A stretch of 64,000 nucleotides of DNA from Labilibacter sediminis (GTDB lineage Bacteria > Bacteroidota > Bacteroidia > Bacteroidales > Marinilabiliaceae), in the NCBI RefSeq assembly GCF_005877885.1, contig NZ_VCHY01000007.1:186001-250000 (forward strand), read 5' to 3'. Of this stretch, positions 1-64,000 are shown in pieces. The position numbers and the translations under genes were made by a program. Each line of letters starts with the position of its first letter. Position 1 is the stretch's first letter. The notes under the pieces were generated by a model, which saw only the letters and a program-made list of their open reading frames with translations, ran no database searches and was not told the DNA's origin.

Positions 1-608
1 GATATAAGAATTAAATTAATTAAGAAACAATGTTACCTACTGACTTGTGATACATTGAGGTAAACAAGTCAAATCCATTTTTGCTTAAGCATTGATGAAG
101 TTTATATAACAAATCAATCCTGTCCTAAATAAAATCATACTATTGGCGTTTCACCCAAACCCGACTTCATTTTTTTTATTTTAAGATTATTGCTTTGCTC
201 GGCATAGTTCAAGTGAACTTGACTCTGCTCTCACTAAATGCAATAATTGGCTTGATCCAAAAAACAGAAGCAAAAAAGATCAAGGCTACACCTGATTCAT
301 TCAAAAAACTAACGGTCATTTGACTGAAATCGTTTAAACTCATCCCTTTCGTTCCTCAAGGAATTCAAACAAAAAACGATTTTTAACCGTCAAAACAACC
401 TTGTTTTTTGATTCATCAGCTGAGGCCATTGAGAAATAACCAATTTCAGATAGCAATACAAAACGTTTAGTACGCTATTGATAAAAAACAAAGCTTTCTC
501 AGGAGTTAATATGATTATACATGTATTTTTTAACCACACCTGCCCTTAAGCAAGAGCGAATTAGATTGTTAATTGTATATTTGCAGCTGCAATCAGATAA
601 ATACGAAA
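1..608. other. Non-coding, palindrome-rich leader region
   Basis: I see no convincing gene here. The stretch is AT-rich and holds nested inverted repeats. ATTATTGC (186-193) pairs with GCAATAAT (240-247) around AGTTCA-AG-TGAACT (206-219). TTGATC and GATCAA flank 252-281. CTGATTCATTCAAAAAA (292-308) faces TTTTTTGATTCATCAG (404-419), with AACGGT and ACCGT inside. A TATATTTG box at 576-583 fits the Bacteroidota -7 promoter consensus for the downstream peptidase gene. Confidence 0.5.
576..583 (+). promoter_or_regulatory. Putative -7 promoter box for the M20 peptidase gene
   Basis: TATATTTG matches the Bacteroidota -7 consensus TAnnTTTG and lies 25 bp before the ATG at 609. A clear -33 TTTG at the usual 19-20 bp spacing is not visible. 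The box lies inside the upstream in-frame extension of the gene, which argues for translation starting at 609. Confidence 0.4.
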
Positions 609-1799
609 ATGGATTTAAAGCAAATAGTAAAAGACCTTACCCAAAAATACTTTCCCGAAATACTTGATATCAGAAGACACATTCATGAAAATCCTGAATT
701 GTCGTTTGAAGAGTTTAACACTTCAAAATACATCTGCGCTAAGCTGGATGAGTATGGGATACCGTATAAAAATGGCTACGTAAAAACCGGTATTATTGGT
801 AGTATTAAGGGTAAAAATCCTGATAAAAAAGTGATTGCCCTAAGGGCAGACATGGATGCACTTCCTATTGTTGAGAGCGAAAACAATGAAATTAGATCGT
901 GTAACAAAGGTGTAATGCATGCCTGCGGACACGATGCTCATTCTGCTTCGCTGCTGGGTACGGCCAAAATACTGAATGAGCTCAAAGACCAGTGGGAAGG
1001 TACCATTTTACTTATCTTTCAACCTGGTGAGGAAAAATTTCCGGGCGGTGCAAAACTGATGATGGAAGAAGGTGCTTTAGATCATCCTAAACCGGAATTG
1101 ATTATTGGTCAGCATGTATTACCTGACATGGAAGCCGGAGATGTGGGCTTTAAAGAAGGAATGTATATGGCTTCAGGAGATGAAATTTATTTAACCATTA
1201 AAGGAAAAGGCGGACATGCGGCCATGCCACACACCTTAACCGACAATGTGCTGATTGCTTCTAACATCATTGTTTCGTTGCAGCAAGTGGTAAGTCGAAT
1301 TGTTCCGGCCAATATACCTACTGTTCTTTCTTTTGGTAAAGTCATTGCCAATGGTGCCACTAACATTATTCCTGAGGTAGTTGAAATAGCCGGTACGCTC
1401 AGAACAATGAACGAAGAGTGGCGGGCAAAGATTAAAACCCAGATCAGAAAAATAGCTACTGAAATGGCTTCCAGTATGGGTGCTACCTGCGAGGTAAAAA
1501 TAAACGACGGTTACCCGGTAGTTACCAATTCATTTGAAGTAACGCAGAATGCATATCGTGCGGCTCAGGAGTATTTAGGAAAAGAGCATGTGCACACCAT
1601 GGACACAAGAATGACGGCTGAAGATTTTGGATACTATACGCAGAAATACCCCTGTACTTTTTACCGCTTTGGTGTTAAGCAGGTGAACAATTTACCTACT
1701 GGTGGGTTGCACACCCCCGGATTTAATCTAAACGAATCATCTTTAGAAACTTCGGTTGGTACAATGGCATATATTGCCCTTGATATTATGTCGAAATAA
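609..1799 (+). CDS. M20 family metallo-amidohydrolase (hippurate hydrolase/IAA-amino acid hydrolase type)
   Basis: Cytoplasmic zinc amidohydrolase of the M20D peptidase group (396 residues), which cleaves N-acyl amino acids or similar amides. Visible metal-site motifs are the HACGHDAHS segment (Cys106, His108), the Glu pair in PGEEKFPGG (141-142) and the GQH motif near 167. The insert dimerisation domain follows (about 180-290). The frame stays open from a TTG at 573, but I chose ATG 609 because it gives the family's usual N-terminus and leaves a TATATTTG promoter box upstream. The gene is monocistronic. The exact substrate cannot be told from sequence; family assignment is firm. Confidence 0.9.
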   Translation: MDLKQIVKDLTQKYFPEILDIRRHIHENPELSFEEFNTSKYICAKLDEYGIPYKNGYVKTGIIGSIKGKNPDKKVIALRADMDALPIVESENNEIRSCNKGVMHACGHDAHSASLLGTAKILNELKDQWEGTILLIFQPGEEKFPGGAKLMMEEGALDHPKPELIIGQHVLPDMEAGDVGFKEGMYMASGDEIYLTIKGKGGHAAMPHTLTDNVLIASNIIVSLQQVVSRIVPANIPTVLSFGKVIANGATNIIPEVVEIAGTLRTMNEEWRAKIKTQIRKIATEMASSMGATCEVKINDGYPVVTNSFEVTQNAYRAAQEYLGKEHVHTMDTRMTAEDFGYYTQKYPCTFYRFGVKQVNNLPTGGLHTPGFNLNESSLETSVGTMAYIALDIMSK

Positions 1800-1921
1800 T
1801 TAGCCTGTTGATTAAACATTACGGAAGGAGTGCAAAAACAGGAAGTGGTAATAACTTATTTAAAAACATTTCAAATAAAGTGAAAAGGATTAATAATGTT
1901 TTTAAATAAAAAAAAAGAAAA

Positions 1922-1929
1922 TAATTTTG
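1922..1929 (+). promoter_or_regulatory. Putative -7 promoter box for the ferredoxin gene
   Basis: TAATTTTG fits TAnnTTTG and lies 30 bp before the ferredoxin start codon. The upstream region is a T/A run with no clear TTTG -33 element, so this is moderate evidence only. Confidence 0.4.
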
Positions 1930-1959
1930 CTAATCTAATACTAATAAAAAAATACGAAA

Positions 1960-2127
1960 ATGGCTTACGTTATAAACGAAGATTGTATCGCATGTGGAAC
2001 ATGCGTTGATGAATGTCCTGTAGATGCTATCTCTGAGGGAGATATCTATAAAATTGATGCAGAAGCTTGTACTGACTGTGGTACTTGTGCTGATGTTTGT
2101 CCTACTGAAGCTATTCATCCTGCATAA
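1960..2127 (+). CDS. 2[4Fe-4S] ferredoxin, clostridial type
   Basis: A 55-residue electron carrier. It carries two canonical cluster motifs, CIACGTCVDECP and CTDCGTCADVCP, separated by the usual linker with the pseudo-twofold symmetry of bacterial-type ferredoxins. It is expected to be a soluble low-potential donor for pyruvate:ferredoxin oxidoreductase, Rnf or hydrogenase-type enzymes in an anaerobic or facultative cell. The gene stands alone between a TAATTTTG promoter box and a strong terminator, as usual for highly expressed ferredoxins. The partner enzyme is not in the window. Identification is secure despite the small size. Confidence 0.95.
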   Translation: MAYVINEDCIACGTCVDECPVDAISEGDIYKIDAEACTDCGTCADVCPTEAIHPA

Positions 2128-2150
2128 TTGCAGCATGTAAAAATATTTAA

Positions 2151-2178
2151 CCCCGCTTATATAATAAGCGGGGTTTTT
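2151..2178 (+). terminator. Rho-independent terminator after ferredoxin
   Basis: A perfect 10-bp stem CCCCGCTTAT / ATAAGCGGGG (2151-2160, 2164-2173) with a 3-nt loop is followed by five T. It ends the ferredoxin transcript. Confidence 0.9.
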
Positions 2179-2202
2179 TATTGTTTAAGATTTAAAGCCA
2201 AA

Positions 2203-2742
2203 CTAACAAACAACCCTGTCCATCTTAATATCGTGCATTTCTGAGGGAATATAAGTCTTTATCTGAAAGGGATAGGCTACGCCTACTTTAAAAGCTTGCT
2301 TTACCTTTGGTAAAAACCGGTCGTAGTAACCGCCACCTCTCCCCAAACGATAGCCATCTTCTGAGAAAGCTACACCTGGAACAATAACCATATTAAGTAT
2401 CCCTAGATCATGCAGGGCATCTCCACAAGGCTCATAAATATTAAACTTGCCCAACACCATGGAATTCCTTCCTGAATACAGCATGATTTCAAGATCGCTA
2501 CCTACCACCTTAGGCAGGTATATTTTCTTTTTCTGATACCAGCGTTCAATAAAATTACAGGTATTGACTTCATCGGGCAACGACCAGTAACACATCACAT
2601 GATCGGCCTTTATAAATTCAGGCATGCTTTCAAGTTTAGCAAATAAACTTTCCGCATCTGCCAAACATTGCTCTATAGGTACCCTCTTTTTTTCCTGTTT
2701 AACCTGCTGCCGAAGTTCCCTTTTTCGTGTATCAATATCCAT
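2203..2742 (-). CDS. 5-formyltetrahydrofolate cyclo-ligase
   Basis: Cytoplasmic 5-FTHF cyclo-ligase (methenyltetrahydrofolate synthetase; Fau/YgfA/MTHFS family) of 179 residues, the usual length. It uses ATP to turn 5-formyl-THF into 5,10-methenyl-THF. The basic N-terminus (RKRELRQQVKQEKKRV) and the signature GRGGGYYDRFLPK near residues 134-146 are diagnostic. It lies 10 bp downstream of gldB on the same strand, so the two are probably co-transcribed. No sign of damage. Confidence 0.92.
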   Translation of the reverse strand: MDIDTRKRELRQQVKQEKKRVPIEQCLADAESLFAKLESMPEFIKADHVMCYWSLPDEVNTCNFIERWYQKKKIYLPKVVGSDLEIMLYSGRNSMVLGKFNIYEPCGDALHDLGILNMVIVPGVAFSEDGYRLGRGGGYYDRFLPKVKQAFKVGVAYPFQIKTYIPSEMHDIKMDRVVC

Positions 2743-2752
2743 ATTAGTATAC

Positions 2753-3775
2753 TTACGGCCTGTACCTCGAGGCTGCTAATATCTTGCGGCCATCCTGCTC
2801 TTCCATTAAATCCTTCAGGGTTATCTCTTCATTGTTCTTCATATAAGATTCTACAATCTTATAACCAATATATTCACCAGCTCTGGGGGCAGAATTGTTA
2901 CCAAAATTTGCTGTAAAAGGGGCATCCCCGGTATACTTTTGAATCAGCATTCTATCATTACTAAAAATATGCTTCCACTCTACCATTGAAGCCCACATAT
3001 TGTCCTCATTCTTTTGGCACCAATGTATTTGTTCGGCACTATAATCAAACAATAAAGAATCCTGTAAATCAGGAAACATGCGATGTACAAAATATCTTAC
3101 CTTACCTTTATAAACCATATTGTTTATCAAGTCATTAACTCCTGTATCGTAAGTATAATTGGTTAAGGCCATAGCTCGAATCACATCCGAAGCCATTTTT
3201 TCTTTGGTCATTCCTTTACGCAAATATTTAGGGATATTTAACCACTCATAAAACTCACAATCCTCACCTAAATATTTCTCAATACTAACACCTACCCAGG
3301 CCGAATCAACAGCAATAGACTGGCTAAAACCTGAAACCATCAGATACACATCAGGTACATTCACATCCTTGAAATAATATTTATAGTGCTTAAATCCTTC
3401 TTCCAAATCGCTACTAAACTGCTGATGATCAGAAAAAATATCACCTGCTTTTTTAAAGATATCCTTATTGGCATCATAGGTTAAAAAATCATATGTCCGC
3501 TTATAATATTCCGGATTATCAGTTGATCCCAGCTTAACAATTTGCCTGCTGTAAGCCTGCATAAACTGCGGATATTTTTCAATTATGGGTTGAATATCCG
3601 TTTCTACATTTAAGGTATCAATTGCTCCAAACTCCTGGTAAAAGGGAATTACATTAAGCTCTACTTCAATAGAACTCACATCAGGATGTAACTGTTTATC
3701 TTTACATGAAGTTGATAACACACAGAGCAAAACAAAAAATAGTGCTATAATATAAGTTGTTCTTTGACGATTCAT
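2753..3775 (-). CDS. gldB: Gliding-motility-associated lipoprotein GldB
   Basis: Lipoprotein of 340 residues resembling GldB, a Bacteroidota protein needed for gliding and type IX secretion in Flavobacterium. A signal peptide ends in the lipobox LSTSC (lipid-bearing Cys24). The C-terminal part, with PFTANFGNNSAPRAGEYIGY, is typical of the family. The frame is open back to 3904, but only the ATG at 3775 puts a signal sequence at the N-terminus. It sits upstream of the cyclo-ligase gene. A T9SS-sorted amylase at 46.5-49.3 kb shows that the machinery GldB is linked to is in use here. Confidence 0.82.
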   Translation of the reverse strand: MNRQRTTYIIALFFVLLCVLSTSCKDKQLHPDVSSIEVELNVIPFYQEFGAIDTLNVETDIQPIIEKYPQFMQAYSRQIVKLGSTDNPEYYKRTYDFLTYDANKDIFKKAGDIFSDHQQFSSDLEEGFKHYKYYFKDVNVPDVYLMVSGFSQSIAVDSAWVGVSIEKYLGEDCEFYEWLNIPKYLRKGMTKEKMASDVIRAMALTNYTYDTGVNDLINNMVYKGKVRYFVHRMFPDLQDSLLFDYSAEQIHWCQKNEDNMWASMVEWKHIFSNDRMLIQKYTGDAPFTANFGNNSAPRAGEYIGYKIVESYMKNNEEITLKDLMEEQDGRKILAASRYRP

Positions 3776-3935
3776 TTTAAAATTACTTAGATAATACCTG
3801 CTCAAACTTAAATATTTTAACACAAAATACCTATCTCTTATATCCCCTCTATTTATAAAGTACATTAACTCCGGCCACATAGAAATCCAATTAACAATAA
3901 ACATTTGCTATTTTTACCCAAACAAATTATATACG

Positions 3936-4913
3936 ATGCTTAAAAAAGTTGATGGCTTTATAATGGGATTAATTGCAATGATTATTCTCGCCTATTTTAT
4001 ACCCGGAATTGGAGATGGAGAATCATTTAATCTTGAGAATATCACAAACATTGGTATTTCCTTAATTTTCTTTTTTTACGGATTAAAGCTAAGCCCTCAA
4101 AATATGAAGAAGGGCCTAATTAATTACAAGCTGCATATCCTTATTCAGCTCACTACATTTGTTATTTTTCCGTTACTGGTTCTTTGCTTTAAACCCTTTG
4201 TTACCACCGAAGAACAAAACTTACTTTGGCTCGCACTTTTTTTTATGGCAGCACTTCCTTCAACTGTTTCCTCATCGGTGGTTATGGTTTCCATTGCCAA
4301 AGGAAATATTCCGGGAGCCATATTTAACGCAAGCATATCGGGACTAATAGGTATTTTAATCACACCATTGTGGATAGGTATCTTTATGCATTCTGGAACA
4401 CATGAATTTGATTTAGGTCAAAGTGTTATCGATTTAATTATAAAAATACTACTGCCTGTTATTGTTGGCTTGTTGCTAAACAGATATTGGGGAAAAACAG
4501 CCCGTAAATATGGCAGGTACCTCACGCTTTTCGATAAAAGTATTATACTGGCTATTGTATACAACAGTTTTAGCAAATCCTTTGAAGCACAACTTTTTGA
4601 CACCATAAAACTCCCATACTTACTAGTTTGCGCGGCAGCTATAATAATTGTTTTTACTGCAATATATCTTCTGGTTTACTGGCTTACAACTAAGTTAAAT
4701 TTCTCACAGGAAGATAAAGTTACCGCACTGTTTTGTGGTTCAAAAAAATCATTGGTTCACGGCTCGGTAATGGCCAATGTGCTTTTTAAGGATATGGCCA
4801 CACAAGGAATTTTTATCCTGCCTATCATGATTTACCATTCCCTGCAATTGATCGTCATCAGCTTTATAGCACAAAAAATGGGGCGTAAAACAAACCTAAA
4901 GCAATCAAATTAG
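3936..4913 (+). CDS. Bile acid:sodium symporter family transporter (SBF-like)
   Basis: Polytopic inner-membrane protein of 325 residues with about nine to ten hydrophobic helices, related to the SBF-like/YfeH group of Na+-coupled organic anion transporters. Supporting segments are the GISLIFFFYGLKLSP helix, the polar break PSTVSSSVVM in a central helix and the late FCGSKKSLVHGSVMA motif, which resembles the conserved crossover helices of the family. It is divergent from gldB across only 160 bp. Substrate is unknown; many bacterial members do not move bile acids. Confidence 0.82.
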   Translation: MLKKVDGFIMGLIAMIILAYFIPGIGDGESFNLENITNIGISLIFFFYGLKLSPQNMKKGLINYKLHILIQLTTFVIFPLLVLCFKPFVTTEEQNLLWLALFFMAALPSTVSSSVVMVSIAKGNIPGAIFNASISGLIGILITPLWIGIFMHSGTHEFDLGQSVIDLIIKILLPVIVGLLLNRYWGKTARKYGRYLTLFDKSIILAIVYNSFSKSFEAQLFDTIKLPYLLVCAAAIIIVFTAIYLLVYWLTTKLNFSQEDKVTALFCGSKKSLVHGSVMANVLFKDMATQGIFILPIMIYHSLQLIVISFIAQKMGRKTNLKQSN

Positions 4914-4945
4914 ATATTTAAGAAGACAGGCTTCAAGCTATTATA

Positions 4946-5120
4946 TAAACCCGAAATATGCATTAGAAAATCTATTACACATTAAAATCACTTCAAAACA
5001 AGACACTTTGTTGCTTCACTTCAACTCACCAGAACGGTGCTATGCCTCGTTTCAGTAAAGCCGTGTTTTATCGTGCATTCAATGCTCATAACGAAGTTCT
5101 AATACATAATTCGGTTTAAA
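4946..5120 (-). repeat. MITE-like dispersed repeat, copy A (reverse orientation)
   Basis: About 175 bp bounded by imperfect terminal inverted repeats (TAAACCCGAAATATGCATTAG at the left, TAATACATAATTCGGTTTAAA at the right). Its reverse complement matches the element at 63625-63799 nearly throughout, including the internal GAGGCATAGCA and GAAGCAACAAAGTGTCTTG segments. A third copy lies at 27067-27285. It encodes no transposase, so it would be non-autonomous. It fills the gap between the symporter gene and the hydrogenase-type gene. Confidence 0.8.
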
Positions 5121-5174
5121 AAAATGACCAAATAAAAAACTCTCACCTGGTCAGATCTTTAAAAAGAAAAGGTA

Positions 5175-7001
5175 TCAAATATCGGTAATTAGCGTATCTT
5201 TTGCTTTTTCATGTAATAAAGATGTTGAACTTGATACCTCACTTACGGCATAAGCAACTTCTTCTGCAATCTTATTGGTTTTCTCAAATTGCTCAAATGC
5301 AACATTCACTTTCCGGGAAATACTATCAAGGGCCACTTTCATCGTATTCAAATAGGGCAATATCTTAACAGCTTCTCCACCTGAATTAATCGCTAACTTT
5401 TTTACTTCGGTAGCAACTACGCCAAATCCTTTGCCGGCCTCACCTGCTCTTGCTGCTTCAACGGCGGCATTCAAAGCTAAAATATTTGTTTGTTCCGAAA
5501 TATTCTTAATTGTATCTACAATCTTAACAAACTCATCAATTACATTTAAATCCTTATTCACACTATCTACAACCAGCTTAAAATCGGAATTAATTACTCT
5601 TGATGATCGGTCTAAATCTTTAACTTTTACATTAATAGAGTTAACCTGTCTATCAATCTCTTCAATAGCTACTGAAACAGTATTCCCTACTTCAACCAAT
5701 GTATCTTGTATATAATGATGGCAATTCTCTTTCCTGTTAAGATTGTTATATATTGCTATTGCCATATCTTCACAACTACCATAACCACATGAATTACAAT
5801 TATAAAAATCTTTCTCTTTATTTTTATTCATTGACCGGTATACACCTTCTAATTCACTGGACGATATTTTTTTTATAATGTTATTCCCTGATAAATTTTC
5901 ATATTTCCTACCATAAAGATCCTTCTTCCAATATTTATCAATTGTTCGCTTTAACTTCTTTTTGCCAAGAAATCGTTTAATTGATGAATTATTCATATTG
6001 TACTTAGCCAGCATCTCGTTTTTCCTCTTCTCTACAAAAAACTCAACTTCATCTAGTGATTTTTCTCTGTTCTGAGTTCCCGGCCCGCCATTACATCCCA
6101 TATGGCAATTCAGGCAATCAACTAATAACGGAGCTCGCTTTGCTTCTATCTCTGCACCCAAATGATCAAGGTATTTGTATATAACATCTGTACCCTCTAT
6201 TTTCCTTGTCTGTGTACCAATGGATGGGACTTCCCGCTCTACTGTACGAAGCAATCCCCCTGGTGATGAAAACAATACAGCCCTTTCTGCCGGAGGATTA
6301 TCGTAGTCAAGTGCCGGATAAGACTTCAAATCTATCCTTTTCTCATCAATAAGGTTTTGCAACGATTTCATGGTAACATTGTAATCACCCAAACCCGTTT
6401 CCTGAAATTCACGCTTCTTGGCAAGACAGGGAGACACAACCATAACCTTATGTTTTTTATACTCCGGATAAAATTCCTTAATCATTTTTACCGTATGTAA
6501 CATTGGACTATCAGCAGGAGCTAAATACTTAATTAACTCAGGTTTATATACCTGAACATAGGTAACAATTGCAGGACAAGGTTGTGTAATTACACACTTG
6601 GGCTTATTTTCTTTTATATGTTTCAAATAAGATTCTGCAGCCAATTCCGCACCAAAGCTAACATCAAAAATTGCCTCAATTCCCCAACTCTTCAGAAGAC
6701 CGTTAACATGCATATATTGCTCCGGAAAATTTGCAGCTATCGCCGGGGCAACAATAGCAACAATTTTAACACCCTTATTTACATCATCACAAAACTGTAC
6801 CATATCATCCTCATACACTCTCGCATCATGCGTACAAGCATCAATACAACTACCACAACCAATACACATATTGGGATTTACCGATACATAGTTACTACTA
6901 CCATCGTTGCAAAACTTTACCGGGCAGGCAGCAATGCAGGCATGACAATTAATACATTTTTCCTTATCGACAGAAAAGGTACCACTAAGTTCTTTATTCA
7001 T
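5175..7001 (-). CDS. Fused 4Fe-4S ferredoxin / [FeFe]-hydrogenase-like / chemoreceptor signalling protein
   Basis: Soluble 608-residue multidomain protein. Residues 1-65 carry two 4Fe-4S motifs ([23 protein letters not shown]). Residues 75-315 are an [FeFe]-hydrogenase large-subunit domain: TQPCPA (Cys142), [10 protein letters not shown] (Cys192) and [11 protein letters not shown] (Cys299, Cys303) supply the four H-cluster ligands. The first Cys of the normal TSCCP motif, which relays protons in catalytic enzymes, is Pro141. Residues 400-430 add a C-x2-C-x4-C-x16-C Fe-S domain (402, 405, 410, 427). Residues 435-608 form a chemoreceptor hairpin with the conserved tip [20 protein letters not shown]. 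There are no membrane helices. I infer a redox or H2 sensor that talks to a chemotaxis-like kinase rather than a bulk hydrogenase. The gene stands alone. Confidence 0.85.
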
Positions 7002-7026
7002 GTGTTTATATTTTGCTTTTTATTGC

Positions 7027-7094
7027 CACATGGAACTCGCCAATTTTGTCATTCTCGTGTGTGAGAAATATTTGCTCATGGCTCGTTTCATATA
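7027..7094 (+). repeat. Dispersed palindromic repeat, copy 1
   Basis: Begins CACATGGAACTC and ends CTCGTTTCATATA. It encloses the hairpin TTCTC-GTGTGT-GAGAA. The same start, end and central hairpin with altered but still paired bases recur at 32740-32838, which is about 30 bp longer. Confidence 0.6.
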
Positions 7095-7594
7095 TTCAGA
7101 TTATAGACAATTATTTTTTACAAATATTTTCTCATTGTCTTTCTGTAGCTTAAATAGGTTTGCTGCTAATAAATGATGTAAACTATAAACTATCGGTTGG
7201 TTATTCAGGTTTGATTATACTTCTTAAGAACTATAACTCTCAATCTTATAATCGTTTGGTTTAACTTTAATGATTACTATAAGCAAAATTTATTCATCAT
7301 TAAATGAAGACGTTTTTTTATAAATAAAACCAGTTCTCGTATTTGCGAAAATAACAAACTATCTTTTAAGTAAAAGAAATACCGAATTATTTCCATTTAT
7401 AAAACCCTACGTACAAAAGGTCAAAGATTCGAATACTTTCATCAAATAGAAGAAAGCATATTTTGGAATTCTCTATACCAGATTTCTATACGCACTATAA
7501 ACAATAATAAAATCCATTTTATATCCTAAATAACAGATCTCTCTTTATTTTAATCAGACACTCGTGATTCTTTATATATATTGTGTTTTTTCAT

Positions 7595-7602
7595 TAAGTT
7601 TG
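7595..7602 (+). promoter_or_regulatory. Putative -7 promoter box for the outer membrane protein gene
   Basis: TAAGTTTG fits TAnnTTTG 33 bp before the start codon. No good -33 element is evident. Confidence 0.35.
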
Positions 7603-7635
7603 CAACATTCTTAACTATATCATAATTCAAGCAAA

Positions 7636-8295
7636 ATGAAGAAAATTGCCTCACTACTTTTTATATTATTTATTGCTGCTCATAGTATATTCGCGCAAAG
7701 CGAAAGAGAATCTGATTTACGTTTTGCCTTTGTTCTAAGTCCGCAAACCAGTTGGTTAAAATCAGACCATAATGCTGTGGATGGAAATGGAAATCTTTTT
7801 GGATATAACTTTGGTGTTGAAATGGATAAGTTCTTTGCCAAAAACTATGCCTTTTCAACAGGACTAACCATTAATACCACAGGAGGTAAATTAAGATACC
7901 GCGATGGCGGCGACTTTGTGATTGGTGGCGAAGAAGTTACCCTTCCTGATAACTCTACCATAGAATACCGCCTTAAATACATTGAAATTCCAATGAGTCT
8001 TAAATTACAAACCAGTGATTTCCAAAGATCAAGCTATTACGGAATTTTTGGTATGTCGGGACAGTTTAATATTAAAACCAATAACGGTTCTGGTAAAAAC
8101 CTTTCTGATGAAGTTCGCCTTTTTAATGTAGGCTACCACTTTGGAGGTGGTATGCAGTACTCTATTGGAGGAGATGCTTATATGAAATTAGGCGTAACCT
8201 ACAACCAGGGCATTACAGATATTACTAAAAACAGCGGATTTGATGACAAAACAGTATTAAACAGGCTGGTTTTTAATTTTGGAATCATTTTTTAA
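7636..8295 (+). CDS. Outer membrane beta-barrel protein (PorT-like family)
   Basis: Secreted protein of 219 residues with a signal peptide ending near IFAQS (residue 21). The rest shows alternating hydrophobic strands typical of eight-stranded barrels, with glycine and aromatic residues and a C-terminal strand ending in FNFGIIF. This pattern matches the Bacteroidota porin/PorT-like barrel families. The role is not predictable from sequence; such proteins are often abundant structural or transport porins. It lies 62 bp upstream of nadE on the same strand but is probably an independent unit with its own promoter box. Confidence 0.75.
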   Translation: MKKIASLLFILFIAAHSIFAQSERESDLRFAFVLSPQTSWLKSDHNAVDGNGNLFGYNFGVEMDKFFAKNYAFSTGLTINTTGGKLRYRDGGDFVIGGEEVTLPDNSTIEYRLKYIEIPMSLKLQTSDFQRSSYYGIFGMSGQFNIKTNNGSGKNLSDEVRLFNVGYHFGGGMQYSIGGDAYMKLGVTYNQGITDITKNSGFDDKTVLNRLVFNFGIIF

Positions 8296-8357
8296 TAAGA
8301 ACATCTTTAACAACAACTGAACACCGTATTAATAGTACCAGATATAATATATAAAAA

Positions 8358-10007
8358 ATGAAAATAGCACTTGCTCAATTAAACTACCATGTAGGAAACT
8401 TTGAGTATAACTCAAATAAAATTATCGAAGCCATTAAAAAATCACAGTCGGACGGCTGTGATTTAATTGTGTTTTCGGAACTTGCCGTTTGCGGTTATCC
8501 TCCTCTCGATTTATTAGAAAGAGAAGAATTTATTGAGCAATGCACCGATCAGATTAACGTTATTGCACAAGAGTGTAATACCATTACGGCTGTTGTTGGA
8601 TGCCCGAGCATAAACACCGAACCCAATGGTAAAAAATTGTTTAATTCAGCCTTTGTGCTATCGGAAGGAAAAGTACAATCGGTACACCACAAAACATTGT
8701 TACCAAACTACGATGTGTTTGATGAATACAGGTACTTTCAGCCCAACAGCGAATTTAATTTGATAGAGCTAAAAGGAAAAAAGCTGGCCATAACTATTTG
8801 TGAAGATTTATGGGACGAACAACCCGTAGCCAATTCTTTTGCGAAAAGTAAACTTTATACACAATCGCCCATGAAAGAGTTAAAACAACTTAACCCTGAC
8901 ATGGTGATCAACATTGCAGCTTCACCTTTTTCGTATAATCAGGGACAAATCCGTCAACAAATTATTACGCAAAAAGCGGCCAAAAACAATATTCCTTTTA
9001 TCTATGTAAATCAAATAGGTGCCAACACCGAACTTGTTTTCGACGGAAGCTCTTTGGTGGTAAACAGCCAAGGCAAAGTAACCAAACAACTAAGCTCCTT
9101 TAACGAGGATATTCAGTACTGCACGCTGGAAGATATAGATTCAAACCAGACCTTTGAGCTGGCTCCATATGATAAAATGGCGCTAATTAATGAAGCTCTG
9201 GTATTGGGTGTTAAAGATTATTTTAACAAGATGGGCTTTAAAAAAGCTACACTTGGCTTATCCGGTGGAATCGACTCCGCAGTAACGGTAGTGATTGCAG
9301 CCCAGGCACTGGGTGCTGAAAATGTAAGGGTATTGCTATTACCTTCAAAATACTCCTCAGACCACTCTATTAAAGATGCTGAAGATTTAGCCAAAAACCT
9401 GGGTATACAATACGACATTGTACCGATTAAAGATGTGGTAGAAAGTTACGATTCTACTCTTGCTCCTTTATTTACCGGCCTTAATGCAGATGTAACAGAA
9501 GAAAACATTCAGGCACGAATAAGGGGAACCTTACTCATGGCACTATCAAATAAATTCGGACATATTCTTCTTAACACATCTAATAAAAGTGAGGCTGCAG
9601 TTGGTTATGGAACGCTATATGGTGATATGAATGGAGGATTATCTGTTTTGGGTGATGTATACAAAACAGATGTTTTTGCCCTGGCCAGATATATGAATCG
9701 AAACAAAGAAATTATTCCGGTTAATACTATTGTGAAACCACCATCAGCAGAATTACGTCCTGATCAGAAAGACAGTGACTCATTGCCTGATTACGACATT
9801 CTGGACCAGATTCTTTTTAACTACATTGAAAAAAATGAATCTCCACAAAAAATAATTGATTCAGGATTTAATAAAGATACTGTGAACAAAGCTGTTCGCC
9901 TGGTTAATATAAATGAATACAAACGCTTTCAAACAGCTCCAATCATAAGGATTTCGTCTAAAGCATTTGGTTTAGGCAGAAGAATTCCGTTAGTTTCAAA
10001 GATTTAA
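8358..10007 (+). CDS. nadE: Glutamine-dependent NAD+ synthetase
   Basis: Final step of NAD biosynthesis: amidation of deamido-NAD using ATP and ammonia taken from glutamine. The 549-residue protein has an N-terminal nitrilase-type glutaminase domain with the catalytic triad Glu41, Lys112 and Cys148 (ITICEDLWDE). A C-terminal synthetase domain carries the PP-loop SGGIDS at 302-307. Both triad and loop are intact, so the enzyme should use glutamine directly. Length is typical of the two-domain bacterial form. The following Crp-type gene has its own promoter-like boxes. Confidence 0.96.
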   Translation: MKIALAQLNYHVGNFEYNSNKIIEAIKKSQSDGCDLIVFSELAVCGYPPLDLLEREEFIEQCTDQINVIAQECNTITAVVGCPSINTEPNGKKLFNSAFVLSEGKVQSVHHKTLLPNYDVFDEYRYFQPNSEFNLIELKGKKLAITICEDLWDEQPVANSFAKSKLYTQSPMKELKQLNPDMVINIAASPFSYNQGQIRQQIITQKAAKNNIPFIYVNQIGANTELVFDGSSLVVNSQGKVTKQLSSFNEDIQYCTLEDIDSNQTFELAPYDKMALINEALVLGVKDYFNKMGFKKATLGLSGGIDSAVTVVIAAQALGAENVRVLLLPSKYSSDHSIKDAEDLAKNLGIQYDIVPIKDVVESYDSTLAPLFTGLNADVTEENIQARIRGTLLMALSNKFGHILLNTSNKSEAAVGYGTLYGDMNGGLSVLGDVYKTDVFALARYMNRNKEIIPVNTIVKPPSAELRPDQKDSDSLPDYDILDQILFNYIEKNESPQKIIDSGFNKDTVNKAVRLVNINEYKRFQTAPIIRISSKAFGLGRRIPLVSKI

Positions 10008-10072
10008 ACTGGTTAAACTAAAACCCTGTAAAATACAAAAAAAGATAAAAAAGTCTGCAACACTGAATTTTA

Positions 10073-10104
10073 CTTGCTAGTGAGTAGGCTTTTTGCTATT
10101 TTTG
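10073..10104 (+). promoter_or_regulatory. Putative promoter of the Crp/Fnr-type regulator gene
   Basis: A -33-like CTTG (10073-10076) and -7 box TATTTTTG (10097-10104) are separated by 20 bp, close to the Bacteroidota TTTG-19/20-TAnnTTTG pattern. This gives a leader of roughly 95 nt before the start codon. Confidence 0.5.
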
Positions 10105-10114
10105 GTCAAAATTA

Positions 10115-10130
10115 ACATGTTATACAACAT
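10115..10130. promoter_or_regulatory. 16-bp near-palindrome, possible regulator site
   Basis: ACATGTTATACAACAT lies just downstream of the predicted promoter of the Crp/Fnr-type gene. The same 16 bases occur in reverse complement at 57315-57330 in the divergent sugar-locus promoter region. The core TGTT-n4-AACA is a plausible dimer site, and autoregulation by the following gene product is a guess. Confidence 0.4.
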
Positions 10131-10205
10131 AAAATAGATCGCCAACTTTCATTTGGTCCATAAATTTAAACCAGATTACCATAGCGATTTATTAACTCAA
10201 GTAAG

Positions 10206-10916
10206 ATGCCAAAGAAAAACACAAACAACTTAATTGCTGAACCTACAATTAAGGACATTTCTCAACTTTACGATGTTCTAACCGAAGAAGAAAAAGAGAA
10301 AGTTCTGAACAACCATAAGATTCTTCGTTTTAAAAAGAATGAGGTTATTTACGAAGAAGGTGAAGTACCTGATGGATTATTGTGTTTAGGATCGGGAAAA
10401 GTTAAAGTATACAAAGTTGGTTTTGGCGGAAGAGATCAGATTGTTAGAATGGCCAACCCAACCAGTTTTATTGGTTACCGTGCTTTTTTTGCAAAAGGTC
10501 CGCATGTAGCATCTGCTGTTGTTATTGAACCTTGTGTTATTTTTTACATTCCTAAAGCCATAGTATTTGAGTTACTGGAAAGCAATCATCAATTTAGCCT
10601 CAACATTATTCGCTCCCTGGCTCAGGAACTTGGTTTCTCAAGATACAGAACGGTGACCCTGACCCAGAAACACATTAGAGGAAGGTTGGCCGAAAGCCTG
10701 CTAGTACTTAAAGATATTTATGGCTTTGAAGAAGATGGTATCACGTTAAATGTTTATTTATCGAGAGAAGATTTGGCAAACTTTTCGAACATGACCACTT
10801 CTAATGCAATCCGTACCTTATCTACTTTTGTAAATGAAAAGGTAATTACGGTGGATGGAAGAATCATTAGAATCCTGGATACTGAAAAACTAGATAAAAT
10901 TTCAAAATTAGGATAA
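10206..10916 (+). CDS. Crp/Fnr family transcriptional regulator
   Basis: DNA-binding regulator of 236 residues. An N-terminal cyclic-nucleotide-binding beta-roll (about 20-140; DGLLCLGSGKVKVYKVG, GYRAFFAKGPHVASA) is joined by a dimer helix to a C-terminal winged helix (about 165-230; LSREDLANFSNMTTSNAIRTLSTF). There is no N-terminal cysteine cluster, so it is not an oxygen-sensing Fnr. The ligand cannot be assigned. A 16-bp near-palindrome between its promoter and start codon could be its own binding site, because the same sequence recurs at the sugar locus. Confidence 0.9.
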   Translation: MPKKNTNNLIAEPTIKDISQLYDVLTEEEKEKVLNNHKILRFKKNEVIYEEGEVPDGLLCLGSGKVKVYKVGFGGRDQIVRMANPTSFIGYRAFFAKGPHVASAVVIEPCVIFYIPKAIVFELLESNHQFSLNIIRSLAQELGFSRYRTVTLTQKHIRGRLAESLLVLKDIYGFEEDGITLNVYLSREDLANFSNMTTSNAIRTLSTFVNEKVITVDGRIIRILDTEKLDKISKLG

Positions 10917-10933
10917 ACCTATCGTATTACAAC

Positions 10934-11746
10934 TTACTTTACAACTCTCCTAACCTCATTTAATAGCAACGGGAAAGCCGGCTCCGCCATGGCGTGGCCA
11001 TAACCATCCAGCTCATATAGTACCGTTTCTTTGTGCCCCACTACCTTCATCATGCGCATGAGATAGGCATTTTCCTCGTACCTGCCCAGCAATTCAAGTT
11101 CTCTGTCACCAGTAATTAACAGCAATGGCGGCGCATCAGCCCGTACATGGTAAAGTGGCGCTAAACTATCTACAATAGCCTGAGTACCTAATATACCTCT
11201 TTCTTTACGGACTGTGAAATGAGTAATTGCATGACCGCTAAAAGGAATTAGTCCGGCTATATCATTGGCATCAACACCATGCACTTGAAGCCACGACTTA
11301 TCCAAACCAATCATGCTGGTGAGATAACCTCCTGCGGAATGACCGGAAATAAAAATTCGCGAAGAATCACCTCTGTAATTTTTAATATTTTTAAATACCC
11401 AACTTACAGCTGCCGCGGCATCTTCAATATAAACCGGTGCTTTAATTTTTGGATAGAGCCGGTAATTTACTGCCACTACACATATTCCCTTTTCTTTTAA
11501 AGCCAATGGTATTTCTTTCTCCCCTCCTGTTAATCCGCCTCCATGAAACCAAACTATAGTCGCATAATTATCACTATTGGCAGGATAGTATACATCTAAA
11601 ACACAACGCTCTTTCATATACTCATCGCTTTGATAAATAGAATCATTGTAATAAGGAATATTTGAAATGTTTTTGTAATGTGATGATTGAGCAAATAAAG
11701 ACAATCCAAATCCAAGAATAAAAACAAACAGAAGTACTTTTTTCAT
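10934..11746 (-). CDS. Exported alpha/beta hydrolase (carboxylesterase/lipase type)
   Basis: Periplasmic or secreted serine hydrolase of 270 residues with a signal peptide ending at LFAQS. The oxyanion-hole motif HGGG (68-71) and nucleophile elbow GHSAGG (Ser137) are clear. Asp near 217 (TGDREL) and His near 253 (GYGHA) complete the triad. This is the hormone-sensitive-lipase/BD-FAE-like esterase group; the substrate may be acetylated sugar or another small ester. I chose ATG 11746, not the upstream 11770 extension, because it starts the signal peptide. It is convergent with the Crp-type gene with 17 bp between them. Confidence 0.88.
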   Translation of the reverse strand: MKKVLLFVFILGFGLSLFAQSSHYKNISNIPYYNDSIYQSDEYMKERCVLDVYYPANSDNYATIVWFHGGGLTGGEKEIPLALKEKGICVVAVNYRLYPKIKAPVYIEDAAAAVSWVFKNIKNYRGDSSRIFISGHSAGGYLTSMIGLDKSWLQVHGVDANDIAGLIPFSGHAITHFTVRKERGILGTQAIVDSLAPLYHVRADAPPLLLITGDRELELLGRYEENAYLMRMMKVVGHKETVLYELDGYGHAMAEPAFPLLLNEVRRVVK

Positions 11747-11994
11747 TTTATTGAACCAATTTAATGACAAACCCCAGATGTAAACTTACTAACTTACAAT
11801 ATAAACGATAAATCTCCTTTCTTCAACTATATAAAAATATTATACGGCATACATAAAACCATTGGTGCATCTTTTATTTTTTTCGTAAATTCTAATACCA
11901 CAATCAGTTAACACTTGTAAAATCCCAACCAGCCTGCCAAAACATAACCATTTAGCTAACATATCGTATTCAAGCTTTCTAAAAATATTTTAAT

Positions 11995-14562
11995 ATGAAA
12001 CGAAAAGGGCTCTTATTAAAAACCAACATCTATCTTCTTTCTGCAGTAGCCCTTACGTTATTGCTCACTTTTACCATCATTAGCATAAGGACAACATCAT
12101 TAGCCAGAACTAAGGCCAAAGAAATGGCAGGACTAAAGGCTCGAAAAGTAGCTTCGGATGTGCGTAGCTATCTGAATCAGACGATGGAAACCAACAAAAC
12201 ACTGGCCATTACAATACAAAGCCTTCATCAGGATAAAATATTAACCAGGCAAATGATGGCCAACATATTACGCGACCTTCTAATCAATAACAAACATATT
12301 TATGCCACATGGACCATGTGGGAAGCCAATGCCTTTGATGGTAAAGATGCCCTTTATGCCCGGAAACATAATCAGATTCATGGTCGTTTTGCCTGCTCTT
12401 ATTATCGTGTTAATGATACCCTGATCAAACAAAATTTTGGTAACGATAGTGCTCCTGCATATTTAAGTAGTGACTTATTATACGAATATGAAGATGATTA
12501 TTACCAAATAGCTATGACCCAAAAAGAGGAAGTCATTACTCCACCCTATTATTATAGCTTTACAAATGATTCAAACAACATGTACTACATGACTTCTCTT
12601 GTATCACCTATTTTTTTAGAAGATAAAGTAGCAGGTGTTGTAGCCACAGATATAAACCTGGAAGAACTTCAAACAATCGTTTTGAAATCGTCTATTTATA
12701 AAACCGGCTTTGCTGCTATAGTGGCCAATAATTTTAAAATGGTTGCACATCCTACTGCTGATTATATCGAGAAACATATTACTAACTTGTATGGATCTGT
12801 AGGGTATCAAATTTCAAATGCTATTAAAAATGATCGTCCATATAGTTATCAAACTATTTCAGAGCTTGATGGCAAAAAAGTAATTCGATACTTTTATCCG
12901 GTACTTATCAGAGATGTTAAAATCCCTTGGGCAGTGATGGTTGAAATACCTTCTGATGAAATTTTTAATGATGCACAAAACCTTTCGATCTTAATCATTA
13001 TTATTGGTATTGTTGGATTCATTATCATCACACTTATCATCTATAATATCATAAAAAACATAACTAAACCCATTGGTCAGGTAGTTAAACTAGCACAAAA
13101 CATTTCAATGGGTAAATTACAAGATCCTCCCGGCATGCCACTACCAGCACTCGAAATAAAGGAACTTCATCAGGCATTAAAGTTAATGGTTGAGAAACTT
13201 AAAATGATGCAAGAAATTTTATTATTGGGAACCTGGGAATTAGACATTAAAACACTGAACATGAATTGGTCTGATGGACTATTTAGATTATTTGGTTTTA
13301 ACCCTCACGACTTTTTCCCGGATCTAAACATTTTATTGGAAAAAATACATCCTGAAGATCAAGACTCTATTGGCAAACTCTTTAATACCAGTGCCCGTAA
13401 CAATAGTCATCATATCGATCATCGTTTTAAAATCATACATGCAGATAAAACAGTTCGACATATGCTTATGCGATGCGGTGCAGTAAGTGACCAAAGTGGT
13501 AACATTCAAAAGAAAATTGGAGTGATGCTCGACATCACTGCTTTAACCCAAAATGAGGAAAACTTAAAAGAAAGTGAAGCAAAGTTCAGAAATATATTCG
13601 ATAGCAGTAATGATGCCATTCTAATTGTAAATACTGATGGTAATTTTATAGATGCCAACAAAACTGCTTTTATCAGAAGTGGGTTAAGCCGTGAAGAGCT
13701 ATTAGCCCATAATTACAAAGATTTCCTATCAAAAGATCCTGATAACAAAGACCTTCAATACAAAGAAGCTCTATTCAATGGCATTGATACCCGTTTTGAA
13801 ACCAAGTACACCAATGCTTATGGCCAAACTATTCACATTGAAGTGAATGGACAAGCCATGAAATACAAGGGGAAAGACTCTTTTGTGCTTATTTCGCGGG
13901 ATATCACTGAAAGGAAAGAAGCCGGTAAGCGTATTATACAGGCCATAGTGCAAACAGAAGAAGATGAAAGAGGCCGGTTTGCCAGAGAGCTGCATGACGG
14001 GGTATCTCCTATATTGTCTGCCATTAAGCTGTATGCCAATGCCATTACGGACAACAGCTCGAAGGAATTTCAAGGTAAAATCACTAAAAAGATCATTTCT
14101 GCTGTTGATGAGGCCATACAAGGTATTTACGATATCTCCAATAATCTAACACCACATGTGTTGCAAAACTTTGGTTTTAAAACAGCTTTGGAAACGTTCA
14201 TTAAAAAAATTGAGGAGTCTACTTCAATCATTTTTGAGGTTCAATATCATCTCAACAAAAGACACGATAATACCATTGAAGTTACACTTTATCGTCTGGC
14301 CACCGAATTAATAAATAACACCATTAAATATGCCAATGCCAGCCAGGTAACTATTTCCTTAACAGAAAACGAAATGGTGGAATTCCATTATGCTGATAAT
14401 GGCTGCGGCTTTAACAAGGAAGAAGCAAAAGACAACAAAACCAGTACGGGATTGTTTAACTTAACCAATAGGGTGCAATCTTTAGACGGACAAATAAACA
14501 TTACCAGCTCACCGGGCCATGGAATGAACTTAGATGCTAAAATTCCAATTCCTAAAAAATGA
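11995..14562 (+). CDS. Membrane sensor histidine kinase with Cache, HAMP and PAS domains
   Basis: 855-residue sensor kinase. Residues 12-32 and about 335-355 are membrane helices enclosing a large Cache-type extracellular sensor. HAMP (about 355-405), two PAS domains (about 410-525 and 530-650), a HisKA_3 dimer domain with phospho-acceptor His667 (ELHDGVSP) and an HATPase domain ending the protein follow. This is the NarX/DegS-like class. Its stop overlaps the start of the next gene (ATGA), a NarL-type regulator that is its obvious partner. The sensor domain closely resembles that of the chemoreceptor at 16556-18484 (YATWTMWEANAFDGKD versus [16 protein letters not shown]). The ligand is unknown. 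Confidence 0.93.
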   Translation: MKRKGLLLKTNIYLLSAVALTLLLTFTIISIRTTSLARTKAKEMAGLKARKVASDVRSYLNQTMETNKTLAITIQSLHQDKILTRQMMANILRDLLINNKHIYATWTMWEANAFDGKDALYARKHNQIHGRFACSYYRVNDTLIKQNFGNDSAPAYLSSDLLYEYEDDYYQIAMTQKEEVITPPYYYSFTNDSNNMYYMTSLVSPIFLEDKVAGVVATDINLEELQTIVLKSSIYKTGFAAIVANNFKMVAHPTADYIEKHITNLYGSVGYQISNAIKNDRPYSYQTISELDGKKVIRYFYPVLIRDVKIPWAVMVEIPSDEIFNDAQNLSILIIIIGIVGFIIITLIIYNIIKNITKPIGQVVKLAQNISMGKLQDPPGMPLPALEIKELHQALKLMVEKLKMMQEILLLGTWELDIKTLNMNWSDGLFRLFGFNPHDFFPDLNILLEKIHPEDQDSIGKLFNTSARNNSHHIDHRFKIIHADKTVRHMLMRCGAVSDQSGNIQKKIGVMLDITALTQNEENLKESEAKFRNIFDSSNDAILIVNTDGNFIDANKTAFIRSGLSREELLAHNYKDFLSKDPDNKDLQYKEALFNGIDTRFETKYTNAYGQTIHIEVNGQAMKYKGKDSFVLISRDITERKEAGKRIIQAIVQTEEDERGRFARELHDGVSPILSAIKLYANAITDNSSKEFQGKITKKIISAVDEAIQGIYDISNNLTPHVLQNFGFKTALETFIKKIEESTSIIFEVQYHLNKRHDNTIEVTLYRLATELINNTIKYANASQVTISLTENEMVEFHYADNGCGFNKEEAKDNKTSTGLFNLTNRVQSLDGQINITSSPGHGMNLDAKIPIPKK

Positions 14563-15212
14563 AAAAGAAAATAACCATATCCATTGTTGACGATCATGAG
14601 CTTTTTTGCGATGGTCTGGAAGTTGTTATTTCTCAAATTAAGGACTTTAAACTCATTAGCAAAGCCTCCAATGGTAAAATTTTTCTTGAACAATTAGAAA
14701 CCATCGAGCCCGATGTGGTTTTAATGGACATCAACATGCCTGTTTTAGATGGAATACAAACAACAACACTGGCATTACAGAAATACCCTCAACTAAAGGT
14801 AATTACCTTATCTAGTTATGGTGATGAAGTGTATTACTATAAAATGATAAAAGCAGGAGCCTTTGGTTTTGTACAGAAAAAAAGTGGTAAGAAAGAACTG
14901 GAAACCGCCATCCGATCTGTAATGGATGGTATTAACTTTTTCCCGCATAACCTAATGCACAAAATAATATTCAAGGTGAGTAACAAAGCAGAAGGTTCAA
15001 CAACAAACATAAAAACTGAATTGTCTCGTCGCGAAAAAGAAGTACTGCTATTAGTCTGCAAGGGTTATTCGAACAAAGAAATTGCCGAAAAATTATTTAT
15101 CAGTCCTAATACAGTTGAAAATCACCGCAGTAATCTACTTTCAAAAACAGGTGCACGCAATGCTGCCCACCTCGTTTTCCAAGCCATCAAAGATGGTTTG
15201 ATAGAGCTTTAA
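14559..15212 (+). CDS. NarL/LuxR-type response regulator
   Basis: 217-residue two-domain response regulator. The receiver has acidic residues DD 11-12 and phospho-acceptor Asp57 (VVLMDINMP). The C-terminal LuxR helix-turn-helix is seen in LSRREKEVLLLVCKGYSN and NTVENHRSNLLSKTG. It overlaps the kinase gene by 4 bp, so translational coupling and a cognate pair are very likely. The target genes may be the nearby outer membrane protein or chemoreceptor genes; this is inference. Confidence 0.95.
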   Translation: MKKKITISIVDDHELFCDGLEVVISQIKDFKLISKASNGKIFLEQLETIEPDVVLMDINMPVLDGIQTTTLALQKYPQLKVITLSSYGDEVYYYKMIKAGAFGFVQKKSGKKELETAIRSVMDGINFFPHNLMHKIIFKVSNKAEGSTTNIKTELSRREKEVLLLVCKGYSNKEIAEKLFISPNTVENHRSNLLSKTGARNAAHLVFQAIKDGLIEL

Positions 15213-15257
15213 TTACCCCCTGTTTTATTAAATAAACAGTAAAGAAATAACAATAAA

Positions 15258-15273
15258 TAGTGGAAAACCACTA
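15258..15273. other. Small hairpin between two response regulator genes
   Basis: TAGTGG-AAAA-CCACTA forms a perfect 6-bp stem in the 132-bp gap. No T-run follows, so it does not look like a terminator. It could be a regulator half-site pair. Confidence 0.3.
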
Positions 15274-15317
15274 ATTAAAAGGGTACAATAGGTCATGTAC
15301 AGCAATTAGGTGTGTAC

Positions 15318-15325
15318 TAATTTTG
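15318..15325 (+). promoter_or_regulatory. Putative -7 promoter box for the receiver-only gene
   Basis: TAATTTTG fits TAnnTTTG, 20 bp before the start codon. No clear -33 element. Confidence 0.35.
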
Positions 15326-15344
15326 CTCCATAACTAAAACAGGA

Positions 15345-15746
15345 ATGGACAAGCTTAACATTATTGTAGTTGATGATCATGCTACTTTTCGGGATGGTAT
15401 TTCATTTTATCTTGAGGAGATATTAGGTTATAATGTTATTGCCCAATACAGCAATGGGAAGGAGTTTCTTGAATCTAAACTTATTCCGGTAGCCGATTTC
15501 ATTTTAATGGATATTCAAATGCCGGTCATGAATGGTTTTGAAGCCATAAAAAAAGCCCTTTGGAAACATCCATATATAAAAGTAATTGCCATCACCAACT
15601 ACAGTCATAACACGCATCTGCGAGAATTAATATTAAACGGATTTAAAGGATGCGTACTGAAAGACAATGTATACGAAAACCTTAAGACTGCCATTGCTGA
15701 TGTATCAAAAGGTAAAGTTCACTTTAATGACAATATAAATTTTTAA
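15345..15746 (+). CDS. Single-domain response regulator (receiver only)
   Basis: 133-residue stand-alone receiver. It keeps the acidic pair DD (10-11), phospho-acceptor Asp56 (FILMDIQMP), the conserved Thr/Asn region (AITNYSH) and Lys near 106 (GCVLKDN). The N-terminal part resembles NarL receivers (VVDDHATFRDGISFYL), but the DNA-binding domain is absent. It may be a truncated NarL paralogue turned CheY-like, or a phosphate sink for the neighbouring kinase. The stop codon is clean and no HTH remnant follows before the next gene. Confidence 0.88.
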   Translation: MDKLNIIVVDDHATFRDGISFYLEEILGYNVIAQYSNGKEFLESKLIPVADFILMDIQMPVMNGFEAIKKALWKHPYIKVIAITNYSHNTHLRELILNGFKGCVLKDNVYENLKTAIADVSKGKVHFNDNINF

Positions 15747-15793
15747 TCCTGCCTGCCTCAAACTGACAACATTAACTATAACACAACTAATTA

Positions 15794-16522
15794 ATGATGA
15801 CTTCTTTACTATTAAACAAGCTTAGAATTAATATTCTATTGCTCTTGTTTGCTTTAACACAACTAACACAAGCACAAGAGCCCAAAGCTACAATAGACTT
15901 TGGTGGAGAACTGACAAACAGATATGTTTGGCGCGGACTAAACTTAACACGATCTCCAGGTGTACATCCCTACATTGAATTAACGACGGGCAATTGGTTA
16001 TTTGGAACATGGGGAACATATACATTTGAAAAGTCACCCTACCAGGAAGTAGACCTGTATGTTTCATACACAGCCGGAATTTTTAACTTCACTCTTTTTG
16101 ATTACTTTGTAGCAAGTGATTCATTAATGGTCAATGGTAATTATTTCGACTATTCTTCACTTGATTCTCCACATGCCATAGAGGCTATTTTAACCATATC
16201 AGACATTCCTGATTTACCAATTACCTTCACTGCGGCTACTTTTATTTTCGGTAACGACTATAACTCGGAAGGAGATAGAGCTTTTTCAACCTATCTTGAG
16301 CTTGGTTATGATTTTGCTATAGGCGATCAACCATTATATACTTTTGCCGGTGTAACAACACACGAGGGTTTGTATGCCGATGGTTTTAAATGCACCAATA
16401 TAGGATTATCAACAAGTAAAGACTTTACAATTACTGAAAACCTATCAATCCCTCTAACTGCTTCTCTTATTCTTAACCCCGATGCAGAAAACCTGTTTCT
16501 GATTTTAGGGCTTTCATTTTAA
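15794..16522 (+). CDS. Putative outer membrane porin, TorF/Gcw_chp-like
   Basis: 242-residue secreted protein with a signal peptide ending at LTQAQ (about residue 27). The opening after cleavage, FGGELTNRYVWRGLNLT, is characteristic of the TorF/Gcw_chp family of outer membrane barrels of unknown function. Alternating strands and a C-terminal FLILGLSF strand support a barrel. It sits inside the signalling cluster, 33 bp upstream of the chemoreceptor gene, and may bring in or signal the ligand sensed by the Cache domains. That link is inference from position only. Confidence 0.7.
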   Translation: MMTSLLLNKLRINILLLLFALTQLTQAQEPKATIDFGGELTNRYVWRGLNLTRSPGVHPYIELTTGNWLFGTWGTYTFEKSPYQEVDLYVSYTAGIFNFTLFDYFVASDSLMVNGNYFDYSSLDSPHAIEAILTISDIPDLPITFTAATFIFGNDYNSEGDRAFSTYLELGYDFAIGDQPLYTFAGVTTHEGLYADGFKCTNIGLSTSKDFTITENLSIPLTASLILNPDAENLFLILGLSF

Positions 16523-16555
16523 TGTTTTTCCAACGTATAGATATTCGAGTTAATC

Positions 16556-18484
16556 ATGAAAAAAATAAGTTTAAAAGTTAAATTAAACATATACATTCTC
16601 TCCGCATTTTTTATGGTATTTGGTATTACCATGATCATTATAATTACAAGCGCCAGAGAAAAATCGAACGAACACGCCATGAGTGTAGCTGATTTAAAAG
16701 GAAAAGAAGTAGCCTCCAATGTAAAAAACTACTTCGATTATGCTACACAATCATCTAAAACCCTGGTTCAATCCATTATGGCTTTAAAAAAAGAGAACCA
16801 TACTTCACGAGAGCTGGTTATTGAAATGATGGAGCAGGTATTAAAAGAAAATGATAGTTACTATGCAGTTTGGACCATGTGGGAATTAAACGGCTTTGAT
16901 GCAAAAGACCATGAGTACGCCAAACAATATAACTTAGAGTTAGGATTATTTAATGGTTCTGTTTTTAGAGAAGGAAATAAAATTGCAAAACAAAACTATG
17001 GAGATGAAGAATCACCCAACTACGTGAGTTATGACGATGAAGAATATGGAGAAACCTATTATACCGGATCAAAAAACACAAAACAAATTTACATTGATGA
17101 TCCATCGGAATATAGTTTTACGGGAAAAGAAGAAGATATGGTAAGCTCTACCTCTGTAGTTGCTCCTGTGTTAAAAGACAACCAGTTTTTAGGTGTAATT
17201 GGTATCGATATTGACTTTGAAACACTAATGCAGCTTAATGCACAAACTAATGTTTATGAAAGTGGATTTTCTGCCATTATTACTAACAATCATATTATTT
17301 CGGCACACCCTAACGAAGCGTATCAGGGTAATTCAATAGACACCATATTAAGTGACTACAACAAAGAGTTGGAAAAAGCTATAAACAAAGGAGAATCATA
17401 TTCATATCAAACAGTATCTGAATATACCAACAAAGAAGTACTAAGGATATTTTCGCCGGTAGCCATTGGCAACCCTGACATGCCATGGTCAGTAATGATA
17501 GAAATTCCGATGGAAGAAATTATGGCAGAAGCCAGAACCACCACTAAGATTATACTAACCATAGGTTTAATCAGCATACTTATCATGTTTGGTATCGTTT
17601 TGCTTATCTCTCGAAACATCACTCGTCCCATTATAAGTATTGTTGATGTTATGCAGGAAATTGCCAAAGGAAATATTGGCGTAGATATACAGCAATCAAA
17701 CCGTGAAGATGAAATAGGCATTTTAGAAAACTCCCTTAAAAACATGGTACAAAAACTTACTGAAGTTGTAAAAAGTATTATTGAAGGAGCCAGCAATATT
17801 AGTGCAGCCAGCGAACAGTTTACAGGGGTGGCTGAACAGATTTCGCAGGGAGCAAATGAGCAGGCCGCATCTGTCGAAGAAGTATCCTCAACAACTGAAG
17901 AGATAGCTGCAAACATTGAACAAAACACCGATAATGCCCAGCAAACGGAAAAGATATCATCCCTTGCACAAAAGGGAATTCAGGAAGTTACTGAACAAGC
18001 AGTGAAAACACTGGATGCCACCCGTATTATCTCAGACAAAATACAGGTGATTAATGATATTGCATTTCAAACCAATATACTAGCGCTTAATGCTGCTGTT
18101 GAAGCGGCCAGAGCTGGCGAACATGGAAGAGGGTTTGCTGTTGTAGCCAGCGAAGTACGCAAACTTGCCGAAAACAGTCGTGCTGCTGCTGATCAGATTA
18201 TAACCATGGCACAGGACACTTTAGGCTTGGCAGAAAACACAGGCAATCAGTTAACCGAAATGTTACCGGAAATAGAAAAAACTACTCACCTTGTTCAGGA
18301 AATTTCATCAGCCAGTCAGGAACAGAGCAGTGCAACCAACCAGGTAAACAGTGCCATTCAGGAATTAAATAACATTACACAGGAAAACTCTTCTGCTGCT
18401 GAAGAACTTGCTTCAAGTGCTGAAGAATTGGCTTCTCAGGCTGTTGGATTAAAGGATATGGTTTCCTTTTTTAGGATTGGCTAG
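16556..18484 (+). CDS. Methyl-accepting chemotaxis protein with Cache sensor
   Basis: 642-residue transmembrane chemoreceptor. It has membrane helices near 10-30 and 325-350, a Cache sensor between them, HAMP (about 345-400) and a long signalling coiled coil with the conserved tip [20 protein letters not shown]. Gln/Glu-rich methylation-type helices flank the tip ([38 protein letters not shown]). Its sensor is paralogous to the histidine kinase at 11995-14562. No cheA, cheW, cheR or cheB is in the window, so the downstream machinery must lie elsewhere. It could steer gliding or control a non-motility output. Confidence 0.93.
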
Positions 18485-18519
18485 ACAACAAACATATATA
18501 GCAAATTGATGGTAAAAGT

Positions 18520-18558
18520 AAAGCCGGTTCAATGCATCATGTATTTTGAACCGGCTTT
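18520..18558. terminator. Bidirectional terminator between chemoreceptor and murF-alr genes
   Basis: A 13-bp perfect stem AAAGCCGGTTCAA / TTGAACCGGCTTT (18520-18532, 18546-18558) lies between two convergent genes. Confidence 0.85.
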
Positions 18559-18624
18559 CAATTTAATATTGTGGTCATTATTAATTGCCAAAAGTGCATT
18601 TACACACTACTTATCTTAAGTGTA

Positions 18625-21093
18625 TCATTCATAATAATAAACACGCTTTACACGACGACTAATACTCGTAAAAATCTCATAAGGAATAGTTTCCAATACA
18701 TCAGCTAACTGCCCGACAGAAATATGGGTACCAAAAACCTCCACTTCATCCCCCTCCTCTGCCCTAATTCCTGTAACATCAACCATACACATATCCATAC
18801 AAATATTACCCACAACAGGTGCTATTTTTCCATTTACCCATAAACCACCTGCTCCATTTCCTAACTTCCTGTTTAATCCGTCGGCATAACCTACGGGAAC
18901 AATAGCTATTTCTGCATCATAATCCAATTCTCCCTTGCGGTTATAACCTATGGTATGATGAGCTTTTACCTTTTTTATCTGCGATATATATGATTTAAAA
19001 CTTGTAACACACTTCAGGTTTTCCTGTTGCGTTGGGGCTATTCCATACAAGCCAATCCCTAATCTCACCATATCAAATTGAGCTTGAGGAAACCTGAGAA
19101 TACCTGCTGAATTTAAAATATGCTTTACAACCGAATACCCCAGTGCTTTTTCAAGATCCTCTGCAAAATCACTAAACGAACCAATCTGTTGCTCCGTAAA
19201 ATCATCAAATTGCTTATCGTCACTGCCTGCCAAATGTGAAAAAACAGATTTTACTCTCAGTTCCTTATTTTCCTCTAATATTTCTATCAATAATCCCAGT
19301 TCATCACTGACAAACCCGAGCCTGTTCATGCCGGTATCGCACTTTATATGGACCGGGTACTCAGAAACACCCTGCTCTTTTAATAAATCGGCAAACTGAT
19401 GCAATACTTTAAATCCGTATAATTCAGGTTCAAGTTGATGTTCCAACATCATGGCAAAACTTTTTACCTCCGGGTTCATGACAATGATAGGCAGTGAAAT
19501 ACCAGCCTTACGCAACTCTACCCCTTCATCGGCAAAGGCTACGCCCAAATAATCTACTTTTTGATGTTGCAGCACATTGGCTATCTCAAACGAACCGCTT
19601 CCATAACTAAAAGCTTTTACCATGGCCAATACCTTAGTATTATCTTTTAGCTTACTCCGATAATAATTCAAATTATCCACCAAGGCATTTAAATTTATTT
19701 CGAGTCTGGTTTGGTGGTGCTTCATCTCTAAAAAAGCCGATACTTTTTCAAACTCAAAATTACGCGAGCCTTTAATCAGGATAGCCTCATTTTTAAATGA
19801 ATTGGGCGTTAATGTATTTAGCAATTCCTGTGTAGTATTAAAAAACTGCGTTTCCACATCAAACAAGGCAAAATGCTTCTTTAAAACCGCCCCAACACCA
19901 ATAAACCTGGTAATATCCCTTTGCTTAAGCAGATTATTTATCTTTAAACACAACTCCCCGTTTTCGATTCCGCTTTGGAAAATGTCTGATAAAACCAGGG
20001 TTCTGCGTTCTGTTTTATGACGACTTTGCTGTACCAGAAAATCCAGCGACAAGGCCAGTGAAGACAAATCAGAATTATAAGAATCATTAATAATAATGCA
20101 ATTATTAACCCCTTCTTTTAATTCCATGCGCATGGCCACCGGCACCAGCTTTTCTATGGCTGATGAAATATATATGGGTTCATATCCTAAATACAACATA
20201 CAAGCCACTGCATGCATCCCGTTTTCAAATGAAACTTCATCCGTAAAGGGAAGGTTCAGATTAAACTCCTCACCCATATACTTTACCGCCAACCTTGTTC
20301 CGTCTTCTGAAACAAGCTTTTCAGACACCTGAATATCTGCACTTTCATTTAGTCCCCAACTTAGGCAATTCTTTTCGGGATAATATTTCTTTATTTCTTG
20401 TTGGATAAGTTTCGCATCTGCCGAAAACAAAACTACTTCACAAGTTTCAAACAGCTGTAGTTTCTCTTTTAGTTTTTCTTTTTCTGATGTAAAGTTTTCC
20501 TGATGAGCCGCTCCTATATTTGTAATCACACCAATGGTTGGGGAAATCACAGGTGCTATTTTTTCCATCTCTCCTTTTTGAGAAATACCGGCCTCAAAAA
20601 TACCTATTTCGCATTCTGAATGAAGTTGCCAAACCGACAAAGGAACCCCAACCTGACTATTATAACTCTTAGGAGATCGAACTACCACCTTACTTTTGCC
20701 TATCAATTGCGAAACCCATTCCTTTACAATAGTCTTTCCATTGCTTCCGGTAATTCCAATCACAGGACAACTGTAAAGCCCTCTTTTATGAGCTGCCAAC
20801 TGCTGAAAACCTTTCATGGTATCTTTTACAACCAGATAATGAGCTTCCTCCATTTCTTTGTCAATCACATACTCTTCATTCACCATAAAACACCTTACTC
20901 CTCTTCTGTATAAAGAAGGGATATAATCGTGTCCATTATGATTTTCACCAACAATCGCTATAAAGAACGACTTTTCAGCATCAATTAATGTGCGGCTATC
21001 TGTGATCAAATAAGAAAACCGTATGTCATTACTTTGAATTAGCTTACCAGCAATCCAACCACTCACTTCTTTAAAAGAATATAACTGCATCAT
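18625..21093 (-). CDS. Bifunctional MurF ligase / alanine racemase
   Basis: 822-residue fusion for peptidoglycan precursor synthesis. The N-terminal half is UDP-MurNAc-tripeptide:D-Ala-D-Ala ligase (MurF) with the ATP loop GITGSNGKT at 113-121. The C-terminal half (from about 455) is a PLP-dependent alanine racemase, with the PLP lysine in AMVKAFSYGSG near 490 and the catalytic tyrosine in VGYADGLNRKLG. Fusing D-alanine production to the enzyme that uses D-Ala-D-Ala is a known Bacteroidota arrangement. It starts 5 bp after tdk on the same strand, implying one operon. The ddl gene for the intermediate step lies at 38 kb. The second Met could be the true start. Confidence 0.94.
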   Translation of the reverse strand: MMQLYSFKEVSGWIAGKLIQSNDIRFSYLITDSRTLIDAEKSFFIAIVGENHNGHDYIPSLYRRGVRCFMVNEEYVIDKEMEEAHYLVVKDTMKGFQQLAAHKRGLYSCPVIGITGSNGKTIVKEWVSQLIGKSKVVVRSPKSYNSQVGVPLSVWQLHSECEIGIFEAGISQKGEMEKIAPVISPTIGVITNIGAAHQENFTSEKEKLKEKLQLFETCEVVLFSADAKLIQQEIKKYYPEKNCLSWGLNESADIQVSEKLVSEDGTRLAVKYMGEEFNLNLPFTDEVSFENGMHAVACMLYLGYEPIYISSAIEKLVPVAMRMELKEGVNNCIIINDSYNSDLSSLALSLDFLVQQSRHKTERRTLVLSDIFQSGIENGELCLKINNLLKQRDITRFIGVGAVLKKHFALFDVETQFFNTTQELLNTLTPNSFKNEAILIKGSRNFEFEKVSAFLEMKHHQTRLEINLNALVDNLNYYRSKLKDNTKVLAMVKAFSYGSGSFEIANVLQHQKVDYLGVAFADEGVELRKAGISLPIIVMNPEVKSFAMMLEHQLEPELYGFKVLHQFADLLKEQGVSEYPVHIKCDTGMNRLGFVSDELGLLIEILEENKELRVKSVFSHLAGSDDKQFDDFTEQQIGSFSDFAEDLEKALGYSVVKHILNSAGILRFPQAQFDMVRLGIGLYGIAPTQQENLKCVTSFKSYISQIKKVKAHHTIGYNRKGELDYDAEIAIVPVGYADGLNRKLGNGAGGLWVNGKIAPVVGNICMDMCMVDVTGIRAEEGDEVEVFGTHISVGQLADVLETIPYEIFTSISRRVKRVYYYE

Positions 21094-21098
21094 TATTT

Positions 21099-21674
21099 TT
21101 AGGCATTGACTTTACAAAAACAAGAACGACAAAGAGGCTCGTATTCCACTTTTTCGCCTAACAGCACCAGGCTTTCTTCATTGGACAGACGATGTGAAAA
21201 ATGAGCCAGATCACCACATTTTATACAAATAGCGTGTACTTTAGTAACATATTCAGCACAAGCCATTAAGGCAGGCATTGGTCCAAACGGCTCTCCCTTA
21301 AAATCCATATCTAATCCGGCTACTATAACTCTAACGCCCTGATTAGCCAATTGCTGACACACTTTAACCAACCCGGTATCAAAAAACTGGGCTTCATCAA
21401 TTCCTACAACATCAACATTACCGCTTAACAACAAAATATTTCCCGAACCTTCAACCGGCGTAGAAGATATATAATTGGCATCGTGCGAAACCACTTCATC
21501 TGTACTATACCTCACATCAACCCGGGGCTTAAATATCTCTACTCTTTGCCTTGCAATTTTGGCCCGCTTAAGTCGCCGAAGTAATTCTTCTGTTTTTCCG
21601 GAAAACATAGAACCGGCAATAACCTCAATCCAGCCATGCTTTCCTTCTTTATTGATTTTATTTTCTAAAAACAT
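21099..21674 (-). CDS. tdk: Thymidine kinase
   Basis: 191-residue type II thymidine kinase, a cytoplasmic salvage enzyme making dTMP from thymidine and ATP. Motifs: P-loop [15 protein letters not shown] near 21-35, the Walker B-like VGIDEAQFF, and zinc-lasso cysteine pairs CIKC and CRSC. Length matches the family. It is first in an apparent two-gene operon with murF-alr and divergent from the coiled-coil protein gene. Confidence 0.96.
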
Positions 21675-21777
21675 TTGTCTAAAATAAGATAAAAGTACAA
21701 TTGCCTTGCGCTGACAAGTATAATTGTTAAATATTCTTGATACTTTTATCCTGGTACCTGATACTACATATTATCAC

Positions 21778-21785
21778 TAACTTTG
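21778..21785 (+). promoter_or_regulatory. Putative -7 promoter box for the 21.8-kb gene
   Basis: TAACTTTG fits TAnnTTTG 36 bp before the ATG at 21821. No clear -33 element is seen. Confidence 0.35.
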
Positions 21786-21820
21786 CAAAATAAGAAAAAA
21801 GAGTTTGAATTGATACAATT

Positions 21821-22624
21821 ATGAATAAAGAAGCTTTAATCAAAATTATTTTGAATGATCTCAGCGAAGTTGAAACTCTGGTGAAATCATTTCAAGGACA
21901 TGAGGAAATTGCTCCGGCGTTTATTGACCTTACTGAGCAAAAATTGTCGCATATTAAGAGTGAATTTTCGCTTTTAAAAACACTATGCAATAGTCCATCC
22001 GTATCAGTTCAAACCCAAAAGGCAGAAGAAAATATTCAAAAAGAAATTGAGGAGGTCGACAAACCTGTAGTGCCGGAACAAAAAATCAAGCAAGAGACAA
22101 TTATTGAAGAAACACCTCAGGTTACTCCGGTTACTGAAAAACCAGTAGAAGAGCCAGAAAAGGAACCTGATGTTGAGCAGATAATTCCTGACAATAAAGC
22201 AGAAGCAACAAAACAAGAGATAGCATCCGGGGAAACTGAAGTAAAAAAAGAAGAAAAGAAAACAGTACCTGTTACAGAGAAAAAAAAGTATGAAGACAGT
22301 CCTAAAACTCTTGGCGAATCCTTTGTGGGAGAAAAGAAATCAGTCAATGATAAGATTGCCTCTTCTCAGGAAGGTCAAACAAAAAAACCTTTAATGGGTA
22401 AACCCATCGATGATTTAACTAAAGGATTAGGTATTAACGACAGGTTTATGTTTCAGCGTGAGCTTTTTAACGGCAATAGCGAACTCATGCAACAAACCCT
22501 GTTACAATTAAATGAAATACCCGATTTTGTTTCGGCCCAAAGCTTTATCAATTCCAATTTTAACTGGGATGAAGAACAAGACGCCACACAGTCGTTTTTC
22601 AATTATATTAAAAGAAAGTATTAG
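21821..22624 (+). CDS. Conserved hypothetical protein with charged linker
   Basis: 267 residues, not assigned to a named family. An N-terminal helical part (1-60) is followed by a low-complexity Glu/Lys/Pro/Thr-rich linker (about 65-185). A compact C-terminal domain (about 190-267) begins KGLGINDRFMFQRELFNGN and ends with a tryptophan/acidic segment NFNWDEEQDATQSFFNYI. Similar C-terminal modules occur in hypothetical proteins of other Bacteroidota, as far as I recall. No signal peptide or membrane helix, so cytoplasmic. The layout suggests a tether between two binding modules; function unknown. Confidence 0.75.
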   Translation: MNKEALIKIILNDLSEVETLVKSFQGHEEIAPAFIDLTEQKLSHIKSEFSLLKTLCNSPSVSVQTQKAEENIQKEIEEVDKPVVPEQKIKQETIIEETPQVTPVTEKPVEEPEKEPDVEQIIPDNKAEATKQEIASGETEVKKEEKKTVPVTEKKKYEDSPKTLGESFVGEKKSVNDKIASSQEGQTKKPLMGKPIDDLTKGLGINDRFMFQRELFNGNSELMQQTLLQLNEIPDFVSAQSFINSNFNWDEEQDATQSFFNYIKRKY

Positions 22625-22732
22625 CATTTTAGCCATTAGCTGTTGGCTTTTAGCTTTTGGTAATTGGCATGATTTAAAAGGTGCTTAAGACCCAATAAGC
22701 AACAATTATAATTTAAAAGATTGATTTATAAC

Positions 22733-23455
22733 ATGGGAAAACTATTTTTGGTTCCTACACCAATAGGAAACCTTGAAGACATAACACTCAGGGCTTTAAC
22801 GACCTTAAAAGAGGTAGATTTTATATTGGCCGAAGATACGCGCAAAACAGGATTTTTACTAAAGCATTTTCAGATTGATTCAAAAATGTTTTCCCACCAC
22901 AAATTTAATGAACACAAAACATCAGAAATGATTGTTCAGCGAATTTTAGCCGGAGAAACTTGTGCTTTGGTATCAGATGCGGGTACTCCTGCCATTTCTG
23001 ATCCAGGTTACTTATTGGTTAAACATGCCGTTGCCGAAGGTGTGGAAGTGGAATGTTTACCCGGTGCAACAGCTTTTGTTCCGGCCCTGGTAAATTCCGG
23101 CTTACCCAATGACAGATTTTGTTTTGAAGGATTTCTTCCTCAAAAAAAAGGCAGACAAAAGAGATTGCAGGCTCTGGCTGAAGAAAGCAGAACCATGATA
23201 TTTTACGAATCTCCTTTTAGATTGGTGAAAACACTTAAGCAGTTAGCAGAAGTATTGGGCAATGACAGACAAACATCTGTATCCAGAGAATTAACTAAGT
23301 TACATGAAGAAACCAAACGAGGCACCCTGCTTGAAGTAGCAAGCTATTTTGAGCAAAAAACAGTAAAAGGAGAAATAGTTATTATTGTTGAAGGCACTGA
23401 GGATAAACCAGCTACTAAAAAGGAAAATAAGTATTCTAAACCGAAGGATATTTAA
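22733..23455 (+). CDS. rsmI: 16S rRNA (cytidine(1402)-2'-O)-methyltransferase
   Basis: 240-residue SAM-dependent methyltransferase that 2'-O-methylates C1402 in the ribosomal decoding centre. Class III (tetrapyrrole methylase fold) motifs are clear: VPTPIGNLEDITLRAL at the N-terminus, EDTRKTGFLLKHF and VSDAGTPAISDPGY. Start chosen at ATG 22733, where the family consensus MGKLFLVPTPIGNL begins, rather than the TTG-led extension at 22721. It is followed after 54 bp by a lipoprotein gene. Confidence 0.95.
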   Translation: MGKLFLVPTPIGNLEDITLRALTTLKEVDFILAEDTRKTGFLLKHFQIDSKMFSHHKFNEHKTSEMIVQRILAGETCALVSDAGTPAISDPGYLLVKHAVAEGVEVECLPGATAFVPALVNSGLPNDRFCFEGFLPQKKGRQKRLQALAEESRTMIFYESPFRLVKTLKQLAEVLGNDRQTSVSRELTKLHEETKRGTLLEVASYFEQKTVKGEIVIIVEGTEDKPATKKENKYSKPKDI

Positions 23456-23509
23456 AAAATAATCCTATCATTGAACACAAATTAAAACAACACACAAACA
23501 AAACGTATT

Positions 23510-24379
23510 ATGAAGAAACTATTTATCCCAGCTTTACTACTTGCTATGATAGCCTGTGGTGGCCCAAGTAAAAAAGAACTTACCAAAGAAAAAGAAACTT
23601 TAATTACAGCTGCAGCTGAGCAAGATAAATACATGAACGAACTGGTTAATTCGCTCATAGCCATTGACGATAACCTGCAAAAAATAAAAGAAAAAGAAAA
23701 CCTGATTGCCGTGAACATGGGAACAGCCGAAGGAAGTTCACAAGACATTAAGGATAAGATCAATAACGACATCCAGGACATATACGATCTGATGATTGCT
23801 AACAAAGAACGTATTGCCGAACTTGAACAAAAGGCTACAAAATCAGGATCAGAAAATAGTAACCTTAAAAATTTAGTGGGTCGCCTCGAAAGACAAATTA
23901 AAGACAAAAGCGTTGAAATCATTGCACTCAAAGAACAGTTATCTAATAAGAATATTGAAATTGCCTCTCTGAACTTCACAGTAGAAGGAATGGAACAGGT
24001 TATTGATTCTATCAGAAACTCCAACAAAGAAACTCAGACTGTTTTAGATTCAACAACACTGCAATTAAATGCAGCTTACTACGCATTTGGCACTAAAAAA
24101 GAGCTGAAAGAGCACAAAGTTATTAGCAATGATGGTGTTCCTGTTTTTGGTAAACAAAAAATACTTAGCAAAGATTTTAATGAAGATTACTTTACCAAGA
24201 TAGACATCCGCGAAGTAGATTCAATTCCTTTATTTCGCCCTAAAGTAAAAGTACTTACCAACCACCCGGATGGTTCTTACAAAATCATCAGTGGAGAGGA
24301 AGATATTAAATCCATAAAAATACTTGACAAAGAAGCTTTCTGGAGCATCTCTAAATTCCTGGTTGTACAGGTTAACTAG
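23510..24379 (+). CDS. Coiled-coil lipoprotein of unknown function
   Basis: 289-residue putative lipoprotein. The short signal peptide ends in a lipobox LAMIAC (Cys16). Residues 25-190 form a long heptad-patterned coiled coil (LEQKATKSGSENSNLKNLV, IALKEQLSNKNIEIASLN). The C-terminal 90 residues are a globular beta-rich domain (HKVISNDGVPVFGKQKILS onward). This type of protein is common and uncharacterised in Bacteroidales. It probably lies on the periplasmic face of the envelope and may act as a spacer or scaffold. Two hairpins with T-runs follow the gene. Confidence 0.8.
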   Translation: MKKLFIPALLLAMIACGGPSKKELTKEKETLITAAAEQDKYMNELVNSLIAIDDNLQKIKEKENLIAVNMGTAEGSSQDIKDKINNDIQDIYDLMIANKERIAELEQKATKSGSENSNLKNLVGRLERQIKDKSVEIIALKEQLSNKNIEIASLNFTVEGMEQVIDSIRNSNKETQTVLDSTTLQLNAAYYAFGTKKELKEHKVISNDGVPVFGKQKILSKDFNEDYFTKIDIREVDSIPLFRPKVKVLTNHPDGSYKIISGEEDIKSIKILDKEAFWSISKFLVVQVN

Positions 24380-24480
24380 TGACCAGTTTGTAAAGTAAAA
24401 AGTTTATAAAGTATACTTTTACACATAAGTAATATAGGGAAATCGCCTTTAAGCCAGTGATGGGTTATTTGAAAATATTC

Positions 24481-24510
24481 AACCACAGATTGACATGAAT
24501 TTGTGGTTTT
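24481..24510 (+). terminator. Candidate terminator downstream of the lipoprotein gene
   Basis: AACCACA / TGTGGTT (24481-24487, 24502-24508) encloses a 14-nt loop and is followed by T-rich sequence. It is weaker than the second hairpin downstream. Confidence 0.45.
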
Positions 24511-24559
24511 AATAATTTTTTTGGTTTAAAAGTAAAATCCCTGATAAGTAATATCAAGA

Positions 24560-24584
24560 AACTCTGCATAAAGCGGAGTTTTTT
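24560..24584 (+). terminator. Rho-independent terminator
   Basis: AACTCTGC / GCGGAGTT (24560-24567, 24573-24580; one G-U pair) with a 5-nt loop runs into a T-tract. It separates the lipoprotein gene from the HAD phosphatase gene. Confidence 0.7.
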
Positions 24585-24616
24585 GTTTTTATACACCATG
24601 TAAGTTCTAAAGCACT

Positions 24617-24624
24617 TATCTTTG
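24617..24624 (+). promoter_or_regulatory. Putative -7 promoter box for the HAD phosphatase gene
   Basis: TATCTTTG fits TAnnTTTG 21 bp before the ATG at 24645. A -33 element at normal spacing is not clear. Confidence 0.4.
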
Positions 24625-24644
24625 TGTTTTCTAATTTTAATGTG

Positions 24645-25343
24645 ATGCCAAAATACAAGCACCTTTTTTTTGATTTAGATCATACTTTATGGGACTTTGA
24701 AACCAACTCGATTCAAACCCTTGAAGAACTTTATGCCAAATATCATTTGGGTAAATCGTTTGGCAGTTTCAACCAATTTTACGAACGCTACGAAGAAAAC
24801 AATAATAAACTTTGGATACAGTACCGAGAAAGAAAAACAACAAAGGCACAGCTCAACTTTGACAGGTTTTATACTCCTTTTTCTGAAGTTGGTATTACAG
24901 ATGAAAATATTGCCCTCAATTTCGGTCAGGATTACATCACTGTTAGTCCTACCAAAACAGCATTAATGCCTAATGCCATTGAAGTACTGGAAAAACTAAA
25001 ACTCAAATTTAAACTGCATGTAATCACCAACGGCTTTAGAGAAGTACAAAACATTAAACTAAAAAACAGCAACTTAAAACAATACTTTTATAAGATTTTT
25101 ATATCAGAAACCATTGGTGCATCTAAACCTAAAACAGCTTTTTTTGAATATGCTGTAAAAAGTTGTAACGCCCGTAAAAATGAATGCTTAATCATTGGCG
25201 ATAATCTTGAAACCGATATTGACGGAGCCATCAATTTTGGTTTAGATTACGTCTTTTTAAATCCCAATAAAGTTCCCCACACAAGAGAGCTAATGCATGA
25301 AATTAGTGATTTGAAGGAATTGATAGAAATTGTTAAATCCTAA
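24645..25343 (+). CDS. HAD-superfamily nucleotidase, YjjG type
   Basis: 232-residue HAD hydrolase. The catalytic motif I is FFDLDHTLWDF (nucleophile Asp10, acid/base Asp12). Motif II is the VITNGF segment, and motif III/IV is the conserved lysine in GASKPKTAFFEYA and IIGDNLETDIDGA. The combination matches YjjG-type noncanonical pyrimidine nucleotidases, which remove phosphate from modified dUMP/dTMP-like nucleotides. ATG 24645 is preferred because an in-frame upstream start would place the promoter box inside the coding region. It is convergent with dnaB. Confidence 0.88.
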   Translation: MPKYKHLFFDLDHTLWDFETNSIQTLEELYAKYHLGKSFGSFNQFYERYEENNNKLWIQYRERKTTKAQLNFDRFYTPFSEVGITDENIALNFGQDYITVSPTKTALMPNAIEVLEKLKLKFKLHVITNGFREVQNIKLKNSNLKQYFYKIFISETIGASKPKTAFFEYAVKSCNARKNECLIIGDNLETDIDGAINFGLDYVFLNPNKVPHTRELMHEISDLKELIEIVKS

Positions 25344-25372
25344 CCTCTTTCATTAATGAAATACCGTTTTAT

Positions 25373-26938
25373 TTAAAACGGCATATCCTTATCGTGAGGT
25401 GTTTCCGGGAAGTCAGGTAAGCCAAAGTCATTACCTCCACCACCTTGAGGAACACCTTCATTAGCTGCCGGTTCATTCATTTTAGAACCATAGGTAACAG
25501 ACTGTCCTCCTTCATCCATACCTAAATCACTACCAAACACTCCGGTATCCGGATTTTCGAATCGGGCTAACTCTCCTCTAAATCGTAGTCGCACATCACC
25601 TGTAGCACCGTTACGATGTTTGGCGATAATAATCTCACCCATACCAATCAATGAATTACCCTGCTCATCTTCGGTAATTTTATAGTACTCAGGTCGGTGA
25701 ATAAAACAAACCATATCGGCATCCTGCTCAATGGCTCCTGACTCCCTAAGGTCAGATAGCTGAGGACGCTTTCCTTCTGCCCCTGCACGTCCTTCAACAC
25801 CCCTGTTCAGCTGCGAAAGTGCAATAATAGGAATATTCAACTCTTTGGCCAGACCTTTTAGATTTCGGGATATCATACTCACCTCTTCCTGCCTCGATCC
25901 CGGGTTCATACCGTTGGCATTCATTAGCTGAAGGTAGTCGATAATAACAATTTGAATATCATGCTGCTTTTTCAGTCGTCGACATTTAGCGCGTAACTCA
26001 AACACAGATAAACCTGCAGTATCATCAACAAAAATAGGTGCATCAATAAGGTTCTGTATTTTATGATCAAGCTGCTCCCACTCGTAACTGGCCAGGTTTC
26101 CTTTTTTAATTTTTTCAGCAGGCAACTCTGTTTCCGACACTATTAAACGATTTACCAGCTGAACATTACCCATCTCCAGAGAGAACACTGCAACCCCTTG
26201 CTTAAACTGAAGAGCCATATTTCGTGCCATGGAAAGTACAAAGGCTGTTTTTCCCATCGCAGGACGGGCCGCAATAACGATCATATCTGTTTTCTGCCAT
26301 CCGGAAGTCATCCTATCCAGCTCAGTAAAACCTGAAGGCACACCACTCAAACCATCGCTTCGTTGCGATGCCACTTTAATCATTTCAATGGCTTCATCAA
26401 TTACAGGGTTAATTTGAGTCACATCCTTCTTCATATTACCCTGACTCAGGGTAAAGAAAGAACTCTCTGACTCATCCAATAAGTCATCAACATCAATTCC
26501 TTCATCATAAGCTTTAGCCTGAATATCTGTACTAATTCGAATCACTTCGCGCTGAAGATATTTTTGCCAAATGATTCGGGCATGATATTCAATATGTGCA
26601 GCAGACGCAACTCTTCCGGTTAACTGAGTAATAAAATAAGGTCCTCCCACCTCTTCTAAAGTACCATGTCCTCTTAATTCTTCAGTAACCGTAAGCATAT
26701 CCACCGGCAATTCTTTTGACGCCAGGCTCTGGATTGCTTTGTATATTTTCTGGTGTGTATCTTTATAAAAACATTCGGGTTTAAGAATTTCACCAACAGT
26801 AGTAAAAGCTTCCTTTTCTAACATTAAGGCACCTAACACGGCCTCTTCCAATTCAAGAGCCTGAGGAGGCATCTTTCCAACTTCTAAATCAATCTTCGCG
26901 GGTGCTTTTTTACTTGTAAAATTTCTTTTTTCTGCCAT
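25373..26938 (-). CDS. dnaB: Replicative DNA helicase DnaB
   Basis: 521-residue hexameric 5'-3' helicase of the replication fork. An N-terminal DnaB domain (about 25-125) is joined to a RecA-like helicase core with Walker A ARPAMGKTAF (about 224-233), Walker B IVIIDYLQLM and the LSQLNRGVE motif. The C-terminal tail is Gly/Asn-rich and ends DKDMPF, a tail style common in Bacteroidota DnaB. ATG 26938 is chosen over a TTG at 26959. The neighbourhood does not contain dnaA or an obvious origin. Confidence 0.96.
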   Translation of the reverse strand: MAEKRNFTSKKAPAKIDLEVGKMPPQALELEEAVLGALMLEKEAFTTVGEILKPECFYKDTHQKIYKAIQSLASKELPVDMLTVTEELRGHGTLEEVGGPYFITQLTGRVASAAHIEYHARIIWQKYLQREVIRISTDIQAKAYDEGIDVDDLLDESESSFFTLSQGNMKKDVTQINPVIDEAIEMIKVASQRSDGLSGVPSGFTELDRMTSGWQKTDMIVIAARPAMGKTAFVLSMARNMALQFKQGVAVFSLEMGNVQLVNRLIVSETELPAEKIKKGNLASYEWEQLDHKIQNLIDAPIFVDDTAGLSVFELRAKCRRLKKQHDIQIVIIDYLQLMNANGMNPGSRQEEVSMISRNLKGLAKELNIPIIALSQLNRGVEGRAGAEGKRPQLSDLRESGAIEQDADMVCFIHRPEYYKITEDEQGNSLIGMGEIIIAKHRNGATGDVRLRFRGELARFENPDTGVFGSDLGMDEGGQSVTYGSKMNEPAANEGVPQGGGGNDFGLPDFPETPHDKDMPF

Positions 26939-27370
26939 ATTCCTGATACTTTTTCCCAAAAACGGGTCACAAAGTTAACCAACAAAACTTAGTCTTCAAC
27001 ACCTCTTATCAAATACTTTTGATTTTAGAAACAATCCACCTAATATTCAACCACTTAAAACCAAACTTAAACCCGGATTATCGCATTAGCTCTTCGTTAT
27101 GAACATTGAAAATACAACCTGCCTGTTCGGTAGGCAGGTAAAACAAACACTTACTGAAACGAGGCATAGCAACGCTATGGTGAGGTGAAGCAAGTGAGTA
27201 AAACATTTTGTTTTAAAGTAGGTTCAATGTGTAATACCTGCCAGCCGGCAGGCTGGGATTAGCTAATGCATATTCCGGGTTAAACATTTTATTCATCAGT
27301 CTTTCGTCTTTTGTCTAAAGTCTAACGATCTATTGTATCTTTAACGCAAAATTTCAAAAAATTCTATTTT
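26939..27370. other. Intergenic region carrying MITE-like copy B
   Basis: Between the divergent dnaB and ispE genes. Bases 27067-27285 are the repeat described separately. The flanks show no gene, and I see no firm promoter; TATCTTTA near 27336-27343 is one base from the -7 consensus for ispE. Confidence 0.6.
27067..27285 (+). repeat. MITE-like dispersed repeat, copy B, with nested mini-palindromes
   Basis: Starts TTAAACCCGGATTATCGCATTAG and ends with its inverted counterpart CTAATGCATATTCCGGGTTAA. The interior matches copy C (63625-63799) except for two insertions of about 22 bp. Each insertion is itself a palindrome: CCTGCCT/AGGCAGG at 27118-27138 and CCTGCC/GGCAGG at 27237-27252. Confidence 0.8.
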
Positions 27371-28183
27371 ATGATTTGCTTTCCAAATGCAAAAATAAAT
27401 ATTGGCTTATATGTCACCGAAAAACGTTCGGATGGCTACCACAATATCGAAACTATTTTTTATCCTTTACAACTACATGATGTACTTGAGATTTTAGAAG
27501 AAAAAGAAAGCAAGGAACCTTATATCTGGAGTAGCAGTGGAATACCTATTGATGGTGAAGCTGAAGACAACTTGTGTATTAAGGCTTTAAACCTACTAAA
27601 GAAAGATTTTACTATACCTCCTGTTAAAATACACCTGCATAAAGTTATACCATTTGGTGCTGGTCTCGGTGGAGGATCGGCCGATGCTGCTTTTGCCTTA
27701 AGGACTTTAAACGATATGTTTAAGCTAAATATTAGTGATAAACAGCTTATTATATACGCTGCTCAATTGGGTGCTGATTGCGCTTTTTTTATCCATAATA
27801 AACCTTGTTTTGCTGAAGGAATTGGAGAAATATTAACACCTTTTGAATTAAACCTTAAAGGTTATTATTTATTGTTGGTAAAACCTGATGTACATGTTTC
27901 AACACCCGAAGCTTATCGTGGCATTGTTCCTAAAGCAGTCGACAAAACATTATTTTCTAAAATAAAACAGGAAGTAAAAACATGGAAAAACGACATTGTC
28001 AATGATTTTGAAAATTCCGTATTTCCTAACCATCCTGCCATTAAAAATATAAAGTGTAAAATGTATGCTCAGGGTGCTGAGTATGCAGCCATGACAGGTA
28101 GCGGAGCTGCCGTTTTTGGCATATTTAAAGAAAAACCCTCATTCGAATTTGACGACTGTTTCACATGGGTAGAAAAGCTGTAG
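27371..28183 (+). CDS. ispE: 4-diphosphocytidyl-2-C-methyl-D-erythritol kinase
   Basis: 270-residue GHMP kinase of the non-mevalonate (MEP) isoprenoid pathway. It phosphorylates the 2-hydroxyl of CDP-methylerythritol. Motifs: N-terminal FPNAKINIGLYVTEKRSDGY, the ATP loop PFGAGLGGGSADAAFAL (near 93-109) and the third GHMP motif MTGSGAAVFGIF near the C-terminus. Presence of ispE implies isoprenoid supply by the MEP route. It ends at a bidirectional terminator. Confidence 0.95.
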   Translation: MICFPNAKINIGLYVTEKRSDGYHNIETIFYPLQLHDVLEILEEKESKEPYIWSSSGIPIDGEAEDNLCIKALNLLKKDFTIPPVKIHLHKVIPFGAGLGGGSADAAFALRTLNDMFKLNISDKQLIIYAAQLGADCAFFIHNKPCFAEGIGEILTPFELNLKGYYLLLVKPDVHVSTPEAYRGIVPKAVDKTLFSKIKQEVKTWKNDIVNDFENSVFPNHPAIKNIKCKMYAQGAEYAAMTGSGAAVFGIFKEKPSFEFDDCFTWVEKL

Positions 28184-28208
28184 TCTGTTACTTTATTAAA
28201 ACAAAAAA

Positions 28209-28233
28209 CCCCGAAACTAAATTTCGGGGTTCT
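28209..28233. terminator. Bidirectional terminator between ispE and the biotinyl gene
   Basis: CCCCGAAA / TTTCGGGG (28209-28216, 28222-28229) with a 5-nt loop. T-rich sequence on the right serves the plus strand and an A6 tract on the left serves the minus strand. Confidence 0.85.
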
Positions 28234-28252
28234 TAATATATTGTTGTAATTG

Positions 28253-28573
28253 TTATTCTTCAATAACAATCATCAATTCATTTTTTGGAATCTTATCACC
28301 TTCTCCAACACAAATCTTCTTTACTTTTCCTGTAAAAGGCATTTCAATCTGATTTTGCATTTTCATGGCTTCAAGCACCAATAATGATTCACCTTCTTTA
28401 ACCTCTTGCCCTTCCGAAACATTCACTTGTAAGATTGTTCCTGGTATATAGGAATATATCTCATTGGGATTCGGCGTTTTCCAAGGTTTTCTGTTGGCAA
28501 ACTTTTTAGTTATTTTGGTTTGATACTCCAGGCTATGCACCTTAAAGCCAACCAATTCATCTTTATCACTCAT
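28253..28573 (-). CDS. Biotin carboxyl carrier domain protein
   Basis: 106-residue carrier subunit. The C-terminal 70 residues form a biotinyl/lipoyl domain with biotin attachment Lys71 in VLEAMKMQNQ. The N-terminal 40 residues are a charged, proline-containing extension. It lies 11 bp downstream of the carboxyltransferase gene, so the two proteins work together: the carrier shuttles CO2 on biotin to or from the carboxyltransferase. Such pairs occur in propionyl/acetyl-CoA carboxylase and in methylmalonyl-CoA decarboxylase; the missing neighbours prevent a choice. Confidence 0.9.
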   Translation of the reverse strand: MSDKDELVGFKVHSLEYQTKITKKFANRKPWKTPNPNEIYSYIPGTILQVNVSEGQEVKEGESLLVLEAMKMQNQIEMPFTGKVKKICVGEGDKIPKNELMIVIEE

Positions 28574-28584
28574 AATCAGTTGAT

Positions 28585-30129
28585 TTAAAATGGAGGAATA
28601 CCATGCTTTTTAGCTGGATGAATCACTTCCTTACTTTCCGAAACTTCTAAAGCATGTAACAATACGTTACGTGTTTCATTAGGCTCAATTACAGAGTCAA
28701 TGTATCCTTTAGCCGCAGCTACATATGGATTAGCAAATTTCTCTTTGTATTCCTGAACCTTAAGTTTACGCATTTCTTCAGGATCTTCTGCACCATCAAT
28801 TTCTTTCTTAAAGATAATGTTAGCAGCACCTTCTGGTCCCATAACAGCAATTTCTGCTGTTGGCCATGCAAACATAAAGTCAGCGCCTAAGTGACGAGAG
28901 TTCATTGCAATATATCCACCACCATAAGCTTTACGTAAAATAACAGTAATCTTAGGTACAGTAGCCTCAGAGTATGCATAAAGCACTTTAGCACCATGAC
29001 GAATTACTCCGGCATGCTCCTGATCTGCTCCAGGCAGGTAACCAGGCATATCCTCTAAGGTAATGATTGGAATATTAAATGAATCACAGAAACGGATAAA
29101 ACGTGCAGCTTTATCTGAACTGTCACAATCAAGAACTCCGGCCAATACCATTGGCTGGTTAGCCACAAATCCGATTGTTTGACCATTTAAGCGACCAAAA
29201 CCGATCACAATGTTGGCAGCAAAAAGCTCTTGAATTTCAAAGAAATCACCGTCATCAACAATTCCGGCAATAACATCACGTACATCATAAGGATTACGTG
29301 GATCCGCAGGAATCAGATCTTCAATTTTTCCGGTGTACTTAGGCTCCTTTGGAGGAAACTCTTTTGCTTTCTTGGTATTGTTCCAAGGAATAAAAGTGAT
29401 TAACTTCTTGATTTGATCAAAACACTCTGCCTCGCTTTCAGCAAAGAAATGCGCATTACCGGTAGTTTCAGCGTGCACTCTTGCACCACCTAATTCTTCC
29501 ATTGTAATTTCTTCTCCTAGTACTGTTTTAATTACACCTGGACCTGTAATAAACATTTTAGAAATTTGGTCTACTACAAATACAAAGTCTGTTAAAGCAG
29601 GAGAATACACAGCACCTCCGGCACAAGGACCTAAGATAACTGAGATTTGAGGAATTACTCCGGAAGCAATAGTATTTCTATAAAAGATTTCACCGTAACC
29701 AGCTAATGAGTTAACACCTTCCTGAATACGGGCACCACCCGAATCATTAATTCCAATTAAAGGCACACGCATTTTTAACGCGTGATCCATAATTTTAGTA
29801 ATCTTACGGGCATGCATAAGCCCTAAAGAACCTCCGGCAACGGTAAAATCCTGTGCAAATATACAAATAGGTGCACCATAAATTGTACCGGTACCAATGA
29901 TCACACCATCACCGTGTAGTTGCTTTTTGTCCATTCCGAAGTCTTTAGCTTCGTGCTCAACAAAAAGATCATACTCAGTAAAAGAATCTTGATCAAGTAG
30001 GGCAAGAATACGTTCACGGGCAGTCATTTTACCCATCGCCACTTGCTTTTCGATGGCTTTTTCACCACCTCCCATTTCAACCTTTTCTTTTCTTTTACGA
30101 AGATCAAGGATGTGTTTTTTCAATGACAT
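28585..30129 (-). CDS. Acyl-CoA carboxylase / methylmalonyl-CoA decarboxylase carboxyltransferase subunit
   Basis: 514-residue carboxyltransferase of the crotonase-like ACC-beta/MmdA family. The family pattern is strong: DSGGARIQEGVNSLAGYGEIF in the N-half, PCAGGAVYSPALTDFVF at the acyl-CoA site, and EDMPGYLPGADQEHAGVIRHG and AYGGGYIAMNSRHLGADF in the C-half. It probably handles propionyl/methylmalonyl-CoA, linking succinate and propionate metabolism. No biotin carboxylase or membrane decarboxylase subunit is adjacent. The biotin carrier gene follows at once. Confidence 0.92.
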   Translation of the reverse strand: MSLKKHILDLRKRKEKVEMGGGEKAIEKQVAMGKMTARERILALLDQDSFTEYDLFVEHEAKDFGMDKKQLHGDGVIIGTGTIYGAPICIFAQDFTVAGGSLGLMHARKITKIMDHALKMRVPLIGINDSGGARIQEGVNSLAGYGEIFYRNTIASGVIPQISVILGPCAGGAVYSPALTDFVFVVDQISKMFITGPGVIKTVLGEEITMEELGGARVHAETTGNAHFFAESEAECFDQIKKLITFIPWNNTKKAKEFPPKEPKYTGKIEDLIPADPRNPYDVRDVIAGIVDDGDFFEIQELFAANIVIGFGRLNGQTIGFVANQPMVLAGVLDCDSSDKAARFIRFCDSFNIPIITLEDMPGYLPGADQEHAGVIRHGAKVLYAYSEATVPKITVILRKAYGGGYIAMNSRHLGADFMFAWPTAEIAVMGPEGAANIIFKKEIDGAEDPEEMRKLKVQEYKEKFANPYVAAAKGYIDSVIEPNETRNVLLHALEVSESKEVIHPAKKHGIPPF

Positions 30130-30297
30130 AGTTCAACATTTTTAATTAACCTAATACAAATCAACATCTTAACGATAAGATAATGTTTGCAATTTCAGGG
30201 TACATAAATACAAAAAATATTTTGATCCGAAAACAGGGTAAAAATCAACACATTCGTGATAATGTTTAATCCCGTTTTTTGAAATTTTAATAATCTA

Positions 30298-31389
30298 TTA
30301 TTTGGGCGCCTTGTTGTATAAATAAATCCCAATTAATGCAAACACAATGTTAGGCAGCCATACTGCAAGCAAAGGGTTCATGTTTCCATTTATTGCAAAA
30401 GTTGTAGATATAGTCATAAATAGAATATACCCAAAACTAAGGCCAAGACCAATTCCTATATGTAAACCAATACCTCCACGCACCTTACGTGACGCCAATG
30501 ATACTCCAATTAGCGTAAGTATAAATGCGGAAAATGGATTGGCCCATCTTTTATAATATTCAATCACAAAGGGTTTAATAGACCCTACACCTTTTTTTGT
30601 TTGTGTTTCTATATAATCAGATAACTCCGTGTTATCCATTGTTTCAAACCAATTATGCTCCGATTTAAAATCAGAAGGACTCATATTAAATGTGGTATCT
30701 AACTTGTCACCCTCCTTAATTTCAATATGCATATCATCAATAAAATCTCTGACAATATAATTATGCAATGTCCACCTGTTGCTATCTGCATCAAATGTTA
30801 TGGACTTGGCCGACAACTTTGATTTTAACTGATTCCCTTCAAAACGTTCTGCACTAAAATGATTTCCTTTATTTCGTACACTCCAAAACTGTCCCATATA
30901 AACAAAAAGTCCTGGTTCGAGCTGTAAATGAATATCTTTTAAATCCGTTACACTCCTGCTTCGCACATAAGTACCTTCAAAATCTAACCTGACCTTATTA
31001 GAAGGCGGAATGACATAGCCACCCAACAAAAATGAAAACACTGCTACTACCAAAGCCCCTACAAAATAGGGAAACATCAGCCTCCTAAAACTTACTCCAC
31101 TGGATAATATGGCAATTATCTCGGTATCGTAAGCCATTTTTGAGGTAAAAAATATTACTGCAATAAATACAAACAGCGGTGTAAAAAGATTGGCAAAATA
31201 TGGTACAAAATTGAAATAATAATCAAAAACAATAGCCTTTAAAGGAGCTTCTTTGTCCAAAAAATTATCAATCTTCTCGGTAATATCAAAAACCACAGCA
31301 ATACTGATAATCAGCACAATTGCAAAAAAATAAGTACCTAAAAACTTTCGTATAATGTACCTATCAAGCCTTTGTATAGCTCCTTTCAT
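30298..31389 (-). CDS. LptF/LptG family LPS export permease
   Basis: 363-residue inner-membrane protein of the YjgP/YjgQ family. It has six membrane helices, three at the N-terminus and three at the C-terminus, around a central periplasmic beta-jellyroll (about 120-270). These permeases pair with the LptB ATPase to extract lipopolysaccharide from the inner membrane. It lies about 100 bp downstream of tgt on the same strand, an arrangement found in many Bacteroidota. LptF and LptG cannot be separated by eye. Confidence 0.9.
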   Translation of the reverse strand: MKGAIQRLDRYIIRKFLGTYFFAIVLIISIAVVFDITEKIDNFLDKEAPLKAIVFDYYFNFVPYFANLFTPLFVFIAVIFFTSKMAYDTEIIAILSSGVSFRRLMFPYFVGALVVAVFSFLLGGYVIPPSNKVRLDFEGTYVRSRSVTDLKDIHLQLEPGLFVYMGQFWSVRNKGNHFSAERFEGNQLKSKLSAKSITFDADSNRWTLHNYIVRDFIDDMHIEIKEGDKLDTTFNMSPSDFKSEHNWFETMDNTELSDYIETQTKKGVGSIKPFVIEYYKRWANPFSAFILTLIGVSLASRKVRGGIGLHIGIGLGLSFGYILFMTISTTFAINGNMNPLLAVWLPNIVFALIGIYLYNKAPK

Positions 31390-31486
31390 ATAGTGGAATC
31401 TTCTTAAATTGTTTACAAAAGAACAAAAATAAAATGAACAAAACTATTGTAGCACCTTTTTGCCCTTTTACACAAACAACAGCAAT

Positions 31487-32617
31487 TTATAATCTTACCG
31501 ACATTTGTTTAACCATCATATCCTTCCATGCACTAAAATCTCCAGCTATAATATGCTTACGCGCTTCTTTCACCAACCACAAATAAAATGCTAAGTTATG
31601 AAGGCTTCCTATTTGTGCTGCCAACAACTCCTTAGAAACATATAAGTGACGTAAATATGCTTTGGTATAATGATGATCCACAAAAGAAGTTCCTTCCGGA
31701 TCAATTGGTGAAAAATCATCTTTCCACTTTTCATTTTTCATGTTCATTACACCTCTGGAAGTAAATAACATTCCATTGCGCCCATTGCGAGTTGGCATTA
31801 CGCAATCGAACATATCCACACCAAGGGCAATGGATTCCAAAATATTAACAGGAGTACCCACTCCCATTAAATAGCGAGGCTTATCTTCAGGTAAAATACC
31901 TGTTACCACCTCAGTCATTTCATACATTACTTCTGCCGGCTCCCCCACTGATAATCCTCCAATGGCATTCCCCTCGCGCTCAAAAGAGGCTATATATTCA
32001 GCCGACTTTTTTCTTAAATCGCGATAACCTGCTCCCTGTACAATAGGGAAGAAAGTTTGATTGTATCCATACTTTGGTTCAGTACGATCAAACTTCTCAA
32101 TTCCACGCTTTAACCAACGATGTGTAAGCTCCATGGAATTTTTAGCGTATTTATGATCTGCATCTCCAGGTGCACACTCATCAAAAGCCATTATAATATC
32201 TGCTCCTATTACACGTTGGATATCCACCACATTTTCCGGTGTAAACAAATGTTTTGAACCATCAATGTGCGACCTAAACACTGCTCCTTCTTCTTTAAGC
32301 TTTCGGTTATTACTTAAAGAAAAAACCTGATAACCTCCACTATCCGTTAATATAGGACGATCCCAGCCATTAAATTTATGCAAACCTCCGGCCTTTTCTA
32401 TAATATCAAGCCCCGGTCTTAAATACAAATGATAGGTGTTGCCTAATATAATTTGAGCTTCTATATCGTTTTTTAAATCATTAAAGTGAACACCCTTTAC
32501 ACTCCCAACAGTACCTACCGGCATAAAAATAGGTGTTTCTATTTCACCATGATCTGTAGTTACCTTACCAGCTCGTGCTCTACTTTTTTTATCTGTTACT
32601 TGTAATTCAAAATCCAT
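31487..32617 (-). CDS. tgt: tRNA-guanine transglycosylase
   Basis: 376-residue enzyme that exchanges guanine-34 of tRNAs for preQ1 on the way to queuosine. The catalytic Asp92 (LTDSGGYQVFSL), the nucleophile Asp271 (MFDCVMPTRNGRNG) and the SHIDGSKH substrate loop are intact. The C-terminal zinc site is altered. Where E. coli has the C-x-C-x2-C cluster, this protein reads IDPEGTSFVDHHY (305-317) with no cysteine, although His340 (SLHNLAFYL) remains. This cysteine-free version seems typical of the phylum, from memory. It likely shares an operon with the Lpt permease. Confidence 0.95.
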   Translation of the reverse strand: MDFELQVTDKKSRARAGKVTTDHGEIETPIFMPVGTVGSVKGVHFNDLKNDIEAQIILGNTYHLYLRPGLDIIEKAGGLHKFNGWDRPILTDSGGYQVFSLSNNRKLKEEGAVFRSHIDGSKHLFTPENVVDIQRVIGADIIMAFDECAPGDADHKYAKNSMELTHRWLKRGIEKFDRTEPKYGYNQTFFPIVQGAGYRDLRKKSAEYIASFEREGNAIGGLSVGEPAEVMYEMTEVVTGILPEDKPRYLMGVGTPVNILESIALGVDMFDCVMPTRNGRNGMLFTSRGVMNMKNEKWKDDFSPIDPEGTSFVDHHYTKAYLRHLYVSKELLAAQIGSLHNLAFYLWLVKEARKHIIAGDFSAWKDMMVKQMSVRL

Positions 32618-33072
32618 ATTACATCCTATAGTTACATCAAAATTAAGCCCTCTATATATTAAATAAATGCTATCGTCAAGAATATTTCTCGTTCTGAATT
32701 AGCAATTTATTTCATGTGTTTAAATTTATTTTCATTTGTCACATGGAACTCTCAAATAAATTCAATCATTAACTACGTCGATCTCACGATTCTCTTGTGT
32801 GTAAGAGAATAATTGAATTTACATGTTCGTTTCATATAGATCTCAACTTTGGGGGTGCAAATATAAAAATACATTAATTACATCTTCCTTTCTGTGCAAT
32901 AAAAAAAGAAACTAAGTTAGTCGTATTTACAATTAGATCATTCATTTATACCTTTTTTATCTAAAAAAACACATGAACACCTTCATTGTACATTAAGAAC
33001 ATTCAAAAAATATTATAAATACAAATGAATATTCACTTTGGCGTTTTATCAAATTTTAATCATATTTGAATT
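32618..33072. other. Intergenic region between tgt and the glycosyltransferase gene
   Basis: No gene seen. It carries the second copy of a palindromic repeat (32740-32838). The remaining AT-rich sequence has no firm promoter match. Confidence 0.6.
32740..32838 (+). repeat. Dispersed palindromic repeat, copy 2
   Basis: Begins CACATGGAACTC and ends TTCGTTTCATATA like copy 1 at 7027-7094. Nested stems are AAATTCAAT / ATTGAATTT and ATTCTCTT-GTGTGT-AAGAGAAT. The central hairpin shows paired changes relative to copy 1. Confidence 0.6.
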
Positions 33073-34224
33073 GTGGAAGTCTTAAATTTTATACCTGCAA
33101 GTGGCATCTGGCTATACCTTGGTTTTATATTGATTGGTACATTTACAATACAAGTATTTTATTATTTGTATTTCTTCAACCGTCTGGGAAACAAAAAAAA
33201 CTTTCAAAAGCCTGATGATAATTTTAAATACCCCCCTGTTTCTGTAATTATTTGTGCTAAAAACGAGTCTAAAAATCTGGAGCAACACCTTCCTTATATT
33301 CTCAATCAAAAATACCCCGGCACTTTTGAAGTTATTGTGGTCAATGATGCTTCAGAAGATGATTCGGAACTGGTGCTTGCCAAACTAAAAGAAAAAAACG
33401 CTCATTTATATTATACTACTATCCCTTACGACAAAAAATTTCAGCACGGAAAAAAACTGGCATTAACTATAGGTATTAAAGCTGCTAAATATGATCATTT
33501 TTTGTTTACAGATGCAGATTGCATGCCGGCCAGTGAAACATGGATTCAGCATATGGCCTATGGCTTTAATCATAACAAAGAGATAGTTTTGGGTTATGGA
33601 GCGTATAAAAAACAAAGCGGTTGGGCCAATCGCTGGCAACGTTATGATACATTTCAAATAGCCATACAGTATCTCTCTTTTGCTTTAAGAGGAGTACCAT
33701 ATATGGGAGTTGGAAGAAACATGGCTTACACCAGAAGTTTGTTTGAAGCAAACAACGGATTTATTAATCACCATCATATTCTTTCTGGCGATGATGACCT
33801 TTTTATAAGAGACGCTGCTAGCAGAAATAACACAGCCATTATAGCACATTCGGAAGCACATACGCTATCCGAATCTGTACAAAGCTTTAAGGAGTGGAAA
33901 CGGCAAAAAAGTCGTCACCTTACTACTGCCCCCTTATATAAAACCAGTACAAAATTACGCCTTGGTATTGAAGCATTTTCGAGACAATTATTTTGGACCA
34001 TTTCATTACTTTATATTTTTTTTTCTACTTTTGCACCAACTGTATTTTTACTGGTTTTTATTAAACTAGCGCTTCAGTTATCCGTGCAAAATAGAATTGC
34101 AAAATATTTCAAACATAAGAATATCATATGGATTGGGATATTATTTGATTATATTTTACCAATAACTATAGGCTTATTGCTCTTAGGCGGAAAAAGAAAA
34201 GCAAAAAAAAATAAATGGACTTAA
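33073..34224 (+). CDS. Family 2 glycosyltransferase, membrane-bound
   Basis: 383-residue inner-membrane glycosyltransferase. An N-terminal helix (about 12-33) precedes a GT-A domain with VVNDASEDDSE, the metal-binding FTDADCMP and an acceptor-site loop GDDDLFIRDA. The motif EWKRQKSRHLTT takes the place of QxxRW. Two or three helices close the C-terminus. It is a processive- or dolichol-type GT2, donor unknown. The start codon is GTG, chosen because it begins the first hydrophobic segment. It overlaps the sigma factor gene by 10 bp. Confidence 0.88.
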   Translation: MEVLNFIPASGIWLYLGFILIGTFTIQVFYYLYFFNRLGNKKNFQKPDDNFKYPPVSVIICAKNESKNLEQHLPYILNQKYPGTFEVIVVNDASEDDSELVLAKLKEKNAHLYYTTIPYDKKFQHGKKLALTIGIKAAKYDHFLFTDADCMPASETWIQHMAYGFNHNKEIVLGYGAYKKQSGWANRWQRYDTFQIAIQYLSFALRGVPYMGVGRNMAYTRSLFEANNGFINHHHILSGDDDLFIRDAASRNNTAIIAHSEAHTLSESVQSFKEWKRQKSRHLTTAPLYKTSTKLRLGIEAFSRQLFWTISLLYIFFSTFAPTVFLLVFIKLALQLSVQNRIAKYFKHKNIIWIGILFDYILPITIGLLLLGGKRKAKKNKWT

Positions 34225-34826
34225 ACCCAAATTTATCAGAAAAAGCAAAACACGATTTTACCCTCGTACAATTAGCTGTAAAAGGAGATCAGAAATCTTT
34301 TGCTGAACTAATGGGCAGATACAGAGATGCTATCTACTTTATGTTATTAAAGATGGTGAATAACAAAAGTGATGCTGAAGATCTTACCATTGAAGCTTTT
34401 GGAAAAGCCTTCAAAAATATCCATCAATATTCTCCTAACTACGCTTTTAGTACCTGGTTATTTAAAATTGCATCAAACAATTGCATTGATTATTTACGCA
34501 AAAAAAGAACCAACATTGTTTCTATAGACGGAACACACGTTAGCGAAGAAAAAGAAAATGACCCGCCTATTCACCTGAAGGATGAAACTCCGGATCCGGA
34601 AGAAAATCTTATTAAACAGCAAAAAGCTGTTTTGATGCGTACGGTTGTTAAAAAACTTAAACCCCGCTATCGTACACTAATTGAACTTCGCTATTTTAAT
34701 GAGTTTTCATACGAAGAAATAGCACAAGAATTAGATCTACCGTTGGGTACTGTAAAAGCGCAATTATTTAGGGCTCGCGAATTATTATTCAACACCCTTA
34801 AAAACACTGATGTAAAAACCGATTAA
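34215..34826 (+). CDS. RNA polymerase sigma factor, ECF type
   Basis: 203-residue sigma-70 family protein with regions 2 and 4 only. Region 2 is seen in SDAEDLTIEAFGKAFKNI and YAFSTWLFKIASNNCIDYL, and region 4 in YFNEFSYEEIAQELDLP and GTVKAQLFRARELLF. No anti-sigma gene follows, so control must be elsewhere or absent. It overlaps the glycosyltransferase gene and is followed by rsmG after 37 bp, so it is likely part of a housekeeping operon. Confidence 0.93.
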   Translation: MDLNPNLSEKAKHDFTLVQLAVKGDQKSFAELMGRYRDAIYFMLLKMVNNKSDAEDLTIEAFGKAFKNIHQYSPNYAFSTWLFKIASNNCIDYLRKKRTNIVSIDGTHVSEEKENDPPIHLKDETPDPEENLIKQQKAVLMRTVVKKLKPRYRTLIELRYFNEFSYEEIAQELDLPLGTVKAQLFRARELLFNTLKNTDVKTD

Positions 34827-34863
34827 AGGTTTATTTGCAATATATTGAAGGACGATAAATATT

Positions 34864-35487
34864 ATGATGGGGTTGATTAAACAGTATTTTCCTGAATTAT
34901 CAGAGGAACAATTAGCATTATTCGAAAAATTAGAGAAACTATATCCGGAATGGAACGAGAAAATCAATGTTATTTCTCGTAAAGATATTAATGAACTTTC
35001 CATTCGACATATTTTACATTCACTGGCCATTGCCAAATACACTCAGTTTACTCCAGGTACAAAAATAATTGATGTTGGAACCGGTGGCGGATTTCCCGGT
35101 ATTCCTCTGGCTATCTATTTTCCGGAATGTCAATTTCACCTGGTTGATTCCATAGGTAAAAAGATTAAAGTGGTAGAAACCATTGCTCAAACTTTGGGGC
35201 TAAAAAATGTAACTGCCCAGCAAATCAGGTCTGAAAAAATTAAAACTAAATATGATTTTGTGGTTAGCAGAGCTGTAACAGCCTTTCCTCGTTTTGTATC
35301 GTTAACCAAACATCTGATTAGTCCAAAACAAATAAATCCGATTTCAAATGGAATCCTTTATTTAAAAGGCGGCGACTTTGATGAAGAAATAAAACCATTC
35401 AACAAAAGAATATCACTGGTTTCCCTTACTGATTACTACACCGAAGATTTTTTCGAAACCAAAAAGCTCATCCATTTAACTTTTTAA
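34864..35487 (+). CDS. rsmG: 16S rRNA (guanine(527)-N7)-methyltransferase
   Basis: 207-residue SAM-dependent methyltransferase (GidB). It methylates G527 of 16S rRNA in the 530 loop. Motifs: the N-terminal helix with NEKINVISRKDINELSIRHILHS, and the SAM site IIDVGTGGGFPGIPLAI (near 68-84). Two adjacent Met codons start the gene; either may serve. Third in an apparent operon with the glycosyltransferase and sigma factor. Confidence 0.95.
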   Translation: MMGLIKQYFPELSEEQLALFEKLEKLYPEWNEKINVISRKDINELSIRHILHSLAIAKYTQFTPGTKIIDVGTGGGFPGIPLAIYFPECQFHLVDSIGKKIKVVETIAQTLGLKNVTAQQIRSEKIKTKYDFVVSRAVTAFPRFVSLTKHLISPKQINPISNGILYLKGGDFDEEIKPFNKRISLVSLTDYYTEDFFETKKLIHLTF

Positions 35488-35549
35488 CGACAAGTATTTT
35501 AATGGATCTTAAAAAAAAGAATTATTCACTAAATAAAAGTTGTATTTTC

Positions 35550-35580
35550 TTTGGAAGAAGTAAATAATAATGTATTTTTG
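35550..35580 (+). promoter_or_regulatory. Promoter of rpmH
   Basis: TTTG (35550-35553) and TATTTTTG (35573-35580) are spaced by 19 bp, an exact fit to the Bacteroidota -33/-7 consensus. This is the best promoter match in the window. Transcription would start near 35586, leaving a leader of about 50 nt before rpmH. Confidence 0.75.
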
Positions 35581-35634
35581 CAGTCCGAAAATAGAATCTA
35601 ACGACTTGTCAAAAAGATATAAAAATATAGTAAG

Positions 35635-35793
35635 ATGAAAAGGACATTTCAACCTTCAAATAGAAAGAGAAGAAATAAGCACGGTTTCAAAGCTAGAATG
35701 GCTAGTGCTAACGGACGTAAAGTATTAGCTGCCAGAAGAGCTAAAGGCAGAAAAAAACTTACAGTTTCAAGTGAAAAAAGACATAAAGCATAG
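35635..35793 (+). CDS. rpmH: 50S ribosomal protein L34
   Basis: 52-residue, very basic ribosomal protein. The start [18 protein letters not shown] and the core [20 protein letters not shown] are diagnostic of L34. It is a stand-alone gene here, with a consensus promoter upstream and a strong terminator downstream. The usual dnaA/rnpA neighbours are absent. Confidence 0.98.
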
Positions 35794-35813
35794 TTAATGC
35801 TTAACTGAATATT

Positions 35814-35844
35814 AAAAAGGATTCCAAAAGAATCCTTTTTTTTT
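35814..35844 (+). terminator. Rho-independent terminator after rpmH
   Basis: AAAAAGGATTC / GAATCCTTTTT (35814-35824, 35830-35840) with loop CAAAA and a continued T-run. Confidence 0.92.
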
Positions 35845-35867
35845 GCTTTTTATCATACCTACACAAT

Positions 35868-36032
35868 AATACCAATACTACATTAAAATGAGCCTTATTT
35901 TTTCGTTCTTTTTTACTTATACTACGTTGAAAAACATCGCCGTAGCTAAGGCTATGTCTCAATTTTTCGCCTTGTCTAAGCTAAAAATATTCAACATAAT
36001 TTAAAGCTTACTTCAAAATAGAATTGGTATAA
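35868..36032. repeat. Long imperfect inverted repeat, possible MITE
   Basis: The ends AATACCAATACTACATTAAAATG and GAATTGGTATAA are inverted counterparts with mismatches. Inside, GTTGAAAAA and AAGGC face GCCTTG and TATTCAAC, so the 165-bp segment can fold end to end. No second copy was found in the window. Confidence 0.55.
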
Positions 36033-36117
36033 CATCTACACACAGGTAGCCACGTGATAAATGGTATTTTTTTAACTATTTATATTATTTTTGAGCTCAT
36101 CTTGATAAAACACAACT

Positions 36118-36966
36118 ATGTCAGTTCTTAAATTCTTAGTTAGCAAAAAGTTTCTCATCCATATTGCATCAGCATTTGGACTTTTAGCAGTACTACTTAT
36201 TGCTACATTTATCTCCTTAAATATATACACCCATCATGGTGAAAGTTATGCTACTCCGGATTTTTCAGGCTTAACTGAAAACCAATTCATTGACCTGGTT
36301 CAGCAAAAAAAATTAAGATATAAGATTATTGATTCTGTTCATATTGATAATTTTACCCCGGGAGTTGTAGTTGAACAAACTCCTAAACCCGGAAATATGG
36401 TAAAGGAAAACAGAACCATATTTTTCACCATCAACGCTTACACACGTGAGCAGATACCAATGCCACAACTTGTTGATTTTTCACTAAGAAACGCTCAGGT
36501 AACTTTAGAATCATACGGTTTAAGAGTTGGCCAGTTAATATATATCCCTTCTGAATACACTCAGCTGATACTTGGTCAGCATTACGATGGAAAGCCCATT
36601 GAACCAGGAACGCTTATAGCCAAGGGATCAACAATTGACTTATTGGTTGGAAAAGGATTAAGCGATAAAAGAACTGAAGTTCCTGACCTGTTTAGCTTAA
36701 CATTAGAAGAAGCGAAAAACTTATGCCAAGCCAACTCTCTGAATATTGATGCTGTGATCTACGATGATAGCATTCCTACTTTGGAAGATAGCGCCAGAGC
36801 ATTTATATGGAAGCAATTACCTGATGCTAACAGTGGTCGAAAATTAAGGCTGGGATCGTCAATGGATATATGGCTAACTATAGATTCAGCTAAAATTGCA
36901 CCAGATACCTTAGCTGTTGAAGTACCTGAGATGAACGAAGAAATTAACACAGAAGTAGCAGAGTAG
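36118..36966 (+). CDS. PASTA-domain membrane protein
   Basis: 282-residue protein with one N-terminal membrane helix (about 13-35) and three consecutive PASTA repeats (about 40-108, 110-180 and 185-255), seen in motifs such as GVVVEQTPKPGNMVKENRTI, IEPGTLIAKGSTIDLLVGKG and FIWKQLPDANSGRKLRLGSS. PASTA repeats bind peptidoglycan stem peptides or lipid II. Unlike PknB-type proteins, no kinase domain is present. It precedes rluD by 4 bp and ddl follows, so it is co-expressed with a D-Ala-D-Ala ligase and may have a role in wall synthesis. Confidence 0.9.
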   Translation: MSVLKFLVSKKFLIHIASAFGLLAVLLIATFISLNIYTHHGESYATPDFSGLTENQFIDLVQQKKLRYKIIDSVHIDNFTPGVVVEQTPKPGNMVKENRTIFFTINAYTREQIPMPQLVDFSLRNAQVTLESYGLRVGQLIYIPSEYTQLILGQHYDGKPIEPGTLIAKGSTIDLLVGKGLSDKRTEVPDLFSLTLEEAKNLCQANSLNIDAVIYDDSIPTLEDSARAFIWKQLPDANSGRKLRLGSSMDIWLTIDSAKIAPDTLAVEVPEMNEEINTEVAE

Positions 36967-36970
36967 CACG

Positions 36971-38026
36971 ATGAACGAGGAGATAAATAAAAAAGAGGAA
37001 CTGGAAGGCATTGAGGAAGAACAAAATGAAATGTTCGAACACCACAGGTTTGTAACCGATGCTGGTCAAAAGCAAATTCGTATTGACAAGTATTTGGTAA
37101 ACAGACTGGAGAACTCCTCTCGCAGTAAAATTCAGGAAGCTGCTGCTGCAGGTAACATCTTGGTAAACGATGTTCCTGTTAAACCTAATTACAAAATCAA
37201 ACCAAACGAAACCATTACAATTGTAATGGAATATCCTCGAAGAGAAATAGAAATAATTCCTCAGGATATTCCTTTGGATATTCATTATGAAGATGACTAT
37301 CTACTGGTAATAAACAAAAAACCGGGAATGGTTGTGCATCCCGGACATGGCAACTATTCGGGAACACTTGTTAATGCACTTGCCTGGCACTTAAAAGACC
37401 ATGCTCTCTTTAAAACCGGAGATCCTCGCCCGGGTTTGGTACACAGGATTGATAAAGACACTTCGGGCTTATTGGTCGTGGCCAAAACAGAGCAGGCAAA
37501 AAATCATTTAGCACGCCAGTTTTTTGAAAAAACAACAGAACGCTCATATCTGGCTATCGTTTGGGGAAGTGTGAATGAAGAGGAAGGAACCATTACCGGA
37601 AACATTGGCAGAAGCCTAAAAAACAGGCTCCAGATGAACGTTTTCCCGGATGGTGATTTTGGTAAGCATGCGGTTACGCATTACAAAGTAATTGAGCGAT
37701 TGGGTTATGTTACCCTGGTTCAGTGTCAACTGGAAACAGGTAGAACGCACCAGATAAGGGCCCACATGAAATACATTGGTCATACCCTTTTTAACGACGA
37801 AAGGTATGGCGGTAATGAAATACTAAAAGGAACTACCTTCAGCAAATACCGACAGTTTGTTCAAAATTGCTTTAAGGTATTACCAAGGCAGGCATTACAT
37901 GCAAAGACTTTAGGTTTTATTCATCCGCACACCGGTGAAAAAATGAGTTTTACAACAGAAATGCCTGAAGATATGACTGTGGCAATAGAAAAATGGAGAG
38001 CTTATATTTCGAGCAGAGACCAATAA
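36971..38026 (+). CDS. RluD-type 23S rRNA pseudouridine synthase
   Basis: 351-residue RluA-family enzyme. An N-terminal S4 RNA-binding domain (about 35-90) precedes the catalytic domain with HRIDKDTSGLLVVAKTEQA; Asp161 is the predicted catalytic residue. RTHQIRAHMKYIGHTLFND is the conserved second motif. It most likely modifies helix 69 of 23S rRNA as RluD does. The first 25 residues are acidic and may not belong to the fold. Middle gene of the PASTA-rluD-ddl set. Confidence 0.92.
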   Translation: MNEEINKKEELEGIEEEQNEMFEHHRFVTDAGQKQIRIDKYLVNRLENSSRSKIQEAAAAGNILVNDVPVKPNYKIKPNETITIVMEYPRREIEIIPQDIPLDIHYEDDYLLVINKKPGMVVHPGHGNYSGTLVNALAWHLKDHALFKTGDPRPGLVHRIDKDTSGLLVVAKTEQAKNHLARQFFEKTTERSYLAIVWGSVNEEEGTITGNIGRSLKNRLQMNVFPDGDFGKHAVTHYKVIERLGYVTLVQCQLETGRTHQIRAHMKYIGHTLFNDERYGGNEILKGTTFSKYRQFVQNCFKVLPRQALHAKTLGFIHPHTGEKMSFTTEMPEDMTVAIEKWRAYISSRDQ

Positions 38027-38071
38027 GAAAAACCAACTTTACAGAGTATATAACTTCAAAACAAAACTACA

Positions 38072-39055
38072 ATGGCTAAAAAAAATATAGCTGTCGTATA
38101 CGGAGGCGACTCATCAGAAATAGTTGTTTCACGCAAAAGCGCACAAGGCGTTTTATCTTTTATCGATAACAATAAATACAATGCAATCCCTGTTTTAATT
38201 ACCCGCGAAAAATGGGTAGCAGAGGTAGACAATTTAGAATATAGCATATCTAAGGATGACTTTTCATTTATGCATAAAAATGAAAAAGTTTCTTTTGACT
38301 GTGCTTATATCACCATCCATGGAACACCGGGAGAAGACGGGAAATTACAGGGATATTTTGATTTAATTGAATTACCATATACAAGTAGCGGTGTATTACC
38401 GGCCTCCCTTTCTTTTAATAAATTTGCTTGTAACACTTACCTAAAAGGCTTTGGTGTTTCAGTTGCCGACTCGCTCTTAATAAGAAAAGGAACTGAATTT
38501 AGTGTTGACCATATCATTGAGAAATTAGGACTTCCATGTTTTATTAAGCCTAATGCAGGTGGATCGAGTTTTGGTATCACCAAAGCCAAACAAATAGCTG
38601 ATATTACTCCTTCTATCCAAAAAGCTTTTGAAGAAAGCAATGAGGTAATCATTGAACAGTTTATTAAGGGTCAGGAATTTACCTGCGGGCTATATAAAAC
38701 GGCAGACAAAGAAACATTACTTCCTATAACGGAAGTTATTAGTTCAAATGAGTTTTTTGACTTTGAAGCCAAATACAATGCTGATAAAGTACAAGAAATT
38801 ACGCCGGCGCGTATACCAGAGAAAACTAGTGATAGAATAAAGAAAATTACTTCGTTGATTTATGACATATTGGGCTGCAAAGGCATTGCTCGTGTAGACT
38901 ACATCTTAAGCGGCAACAGCATCTTTCTTTTGGAAGTTAACACCACTCCGGGCATGACACCTACGAGCTTTATTCCACAACAAATTGAAGCTGCAGGCTT
39001 AAACATTAAAGATATATTTACGGAAATCATTGAAGATTCAATAAGCCGAAACTAA
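38072..39055 (+). CDS. ddl: D-alanine--D-alanine ligase
   Basis: 327-residue ATP-grasp ligase making D-Ala-D-Ala for MurF. Motifs: N-terminal VVYGGDSSEIVVSRKSA, ATP-binding LPCFIKPNAGGSSFGITKA, and C-terminal GIARVDYIL and LEVNTTPGMTPTSFIP with metal ligands. It is functionally linked to the PASTA protein upstream and to the murF-alr fusion at 18.6-21.1 kb. Confidence 0.96.
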   Translation: MAKKNIAVVYGGDSSEIVVSRKSAQGVLSFIDNNKYNAIPVLITREKWVAEVDNLEYSISKDDFSFMHKNEKVSFDCAYITIHGTPGEDGKLQGYFDLIELPYTSSGVLPASLSFNKFACNTYLKGFGVSVADSLLIRKGTEFSVDHIIEKLGLPCFIKPNAGGSSFGITKAKQIADITPSIQKAFEESNEVIIEQFIKGQEFTCGLYKTADKETLLPITEVISSNEFFDFEAKYNADKVQEITPARIPEKTSDRIKKITSLIYDILGCKGIARVDYILSGNSIFLLEVNTTPGMTPTSFIPQQIEAAGLNIKDIFTEIIEDSISRN

Positions 39056-39166
39056 ATTACTCCTTCAGTTATTTTTTGTTCATTTATGTAGTTAACAAGC
39101 TATTAAATGGCACTATAATTGATTGAAAACCGAACTATACAGCAAAAAACAAAAAGGCGGGGCAAG

Positions 39167-39892
39167 ATGTTTATACGGAAAGTACTTTTAATATTATTCA
39201 TATCACTTATTCACTTAACAGGCAAAGCACAAACTCAGGAGTTGAGAACATTATTTTTACAACAGATAAGTCTCAACCACGATTGGACTACCATATTTGA
39301 CGGTGGATATTACCAGGGCCTTGGTGATGCAGAGTATCATCGTTGGGGATTAAGAAACTCTACCCGATACCGTTTAAACGGAACATTTGTTGTAGATGCC
39401 GGCTTCATGTACAACAGAGTAAACAGACCCGAGGTTGGCATTGAAAATGAATTTCGACCACACCAATCCTTACGTATAGCGTACCCTCGTTACCCACATA
39501 TGACCATTAACCACCGGTTTAGACTGGAGGAACGATTTATTACGCACAGCTACAATGATAAAACCAATATTACATCACGATTTAGATATCAAGTAGGTAC
39601 ACGAAGAGCTTTCGATCCGGATAAAAACATAGAACCAAACACAATGTATTGGAAGGCTTCCGGTGAAATTACATTTAACGTGCTTGGAAATATTATTGAT
39701 GACTATACTTTTTTTCAGAGGGGCAGATATGGGCTTGGACTGGGTTATCAACTCAACACAAAATTATCCATTGAAGGAACGCTATATTATCAAAGATCCT
39801 ATAACAATACCAATTTCGATGACTTTTCTGATACCACAATCTTTAACTTTTATATCAGAAATAAAATATTTTGGAATAAGGAGAAAAACTAA
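39167..39892 (+). CDS. DUF2490 outer membrane protein
   Basis: 241-residue secreted protein. A signal peptide ends at LTGKAQ (about residue 20), followed by the DUF2490 pattern: an early LNHDWTTIFDGGYY strand, the conserved WGLRNSTRYRLNG, and the arginine-rich NHRFRLEERFI central strand. Proteins of this group are predicted small outer membrane barrels of unknown function. Start taken at ATG 39167, because the TTG-led extension from 39119 would hide the signal peptide. Confidence 0.8.
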   Translation: MFIRKVLLILFISLIHLTGKAQTQELRTLFLQQISLNHDWTTIFDGGYYQGLGDAEYHRWGLRNSTRYRLNGTFVVDAGFMYNRVNRPEVGIENEFRPHQSLRIAYPRYPHMTINHRFRLEERFITHSYNDKTNITSRFRYQVGTRRAFDPDKNIEPNTMYWKASGEITFNVLGNIIDDYTFFQRGRYGLGLGYQLNTKLSIEGTLYYQRSYNNTNFDDFSDTTIFNFYIRNKIFWNKEKN

Positions 39893-39924
39893 ATCTCAGG
39901 TTTAAACCATCATATAAAAATAAC

Positions 39925-39960
39925 AAAGGCTGCTTCTGATCATCAAAAGCAGCCTTTATG
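39925..39960. terminator. Bidirectional terminator between the DUF2490 gene and gcvP
   Basis: AAAGGCTGCTT / AAGCAGCCTTT (39925-39935, 39947-39957), placed between convergent genes. Confidence 0.85.
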
Positions 39961-39978
39961 TTAATTTTATATTTACTC

Positions 39979-42858
39979 TCAGGATTTTCCTAACAGTTCA
40001 TATTCTTCCGGCGAACCGCAAGTACAAATTAAGTTACGATCACCAAAAGCATCATCCACCCTGGATACCGTCAACCAAAATTTGTTTTCTCGTATCCACT
40101 CCAGCGGGAAAGCTGCTTTTTCACGTCCGTATGAATGCGTCCAATTATCTGCTACTACTTTATAATCAGGATGCGGTGCATTTTTCAATACATTATCCTC
40201 CTTATCTACTTCACCCGATTCTACCTCTTTTATCTCCTTATAAATACCTTTTAAAGCTTCTATAAATCGATTCAGCTCCTGTAATGATTCACTTTCGGTA
40301 GGTTCAATCATCAAGGTACCATGCACAGGAAAGGATAAAGTAGGTGCATGAAAACCATAATCCATTAACCTTTTGGCAATATCCAGTTCCGAGATACCTG
40401 CCGTAGATTTAAAATGACGACACTCTAATATCATTTCGTGAGCAACTCTGCCTTTTTCGCCGGTATATAAAATACCAAAATCATCTTTTAAATGGTGCGC
40501 CAGATAATTGGCATTTAAAATGGCTATTTCCGTTGATTTAGTAAGCCCGTCGCTACCCAACATTTTTATATAACCATAAGTGATAGGCAATACACTCGCA
40601 CTACCCCATGGAGCAGCTGCTACAGCCGAAATGCCTGTTCTTCCTGTTTTAACCACAGGGTGAGTAGGTAAAAATTTCACTAAATGTTTTGCCACACCAA
40701 TAGGTCCAACTCCGGGGCCTCCGCCTCCGTGAGGAATAGCAAATGTTTTATGCAGGTTCAGATGGCAAACATCAGCACCAATTAATCCTGGATTAGTTAA
40801 CCCAACCTGGGCATTCATATTGGCACCATCCATATATACCTGACCGTCATTTTCATGTATAATATCGCAAATCTCCACCACGGATGATTCAAACACTCCA
40901 TGTGTAGAAGGGTAAGTAATCATTAAACATGAAAGTGTTTCCTTATATTTTTCGGCCTTCTCTTTTAGGTCGGTTACATCAATATTTCCTCTTTCGTCGC
41001 ATTTTACCACAACCACCTGCATACCTGCCATAACAGCACTAGCCGGGTTAGTACCGTGAGCCGATGACGGGATAATGGCCACATTACGCTGACCTTCTCC
41101 CCTACTTTGGTGATATGATCTGATAACCATTAATCCGGCATACTCCCCGGCAGCCCCTGAATTAGGTTGAAGACTAACATCTGCAAATCCGGTGATCTCT
41201 GCCAAGTCTCTCTTTAACTCAGCAAACAAAAGATGATATCCTGCTGCCTGATCCACCGGCACAAACGGGTGAATTCCTCCAAACTCAATCCAACTTAGAG
41301 GAAGCATTTCTGTAGCTGCATTTAATTTCATGGTACAAGAACCCAATGAAATCATCGAATGCGTTAAGGAAATATCTCTTCTCTCCAACTTTTTGATATA
41401 TCGCACCATCTCTGTTTCGGAACGATAGTGCCTAAAAATTTCTTGTTGCAGGTATTCACTTTTTCTTAAATAGGCTTCATTAATAGAACATGATTCTGTG
41501 ATTTCTCTAACCTCAGGAATATCGGCACAAGCTGCACGGGCAAAGACCTCCACAATCCAGTTAATATCTTCAAGGTTTGTGGTTTCATCTATACTTAAAC
41601 CCACATCTCCATTTTCGAAATACCTGAAGTTCATCTCCAATTCCAGAGAGTATTTCTCAATTAAATCAACCGAAGCATGTTTAGCCATCGAAAACCTGAT
41701 GGTGTCAAAATAGTTTTGGTTGAGCTGTTTATACCCCAGCTTTTCTATTTCCCTGGTCAATAAACTTGTGATACTATGTATTTGACTGGCGATTCTATGT
41801 ATTCCTTCGGCTCCGTGATATACGGCATAAAATCCGGCCATGGTAGCCAATAAAGCTTGTGCTGTACAAATATTTGAAGTCGCCCGCTCTCTTTTTATAT
41901 GTTGTTCTCGTGTTTGCAAAGCCATACGTAAGGCACGATTGCCATTGGTATCTTTCGTTATTCCAATGATTCTTCCCGGCATATGACGCTTGGCTGATTC
42001 ACGCGCTGCAAAAAATGCAGCATGCGGACCACCATACCCCATAGGAATACCAAAACGTTGAGTTGAACCAAAAACAATATCGGCACCCCACTCGCCCGGT
42101 GGAGTTAAAATGGCTAAACTCATTAAATCGGCTCCAACAGCTACTTTACAATCTTGTTGATTGGCTTTTTCAACTAGCAATTTATAATCCTCTACATTTC
42201 CATCGGAATTTGGATACTGCACCAAAACACCAAAATGCTTGTCTGTTGGCTCGCAATTTTTCCAATTGCCAAACTGTAGTTCAATACCCAATGGATTGGC
42301 TCTCGTTTCGAGCACCGCACGTGTTTGAGGCCAAACTTTTTCATCAACAAATAAGATATTGGCTCCTGCTTTAACCATGGCTCTGGCTCTTGAATTATAC
42401 ATCATAACCATAGCTTCTGCAGCAGCACTCGCCTCATCCAGCAATGACGCATTGGCTATTTCCATGGCAGTTAACTCAATCACCAATGTTTGATAATTAA
42501 GCAACGCTTCTAAACGACCTTGTGATATTTCGGCCTGATATGGCGTATAAGATGTATACCATACCGGATTTTCCAACACATTGCGATGAATAACAGCCGG
42601 AGTAATCGTATCGTAATACCCCATCCCGATATACGTATTGTATACCTTATTTTTTCCCGCGATGTCTAAAATCTTCCTGAAATACTGACGCTCGGTAATA
42701 CCTTTAGCTAACCTTAAGGGCTCTTTTAACCTAATGTTTGAAGGAACTGTTTCTTCAATTAATGCATCCATCGAACCTAATCCGATGGTTTTTAGCATCT
42801 CTTCAATTTCATGGTCGCGCGGACCAATATGACGTGCAACAAACTTATCTGTAGCCAT
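39979..42858 (-). CDS. gcvP: Glycine dehydrogenase (decarboxylating), P-protein
   Basis: 959-residue full-length P-protein of the glycine cleavage system. It decarboxylates glycine using pyridoxal phosphate and passes the aminomethyl group to GcvH. The N-half is the pseudo-catalytic repeat. The C-half carries the PLP lysine in NLHKTFAIPHGGGGPG (Lys704). Length matches the fused homodimeric form. The other gcv genes are not near. No glycine riboswitch is recognisable upstream. Confidence 0.96.
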   Translation of the reverse strand: MATDKFVARHIGPRDHEIEEMLKTIGLGSMDALIEETVPSNIRLKEPLRLAKGITERQYFRKILDIAGKNKVYNTYIGMGYYDTITPAVIHRNVLENPVWYTSYTPYQAEISQGRLEALLNYQTLVIELTAMEIANASLLDEASAAAEAMVMMYNSRARAMVKAGANILFVDEKVWPQTRAVLETRANPLGIELQFGNWKNCEPTDKHFGVLVQYPNSDGNVEDYKLLVEKANQQDCKVAVGADLMSLAILTPPGEWGADIVFGSTQRFGIPMGYGGPHAAFFAARESAKRHMPGRIIGITKDTNGNRALRMALQTREQHIKRERATSNICTAQALLATMAGFYAVYHGAEGIHRIASQIHSITSLLTREIEKLGYKQLNQNYFDTIRFSMAKHASVDLIEKYSLELEMNFRYFENGDVGLSIDETTNLEDINWIVEVFARAACADIPEVREITESCSINEAYLRKSEYLQQEIFRHYRSETEMVRYIKKLERRDISLTHSMISLGSCTMKLNAATEMLPLSWIEFGGIHPFVPVDQAAGYHLLFAELKRDLAEITGFADVSLQPNSGAAGEYAGLMVIRSYHQSRGEGQRNVAIIPSSAHGTNPASAVMAGMQVVVVKCDERGNIDVTDLKEKAEKYKETLSCLMITYPSTHGVFESSVVEICDIIHENDGQVYMDGANMNAQVGLTNPGLIGADVCHLNLHKTFAIPHGGGGPGVGPIGVAKHLVKFLPTHPVVKTGRTGISAVAAAPWGSASVLPITYGYIKMLGSDGLTKSTEIAILNANYLAHHLKDDFGILYTGEKGRVAHEMILECRHFKSTAGISELDIAKRLMDYGFHAPTLSFPVHGTLMIEPTESESLQELNRFIEALKGIYKEIKEVESGEVDKEDNVLKNAPHPDYKVVADNWTHSYGREKAAFPLEWIRENKFWLTVSRVDDAFGDRNLICTCGSPEEYELLGKS

Positions 42859-43336
42859 TCCCGATAATTATAACGTTAAAATTTTATACACTTAACCCAA
42901 ATAATGTGTTTTGTAAAATAAATTATTGCAGCGTTGAATCAGCATCCATTACCTTCCTGATGCTAATACCACAACCTTTACAAATACAGCTTTAAAGGTA
43001 AGATAATAAGAAAATTATAAAAATGACGAATACAGGTTTTATGGATGATTTTTGTCAGTGGATTAAGAGAGTAGTCTGTATACACACGTACATATAACAT
43101 TCCCCACAACGGGGAAACCATATTGCACCACTGCATGAAGTTTTCCACATTAAGGGAAACCTTGTTACAGACCTGCAGGAAGAATTCCAGAGTGTGGAAA
43201 CCTTGTTGCACTACTGCATGAAGCTTCCCACACCGTGGGAAACGTCTCGCAGACCTGCAGGAAGGTTTCCAGAGGGTGGAAAGCTTGTCATAGGCCTGCA
43301 GGGACTTTTCCTGAATAGGAAATTCGCATCTAATAA
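42859..43336. other. Intergenic region with structured tandem array
   Basis: Bases 42859-43080 hold nothing I can define. Bases 43100-43322 are the tandem hairpin array listed separately. No believable gene lies on either strand. Confidence 0.6.
43100..43322. repeat. Tandem array of six ~41-bp hairpin-bearing units
   Basis: Units start at 43100, 43141, 43183, 43224, 43265 and 43305. Each opens with a small hairpin whose bases differ but still pair: TTCCCC/GGGGAA, TTTCC/GGAAA, TTCCA/TGGAA, TTCCCAC/GTGGGAA, TTTCCA/TGGAAA, TTTCCT/AGGAAA. The first five then carry ACTGCATGAAG (units 1, 3) or ACCTGCAGGAAG (units 2, 4; similar in 5), so the true period is a pair of units of about 83 bp. Unit lengths of 40-42 do not keep a reading frame, so it is not coding. 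It lies downstream of gcvP's start side and 15 bp before the end of the metallo-hydrolase gene. Confidence 0.85.
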
Positions 43337-43975
43337 TTAAAAAAACTGATTGTGCACTTTTTCGTGACCAATGGTAGTTGAAGGTCCATGCCCCGAATAT
43401 ACCACTGTTTCATCAGGTAAGCTTAACAATTTTGTTTTAATACCACTGATGAGTGTATCAAAATCGCCACCTGGCAAATCGGTACGTCCAATACTTTCTC
43501 TGAACAGCACATCTCCCACTATGGCAAAACCTTCATTAGGACAATACAAAGCAACCCCACCCGGAGAATGCCCCGGAATATGTAATACTTGTATAACTGA
43601 GCCGCCAAATTCAATTTCCTGGTTATCTTCCAGATACCCCTCTAAGGCTGGAGGGTTTTGCTCCAACTGCATACCCATTTGAGCTGCATATGGCACTGTT
43701 TGCTCCAGCCAAAACTCATCACCTTTATGTGCTATAGCTCCCAATTTAAAGTGCTCACTCACAAACCTGTTTCCAAATACATGATCAAGATGCAGGTGCG
43801 TATTTAAAAGTTTAACCGGATTTAATTTGTTCTCACTTACATAAGCTACTAAATGTTGTTGCTCCTCCGGGCTTAGGCAACCAGGATCAATAATAATACA
43901 GTCGCCATTTTCGGCACTAATAATATAAGTGTTCTCTTGCCAGGGGTTATACGGTAATGTATGTACTTTAAGCAT
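43337..43975 (-). CDS. Metallo-beta-lactamase-fold hydrolase (glyoxalase II-like)
   Basis: 212-residue MBL-fold enzyme. The metal-binding motif THLHLDH (His60, His62, Asp64, His65) is intact. HIPGHSPGG, FAIVGDVLF and VVYSGHGPSTTIGHE supply the remaining ligands. Similarity is to hydroxyacylglutathione hydrolase-like proteins of Bacteroidota that handle thioester substrates; the exact substrate is unclear. Its end is only 15 bp from the tandem hairpin array. Confidence 0.9.
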   Translation of the reverse strand: MLKVHTLPYNPWQENTYIISAENGDCIIIDPGCLSPEEQQHLVAYVSENKLNPVKLLNTHLHLDHVFGNRFVSEHFKLGAIAHKGDEFWLEQTVPYAAQMGMQLEQNPPALEGYLEDNQEIEFGGSVIQVLHIPGHSPGGVALYCPNEGFAIVGDVLFRESIGRTDLPGGDFDTLISGIKTKLLSLPDETVVYSGHGPSTTIGHEKVHNQFF

Positions 43976-44099
43976 ATATATTTGTTTTTTTAGTTATTCG
44001 ATGATTCGTTGTGTCGGGATAATGTGATAATTTGTTGATTTGTTAATGTGTTAATGCGTTGATTTGATTAAATTTTACTCATCAACTTTCGACTTCTAT

Positions 44100-44738
44100 T
44101 TATTTCACAATTCCTTTCAGCATGGGAACAAATTCAAATTTCCCGAACTCTTCCTGACTAAATTCATTTTCGCTCACCCGGGTTATTCTAGTCATGGTTT
44201 GAACATCCTCCCCAACAGGTATAACCATAATACCACCAATACACATCTGCGTTAAGAGATCTTCGGGAATACTTGGTGCTCCGGCTGTTACAATAATTCT
44301 GTCAAAAGGGCCAAACTGAGGTAAGCCTTTATATCCATCTCCGAGGAAAAACCTTAATTTATACCCCATTTGTGGCAGCATTTTACTGCTTTTTAAATAC
44401 AGTTCTCTTTGCCTTTCAATGGTATACACTTTAGCCCCCATCTCAACCAACACCGCAGCCTGATAGCCTGAGCCAGTCCCAATTTCCAAAACCTTATTAC
44501 CCGGATTAACACAAAGTATTTGCGATTGAAAAGCAACGGTAAAAGGCTGTGATATCGTTTGTCCTGCTCCAATGGGAAATGCATTATCCTGATAGGCAAA
44601 CTGTATAAAACTACTTTCGAAAAATATATGTCGAGGTACCGATCCAATTGCTTTTAACACCGCCTCATCGGTAATACCTTTCCGGATGATTTCCTGAACT
44701 AACCTCTGCCTTAAACCTTTATGCCTGAATGTATCCAT
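44100..44738 (-). CDS. pcm: Protein-L-isoaspartate O-methyltransferase
   Basis: 212-residue repair enzyme that uses SAM to methylate L-isoaspartyl residues in aged proteins. The N-terminal GAGQTISQPFTVA motif (57-69) and the SAM-binding KVLEIGTGSGYQAAVL (82-97) are diagnostic. I start the gene at ATG 44738; the frame extends to 44810, but the added residues are basic and not part of the fold. Downstream spacer 43990-44060 shows loose TTGTTGATT/GTTAATG repeats of no clear meaning. Confidence 0.94.
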   Translation of the reverse strand: MDTFRHKGLRQRLVQEIIRKGITDEAVLKAIGSVPRHIFFESSFIQFAYQDNAFPIGAGQTISQPFTVAFQSQILCVNPGNKVLEIGTGSGYQAAVLVEMGAKVYTIERQRELYLKSSKMLPQMGYKLRFFLGDGYKGLPQFGPFDRIIVTAGAPSIPEDLLTQMCIGGIMVIPVGEDVQTMTRITRVSENEFSQEEFGKFEFVPMLKGIVK

Positions 44739-44953
44739 TTTTAATATTAGTGAGCCGTAAAAATAACGCTTCTGAGCAATCCTTGTTTTAAAAAAAAGCT
44801 TTTTTTTCATGCTTATTCAAAGAATATTTTTGTCTTAGTGTTAGACTAATTTTAATTTAGTAGATGCTCGTCCACAAAAAAATAATAATTAATCATGTTG
44901 TGAATAATTTTTACTGACAATTGACGTTATATTAGTCTTTGGAAAACTAGTCT

Positions 44954-46408
44954 ATGCTCAAAAAACAACCTGGAACAATTCAATTCAAACGAATCAATGA
45001 TAAATTAATATCCAACCTGCATCTTGGGGCAGATATCATAGCTCTGATTGCATGTCATCTTATTTTCCTGGGCAAATACCGATTACCTTACAGAGATATT
45101 TTCAGCCCCTTACTACCTGTTGAATTAAAAGCACACGCCATTCCGTTGGCCATTGTTTGCGTAATTCTGATCTGGCTTTTTGCCTTTTACTTATCCGGGC
45201 ATTATGCCAATACAGCACGTAAATCAGGGATTCAGATATTTGGACCAACCATATCCACCTGCTTTATCATGTCGGTAATGTTGTTTTTTATACTATTAAG
45301 CTACTCTCCCGTTGAGCTTAACATTAACCCATTGATGTTATCTTCACGTTACTTTTTTGTGGTTTTTATATTGGTATATTCTTTTAGGATGATAATCATA
45401 TCACGCCTTCATTACCTGATAAAAACGAAAAGGGTTGGTTACAAAACAGTTTTAATTGGCAATAACCAACAGGCTCTTAAAATTATTAAAGATTACTATA
45501 AGACTAGTTACCACCTTGGCAATCAGTTTGCCGGATACATTTCGGAAGATGATGTAAACGGAGAAGATCTGAGCGGGTATATTCCTCATTTAGGAAACAC
45601 CAGTAATCTGAAAGAAATTATTGAGCAGCAGGATATTGATGAGGCTATTGTTTCACTTCAACTAGATAAACATGAAGCGATAAACAAAGTCATTAATATA
45701 TTACGACAAAAAGAGATTCTGATTAAACTCTCTACCGATTTAAATGCCATGCTCGAAGGTACTGTGAAAACTCAAAACCTGGAAAGTCTGCCATTTATAA
45801 CCATTGGAACAGATAAAATACCTGTTTGGCAAGGCGTATTTAAACGTTTTTTTGACATTACCATGGCGTGGTTTGGCTTACTGGTTTCTTCTCCTATATT
45901 TATAGCTATAGCCATTGGTGTAAAGTTATCCTCAAAAGGATCTATTTTTTATAGTCAGGAACGAATTGGAAGACACAAAAAGCCTTTTCATATCTATAAG
46001 TTTAGATCGATGCATGTGGATGCTGAAAAAAACGGCCCTTCCTTATCCTCAGAAAACGATCCAAGAATAACACCATTCGGACGCTTCATGAGAAAATGGC
46101 GCCTTGACGAAATGCCCCAGTTCATTAATATTATTTTAGGCGATATGTCGTTTGTTGGGCCTCGACCCGAACGAAAATATTTTATTGACCAGATACTTCC
46201 TCTGGCACCGCACTATGAGCACTTATTTACTGTACGTCCGGGAATTACCTCATGGGGTATGGTTAAATTTGGATACGCTGAAAACATTGACCAGATGATA
46301 GAGCGACTGCAGTACGACATTCTTTATCTGGAAAACAGAACTCTGGTGGTTGACTTTAAAATATTACTTTATACACTTAAAACTATCTTTTCGGGAGAAG
46401 GAAAATGA
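44954..46408 (+). CDS. Undecaprenyl-phosphate sugar phosphotransferase (WcaJ-type)
   Basis: 484-residue polyisoprenyl-phosphate hexose-1-phosphate transferase that starts surface polysaccharide repeat units on the lipid carrier. Four or five helices in the N-terminal 145 residues are followed by a nucleotide-binding-like domain (about 160-280). The catalytic sugar transferase domain (about 292-484) carries FKRFFDITMAWFGLLVSSP, KFRSMHVDAE and RKWRLDEMPQFINIILGDMS. No other polysaccharide genes are adjacent, which is unusual for a priming enzyme. Confidence 0.92.
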   Translation: MLKKQPGTIQFKRINDKLISNLHLGADIIALIACHLIFLGKYRLPYRDIFSPLLPVELKAHAIPLAIVCVILIWLFAFYLSGHYANTARKSGIQIFGPTISTCFIMSVMLFFILLSYSPVELNINPLMLSSRYFFVVFILVYSFRMIIISRLHYLIKTKRVGYKTVLIGNNQQALKIIKDYYKTSYHLGNQFAGYISEDDVNGEDLSGYIPHLGNTSNLKEIIEQQDIDEAIVSLQLDKHEAINKVINILRQKEILIKLSTDLNAMLEGTVKTQNLESLPFITIGTDKIPVWQGVFKRFFDITMAWFGLLVSSPIFIAIAIGVKLSSKGSIFYSQERIGRHKKPFHIYKFRSMHVDAEKNGPSLSSENDPRITPFGRFMRKWRLDEMPQFINIILGDMSFVGPRPERKYFIDQILPLAPHYEHLFTVRPGITSWGMVKFGYAENIDQMIERLQYDILYLENRTLVVDFKILLYTLKTIFSGEGK

Positions 46409-46447
46409 AAAGTCGAAAGTAATAAAGTCAAATGTTGAAAGTCAAAA

Positions 46448-46482
46448 AACCCGAAACAATACATTTAGTATTATTCCGGGTT
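46448..46482. terminator. Terminator-like hairpin between convergent genes
   Basis: AACCCG / CGGGTT (46448-46453, 46477-46482) is extended inward by AACAATAC / GTATTATT with one mismatch. It lies between the sugar transferase and amylase genes; the T-run is poor. Confidence 0.55.
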
Positions 46483-46519
46483 AACAAACTACTTAATGAA
46501 CTATCTTGTTACCCTATCT

Positions 46520-49330
46520 TTATTGTTTCACCATTTTAAACACCCGGTAACCATCTCCGTTACCAATTAAATGAACCAGATAAACTCCTTTCGAATACCC
46601 TGATACATTAATTTGTGTTTGTGAATCGTAAACAGGAGTTTCAAATAACAGTGCTCCTGTTACAGAAGTCACTTTAATCTTGTTTAAAGGTTTATCTCCT
46701 CCATAAATGGTTAACTGATTCTTTACCGGATTAGGAGCTATCCATGCATTTTTAAAGTATGTTGGATCTCCAATGGAAGTATGTGGTTTAAAACCATGTA
46801 GTTTCTTTTGCGAAAACAAGGCAAAATCACCCGCTACAAGGCCATACTCCATATCAACATCAGTTACATTAATACTATCGCCCCTAAAGTGGTTATACCA
46901 CATGCCTGTAGCACTAAACATAGGTTGAATACTTTGAGTTACTACATCGAAATTACCCACTAAACGAACATCAGAACCTGCATGATTTAATTCTATTCGC
47001 TTGGTTGCACTTCTAACCTCCATAGCATAATCACTAGTTGAAAATACAGGCTCTTCTTTTTTCAAGGTGATGATATCGCTGTACGTTTCGAACAATGACT
47101 TTCGGTCGGCATCCTCATAATAGCCCCACTCAATTGGTTTTCTGGCAGTTCTGCACCCTCCTGTTTCATCAACAGTACCATCAGGACAGGTATTAATGCT
47201 ATAATCGTAACCCAGCTCCCCAAATTGCCATATCATATTAGGACCTGGAACCGACATCAGAAATACTGCTGCAGCCTGTACACGTTCCAAACCTACTTCC
47301 AGGTTCTTTACATTGTAATTGCCATCACTATTCCCATACATCTTATTTTTATACATCAAGCGCTCCTCATCATGACTTTCCATATAGTTAATGATATGTG
47401 GATGATCCCATCCTCTATTTATGTACGAAGCCCATGAAAAATCTGACTTATCGCCTGTGTTATAGCCCATAGTGGCTTCGTTAAATTTATGGTTGTGGTT
47501 ACCCCACATCAGAATACCATAGTTAGCCAATTCCTTTTCTTCAGAATTTTCGGACAGGTGTTCAAACGAAATGATGGCATCGCTTTTATTGATCCAAATT
47601 TCATCTGCTATTCTTTTCAAGATGGCTATTCTATCTGCATCATAGGCACTGGCCCAATCACCAACCGGATAGCTGGTATTGGTAAATCCCTTGGTGAAAT
47701 CAAATCTAAAGCCATCTAACTTATATTCGTTCAACCAAAAGGAACAAACGCTATCTACCAATTCTTCGGTATGCACACTTTCGTGATTAAAATCATAACC
47801 CCATTGCGCTGCAGGTTCTAACATATTATGGTCGCGATTGTACCAGGGATTGTTGCTGGCTGGCTTACCTCCATCTAAATACATACGAGCAAAAGGCGAT
47901 TGTCCAAAGGAGTGATTCAGCACCATATCCATGATAACCGCAATGCCATTTTGGTGACACACGTCAATAAACTCTTTATAATCGTTGGCTGTACCGTATG
48001 CCTTATCTGGTGCAAAATAAAAAGATGGATTATACCCCCAGCTATCATTTCCTTCAAATTCGTTAAAAGGCATTAGCTCAATGGCATTTACACCCAATTC
48101 TTTAAAATAACTAATGGAATCGGTCACTGTTTTAATATCGCCATTGGCAGTAAAATCCCTTACATGAAGTTCATAAATCACCATTTTGGTGATCTCCGGA
48201 TTGGTAAATTCTGCTACATTCCAATCGTAACTATCTTCATTAATTTTAAAAACAGAGGCTGCATGAGATGTTAATCCTTCAGGATAGTCCTTTAAACCCG
48301 GATATACACTCTCAGGAATATATTTATCATCAGGATCGAGCGTTTTATTGGTATATGGATCAGCTACACGTATTTCTCCATCAATGTAAAATTGAAAAGC
48401 ATATTCCTCATTTGCATTTAATGAAGAGATGGTTAACCAAAAATATCCTCCATCCTTATGCATCAAGTAATCATCATTGGGCATCCAATTGTTAAACTCT
48501 CCTATTACATGAACAAAATCTTTATCAGGCGCAAACAACACCATCGTTACTGACTGATCATCAACTTTATTTACTCCCCTTTTTAAGCCATCAGGCAAAG
48601 GCAAATTAGACACTTCACTGCGTACATAATAAGTCAGCAACTCCTCTACGGTTTTTGTACCATCCGTAGCCTCTGCCTTAATAATATGATCGCCCACAGT
48701 ACCAGCAGAAAAACTGGTCGTTAATTCATTCCCCGCTCCGGCAGCTACCTGTACATCATCTACATAAATGGTAATTCCGGTAGCATTTGTAGCTGCAACC
48801 TCTACGGATACCATATCTGTGCTGGCATATACACTAGCTTCTCCTGGCTCTTCAATTCCAACGGTTAAATCCACCGTACTCACATCCTGAAAAATATCTC
48901 CTCCTGAACTGGTTTTTCCTGTTTTGCTTCCATCTGAATTTCGGAATACAAAAGCAAGCTGCTCTATTTTTTCTGAAGCTGGCACTCCATAAAACTCGCG
49001 AATGGATGGTGATATTTCAAGTGTATACTTATTATCGCCAATACTGGTTAGTTTGCATTTCTCTATGTTTTCACTCCAGCCTGCTTGTACATATTTCCAG
49101 TCTGAACTTGATGTGCTCTCCGAGGTAATGACACCCGTATGTGCATATATATCGCCTGTATAATCTTTTAAGCCCTGATTTCCTTCGGCGGCATTAAAGG
49201 TTACAACAACACTCTGATTATCTACAGGTACTGTTGGCGCTGTTGTGATAACCTGAGCAGTTGCTAACAAGCCAACACACCAAAACACAACTAAGTGCAG
49301 ATATTTATTTTCTAAAATTTTTGAACTCAT
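46520..49330 (-). CDS. T9SS-secreted multidomain GH13 alpha-amylase
   Basis: 936-residue secreted amylase. A signal peptide ends near LLATAQ (25). It is followed by a beta-rich possible starch-binding domain (about 30-155), an Ig-like domain (160-240), a CBM48-type domain (255-345; GEFNNWMP) and the GH13 barrel (380-770). Catalytic residues are intact: nucleophile Asp544 (GFRFDF), acid Glu590 (ISFEHL), and His653-Asp654 (ESHDEE). The last 70 residues (WIAPNPVKNQLTIYGG to the end) form a type A T9SS sorting domain, so it should be exported or anchored at the surface. Last gene of the minus-strand sugar locus. Confidence 0.93.
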   Translation of the reverse strand: MSSKILENKYLHLVVFWCVGLLATAQVITTAPTVPVDNQSVVVTFNAAEGNQGLKDYTGDIYAHTGVITSESTSSSDWKYVQAGWSENIEKCKLTSIGDNKYTLEISPSIREFYGVPASEKIEQLAFVFRNSDGSKTGKTSSGGDIFQDVSTVDLTVGIEEPGEASVYASTDMVSVEVAATNATGITIYVDDVQVAAGAGNELTTSFSAGTVGDHIIKAEATDGTKTVEELLTYYVRSEVSNLPLPDGLKRGVNKVDDQSVTMVLFAPDKDFVHVIGEFNNWMPNDDYLMHKDGGYFWLTISSLNANEEYAFQFYIDGEIRVADPYTNKTLDPDDKYIPESVYPGLKDYPEGLTSHAASVFKINEDSYDWNVAEFTNPEITKMVIYELHVRDFTANGDIKTVTDSISYFKELGVNAIELMPFNEFEGNDSWGYNPSFYFAPDKAYGTANDYKEFIDVCHQNGIAVIMDMVLNHSFGQSPFARMYLDGGKPASNNPWYNRDHNMLEPAAQWGYDFNHESVHTEELVDSVCSFWLNEYKLDGFRFDFTKGFTNTSYPVGDWASAYDADRIAILKRIADEIWINKSDAIISFEHLSENSEEKELANYGILMWGNHNHKFNEATMGYNTGDKSDFSWASYINRGWDHPHIINYMESHDEERLMYKNKMYGNSDGNYNVKNLEVGLERVQAAAVFLMSVPGPNMIWQFGELGYDYSINTCPDGTVDETGGCRTARKPIEWGYYEDADRKSLFETYSDIITLKKEEPVFSTSDYAMEVRSATKRIELNHAGSDVRLVGNFDVVTQSIQPMFSATGMWYNHFRGDSINVTDVDMEYGLVAGDFALFSQKKLHGFKPHTSIGDPTYFKNAWIAPNPVKNQLTIYGGDKPLNKIKVTSVTGALLFETPVYDSQTQINVSGYSKGVYLVHLIGNGDGYRVFKMVKQ

Positions 49331-49347
49331 CTTGTAAATATTTTTTA

Positions 49348-51195
49348 TTACATCTGCTTAAGCACTCTTCCCGAAATCCCATTCAATTGAAGTTGATTAT
49401 CCAACACTTCCTCTCCTGTGATTAAATCGGTGAACTTTAAATTTTGTGGCAACTGATACTGCAATGTTTCGTTTCCGGCATTGAGTACTACCAGAATTGA
49501 ACTATTATCATTTTGCCTTTTATATACCAGTAAATTATCCTTGGCTTCAACAAATTCAATTTTACCATTTGAAAGAACCTCTTGGCTATTTCTAAGATGG
49601 GTCATCTGTTTATAGTACTGATATAACTCTTTATTAAAGCCAACTTCCACATATTCTTTTTCCTTGTCCAGAATACTATTCTTATTTTCCGCATCAAACT
49701 TATATTCAGGCCACCATAGTGGTTTCCTACAGTCGGGGTCATCACCTCCCCACATACCCATTTCATCACCATTCCAAATATGCGGTGCGCCCACATTAGT
49801 AAATTGATGCATTAAATAGAGCATTACTCTTTGATAAGTTTCTTGGTTAGGTTTACTCGTTATATAAGAAGAGTCTGCACTTGGGTTAGCATTGTATTTA
49901 TATTTTCCAGGATTAGCAAAGGATGTTAACAAACGAGGAGAATCATGCGTGGCTGCCACATTCATCATTCCTAAGTTTGTTTCTTCTCTTAGCCTGTTCC
50001 ATTGAAACTGCAAGCTATCGACCAATTGAGCTGCATCTATTTGATAATTTGATTTGGCGAAGAAATAGCGTGCCGGGCGGTATATTTGATAAAACATAAC
50101 TGCATCAAAAACATCTCCACTTACATAAGGAACAGGATCCATTAGCTTATCAGGCCATTCTTCCCACCAAATTTCACCTACTAAATAGGCTTCCGGATTA
50201 ATAGATTTTACGTATGCATGGTAATCTCTCCAGAACCCCATTGGTATGTGGTCTGCCACATCTAAACGATAGCCATCTATACCTTTACTTACATCACCAT
50301 CTGGTGCCAACCACCTTTTGCTTACAGCATATACATGCTCCTTAGCACCTTTATTTAAATCTCCCTCGAAAGGATGTCCTATTTTATGTTCGCCTACTGT
50401 GTTAACTTTTTTTAGTTCGGGTAAACTTGCATTATTTAACCAGCCTCTATATTCAAATTCGTTTTCCGGTGTGTCTGGATCATCGAATTCTTTTATGGTA
50501 TACCAGTCTTTATATGCTGATTCTTCTTGTTTTTCAAGTACATCTTTCCAGGCCCAAAATTCCACTCCTGTATGATTCCATGAATAATCTAAAACCACCC
50601 TTATATTTCTTTTATGTGCTTCCTCTACTACCTGCAAAAACATTCTGTCTGCCGAGGTCCATTTCCAGGTTGATGGATCGCCCGGGTTTTCTGTAGCTAT
50701 CAAAGCCAAGTCCCCCTTTGGATCAGGTCCAAAATTTACATCAATATGCCTGTAGTTCCGGGCATCATATTTATGCAATGATGGGGCATCATTCAACGGA
50801 TTAAAATAAATAGCAGTGATCCCTAAATCTTGTAAATAGTCCAATTTATCCAACACCCCTTGTAAATCGCCACCATAACGCCTCAACTGTAAATTACTAT
50901 ATAAATTCTCTACATTACTCTGTGTCCAGTCTTCTTTAGCATACCACTCCTGTGTCCAAGGCGTTATTGACCAATTCTCAGGTGTTTCAATAAAGTTAGA
51001 TGCCGAATACATGGTTTCAGGCGTAGGATCATTGGACGTGTCGCCGTTGTAAAAACGTTCAACAAATATCTGATACCAGATCACCGATTTAGCCCATGAG
51101 GGAGGGGTGGTGATATCGGGTTGGTCGATCTTTTGCTTTGGTTGGCAAGAGATGAACACCAACAATATGGGAAGAAAAAAAGAAGAAGCTTTCAT
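49348..51195 (-). CDS. Lipoprotein GH13 alpha-amylase / neopullulanase-like
   Basis: 615-residue lipoprotein amylase, probably the SusG-type surface enzyme. A signal peptide ends in the lipobox VFISC (Cys17), with no Asp at +2. The GH13 barrel begins at WAKSVIWYQIFVERFYNGD; catalytic Asp312 (GYRLDVADH), Glu341 (LVGEIWWE) and the ATHDSPR motif are intact. ATG 51195 is chosen because the in-frame upstream part spans the preceding terminator. It is separated from the SusE-like gene by a terminator on this strand, so its expression may be lower than that of susCDE. Confidence 0.92.
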   Translation of the reverse strand: MKASSFFLPILLVFISCQPKQKIDQPDITTPPSWAKSVIWYQIFVERFYNGDTSNDPTPETMYSASNFIETPENWSITPWTQEWYAKEDWTQSNVENLYSNLQLRRYGGDLQGVLDKLDYLQDLGITAIYFNPLNDAPSLHKYDARNYRHIDVNFGPDPKGDLALIATENPGDPSTWKWTSADRMFLQVVEEAHKRNIRVVLDYSWNHTGVEFWAWKDVLEKQEESAYKDWYTIKEFDDPDTPENEFEYRGWLNNASLPELKKVNTVGEHKIGHPFEGDLNKGAKEHVYAVSKRWLAPDGDVSKGIDGYRLDVADHIPMGFWRDYHAYVKSINPEAYLVGEIWWEEWPDKLMDPVPYVSGDVFDAVMFYQIYRPARYFFAKSNYQIDAAQLVDSLQFQWNRLREETNLGMMNVAATHDSPRLLTSFANPGKYKYNANPSADSSYITSKPNQETYQRVMLYLMHQFTNVGAPHIWNGDEMGMWGGDDPDCRKPLWWPEYKFDAENKNSILDKEKEYVEVGFNKELYQYYKQMTHLRNSQEVLSNGKIEFVEAKDNLLVYKRQNDNSSILVVLNAGNETLQYQLPQNLKFTDLITGEEVLDNQLQLNGISGRVLKQM

Positions 51196-51230
51196 GTGTA
51201 AAACTATATTAGAAATTGGAACTTGTGATA

Positions 51231-51259
51231 AAAAAAAGGCTGCCACTTTGGGCAGCCTT
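51231..51259 (-). terminator. Intrinsic terminator/attenuator inside the sus operon
   Basis: AAGGCTGCC / GGCAGCCTT (51236-51244, 51251-51259). Read on the minus strand the stem is followed by seven to eight T. It lies between the SusE-like gene and the amylase genes, all transcribed the same way. Confidence 0.85.
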
Positions 51260-51281
51260 AAGATAATCTTCTTATGCTGAA

Positions 51282-52337
51282 TTACTCAACTAAAGTGAAT
51301 GAATACACCATATTTTCAAGGTCGAAAACAATATCATAGGTACCTGCAGTTGTTACGGCAATATTATCTCCTGAAGAAGTTAAATTACCATTCTCATCTC
51401 CAGTAAGATCTCCACCCCAAGAACTATTCTTTCTAAATTTAAATCCTCCAGGGTTAAGAGTTGTGGTAGTTTGCCATTTTTTAATTTGGCCATTATAATG
51501 CATAATAACATCATCTGCATCACCCCAGCCACCGGCTGCATCGCCAATCACTCCCCAGTAATCTGTTTTTGTCATTTCAATGGTTAATGCATCCATATCA
51601 ACTCTAAAACTATAAGCTCCTGGTACAACACTAAAGTTACCTCCTGCTCCATCAAGGGTACCTGAATAATCATTACCTGCTTGTGCTAACACTCCACCAT
51701 AGGCTTCTCCCCAATCAGGTGTAGCTGCAATTTTAAATTCTGTTGGATCATCATCACTTGCAATATGAACTATACCCTCATAAATATCATTAAATTCATA
51801 TGAGTATAATCTTCCGTTATCCGCTCCAGGACTCCATCCCTGATATGCACCAGGTACATATATCATTGGATAATCAATGATTGTTTCATATGGTATTGTT
51901 TCATAATCTACAACCCCAGAGATCAAATTCTCTACGTTATCATTTATCTTTGCAATAACACGACAATAAACAGTTGTTTGCTCCTCTGGAGCATATTTTA
52001 AAGATATAAGAGCGTTATTTACCACACTTACCTTAACATCCATTTCTGACTCTCTGGTAGTAAATAAGCTAATAATATTCTCAAAGGTATTTTCACTTGA
52101 TAACTGAACTTCATAATCTATCTGAACATTAACTTTTGCATCAGTTTCTGTCCAAGAAAAATTAATCATTTCATCTGCATCATCTTTTGTGAACATTAGT
52201 CCATTTGGAGATAAGGGCGTTACAAGAGCAGATTCTTCTGCTAAATCCGGGTTATATGTGATCTTATCCTCATCCTCACAAGAGGCAAAAATAAAGGCTC
52301 CCAGAATGACAAATGCTATAATTTGAAATATCTTCAT
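51282..52337 (-). CDS. SusE/SusF-like starch-binding lipoprotein
   Basis: 351-residue outer-membrane lipoprotein. The lipobox is IFASC (Cys20), followed by the acidic EDED, a pattern linked to surface export of lipoproteins in Bacteroidota. The N-terminal SusE domain (about 30-155) leads to two carbohydrate-binding-type modules (about 158-255 and 258-351) with GAYQGWSPGADNG and the tryptophan-rich GGWGDADDVIMHY. It would hold starch at the cell surface beside SusCD. Third gene of the operon, 37 bp after susD. Confidence 0.88.
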   Translation of the reverse strand: MKIFQIIAFVILGAFIFASCEDEDKITYNPDLAEESALVTPLSPNGLMFTKDDADEMINFSWTETDAKVNVQIDYEVQLSSENTFENIISLFTTRESEMDVKVSVVNNALISLKYAPEEQTTVYCRVIAKINDNVENLISGVVDYETIPYETIIDYPMIYVPGAYQGWSPGADNGRLYSYEFNDIYEGIVHIASDDDPTEFKIAATPDWGEAYGGVLAQAGNDYSGTLDGAGGNFSVVPGAYSFRVDMDALTIEMTKTDYWGVIGDAAGGWGDADDVIMHYNGQIKKWQTTTTLNPGGFKFRKNSSWGGDLTGDENGNLTSSGDNIAVTTAGTYDIVFDLENMVYSFTLVE

Positions 52338-52374
52338 TTGTATATTTTTTATTATAAATACTCAAAAACTTATA

Positions 52375-54003
52375 TTAATAGTCTGGATTCTGCTTTAAGT
52401 TAGGGTTTGCAGTAATATCAGTAAATGGGATAGGCATTAAATTAAACTTGCTATCAACATCTTTACCTTGCAAATCATCACCTTTTAAAGGCCAGTTATA
52501 TCCAGTTGTAAATTTACCAAATCTAATTAGATCAGTTCTTCTATGACACTCCCAATATAACTCTCTGGCTCTTTCATCAAGTATCCAAGCAAGACTTATC
52601 GATGCAGGAAGTGTAGATCCTGCTCTATCTGTTATTTGTTGTAAATAACCTCTATTTATTCCAGAAACAGAACCATCTAATCTTAAATCAACTTCTGCAG
52701 CCATTAAATAAGCATCTGCCAAACGAAATACAGGAATATTTACATCAGTCCAGTCACTTGCTCCTCCATTTGTAGCTACTCCTCCAGTACGTGTTTTATT
52801 TTTAAACTTAGTTACCGCATACCCATGTGTAAATTGCGTTTGATCTTCAATCTCAAGCTGCTGACCTTCAGTAAACCACAAGGCTCTTCCATCCCCTGAC
52901 TCAAACTTATTCACTAAAGCTTTTGTGGTACGATTACCACCCCAGCCATTTGCCATTCCATAGTCAGCCGGAACCATTTCTCCTCCAATAGAGGCAGCAA
53001 TCATATAAGTGGTACCTCCATATGTTCTGCTATAATTACTTTCGTAATTAATAGAGTAAATAATTTCACTATCACTTTTATAGTTATCCGCTAAAAATAA
53101 ATATTCGTATGGAGAATAAACATCTCCGGCTGAAGCATCAGCAGAAGTAATTAGGCTGTATCCTGCTCCAATAACTTTATTAAGATATGTACGAGCAGCC
53201 TCATAATATACATTATTAGTTTCTCCTCTATAGATATTATGGTTCAAATATAATTTTGCAAGAACCATCCAGGCTGCCGCTTTATCCGCCTGACCACCAT
53301 ATGCCTGACCAGCATCTAAAAGAACCTGACTATCATTATCGGAATCCCCGACTATGGCTAGTAACTCTTTTTCTATAAAATCAAATAATTCAGGACCACG
53401 AGCTTCTGTACCTGCTGGAGGTGGCAAAAACGAACCAATAGGATCATTTTCTGTTACAAATGGTACTCCATTACCAAATAAGTCCAGAGCATGCCAATAA
53501 GATAAAGCTCTTAAGAATCTAGCTTCAGCCATATACTGTGGTAATTTTGTATACTCTGCTTTTCCGTTTGCTTTTGCCTGACGGATAAATTCGTTAGCTA
53601 AAGATACCTGATAAATAGCTCTATAATAGAACTGACGAATAAAACCATTATTTGCACCCCAATCAACTTGAGATAAATCTGGTAAATCACCATCTGCCCA
53701 ACCATTTACCGCTTCATCAGTAGGCAACTGCTGACAAACAAAATATCCTCGCCAATATTGACTATGACCTTCATCAAAACCAACTAAGTCAGGATCTCCT
53801 GCTGGTCCTTGCTGACCAGACACGGCAAAACCTGCATAAATTTTAGCCAGTACTTGTCCAAAAGCCTCTTCTGAATCCAACACTTTGTCAGCAGTATCCA
53901 AATTTGGATCAATTGGTGTAACCTCTAAATCATTTACACATGCGCCTAATCCTAAAGACAAAATCAGTGCAAACGCTATTCTATTTAATATTTTTTTTCT
54001 CAT
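52375..54003 (-). CDS. susD: SusD/RagB family nutrient-binding lipoprotein
   Basis: 542-residue surface lipoprotein that caps the SusC channel and binds sugar. The lipobox is GLGAC (Cys22). TPR-like helices and the RFLRALSYWHALDLFGNGVPF motif are typical of SusD. The C-terminal RELYWECHRRTDLIRFGKF is the hallmark end segment. ATG 54003 is used; a TTG lies three codons upstream. It starts 12 bp after susC, as in nearly all SusCD pairs. Confidence 0.95.
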   Translation of the reverse strand: MRKKILNRIAFALILSLGLGACVNDLEVTPIDPNLDTADKVLDSEEAFGQVLAKIYAGFAVSGQQGPAGDPDLVGFDEGHSQYWRGYFVCQQLPTDEAVNGWADGDLPDLSQVDWGANNGFIRQFYYRAIYQVSLANEFIRQAKANGKAEYTKLPQYMAEARFLRALSYWHALDLFGNGVPFVTENDPIGSFLPPPAGTEARGPELFDFIEKELLAIVGDSDNDSQVLLDAGQAYGGQADKAAAWMVLAKLYLNHNIYRGETNNVYYEAARTYLNKVIGAGYSLITSADASAGDVYSPYEYLFLADNYKSDSEIIYSINYESNYSRTYGGTTYMIAASIGGEMVPADYGMANGWGGNRTTKALVNKFESGDGRALWFTEGQQLEIEDQTQFTHGYAVTKFKNKTRTGGVATNGGASDWTDVNIPVFRLADAYLMAAEVDLRLDGSVSGINRGYLQQITDRAGSTLPASISLAWILDERARELYWECHRRTDLIRFGKFTTGYNWPLKGDDLQGKDVDSKFNLMPIPFTDITANPNLKQNPDY

Positions 54004-54015
54004 GATTTTCAAAAT

Positions 54016-57000
54016 TTAAAATGTAACAGTTACACCTAACAAGTATGTTCTTGGTCTTGGATAAATATTATTATCTATTCCATTGTCAACCTCTGGATCA
54101 ACACCTTCATAATCTGTAATTACAAACACATTATTTACACTTCCGTAAACCCTCATATTTAGTTTTGTCCCTAAAAATTCACTTAAGTTATGCCCTACGG
54201 TCACATTGTCTAATCTAAAAAATGATGCATTTTGAACATAGTAGTCTGAGAAATATTGAGATGACTTAAACTGAGTATTGTAAACATCCTTGTTAATATT
54301 TCGAAGATATTCTCCATTTACTTGCATATTATCATAGAAACCTGAACTAGAAGCCATATTATTATAAACATGCATACCCAAATTGGCTCTACCTGCCATG
54401 CTGAAATCCCAATCCTTATATGATAGAGATGTATTTAAACCAATCATAACAGTTGGGTTTGAGTTCTCACCCACATATAAATCACTTTCATTAAACTCTC
54501 CATCTCCGTTTTTATCCTCGTACAATCCTTCAATAGGTACTCCATTTGTATCATATATTTGCTTGTAAACAAAGAAAGAACTAGCTGGGTAACCTACTTG
54601 ATGAACTTGAATTTTATTTCCTGTCCCTCCTGATATGCCACCATCAAGAACACCTATATAGTTTGGATCATCAACCTGAGTTAGTTTTGTGATCTCATTT
54701 TTATTATAAGTAATATTCGCACCAACATTCCAATTAAAATTACCGTTGTCGATAGCTATTGCATTAACAGAAAATTCAAAACCTTTATTTTCAAGGTTAC
54801 CTACATTAGTAGTGAGTTCATTGGTTAAGTTTGCTCCTGCAGGAACCGGAATTTCATTTAAAAGATCCTTGGTTTCACGAAGATATACATCCAAGCTACC
54901 ACTAATTCGGTTATTCAAGAATCCATAATCGAATCCAAGATTATAAGTAGTTGTTTCTTCCCACTTAAGGTTCTCATCATAACCATTGGGGCGAATTGTC
55001 GTGATCGGCACTCGATCATAATTACCACTATTAGGATTATAATAAAGATATTGAGCTGTTGAAAGACCACTTTTGTACGTTCCAAAATAACCATAATCAT
55101 CACCTATATTTTGTTGCCCCGTTACACCGTACCCTAGCTTCATTTTCAATGTAGAAAGAGCGCCACTATTGCTTAAAAATGATTCATCTTTCATATTCCA
55201 GGCTAAAGCAACCGATGGAAATAATCCCCACCTATTTTCTTCAGCAAACCTCGATGATCCATCATTACGAAGCGTAAAGGTTAAATAATACTTTTCAGCT
55301 AAAACATAATTCAATCTTCCAAAAAATGACACCAAGTAATTCTCATTCTTTTCTAACTTTTCAGCATCCCTAAAATATTCTCCTTCTTCATTTGGAAGGT
55401 TAAACCAGTTACCCGTTTCTTTTTCACCATAGAAATGTTGCCATGAATATCCTCCCATTACATCAAAACGAGAATTTATAGATCCTAAGTTTTTAGTATA
55501 CTGTAAATAAAAGTCTAACAACTTATTCTCTTTCTTTTGATTATAGTTTTCATACGTACCTCCTCTTAAATAAGCATCGGTATCCCATGCAGATCCAGGT
55601 AAAGTCTGCTTTCCTCCTTTATTTATAGCGAGAGGATTCGTAATACCATAATCTGAAAAATTGATATTTGTACCATCATCTTTTCCTTCTAACGCATCTA
55701 TACCAATATTTAAATTAGCTCTCAACTCTGGCAGAAAATGAAATTTATAATCAAATTGCGCATTACCAACAAAACGATTTACAATAGATCTATCTATGCG
55801 TTGATTAATTTGTGCGATGGGATTATCTGGAGCATTCCCATTTGGATTTCCTCCTGCTCGCGTCCATGCAAAATACCCCCCAAAATCATCATATCCATCT
55901 CCCTTTATAACTTGAGTTGGATCAATTCCAATTGCACTTCCTACAGCATCCTCATTAGAGAAATTATTTTTTATATACATCCCCTTAGCAGCAATATTGA
56001 TTCTTAAATGATCATCGAATAATGATGGATTTAAATTTAAAGCTGCAGTTGTTCTGGTCATATTAGATTCGTCCAGAATTCCATTGGCATTATTATAACC
56101 AACAGATGCTCTAAATGGTAGATTATCTGTAATCGTACCAGACATAGCCACATTATGATCTGTACTTACAGCATTTCTATAAATTTCATCTTGCCAATCT
56201 GTTGAAGCATCGCCCATTAGATTAGTATTTGCTGGAAATTTATCCTCCATGACTGATCTAAATTCAGTTGGAGATAGAACATCTACTTTCTTTGTTGGTG
56301 TTGAAACTGATACATTTCCTGCATAATCAAGCTGCAAACCTGATTTAGTTCCTTTTTTTGTTGTGATTAATATAACACCATTAGAAGCCCTACTACCATA
56401 TATGGCCGTCGCTGATGCATCCTTTAGCACAGTAAAGGTCTCAATATCGTTAGGATTCACAACGTTTAGCGGGTTTCTCATCCCGGAAACATCATCATTA
56501 TCAATAGGTACACCATCAATAATAATTAATGGATCGTTTGATGCTGTAAGAGAAGAACCTCCCCTAATCTTTATTGTAGATTTTGCACCTGGAGCCCCAC
56601 CTCCATCTGTAATTTGTACACCCGCAACTTTACCATTAAGTAATTGCTGCGGTGAATTGATAGCACCCTGATTAAAATCTTTGGCGCTAACCGTTTGAAC
56701 AGATCCTGTAAGATCTTTCTTTTTTGAAGTACCATAACCAATAACTACTACTTCATCCATGCCAATTACATCTGGCTCTAATTGAACGTTAATTGTTTCC
56801 TGGTCGGCTACAGTTATTTGTTGAGATAAAAAACCAATAAACGAATAAATAAGAACATCTCCTTTATTGGCTTTTAAATTATATACACCATCTGGCATTG
56901 TAATAGTACCCGATGTAGTGTTCATAATAGCAACTGTCACACCAGGAAGGGGATCATTATTACTGGCGTCTGTTACTGAACCAGTAATTGTCATTTCCTG

Positions 57001-57078
57001 AGCTGAAAGGTGGCCTGTTATGAATAACAAACCTGTCAGAAGCAAAATGACTTTTCTAAGACAAAATGATTTAATCAT
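54016..57078 (-). CDS. susC: SusC/RagA TonB-linked outer membrane transporter
   Basis: 1020-residue TonB-dependent importer for oligosaccharides. A signal peptide ends at GHLSAQ (about 27). A carboxypeptidase-D-like regulatory domain (about 28-110; GSVTDASNNDPLPGVTVAI) is followed by the plug (about 115-225; GVQITDGGGAPGAKSTIKIRG, DASATAIYGSRASNGVILIT) and the beta-barrel, which ends in LLGVTVTF. No anti-sigma-interacting N-terminal extension is present, so control by the adjacent LacI-family protein is more likely than by a SusR or ECF system. First gene of the minus-strand operon. Confidence 0.96.
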   Translation of the reverse strand: MIKSFCLRKVILLLTGLLFITGHLSAQEMTITGSVTDASNNDPLPGVTVAIMNTTSGTITMPDGVYNLKANKGDVLIYSFIGFLSQQITVADQETINVQLEPDVIGMDEVVVIGYGTSKKKDLTGSVQTVSAKDFNQGAINSPQQLLNGKVAGVQITDGGGAPGAKSTIKIRGGSSLTASNDPLIIIDGVPIDNDDVSGMRNPLNVVNPNDIETFTVLKDASATAIYGSRASNGVILITTKKGTKSGLQLDYAGNVSVSTPTKKVDVLSPTEFRSVMEDKFPANTNLMGDASTDWQDEIYRNAVSTDHNVAMSGTITDNLPFRASVGYNNANGILDESNMTRTTAALNLNPSLFDDHLRINIAAKGMYIKNNFSNEDAVGSAIGIDPTQVIKGDGYDDFGGYFAWTRAGGNPNGNAPDNPIAQINQRIDRSIVNRFVGNAQFDYKFHFLPELRANLNIGIDALEGKDDGTNINFSDYGITNPLAINKGGKQTLPGSAWDTDAYLRGGTYENYNQKKENKLLDFYLQYTKNLGSINSRFDVMGGYSWQHFYGEKETGNWFNLPNEEGEYFRDAEKLEKNENYLVSFFGRLNYVLAEKYYLTFTLRNDGSSRFAEENRWGLFPSVALAWNMKDESFLSNSGALSTLKMKLGYGVTGQQNIGDDYGYFGTYKSGLSTAQYLYYNPNSGNYDRVPITTIRPNGYDENLKWEETTTYNLGFDYGFLNNRISGSLDVYLRETKDLLNEIPVPAGANLTNELTTNVGNLENKGFEFSVNAIAIDNGNFNWNVGANITYNKNEITKLTQVDDPNYIGVLDGGISGGTGNKIQVHQVGYPASSFFVYKQIYDTNGVPIEGLYEDKNGDGEFNESDLYVGENSNPTVMIGLNTSLSYKDWDFSMAGRANLGMHVYNNMASSSGFYDNMQVNGEYLRNINKDVYNTQFKSSQYFSDYYVQNASFFRLDNVTVGHNLSEFLGTKLNMRVYGSVNNVFVITDYEGVDPEVDNGIDNNIYPRPRTYLLGVTVTF

Positions 57079-57193
57079 AAAACTAAGATTTAACAGTTAA
57101 AAACATGTTTGATTTTTTGGATTTTAAACTGAATTTGATTTAACATTCGGATAACACTCTATTATGCAACCGATTCACTTTAAATGGACAACA

Positions 57194-57201
57194 CAAATCT
57201 A
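57194..57201 (-). promoter_or_regulatory. Putative -7 box of the susC promoter
   Basis: On the minus strand this reads TAGATTTG, fitting TAnnTTTG. A weak GTTT lies near the -33 position (57223-57226). Start of transcription would be near 57187. Confidence 0.4.
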
Positions 57202-57267
57202 TATGAAAAAAACACATGATTTAAACATTTGTTAACACCTAGTGTCTTGATTTTGACATTTTTTAAC

Positions 57268-57303
57268 GCAAACGACACCGCAAACGTTTGCGGTGTCGTT
57301 TGC
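57268..57303. promoter_or_regulatory. 36-bp perfect palindrome, probable LacI-family operator
   Basis: The left half GCAAACGACACCGCAAAC is followed exactly by its reverse complement. The centre CGCAAACGTTTGCG is a textbook LacI/CcpA-type operator, and the outer arms repeat GCAAACG. It lies next to a LacI-type gene and about 65 bp upstream of the predicted susC promoter elements. Confidence 0.8.
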
Positions 57304-57314
57304 AAGATTTTAGT

Positions 57315-57330
57315 ATGTTGTATAACATGT
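57315..57330. promoter_or_regulatory. 16-bp near-palindrome, second copy
   Basis: ATGTTGTATAACATGT is the exact reverse complement of 10115-10130 in the leader of the Crp/Fnr-type gene. It may mark a shared regulator, perhaps that Crp-type protein. Confidence 0.4.
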
Positions 57331-57499
57331 TTTTCACTTTCTCATTTCATATACATATGCATAAAATCATGTAAAATACTTGACTAAAAACGTCAGATTT
57401 TAATCTTTTTAAGCAAAAACATACTTTATTTGTACAATTATTGTATTTTTAAAATACGTCCATTCAGCAATAGTTACACAGTAAAGACCTTAAGTATAG

Positions 57500-58516
57500 A
57501 TGGCAGCACATCAAGTAACCATAAAAGACATCGCTAAAATATTAGGTATCTCAGCATCCACCGTTTCCAGAGCTTTGAAAGACCACCCGGACATTAGTCC
57601 CAAAACAAAAAAAATGGTGCAAGCTTTTGCTGAAAAGGTACAATACAGGCCCAATGCACTAGCACTTAACTTACGCAGGAGTAAAACAAACACCATAGGT
57701 ATTATATTACCTGAAATTGTACATCATTTTTTCTCTTCAGTATTGGCAGGCATCGATAAAATTGCTTACGCGGCTGGATATAACGTAATGATTTGTCAAT
57801 CGAGCGAAGATTACGATAGAGAGGTTAGTGATGCTCAGGCTCTATTAGATAACCGAGTAGATGGTGTGCTGATGTCGTTAAGTAAAACCACACACCAGTA
57901 TGATCATATCAGAAACTTAATTGACCATGGTGTGCCTGTGGTATTCTTTGATCGTGCACCGGAGGAAATTGAAGCTGACAAAGTGATTATTGATGATTTT
58001 ACAGGTTCAAAGATTGCAACGCACCACCTTATTGCCATTGGATGTAAAAAAATATTACATCTGGCGGGCCCTCAACACTTATCGATTGGGCAAAGACGTA
58101 AAGAAGGATACATTGCTGCTCTGGAAGAAAATGGATTCAGCTATAATCCTGAATATATTATAAAATGTGATACCAGAGATGAAGTTTTTGCCAATGCAGG
58201 TAAAATATTAAAGATGGCCAACGAAATAGATGGCATTTTTGCTGTTAACGACTCAACTGCTATTGCTGCCATGCAGGTGCTTTTAAAAAATGACATCCGA
58301 ATTCCGGAACATATTTCTGTTATTGGTTTTGGAGATGGACCTAATGCTACCATTGCTTACCCACCACTTTCAACTGTTGAACAAAAAGGAATTGAAATGG
58401 GACAAGAGGCAGTTAAACTACTCATTAAACACATAGAAAGTGAAAATGAGATTCATGCCAATGAAACAAAAATACTTACCCCTGTTTTAAGAATTAGAGA
58501 GTCTACCACTAAATAA
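57500..58516 (+). CDS. LacI-family transcriptional regulator of the sugar locus
   Basis: 338-residue regulator. The N-terminal helix-turn-helix (6-30; TIKDIAKILGISASTVSRAL) and hinge helix (about 48-60; ALALNLRRSKT) bind DNA. Residues 65-338 form a periplasmic-binding-protein-like sugar sensor with GIILPEIVHHFFSSVLAGI and VIGFGDGPNATIAYPP. It is divergent from susC and upstream of the transporter and phosphorylase genes, so it very likely controls both arms in response to maltose or a related sugar. Candidate operators are at 57268-57303, 58760-58773 and 58826-58839. Confidence 0.94.
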   Translation: MAAHQVTIKDIAKILGISASTVSRALKDHPDISPKTKKMVQAFAEKVQYRPNALALNLRRSKTNTIGIILPEIVHHFFSSVLAGIDKIAYAAGYNVMICQSSEDYDREVSDAQALLDNRVDGVLMSLSKTTHQYDHIRNLIDHGVPVVFFDRAPEEIEADKVIIDDFTGSKIATHHLIAIGCKKILHLAGPQHLSIGQRRKEGYIAALEENGFSYNPEYIIKCDTRDEVFANAGKILKMANEIDGIFAVNDSTAIAAMQVLLKNDIRIPEHISVIGFGDGPNATIAYPPLSTVEQKGIEMGQEAVKLLIKHIESENEIHANETKILTPVLRIRESTTK

Positions 58517-58565
58517 AGAAATACGCTTATATAGCGTATTACAATCAACAATTGAATACAATATT

Positions 58566-58701
58566 CAACCCTCAACAGGGTTGTTTCATATTATATCCCT
58601 TCGGGATAAGGCAAAGGAACTATGCAATAGTTCAACTTAAATAACCACAGGTGTAACCTGTGGATAATGTCTCAGGTATCAAAAGAACCCGGAAGGGGTT
58701 C
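58566..58701. repeat. Row of five perfect short hairpins
   Basis: CAACCCT-CAAC-AGGGTTG (58566-58583), TATCCC/GGGATA (58594-58608), GAACTAT-GCA-ATAGTTC (58617-58633), CCACAGGT-GTA-ACCTGTGG (58645-58663) and GAACCC/GGGTTC (58685-58701). Stems are 6-8 bp with 3-5-nt loops and spacing of 8-21 bp. No T-runs follow. The first may also end the lacI-type transcript. The arrangement recalls REP/BIME clusters. Confidence 0.75.
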
Positions 58702-58759
58702 AACTATTATTCCCATTATAATATACTCCCATTCTAAATTGATTTATAATCAACCATTT

Positions 58760-58773
58760 TGCAAACGGTTGCA
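58760..58773. promoter_or_regulatory. Probable LacI-family operator, site 1
   Basis: TGCAAACGGTTGCA, a near-palindrome around a central CG, matching the core of the 36-bp palindrome. An identical site lies 66 bp downstream, centre to centre, about six helical turns. Confidence 0.7.
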
Positions 58774-58825
58774 GAAAAGTGATAAAAATTATTTTTGCTT
58801 TTTTAAAAAATTATTAAAACCTCTC

Positions 58826-58839
58826 TGCAAACGGTTGCA
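58826..58839. promoter_or_regulatory. Probable LacI-family operator, site 2
   Basis: A second exact TGCAAACGGTTGCA. The same-face spacing with site 1 would allow looping or cooperative binding upstream of the transporter-phosphorylase operon. Confidence 0.7.
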
Positions 58840-58986
58840 ATATGTGATTCCCGAAAAAACCCACCCCTCACACAGCCCTCTAACCATCTCATAATGATTA
58901 GTTTTTTCATCTTTTATCGTAACTTTGAATTGGATTTTAAATCACTGGACACGATTTAATATATTTTGATTAACCCTTTTTTATTG

Positions 58987-59059
58987 AATCTCAATAGAGA
59001 TTTTCCAACCTATTTTATCATCTTGGACAAGATGCCTGGTTTATGATTTGAATATCATA
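58987..59059. promoter_or_regulatory. Three palindromes upstream of the MFS gene
   Basis: AATCTC-AATA-GAGATT (58987-59002), CATCTTG-GA-CAAGATG (59019-59034) and TATGAT/ATCATA (59042-59059). They could be leader RNA structure or a regulator site; no matching site was noticed elsewhere. Confidence 0.4.
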
Positions 59060-59116
59060 CCGGGATAGTTATTTCTATATTGAAATAATGTAGTAATCAT
59101 GTAATTTTTTGATTTT

Positions 59117-60475
59117 ATGAAGAAGATGCCTCGTTTATCGTTCTGGCAAATCTGGAATTTAAGTTTCGGTTTTTTGGGAGTTCAATTTGGTTTTGCCTTA
59201 CAAAATGCAAATGCAAGTAGAATATTAACCAGTCTCGGAGCTGATCCACATAACTTATCATTCTTTTGGTTAGTTGCGCCAATCATGGGATTAATTGTAC
59301 AACCTGTTGTTGGAGCTGCCAGTGACAAAACCTGGACACGCATTGGTCGTAGGTCTCCTTATATATTAGCAGGAGCCTTAATATCGATGGTGGCAATGTT
59401 CTTTATGCCCAATGCCCCACTATTTTTTAAAGCTGGTAGTATTGCGGCCTTAGTGTTTGGTATAGCTATGTTAGCGCTTATGGATGGTTCATTTAATGTT
59501 ACCTTTCAACCTTTTAGGGCCTTGGTAGCAGATATGACTCCTGAAGAACAAAGAAACATTGGCTATTCTGTACAAAGTTTTCTGATAAACTTTGGTGCTG
59601 TAATTGGTTCGGCTCTACCATTTATTTTAACTGCAATTGGCATTTCAAATAGCGGTGAAGCAGGAGAAGTAGCTCCATCAGTGATTTGGTCGTTTTATAT
59701 TGGAGGGGCATTATTACTATTGAGTGTTTTGGTCACTGTACTTAAAACAAAGGAGTATCCGCCAGAAGAGTATGAAGCTTATAAGAACATTACAGAAGAA
59801 GACAAGAATAAAAAAGAGAGCTTTTGGAAGTTATTGTTAACAACACCAAAAACAATGAAGCAGTTATCAATTGTTCAACTGTTCTCCTGGTTTCCATTCT
59901 TTCTTTTGTGGGTTTACTCTACTACAGCAATTTCGCAGCACTATTTTGGTGTTCCCATTGACTTTGATGCCAGTGACCATACCAACTCTTTAGCGCGAAA
60001 TGCCTTTGATGAAGCCGGAAACTGGGTTGGAATATGCTTTGCTACCTATAGCTTAGTGGCAGCCTTATACTCAATCCTTATTCCAAAACTTGTTTCATTA
60101 ACCAGTAGAAAAATAGTTTACAGCTTTTCTTTATTAGCAGGAGGTTTAGGATTTATAAGTACATTTTTCTTCACCGATCAATATTACCTGCTAATATCCA
60201 TGACTGGGATAGGTATTGCCTGGGCAGCTATGCTATCAATGCCATATGCTATATTATCTGGTTCACTTCCTCCCAAAAGAATGGGAATGTACATGGGTTT
60301 ATTCAACTTAACTGTTGTAATTCCACAAATATTAAGTGGAGTTGTAGGTGGTCCAATATTAAGATCCTTCTTTGACAATCACGGTATTTACATTCTAATT
60401 CTTGCCGGAGCAATAATGATTTTAGGTGCATTAAGCGTATCAATTGTAAAAACAGAAGAAGAAGAATCGAATTAA
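59117..60475 (+). CDS. MFS sugar transporter (maltose/sucrose type)
   Basis: 452-residue inner-membrane transporter with twelve predicted helices. It belongs to the GPH/SLC45-like MFS group, as shown by the N-terminal SFWQIWNLSFGFLGVQFGFAL, the loop SDKTWTRIGRRSPYILAGA and the central charged loop around 215-245. Such proteins import maltose, sucrose or similar disaccharides with protons. Next to beta-phosphoglucomutase and GH65 phosphorylase, maltose is the likely substrate. First gene of the plus-strand catabolic operon, preceded by LacI-type sites. Confidence 0.92.
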   Translation: MKKMPRLSFWQIWNLSFGFLGVQFGFALQNANASRILTSLGADPHNLSFFWLVAPIMGLIVQPVVGAASDKTWTRIGRRSPYILAGALISMVAMFFMPNAPLFFKAGSIAALVFGIAMLALMDGSFNVTFQPFRALVADMTPEEQRNIGYSVQSFLINFGAVIGSALPFILTAIGISNSGEAGEVAPSVIWSFYIGGALLLLSVLVTVLKTKEYPPEEYEAYKNITEEDKNKKESFWKLLLTTPKTMKQLSIVQLFSWFPFFLLWVYSTTAISQHYFGVPIDFDASDHTNSLARNAFDEAGNWVGICFATYSLVAALYSILIPKLVSLTSRKIVYSFSLLAGGLGFISTFFFTDQYYLLISMTGIGIAWAAMLSMPYAILSGSLPPKRMGMYMGLFNLTVVIPQILSGVVGGPILRSFFDNHGIYILILAGAIMILGALSVSIVKTEEEESN

Positions 60476-60503
60476 CAATTTATATTTTAATAAAAACAAG
60501 AAG

Positions 60504-61160
60504 ATGGGAAAAGTTAAAGCTTGCCTTTTCGATTTAGATGGCGTTATCGTTGATACTGCAAAGTATCATTATATTGCCTGGAAAGAGATTGCTAACGAAT
60601 TAGGGTTTGATTTTACCTTAGAAGACAATGAAAGGTTAAAGGGCGTGAGTAGAATGACTTCGTTAGATATATTGCTATCCATAGGAAATATGTCCAAAAC
60701 TGAAGAAGAAAAACTTGCCTTGGCCACCAAAAAAAACGACAATTACTTAACATACATCTTAAAAATGGGGCCGGAAGAAATTTTACCTGGCACTAAAGAA
60801 TTTTTAGAATTGTTAAAACACGAAGGAATTAAAATTGCACTGGGTTCTGCCAGTAAAAATGCAATGACAATACTTAATCGTCTTGAATTAACAGATTACT
60901 TCGAAGCTATTATTGACGGAACAAAGGTTTCAAAAGCCAAACCAGATCCTGAAGTGTTTTTAAAAGGTGCAGAAGCTTTAAATGTTGAACCAAAAGATTG
61001 TGTAGTATTTGAAGATGCTGAAGCCGGAGTGGAAGCAGCCATAGCAGGAGGTATGAAGTGTATTGGCATAGGAAAAGCTGATGTATTAGGAAAAGCCAAC
61101 CTGGTTGTTGACGGATTACATAAAATGAGTCTTCAAAAATTGAGCTTACTCAACGATTAA
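60504..61160 (+). CDS. pgmB: Beta-phosphoglucomutase
   Basis: 218-residue HAD-family mutase converting beta-glucose 1-phosphate to glucose 6-phosphate. Motif I is CLFDLDGVIVDTAKYHY (nucleophile Asp10, general acid/base Asp12). The cap-domain segment RLKGVSRMTSLDILL and motif III/IV (SKAKPDPEVFLKGA, VFEDAEAGVEAA) are typical. It is 28 bp after the transporter gene and handles the beta-glucose 1-phosphate that the next enzyme makes, so the pathway assignment is strong. Confidence 0.95.
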   Translation: MGKVKACLFDLDGVIVDTAKYHYIAWKEIANELGFDFTLEDNERLKGVSRMTSLDILLSIGNMSKTEEEKLALATKKNDNYLTYILKMGPEEILPGTKEFLELLKHEGIKIALGSASKNAMTILNRLELTDYFEAIIDGTKVSKAKPDPEVFLKGAEALNVEPKDCVVFEDAEAGVEAAIAGGMKCIGIGKADVLGKANLVVDGLHKMSLQKLSLLND

Positions 61161-61247
61161 TTATGAACGAAAGTCAGGTAAAAAAAACGCATTTAACCTA
61201 AAGCGTAATATTTGACTTCCAAAGGTTATTAGAAAAAGAAAAACAAC

Positions 61248-63554
61248 ATGAAGCAATATTTAAAATACGATGAATGGTCTGTGATTGAAGATGGTTTTGA
61301 TCCCAATAATCACGAGGCTTCAGAAAGTATATTCAGTATTGGCAATGGCAAAATGGGTCAACGTGCCAATTTTGAAGAAAAATATTCAGGAAAAAGTTTA
61401 CAGGGTAATTATATAGCAGGCGTTTACTATCCCGACAAAACACGTGTGGGCTGGTGGAAAAACGGATATCCTGAGTATTTTGCAAAAGTACTTAACTCTC
61501 CCAATTGGATTGGAATAAATGTGACTATTGAAGGTTTTGAACTGGACTTAGCACAATGCGCGGTAGAAAACTTTACGCGTACCCTAAATATGAAGGAAGG
61601 TTTTCTTTTAAGAGAGTTTGATGCAGTGCTTGATGGCAACAAAAAAGTTCATGTAAAGGCCAAACGTTTTGTTAGTCTGGCAGACACCGAAAATGGAGTT
61701 ATCAGCTACGAAGTAACGCCAGTTAACTTTAGTGGCCACATTAATTTTACGCCATACATTGATGGTGATATTAAAAATGAAGACTCCAATTACGACGAAA
61801 AGTTTTGGAATATCCTGAATGCAGAAGCATCTGAAGGTGCTGCTTACCTCGAATCTCAAACTAAAAAATCCGATTTTAGATGTGGATTTGCCATGCGATA
61901 CAAAGTATTGCTTAATGGTAAAGATGCCAAGTACAAATCGGAAGTTATTCAACTAAATAAATGGGTAGGTAACCACGTTGAATTAGAAGTGAAGCAAGGA
62001 GAAACAGTTAGCCTTGAAAAATATGTTGGCGTTACCTCTTCATTAAATTACAAAAATGAGGATTTAAAAAATAAAGCTGGAGAATTAGCAGATTATGCTA
62101 TTAACAAAGGTTTTAACCAATTATTTAGCGACCATAAAGAAAAGTGGGCCGAAAAATGGGTACATAGCGATATTCGCATTAAAGGAGATGTTGCAGCTCA
62201 GCAAGGTATTCGATTTAATATCTTCCACTTAAACCAAACTTACACCGGAGAGGATGAAAGACTTAATGTAGGTCCGAAAGGTTTTACCGGAGAAAAATAT
62301 GGTGGAACAACCTACTGGGATACTGAGGCATACTGTATACCTTTCTTTTTAATGACTTCGCCAGCTGATGTAACACGCCAATTATTGGTATATCGTTACA
62401 AGCACCTGCAAAAAGCCATTGAAAATGCCGCAAAGTTGGGATTTACCGATGGTGCTGCACTTTATCCAATGGTTACTGCAAATGGCGAAGAGTGTCATAA
62501 CGAATGGGAAATTACATTTGAAGAAATCCATAGAAATGGAGCCATAGCCTATGCTATCCATAATTACATTCGCCACACAGGAGATAAAAAATACCTGGAA
62601 GAATATGGCTTGGATGTATTGGTAGGTATCTCAAGATTTTGGAGCCAGAGAGCTACATTTTCTCCAGCTAAAAATAAGTATGTAATACTTGGTGTAACAG
62701 GACCTAATGAATACGAGAATAATATAAACAACAACTGGTACACCAATAAAATGGCAGCATGGTGTTTAAAATACACCATGGAATCATTGAATTGGGTTAA
62801 AGAAAATAACCCAACACGATACAATGAGCTGCTTAAAAAATTAAACTTTAAAGCTGAGGAAACAGAAAGGTGGACAGACATTGTGAATAACATGCACTTT
62901 CCATATAACGAGGAGTTGCAGGTATTTATGCAGCAAGATGGTTTTATGGATAAAGAGCAAGTTATGGCCGATGATCTTGACCCGGCTCAACGTCCTATTA
63001 ATCAGTACTGGTCGTGGGATAGAATTCTTCGTTCAAACTTTATTAAGCAAGCAGATACTTTACAAGGTATTTATGTTTTAGAAGAAGAGTTTTCGAAAGA
63101 AGAAATCGAAAGAAACTTCAATTTTTATGAGCCTAGAACTGTCCACGAATCATCATTGAGCCCTTGTGTTCATTCAATATTAGCGACCAAAATTGGCCGT
63201 ATTGACAAAGCTTACGAAATGTACCTTCGTACTTCTCGCTTAGATTTAGATGATTACAATGCCGAAGCACATGAAGGACTGCACATCACCAGTATGGCTG
63301 GCACATGGATGTCCATTGTAGAAGGTTTTGGCGGTAAAAGAGCTTATGATGAAAAGTTATACTTAAATCCGGATATACCGGAACAATGGGAAGAATATGC
63401 ATTCCGTATTACATTTAAGGGTAACGATCTGGAGGTAAGAGTTTCTGCTTCTGAAGTTGAAATTATATCTCACGCTCAAAACACCATAGAATTATATCTA
63501 TATAACAATTTAATAACTGTTGAACCACAACAGTCAAAAACTATTTCCCGATAG
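61248..63554 (+). CDS. GH65 maltose phosphorylase
   Basis: 768-residue cytoplasmic inverting phosphorylase. It splits maltose with phosphate into beta-glucose 1-phosphate and glucose. The N-terminal beta-sandwich (1-270) leads through a linker to the (alpha/alpha)6 barrel, with general acid Glu488 in GVTGPNEYENNINNNWYTN and the sugar-binding FHLNQTY and YWDTEAYCIPF. Other GH65 members act on kojibiose, trehalose or nigerose; maltose is favoured by the neighbouring starch genes. It follows pgmB in the same operon. Confidence 0.92.
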   Translation: MKQYLKYDEWSVIEDGFDPNNHEASESIFSIGNGKMGQRANFEEKYSGKSLQGNYIAGVYYPDKTRVGWWKNGYPEYFAKVLNSPNWIGINVTIEGFELDLAQCAVENFTRTLNMKEGFLLREFDAVLDGNKKVHVKAKRFVSLADTENGVISYEVTPVNFSGHINFTPYIDGDIKNEDSNYDEKFWNILNAEASEGAAYLESQTKKSDFRCGFAMRYKVLLNGKDAKYKSEVIQLNKWVGNHVELEVKQGETVSLEKYVGVTSSLNYKNEDLKNKAGELADYAINKGFNQLFSDHKEKWAEKWVHSDIRIKGDVAAQQGIRFNIFHLNQTYTGEDERLNVGPKGFTGEKYGGTTYWDTEAYCIPFFLMTSPADVTRQLLVYRYKHLQKAIENAAKLGFTDGAALYPMVTANGEECHNEWEITFEEIHRNGAIAYAIHNYIRHTGDKKYLEEYGLDVLVGISRFWSQRATFSPAKNKYVILGVTGPNEYENNINNNWYTNKMAAWCLKYTMESLNWVKENNPTRYNELLKKLNFKAEETERWTDIVNNMHFPYNEELQVFMQQDGFMDKEQVMADDLDPAQRPINQYWSWDRILRSNFIKQADTLQGIYVLEEEFSKEEIERNFNFYEPRTVHESSLSPCVHSILATKIGRIDKAYEMYLRTSRLDLDDYNAEAHEGLHITSMAGTWMSIVEGFGGKRAYDEKLYLNPDIPEQWEEYAFRITFKGNDLEVRVSASEVEIISHAQNTIELYLYNNLITVEPQQSKTISR

Positions 63555-63566
63555 CAATTGTTTGTG

Positions 63567-63597
63567 CCCCTGCTACTTTTTGTAGCGGGGGTATTTT
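63567..63597 (+). terminator. Rho-independent terminator after maltose phosphorylase
   Basis: CCCCTGCTAC / GTAGCGGGGG (63567-63576, 63582-63591; one G-U pair) with a T5 loop, then a T-rich tail. Confidence 0.85.
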
Positions 63598-63624
63598 CAT
63601 TTCTCCTTTCACCCAAAAGCTCAC

Positions 63625-63799
63625 TTAAACCCGGATTATGTATTAGAACTTCGTCATGAACATTGAAAGCACAATAAAACAAGGCCTTACTGAAATGAGG
63701 CATAGCATCGTTCTGGTGAGTTGAAGTGAAGCAACAAAGTGTCTTGTTTTGAAGTGATTTCAATGTGTAATAGATTTTCTAATGCATAATCCGGTTTAA
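63625..63799 (+). repeat. MITE-like dispersed repeat, copy C
   Basis: 175 bp bounded by TTAAACCCGGATTATGTATTAG and its inverted counterpart CTAATGCATAATCCGGTTTAAA. The arms continue inward with mismatches (CATTGAAA.. to ..TTTCAATG), so the whole element could fold into one long hairpin. It is the cleanest of the three copies. Confidence 0.85.
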
Positions 63800-63890
63800 A
63801 TTCCTTAAAAGTGATGTTTTTCGTTTTGTGAATTTATAATTTACTATTTCATAGTATTTAGTAAGTACTTCTAATTTTAAAAGCTGCGTT

Positions 63891-64000
63891 ATGCGTATCA
63901 CAAAAATATTATTGGTTATTTTTACCATATTGATTTGTACATCATATTCTCAATTGGAAGCTAAAAAAACCAAGATGACAACAAGAATAGAACCAATAAA
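63891..64000 (+). CDS. Start of an exported protein, cut by the window end
   Basis: Thirty-six codons are visible. They encode a signal peptide (MRITKILLVIFTILICTSYS) followed by a lysine-rich stretch. Its place after the phosphorylase gene suggests another glycoside hydrolase of the sugar locus, such as a periplasmic alpha-glucosidase, but the visible residues do not show this. A MITE-like element and a terminator separate it from the preceding operon. Confidence 0.55.
   Translation, partial: MRITKILLVIFTILICTSYSQLEAKKTKMTTRIEPI

Follow-up and report, generated by a model that had tools for sequence, protein, structure and literature searches.

What does an [FeFe]-hydrogenase domain do when it is carried, in one soluble chain, by a chemoreceptor? 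The question is raised by a gene in the window analysed here, a stretch of 64,000 nucleotides (64 kb, without any N) from Labilibacter sediminis, for whose product an earlier note had proposed a soluble sensor that signals to a CheA-like kinase and is probably no catalyst. This proposal is supported by a proline at the proton-relay position throughout the family, and by the presence of hydE, hydF, hydG, cheA and cheW in the genome, as detailed below.

Domain architecture and genetic setting

5175..7001, minus strand: H-cluster-domain chemoreceptor gene, 608 aa, ATG start, stop codon included (ORF listing and Pfam)
6822..6971, minus strand: N-terminal two-[4Fe-4S] ferredoxin domain, residues 11-60 (Pfam Fer4 / Fer4_10)
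6081..6767, minus strand: [FeFe]-hydrogenase H-domain, residues 79-307 (Fe_hyd_lg_C and Foldseek)
5125..5153, minus strand: terminator-like hairpin with a T tail, directly 3' of the stop codon

The reading frames and Pfam profiles bear out the earlier description of a 608-residue protein with two ferredoxin motifs, an [FeFe] domain, a third Fe-S domain and a chemoreceptor hairpin, and place it on the minus strand, the plus strand of 5175..7001 containing many stops. The Pfam matches follow in the order ferredoxin pair (Fer4, E 2e-9), Fe_hyd_lg_C (residues 79-307, E 1e-34), PF04060 FeS (E 0.001, under the curated cut-off) and MCPsignal (residues 488-593, E 2e-25, 90 bits versus a cut-off of 34.6), and no Pfam match to a PAS domain was found in the protein. 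The best-scoring NCBIfam model, TIGR04105 FeFe_hydrog_B1, reaches 152.4 bits against a curated cut-off of 450. As previously proposed, there is no membrane anchor: no membrane segment was detected in the protein, the highest 19-residue hydropathy mean being 1.33, where the hydrogenase domain begins.

The gene probably stands alone as a single-gene transcript, since it is followed by the terminator-like hairpin (two such sites in the region versus a mean of 0.8 in shuffles) and the closest sizeable ORFs to either side sit on the opposite strand; none of the adjoining ORFs is a hydrogenase gene. Its G+C content (0.362) matches that of the window (0.365), 100 of 208 slices being no richer in G+C than the gene, and composition thus gives no sign of a recent foreign origin. 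An assembly join, which had been raised as a concern, is excluded, as is a chance fusion: unbroken proteins of this architecture, 46-65% identical over 36 aligned relatives, are encoded in independent genomes. Elsewhere in the window, the plus-strand interval 11995-18484 holds a PAS histidine kinase together with two ORFs resembling response regulators (11995-15746), and next an MCP with HAMP (16556-18484); the kinase and the HAMP-MCP both match dCache_1 just under the cut-off, and these genes possibly form one sensory cluster.

Conserved ligands and replaced proton relays

6576..6584, minus strand: L1 motif Q140-P141-C142, with the ligand C142 and a proline at the proton-relay position (invariant, 81/81)
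6408..6434, minus strand: L2 motif S190-P-C192-x-x-K195-x-x-E198 (alignment, 81 rows)
6093..6119, minus strand: L3 motif D295-C296-L297-N298-C299-x-x-G302-C303 (alignment, 81 rows)

The solved structures matched by the H-domain are [FeFe]-hydrogenases, both by sequence (best 60 of 102) and by fold (best 50 of 525); the best Foldseek match is CbA5H (E 3.7e-19), with CpI entries at about 1e-15. We aligned the protein with 80 relatives (81 rows), the best 80 of 502 by whole-query similarity in one genome-contig scan. The H-cluster cysteines C142, C192, C299 and C303 occur in 81/81 rows. The residue numbers given earlier, and the proline noted in place of the relay cysteine, were right. K195 (CpI K358), E198, D295 and L297 (CpI M497) are likewise found in all rows, and S190 (CpI M353) in 79/81; M353 and M497 are the methionine pair flanking the diiron site. 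In the ferredoxin domain, cysteines 16, 19, 22 and 26 are present in 80/81 rows (one gap), and 46, 49, 52 and 56 in 81/81. One further cysteine, C296 (window 6114-6116, minus strand), lies three residues before C299 (DCLNC) in 80/81 rows and is absent in the genome's six other H-domain proteins.

The residues that pass protons in characterized enzymes are, by contrast with these ligands, largely replaced. P141 occupies the position of the CpI relay cysteine C299 in 81/81 rows, and is therefore a trait of the family and not the decay of one copy; among sensory sequences this position is reported to hold cysteine in 17%, alanine in ~43% and proline in ~10% (passages of PMC10055695). Of the group A (catalytic) pathway, CpI E282 corresponds to S124, a Ser/Thr position in the family that is Glu in TamHydS (in the available passages on that enzyme), and E279 falls inside a 4-residue deletion. 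Relay C299, M353, M497 and the E279/E282 pair are all missing; S319 is retained as S165 (81/81). For group D, the relay proposed in passages of PMC10407848 consists of E252 with E289, S249 and D265. In our mapping of TamHydS, made via the CpI alignment and the group A valine named in those passages, E252 corresponds to L250, S249 to P247 and E289 to D295, each in 81/81 rows, and both relay glutamates of group D / M2e are thus replaced. In the genome's own group-A-like proteins, the group A valine lies in the same column as L250.

Judged from the alignment, the family lacks the residues at which protons would enter either published route (group A or D) and has kept those expected to hold the cofactor. 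A relay peculiar to the family might be formed from the invariant protonatable residues H169, E239 and R240. The conservation of the four ligands and of K195 and E198 is the sole argument for a [2Fe] unit, and the cysteines could hold a plain [4Fe-4S] cluster.

The third Fe-S motif and the signalling hairpin

5721..5798, minus strand: third Fe-S motif Cx2Cx4Cx16C, residues 402-427 (C402, C405, C410, C427)
5448..5720, minus strand: descending signalling helix, residues 428-518, beginning directly after C427 (AlphaFold2, mean pLDDT 90)
5424..5489, minus strand: conserved receptor tip, residues 505-526 (MCPsignal match)
5187..5444, minus strand: ascending signalling helices, residues 520-545 and 548-605 (AlphaFold2)

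The spacing 2-4-16 of the third motif is exact in 81/81 rows, and Pfam FeS is matched at E up to 0.01 in 80/80 relatives. Helix continuity from this motif to the tip is predicted by AlphaFold2, as it is in a Treponema relative (L100, mean pLDDT 84), where a helix (431-570) directly follows the last cysteine, C430. We take residues 505-526 to be the CheA/CheW contact region expected from Tsr. The arms are short, as had been stated: C427 and the tip residue E521 are 94 residues apart, and a further 87 lead to the C terminus. The 2-4-16 spacing of the third motif also characterizes the M2e and M2f subclasses, for which a signalling part has been suggested (passages of PMC8163306).

The distance from C427 to the tip asparagine N511 is 84 residues, or 12 heptads, and in L100 the descending arm is seven heptads longer (133 versus 84 residues). 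We measured this distance across the family, starting from 89 rows, of which 14 without a recognisable tip were left out and 5 of the remaining 75 were duplicates. It is a multiple of seven in 48 of the 70 non-identical rows (in the raw rows the phase holds in 50/75 and fails in 25/75; with a stricter tip pattern, 45 of 63 measured rows are in phase). The in-phase lengths fall into seven classes (77, 84, 105, 119, 133, 140 and 147), and eleven other lengths are off phase, among them a Bacteroidota clade at 80, four residues shorter. A proline lies between the Fe-S domain and the tip in 14/75 rows.

As relatives share history, changes counted on the tree are a fairer measure than rows, whose binomials (down to 1e-24) are inflated by kinship. 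By an approximate parsimony count, the arm stays in phase through 9.1 of 27 changes of length, versus an expected 1 in 7 (binomial ~0.01), and a control linker inside the head, from C303 to C402, does so in 1.5 of 25. By rows, the commonest phase of the control linker accounts for 25/75, and it is the change counts alone that separate linker from arm. Variation of receptor arms in heptad steps is a general property of MCPs. The phasing seen in these sequences gives moderate support to a rigid cluster-to-rod connection, short of proof. Neither a strict methylation consensus (present in 27/75 rows) nor a C-terminal NWxxF-like CheR-docking pentapeptide (0/75 rows) was found in the 608-aa protein, so that adaptation may be absent.

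Occurrence among genomes and output domains

MCPsignal was found in 78 of the 80 relatives (39/40 and 39/40; best 80 of 502), a whole-query ranking that favours MCP-bearing proteins. The two relatives without it are L060, a broken frame that stops before the tip, with the tip in another frame, and L130, which has PAS and histidine-kinase domains at its C-terminal end. Two further proteins from other families of the order (G046 and G052) carry PAS repeats and a SpoIIE phosphatase output on a related head. The heads of L130, G046 and G052 form one supported branch (97), and this head therefore seems to have swapped one output for another.

In the tree, which was built quickly, leaves 31 branches open, has long outgroup rows and takes its labels from submitters' titles, mostly of MAGs, the named rows fall into 13 phylum-level groups; 35 rows are Spirochaetota, several of them titled Treponema, and the closest named relatives of the 608-aa gene belong to Bacteroidales and Marinilabiliaceae. 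One row labelled Alphaproteobacteria (L066) is near-identical to a Bacteroidales gene copy (L067) and probably comes from a mis-binned contig. Within its own genus the fusion is present in four of nine genomes (its own, G005, G006 and G008), with two copies in G008. The second G009 copy (L056:5732-7599, contig C9) is split in two frames and is a decaying paralogue or a sequencing error. A head-only query of 247 genomes drawn from the phylum recovered the family head in four, its own included, at E below 1e-200; three of these are MCP types (its own, G111 and G284) and the fourth (G220) is a 1349-aa frame. In this draw of 247 genomes, the H-domain chemoreceptor family is rare in the phylum.

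No HydA/B/C-like gene was found in the flanks of any of the 80 relatives (up to 5 kb a side, often shortened by contig ends); the HydA query recovers the sensor gene itself in 62/80, and is thus able to detect such genes. A role as regulator of an adjoining hydrogenase operon is therefore unlikely by position. Che-like genes in the same flanks number 5 for CheA, 1 for CheW, 7 for CheR, 0 for CheD, and 14 each for CheB and CheY, the last two counts including general response regulators. Among the Bacteroidota relatives, no conserved neighbourhood was seen by eye.

Maturation and chemosensory genes

L137:6241-8274: CheA (Hpt, HATPase_c and CheW domains; profile match)
L138:7846-9858: CheA (Hpt, HATPase_c and CheW domains; profile match)
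L137:8275-8733 and L137:8739-9221: CheW
L138:9910-10458: CheW

The genome (6.36 Mb) encodes HydE, HydF and HydG, all over their cut-offs, and seven Fe_hyd_lg_C proteins in all. Of the five CheW-domain matches, two lie within CheA proteins. One chemosensory locus comprises an MCP, a response regulator, Hpt, CheA, two CheW, CheR, CheD and CheB; the other comprises an MCP, CheA and CheW. The maturase and cheA/cheW genes on which the sensor proposal had been made to depend are thus present, with two cheA and three cheW accompanied by cheR, cheB and cheD. The flagellar gene searched, FliM, has no match in the genome and GldL is present, so that gliding, or a response other than motility, is the probable output. 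The receptor is thus provided with the maturases that it would require and with possible kinase partners, and has probably no flagellum to steer.

A group-A-like HydA of the same genome (L016:5301-7088, plus strand, contig C332) reads TSCSPGW, with serine (TCT) for the second cysteine of TSCCPGW, which is an H-cluster ligand in CpI; its neighbour hydA (L016:17218-18993) has the normal TSCCPGW. Between these two hydA genes sit two H-domain genes, with SpoIIE-type and HATPase genes between them: L016:7506-9359 (plus strand, 617 aa, contig C332), with alanine at the K358 position, histidine at the relay and a third Fe-S motif, and L016:11762-13132 (plus strand, 456 aa), with phenylalanine at the relay and a third Fe-S motif. 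Perhaps these are sensors linked to a phosphatase, with a changed H-site. On contig C231 (L017:4401-7317, plus strand), an H-domain protein precedes a SpoIIE phosphatase that has its own gene (C3-like) and adjoins a 482-aa hydrogenase with several ferredoxin motifs.

Relation to known sensory hydrogenases

The earlier note had regarded the direct chemoreceptor output as the unusual part of this protein, a view that does not hold, given the 78 MCPsignal-bearing proteins among the best 80 relatives and the entry of HydDB for [FeFe] group C2, 'Chemotactic (putative)', which may sense H2 and act through MCPs (passages of PMC5037454, with the same view repeated in those of PMC9431212); a review treats the sensory assignment of [FeFe] proteins as putative (passages of PMC8924675). 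Group C2 is defined there by a sequence-similarity cluster, and we liken the 608-aa protein to it by architecture and proposed function: a four-cysteine H-cluster domain is joined to an MCP output in the same chain, through which it would signal. Unlike the group as described, the family includes the branch with PAS-kinase (L130) and PAS-SpoIIE (G046, G052) outputs, so that output type and head lineage do not fully coincide.

In layout the protein also resembles TamHydS of Thermoanaerobacter mathranii (group D / M2e), which in the available passages has two N-terminal [4Fe-4S] clusters, an H-domain, a C-terminal Cx2Cx4Cx16C motif and no PAS, and which likewise has serine for M353, leucine for M497 and no relay cysteine (passages of PMC11803613). 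TamHydS differs, as far as these passages describe it, in having alanine and not proline at the relay position, in its glutamate relay (see above), and in a gene placed upstream of a bifurcating hydrogenase, whereas the 608-aa gene has no hydrogenase neighbours. TmHydS of Thermotoga maritima (group C / M2f) shares a sensory-type H-domain and a third Fe-S motif with a signalling domain after it (passages of PMC10055695 and PMC8163306), but has a PAS output, alanine at the relay, glycine for M353 and serine for M497; the fused PAS of that group is found here in G046, G052 and L130 and not in the 608-aa protein.

Compared with cytosolic MCPs, the protein has the MCPsignal domain with a canonical, conserved tip, the lack of a membrane anchor, and CheA and CheW in the genome, and differs in its input, a metal-cluster enzyme domain, in its short arms and in its lack of a strict methylation consensus. 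Ballor, Paulsen and Leadbetter reportedly described in 2012 [FeFe]-like sensors/transducers of termite-gut treponemes, possibly tied to methylation pathways and chemotaxis; these are alike in description, and Spirochaetota rows, as noted, are numerous in our tree. A purified MCP-linked [FeFe] sensory protein is not described in the open-licence literature passages. The chemoreceptor-fused [FeFe] domain is thus an established, putative class, to which the 608-aa protein adds a member and not a new class.

Proposed function and alternatives

On balance we favour a cytosolic chemoreceptor whose ligand-binding [FeFe]-hydrogenase head has turned from catalyst to sensor of H2 or redox state, a reading that we hold to be probable. 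HydE, HydF and HydG would place the [2Fe] part on C303, beside the [4Fe-4S] cluster held by C142, C192, C299 and C303, and the state of the H-cluster would be set by H2 binding, or by the redox poise delivered from the two N-terminal [4Fe-4S] clusters. The lack of the published proton relays would damp turnover. The change might then pass to the third Fe-S cluster (C402-C427), whose last ligand would cap the helix leading to the receptor tip, and a small rotation or shift at this cap could alter the hairpin and the activity, in either direction, of CheA and CheW bound to it, presumably with one of the two CheA as partner. In a Bacteroidota cell with GldL and no FliM match, the outcome would probably be gliding or some other response driven by CheA.

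The main rival is a simple sensor of the ferredoxin pool that either lacks the [2Fe] unit or makes no use of it; how reduced the pool is would be read at four predicted [4Fe-4S] sites, namely the two of ferredoxin type, the cluster of the H-domain and the third Fe-S motif. The near-complete loss of the published group A and D relays, the conservation of Fe-S ligands in at least 80/81 rows and the lack of HydA/B/C-like genes in the flanks of the 80 relatives all agree with it. Yet K195 and the bridging C303, which hold [2Fe] in catalytic enzymes, are kept in 81/81 rows, in contrast to the 617-aa Fe_hyd_lg_C protein of the same genome (contig C332) with its alanine at the lysine position; the maturases are present as well, though the genome's two group-A-like enzymes also need them. 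We therefore regard this reading as rather unlikely, if one to be taken seriously.

The same intact ligands, with S319 of group A retained, would suit a working hydrogenase with an incidental receptor tail, catalyst first and sensor second, and TmHydS and TamHydS are reported to retain low activity in spite of lacking the relay cysteine (passages of PMC10055695 and PMC11803613). With C299 and E282 of group A and E252 and S249 of group D replaced, E279 lost in a deletion, and the MCP tail kept throughout nearly all relatives, this strikes us as the least probable of the readings. Hardly more probable is a sensor of inhibitory gas (CO, or O2 damage), with the H-cluster as binding site and cells steered away: the H-cluster binds CO, and group C and D sensory enzymes show altered CO behaviour (passages of PMC11803613 and PMC8163306), but they are more tolerant of CO than catalytic enzymes, TamHydS having a low affinity for it (passages of PMC11803613 and PMC10407848), and no sequence feature of the protein points to CO.

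Returning to the H2 or redox receptor, we tentatively propose a joint scheme that goes further and is correspondingly doubtful. The last Fe-S ligand would cap the rod and convert the state of the cluster into motion of the coiled coil with neither PAS nor HAMP between them, arms varying in heptad steps would keep this junction in phase, and GldL-bearing, non-flagellate Bacteroidota might thereby steer gliding along gradients of H2 or redox state.

Implications

H2 is a main currency between anaerobes, and the family offers a compact, soluble, single-chain test object for how it is sensed. To the putative class already listed, the present analysis adds that the entries to both published relays are lost and the cofactor ligands fully kept, that the third cluster is predicted to lead directly into a helix that shows heptad phasing, and that outputs appear to have been swapped among related heads. 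With the published relays missing, the sequence of the head predicts little turnover; the short hairpin permits a CheA assay, and natural arm lengths in whole-heptad steps make the coupling idea directly testable. Closely related sensory heads bear chemoreceptor, kinase and phosphatase outputs.
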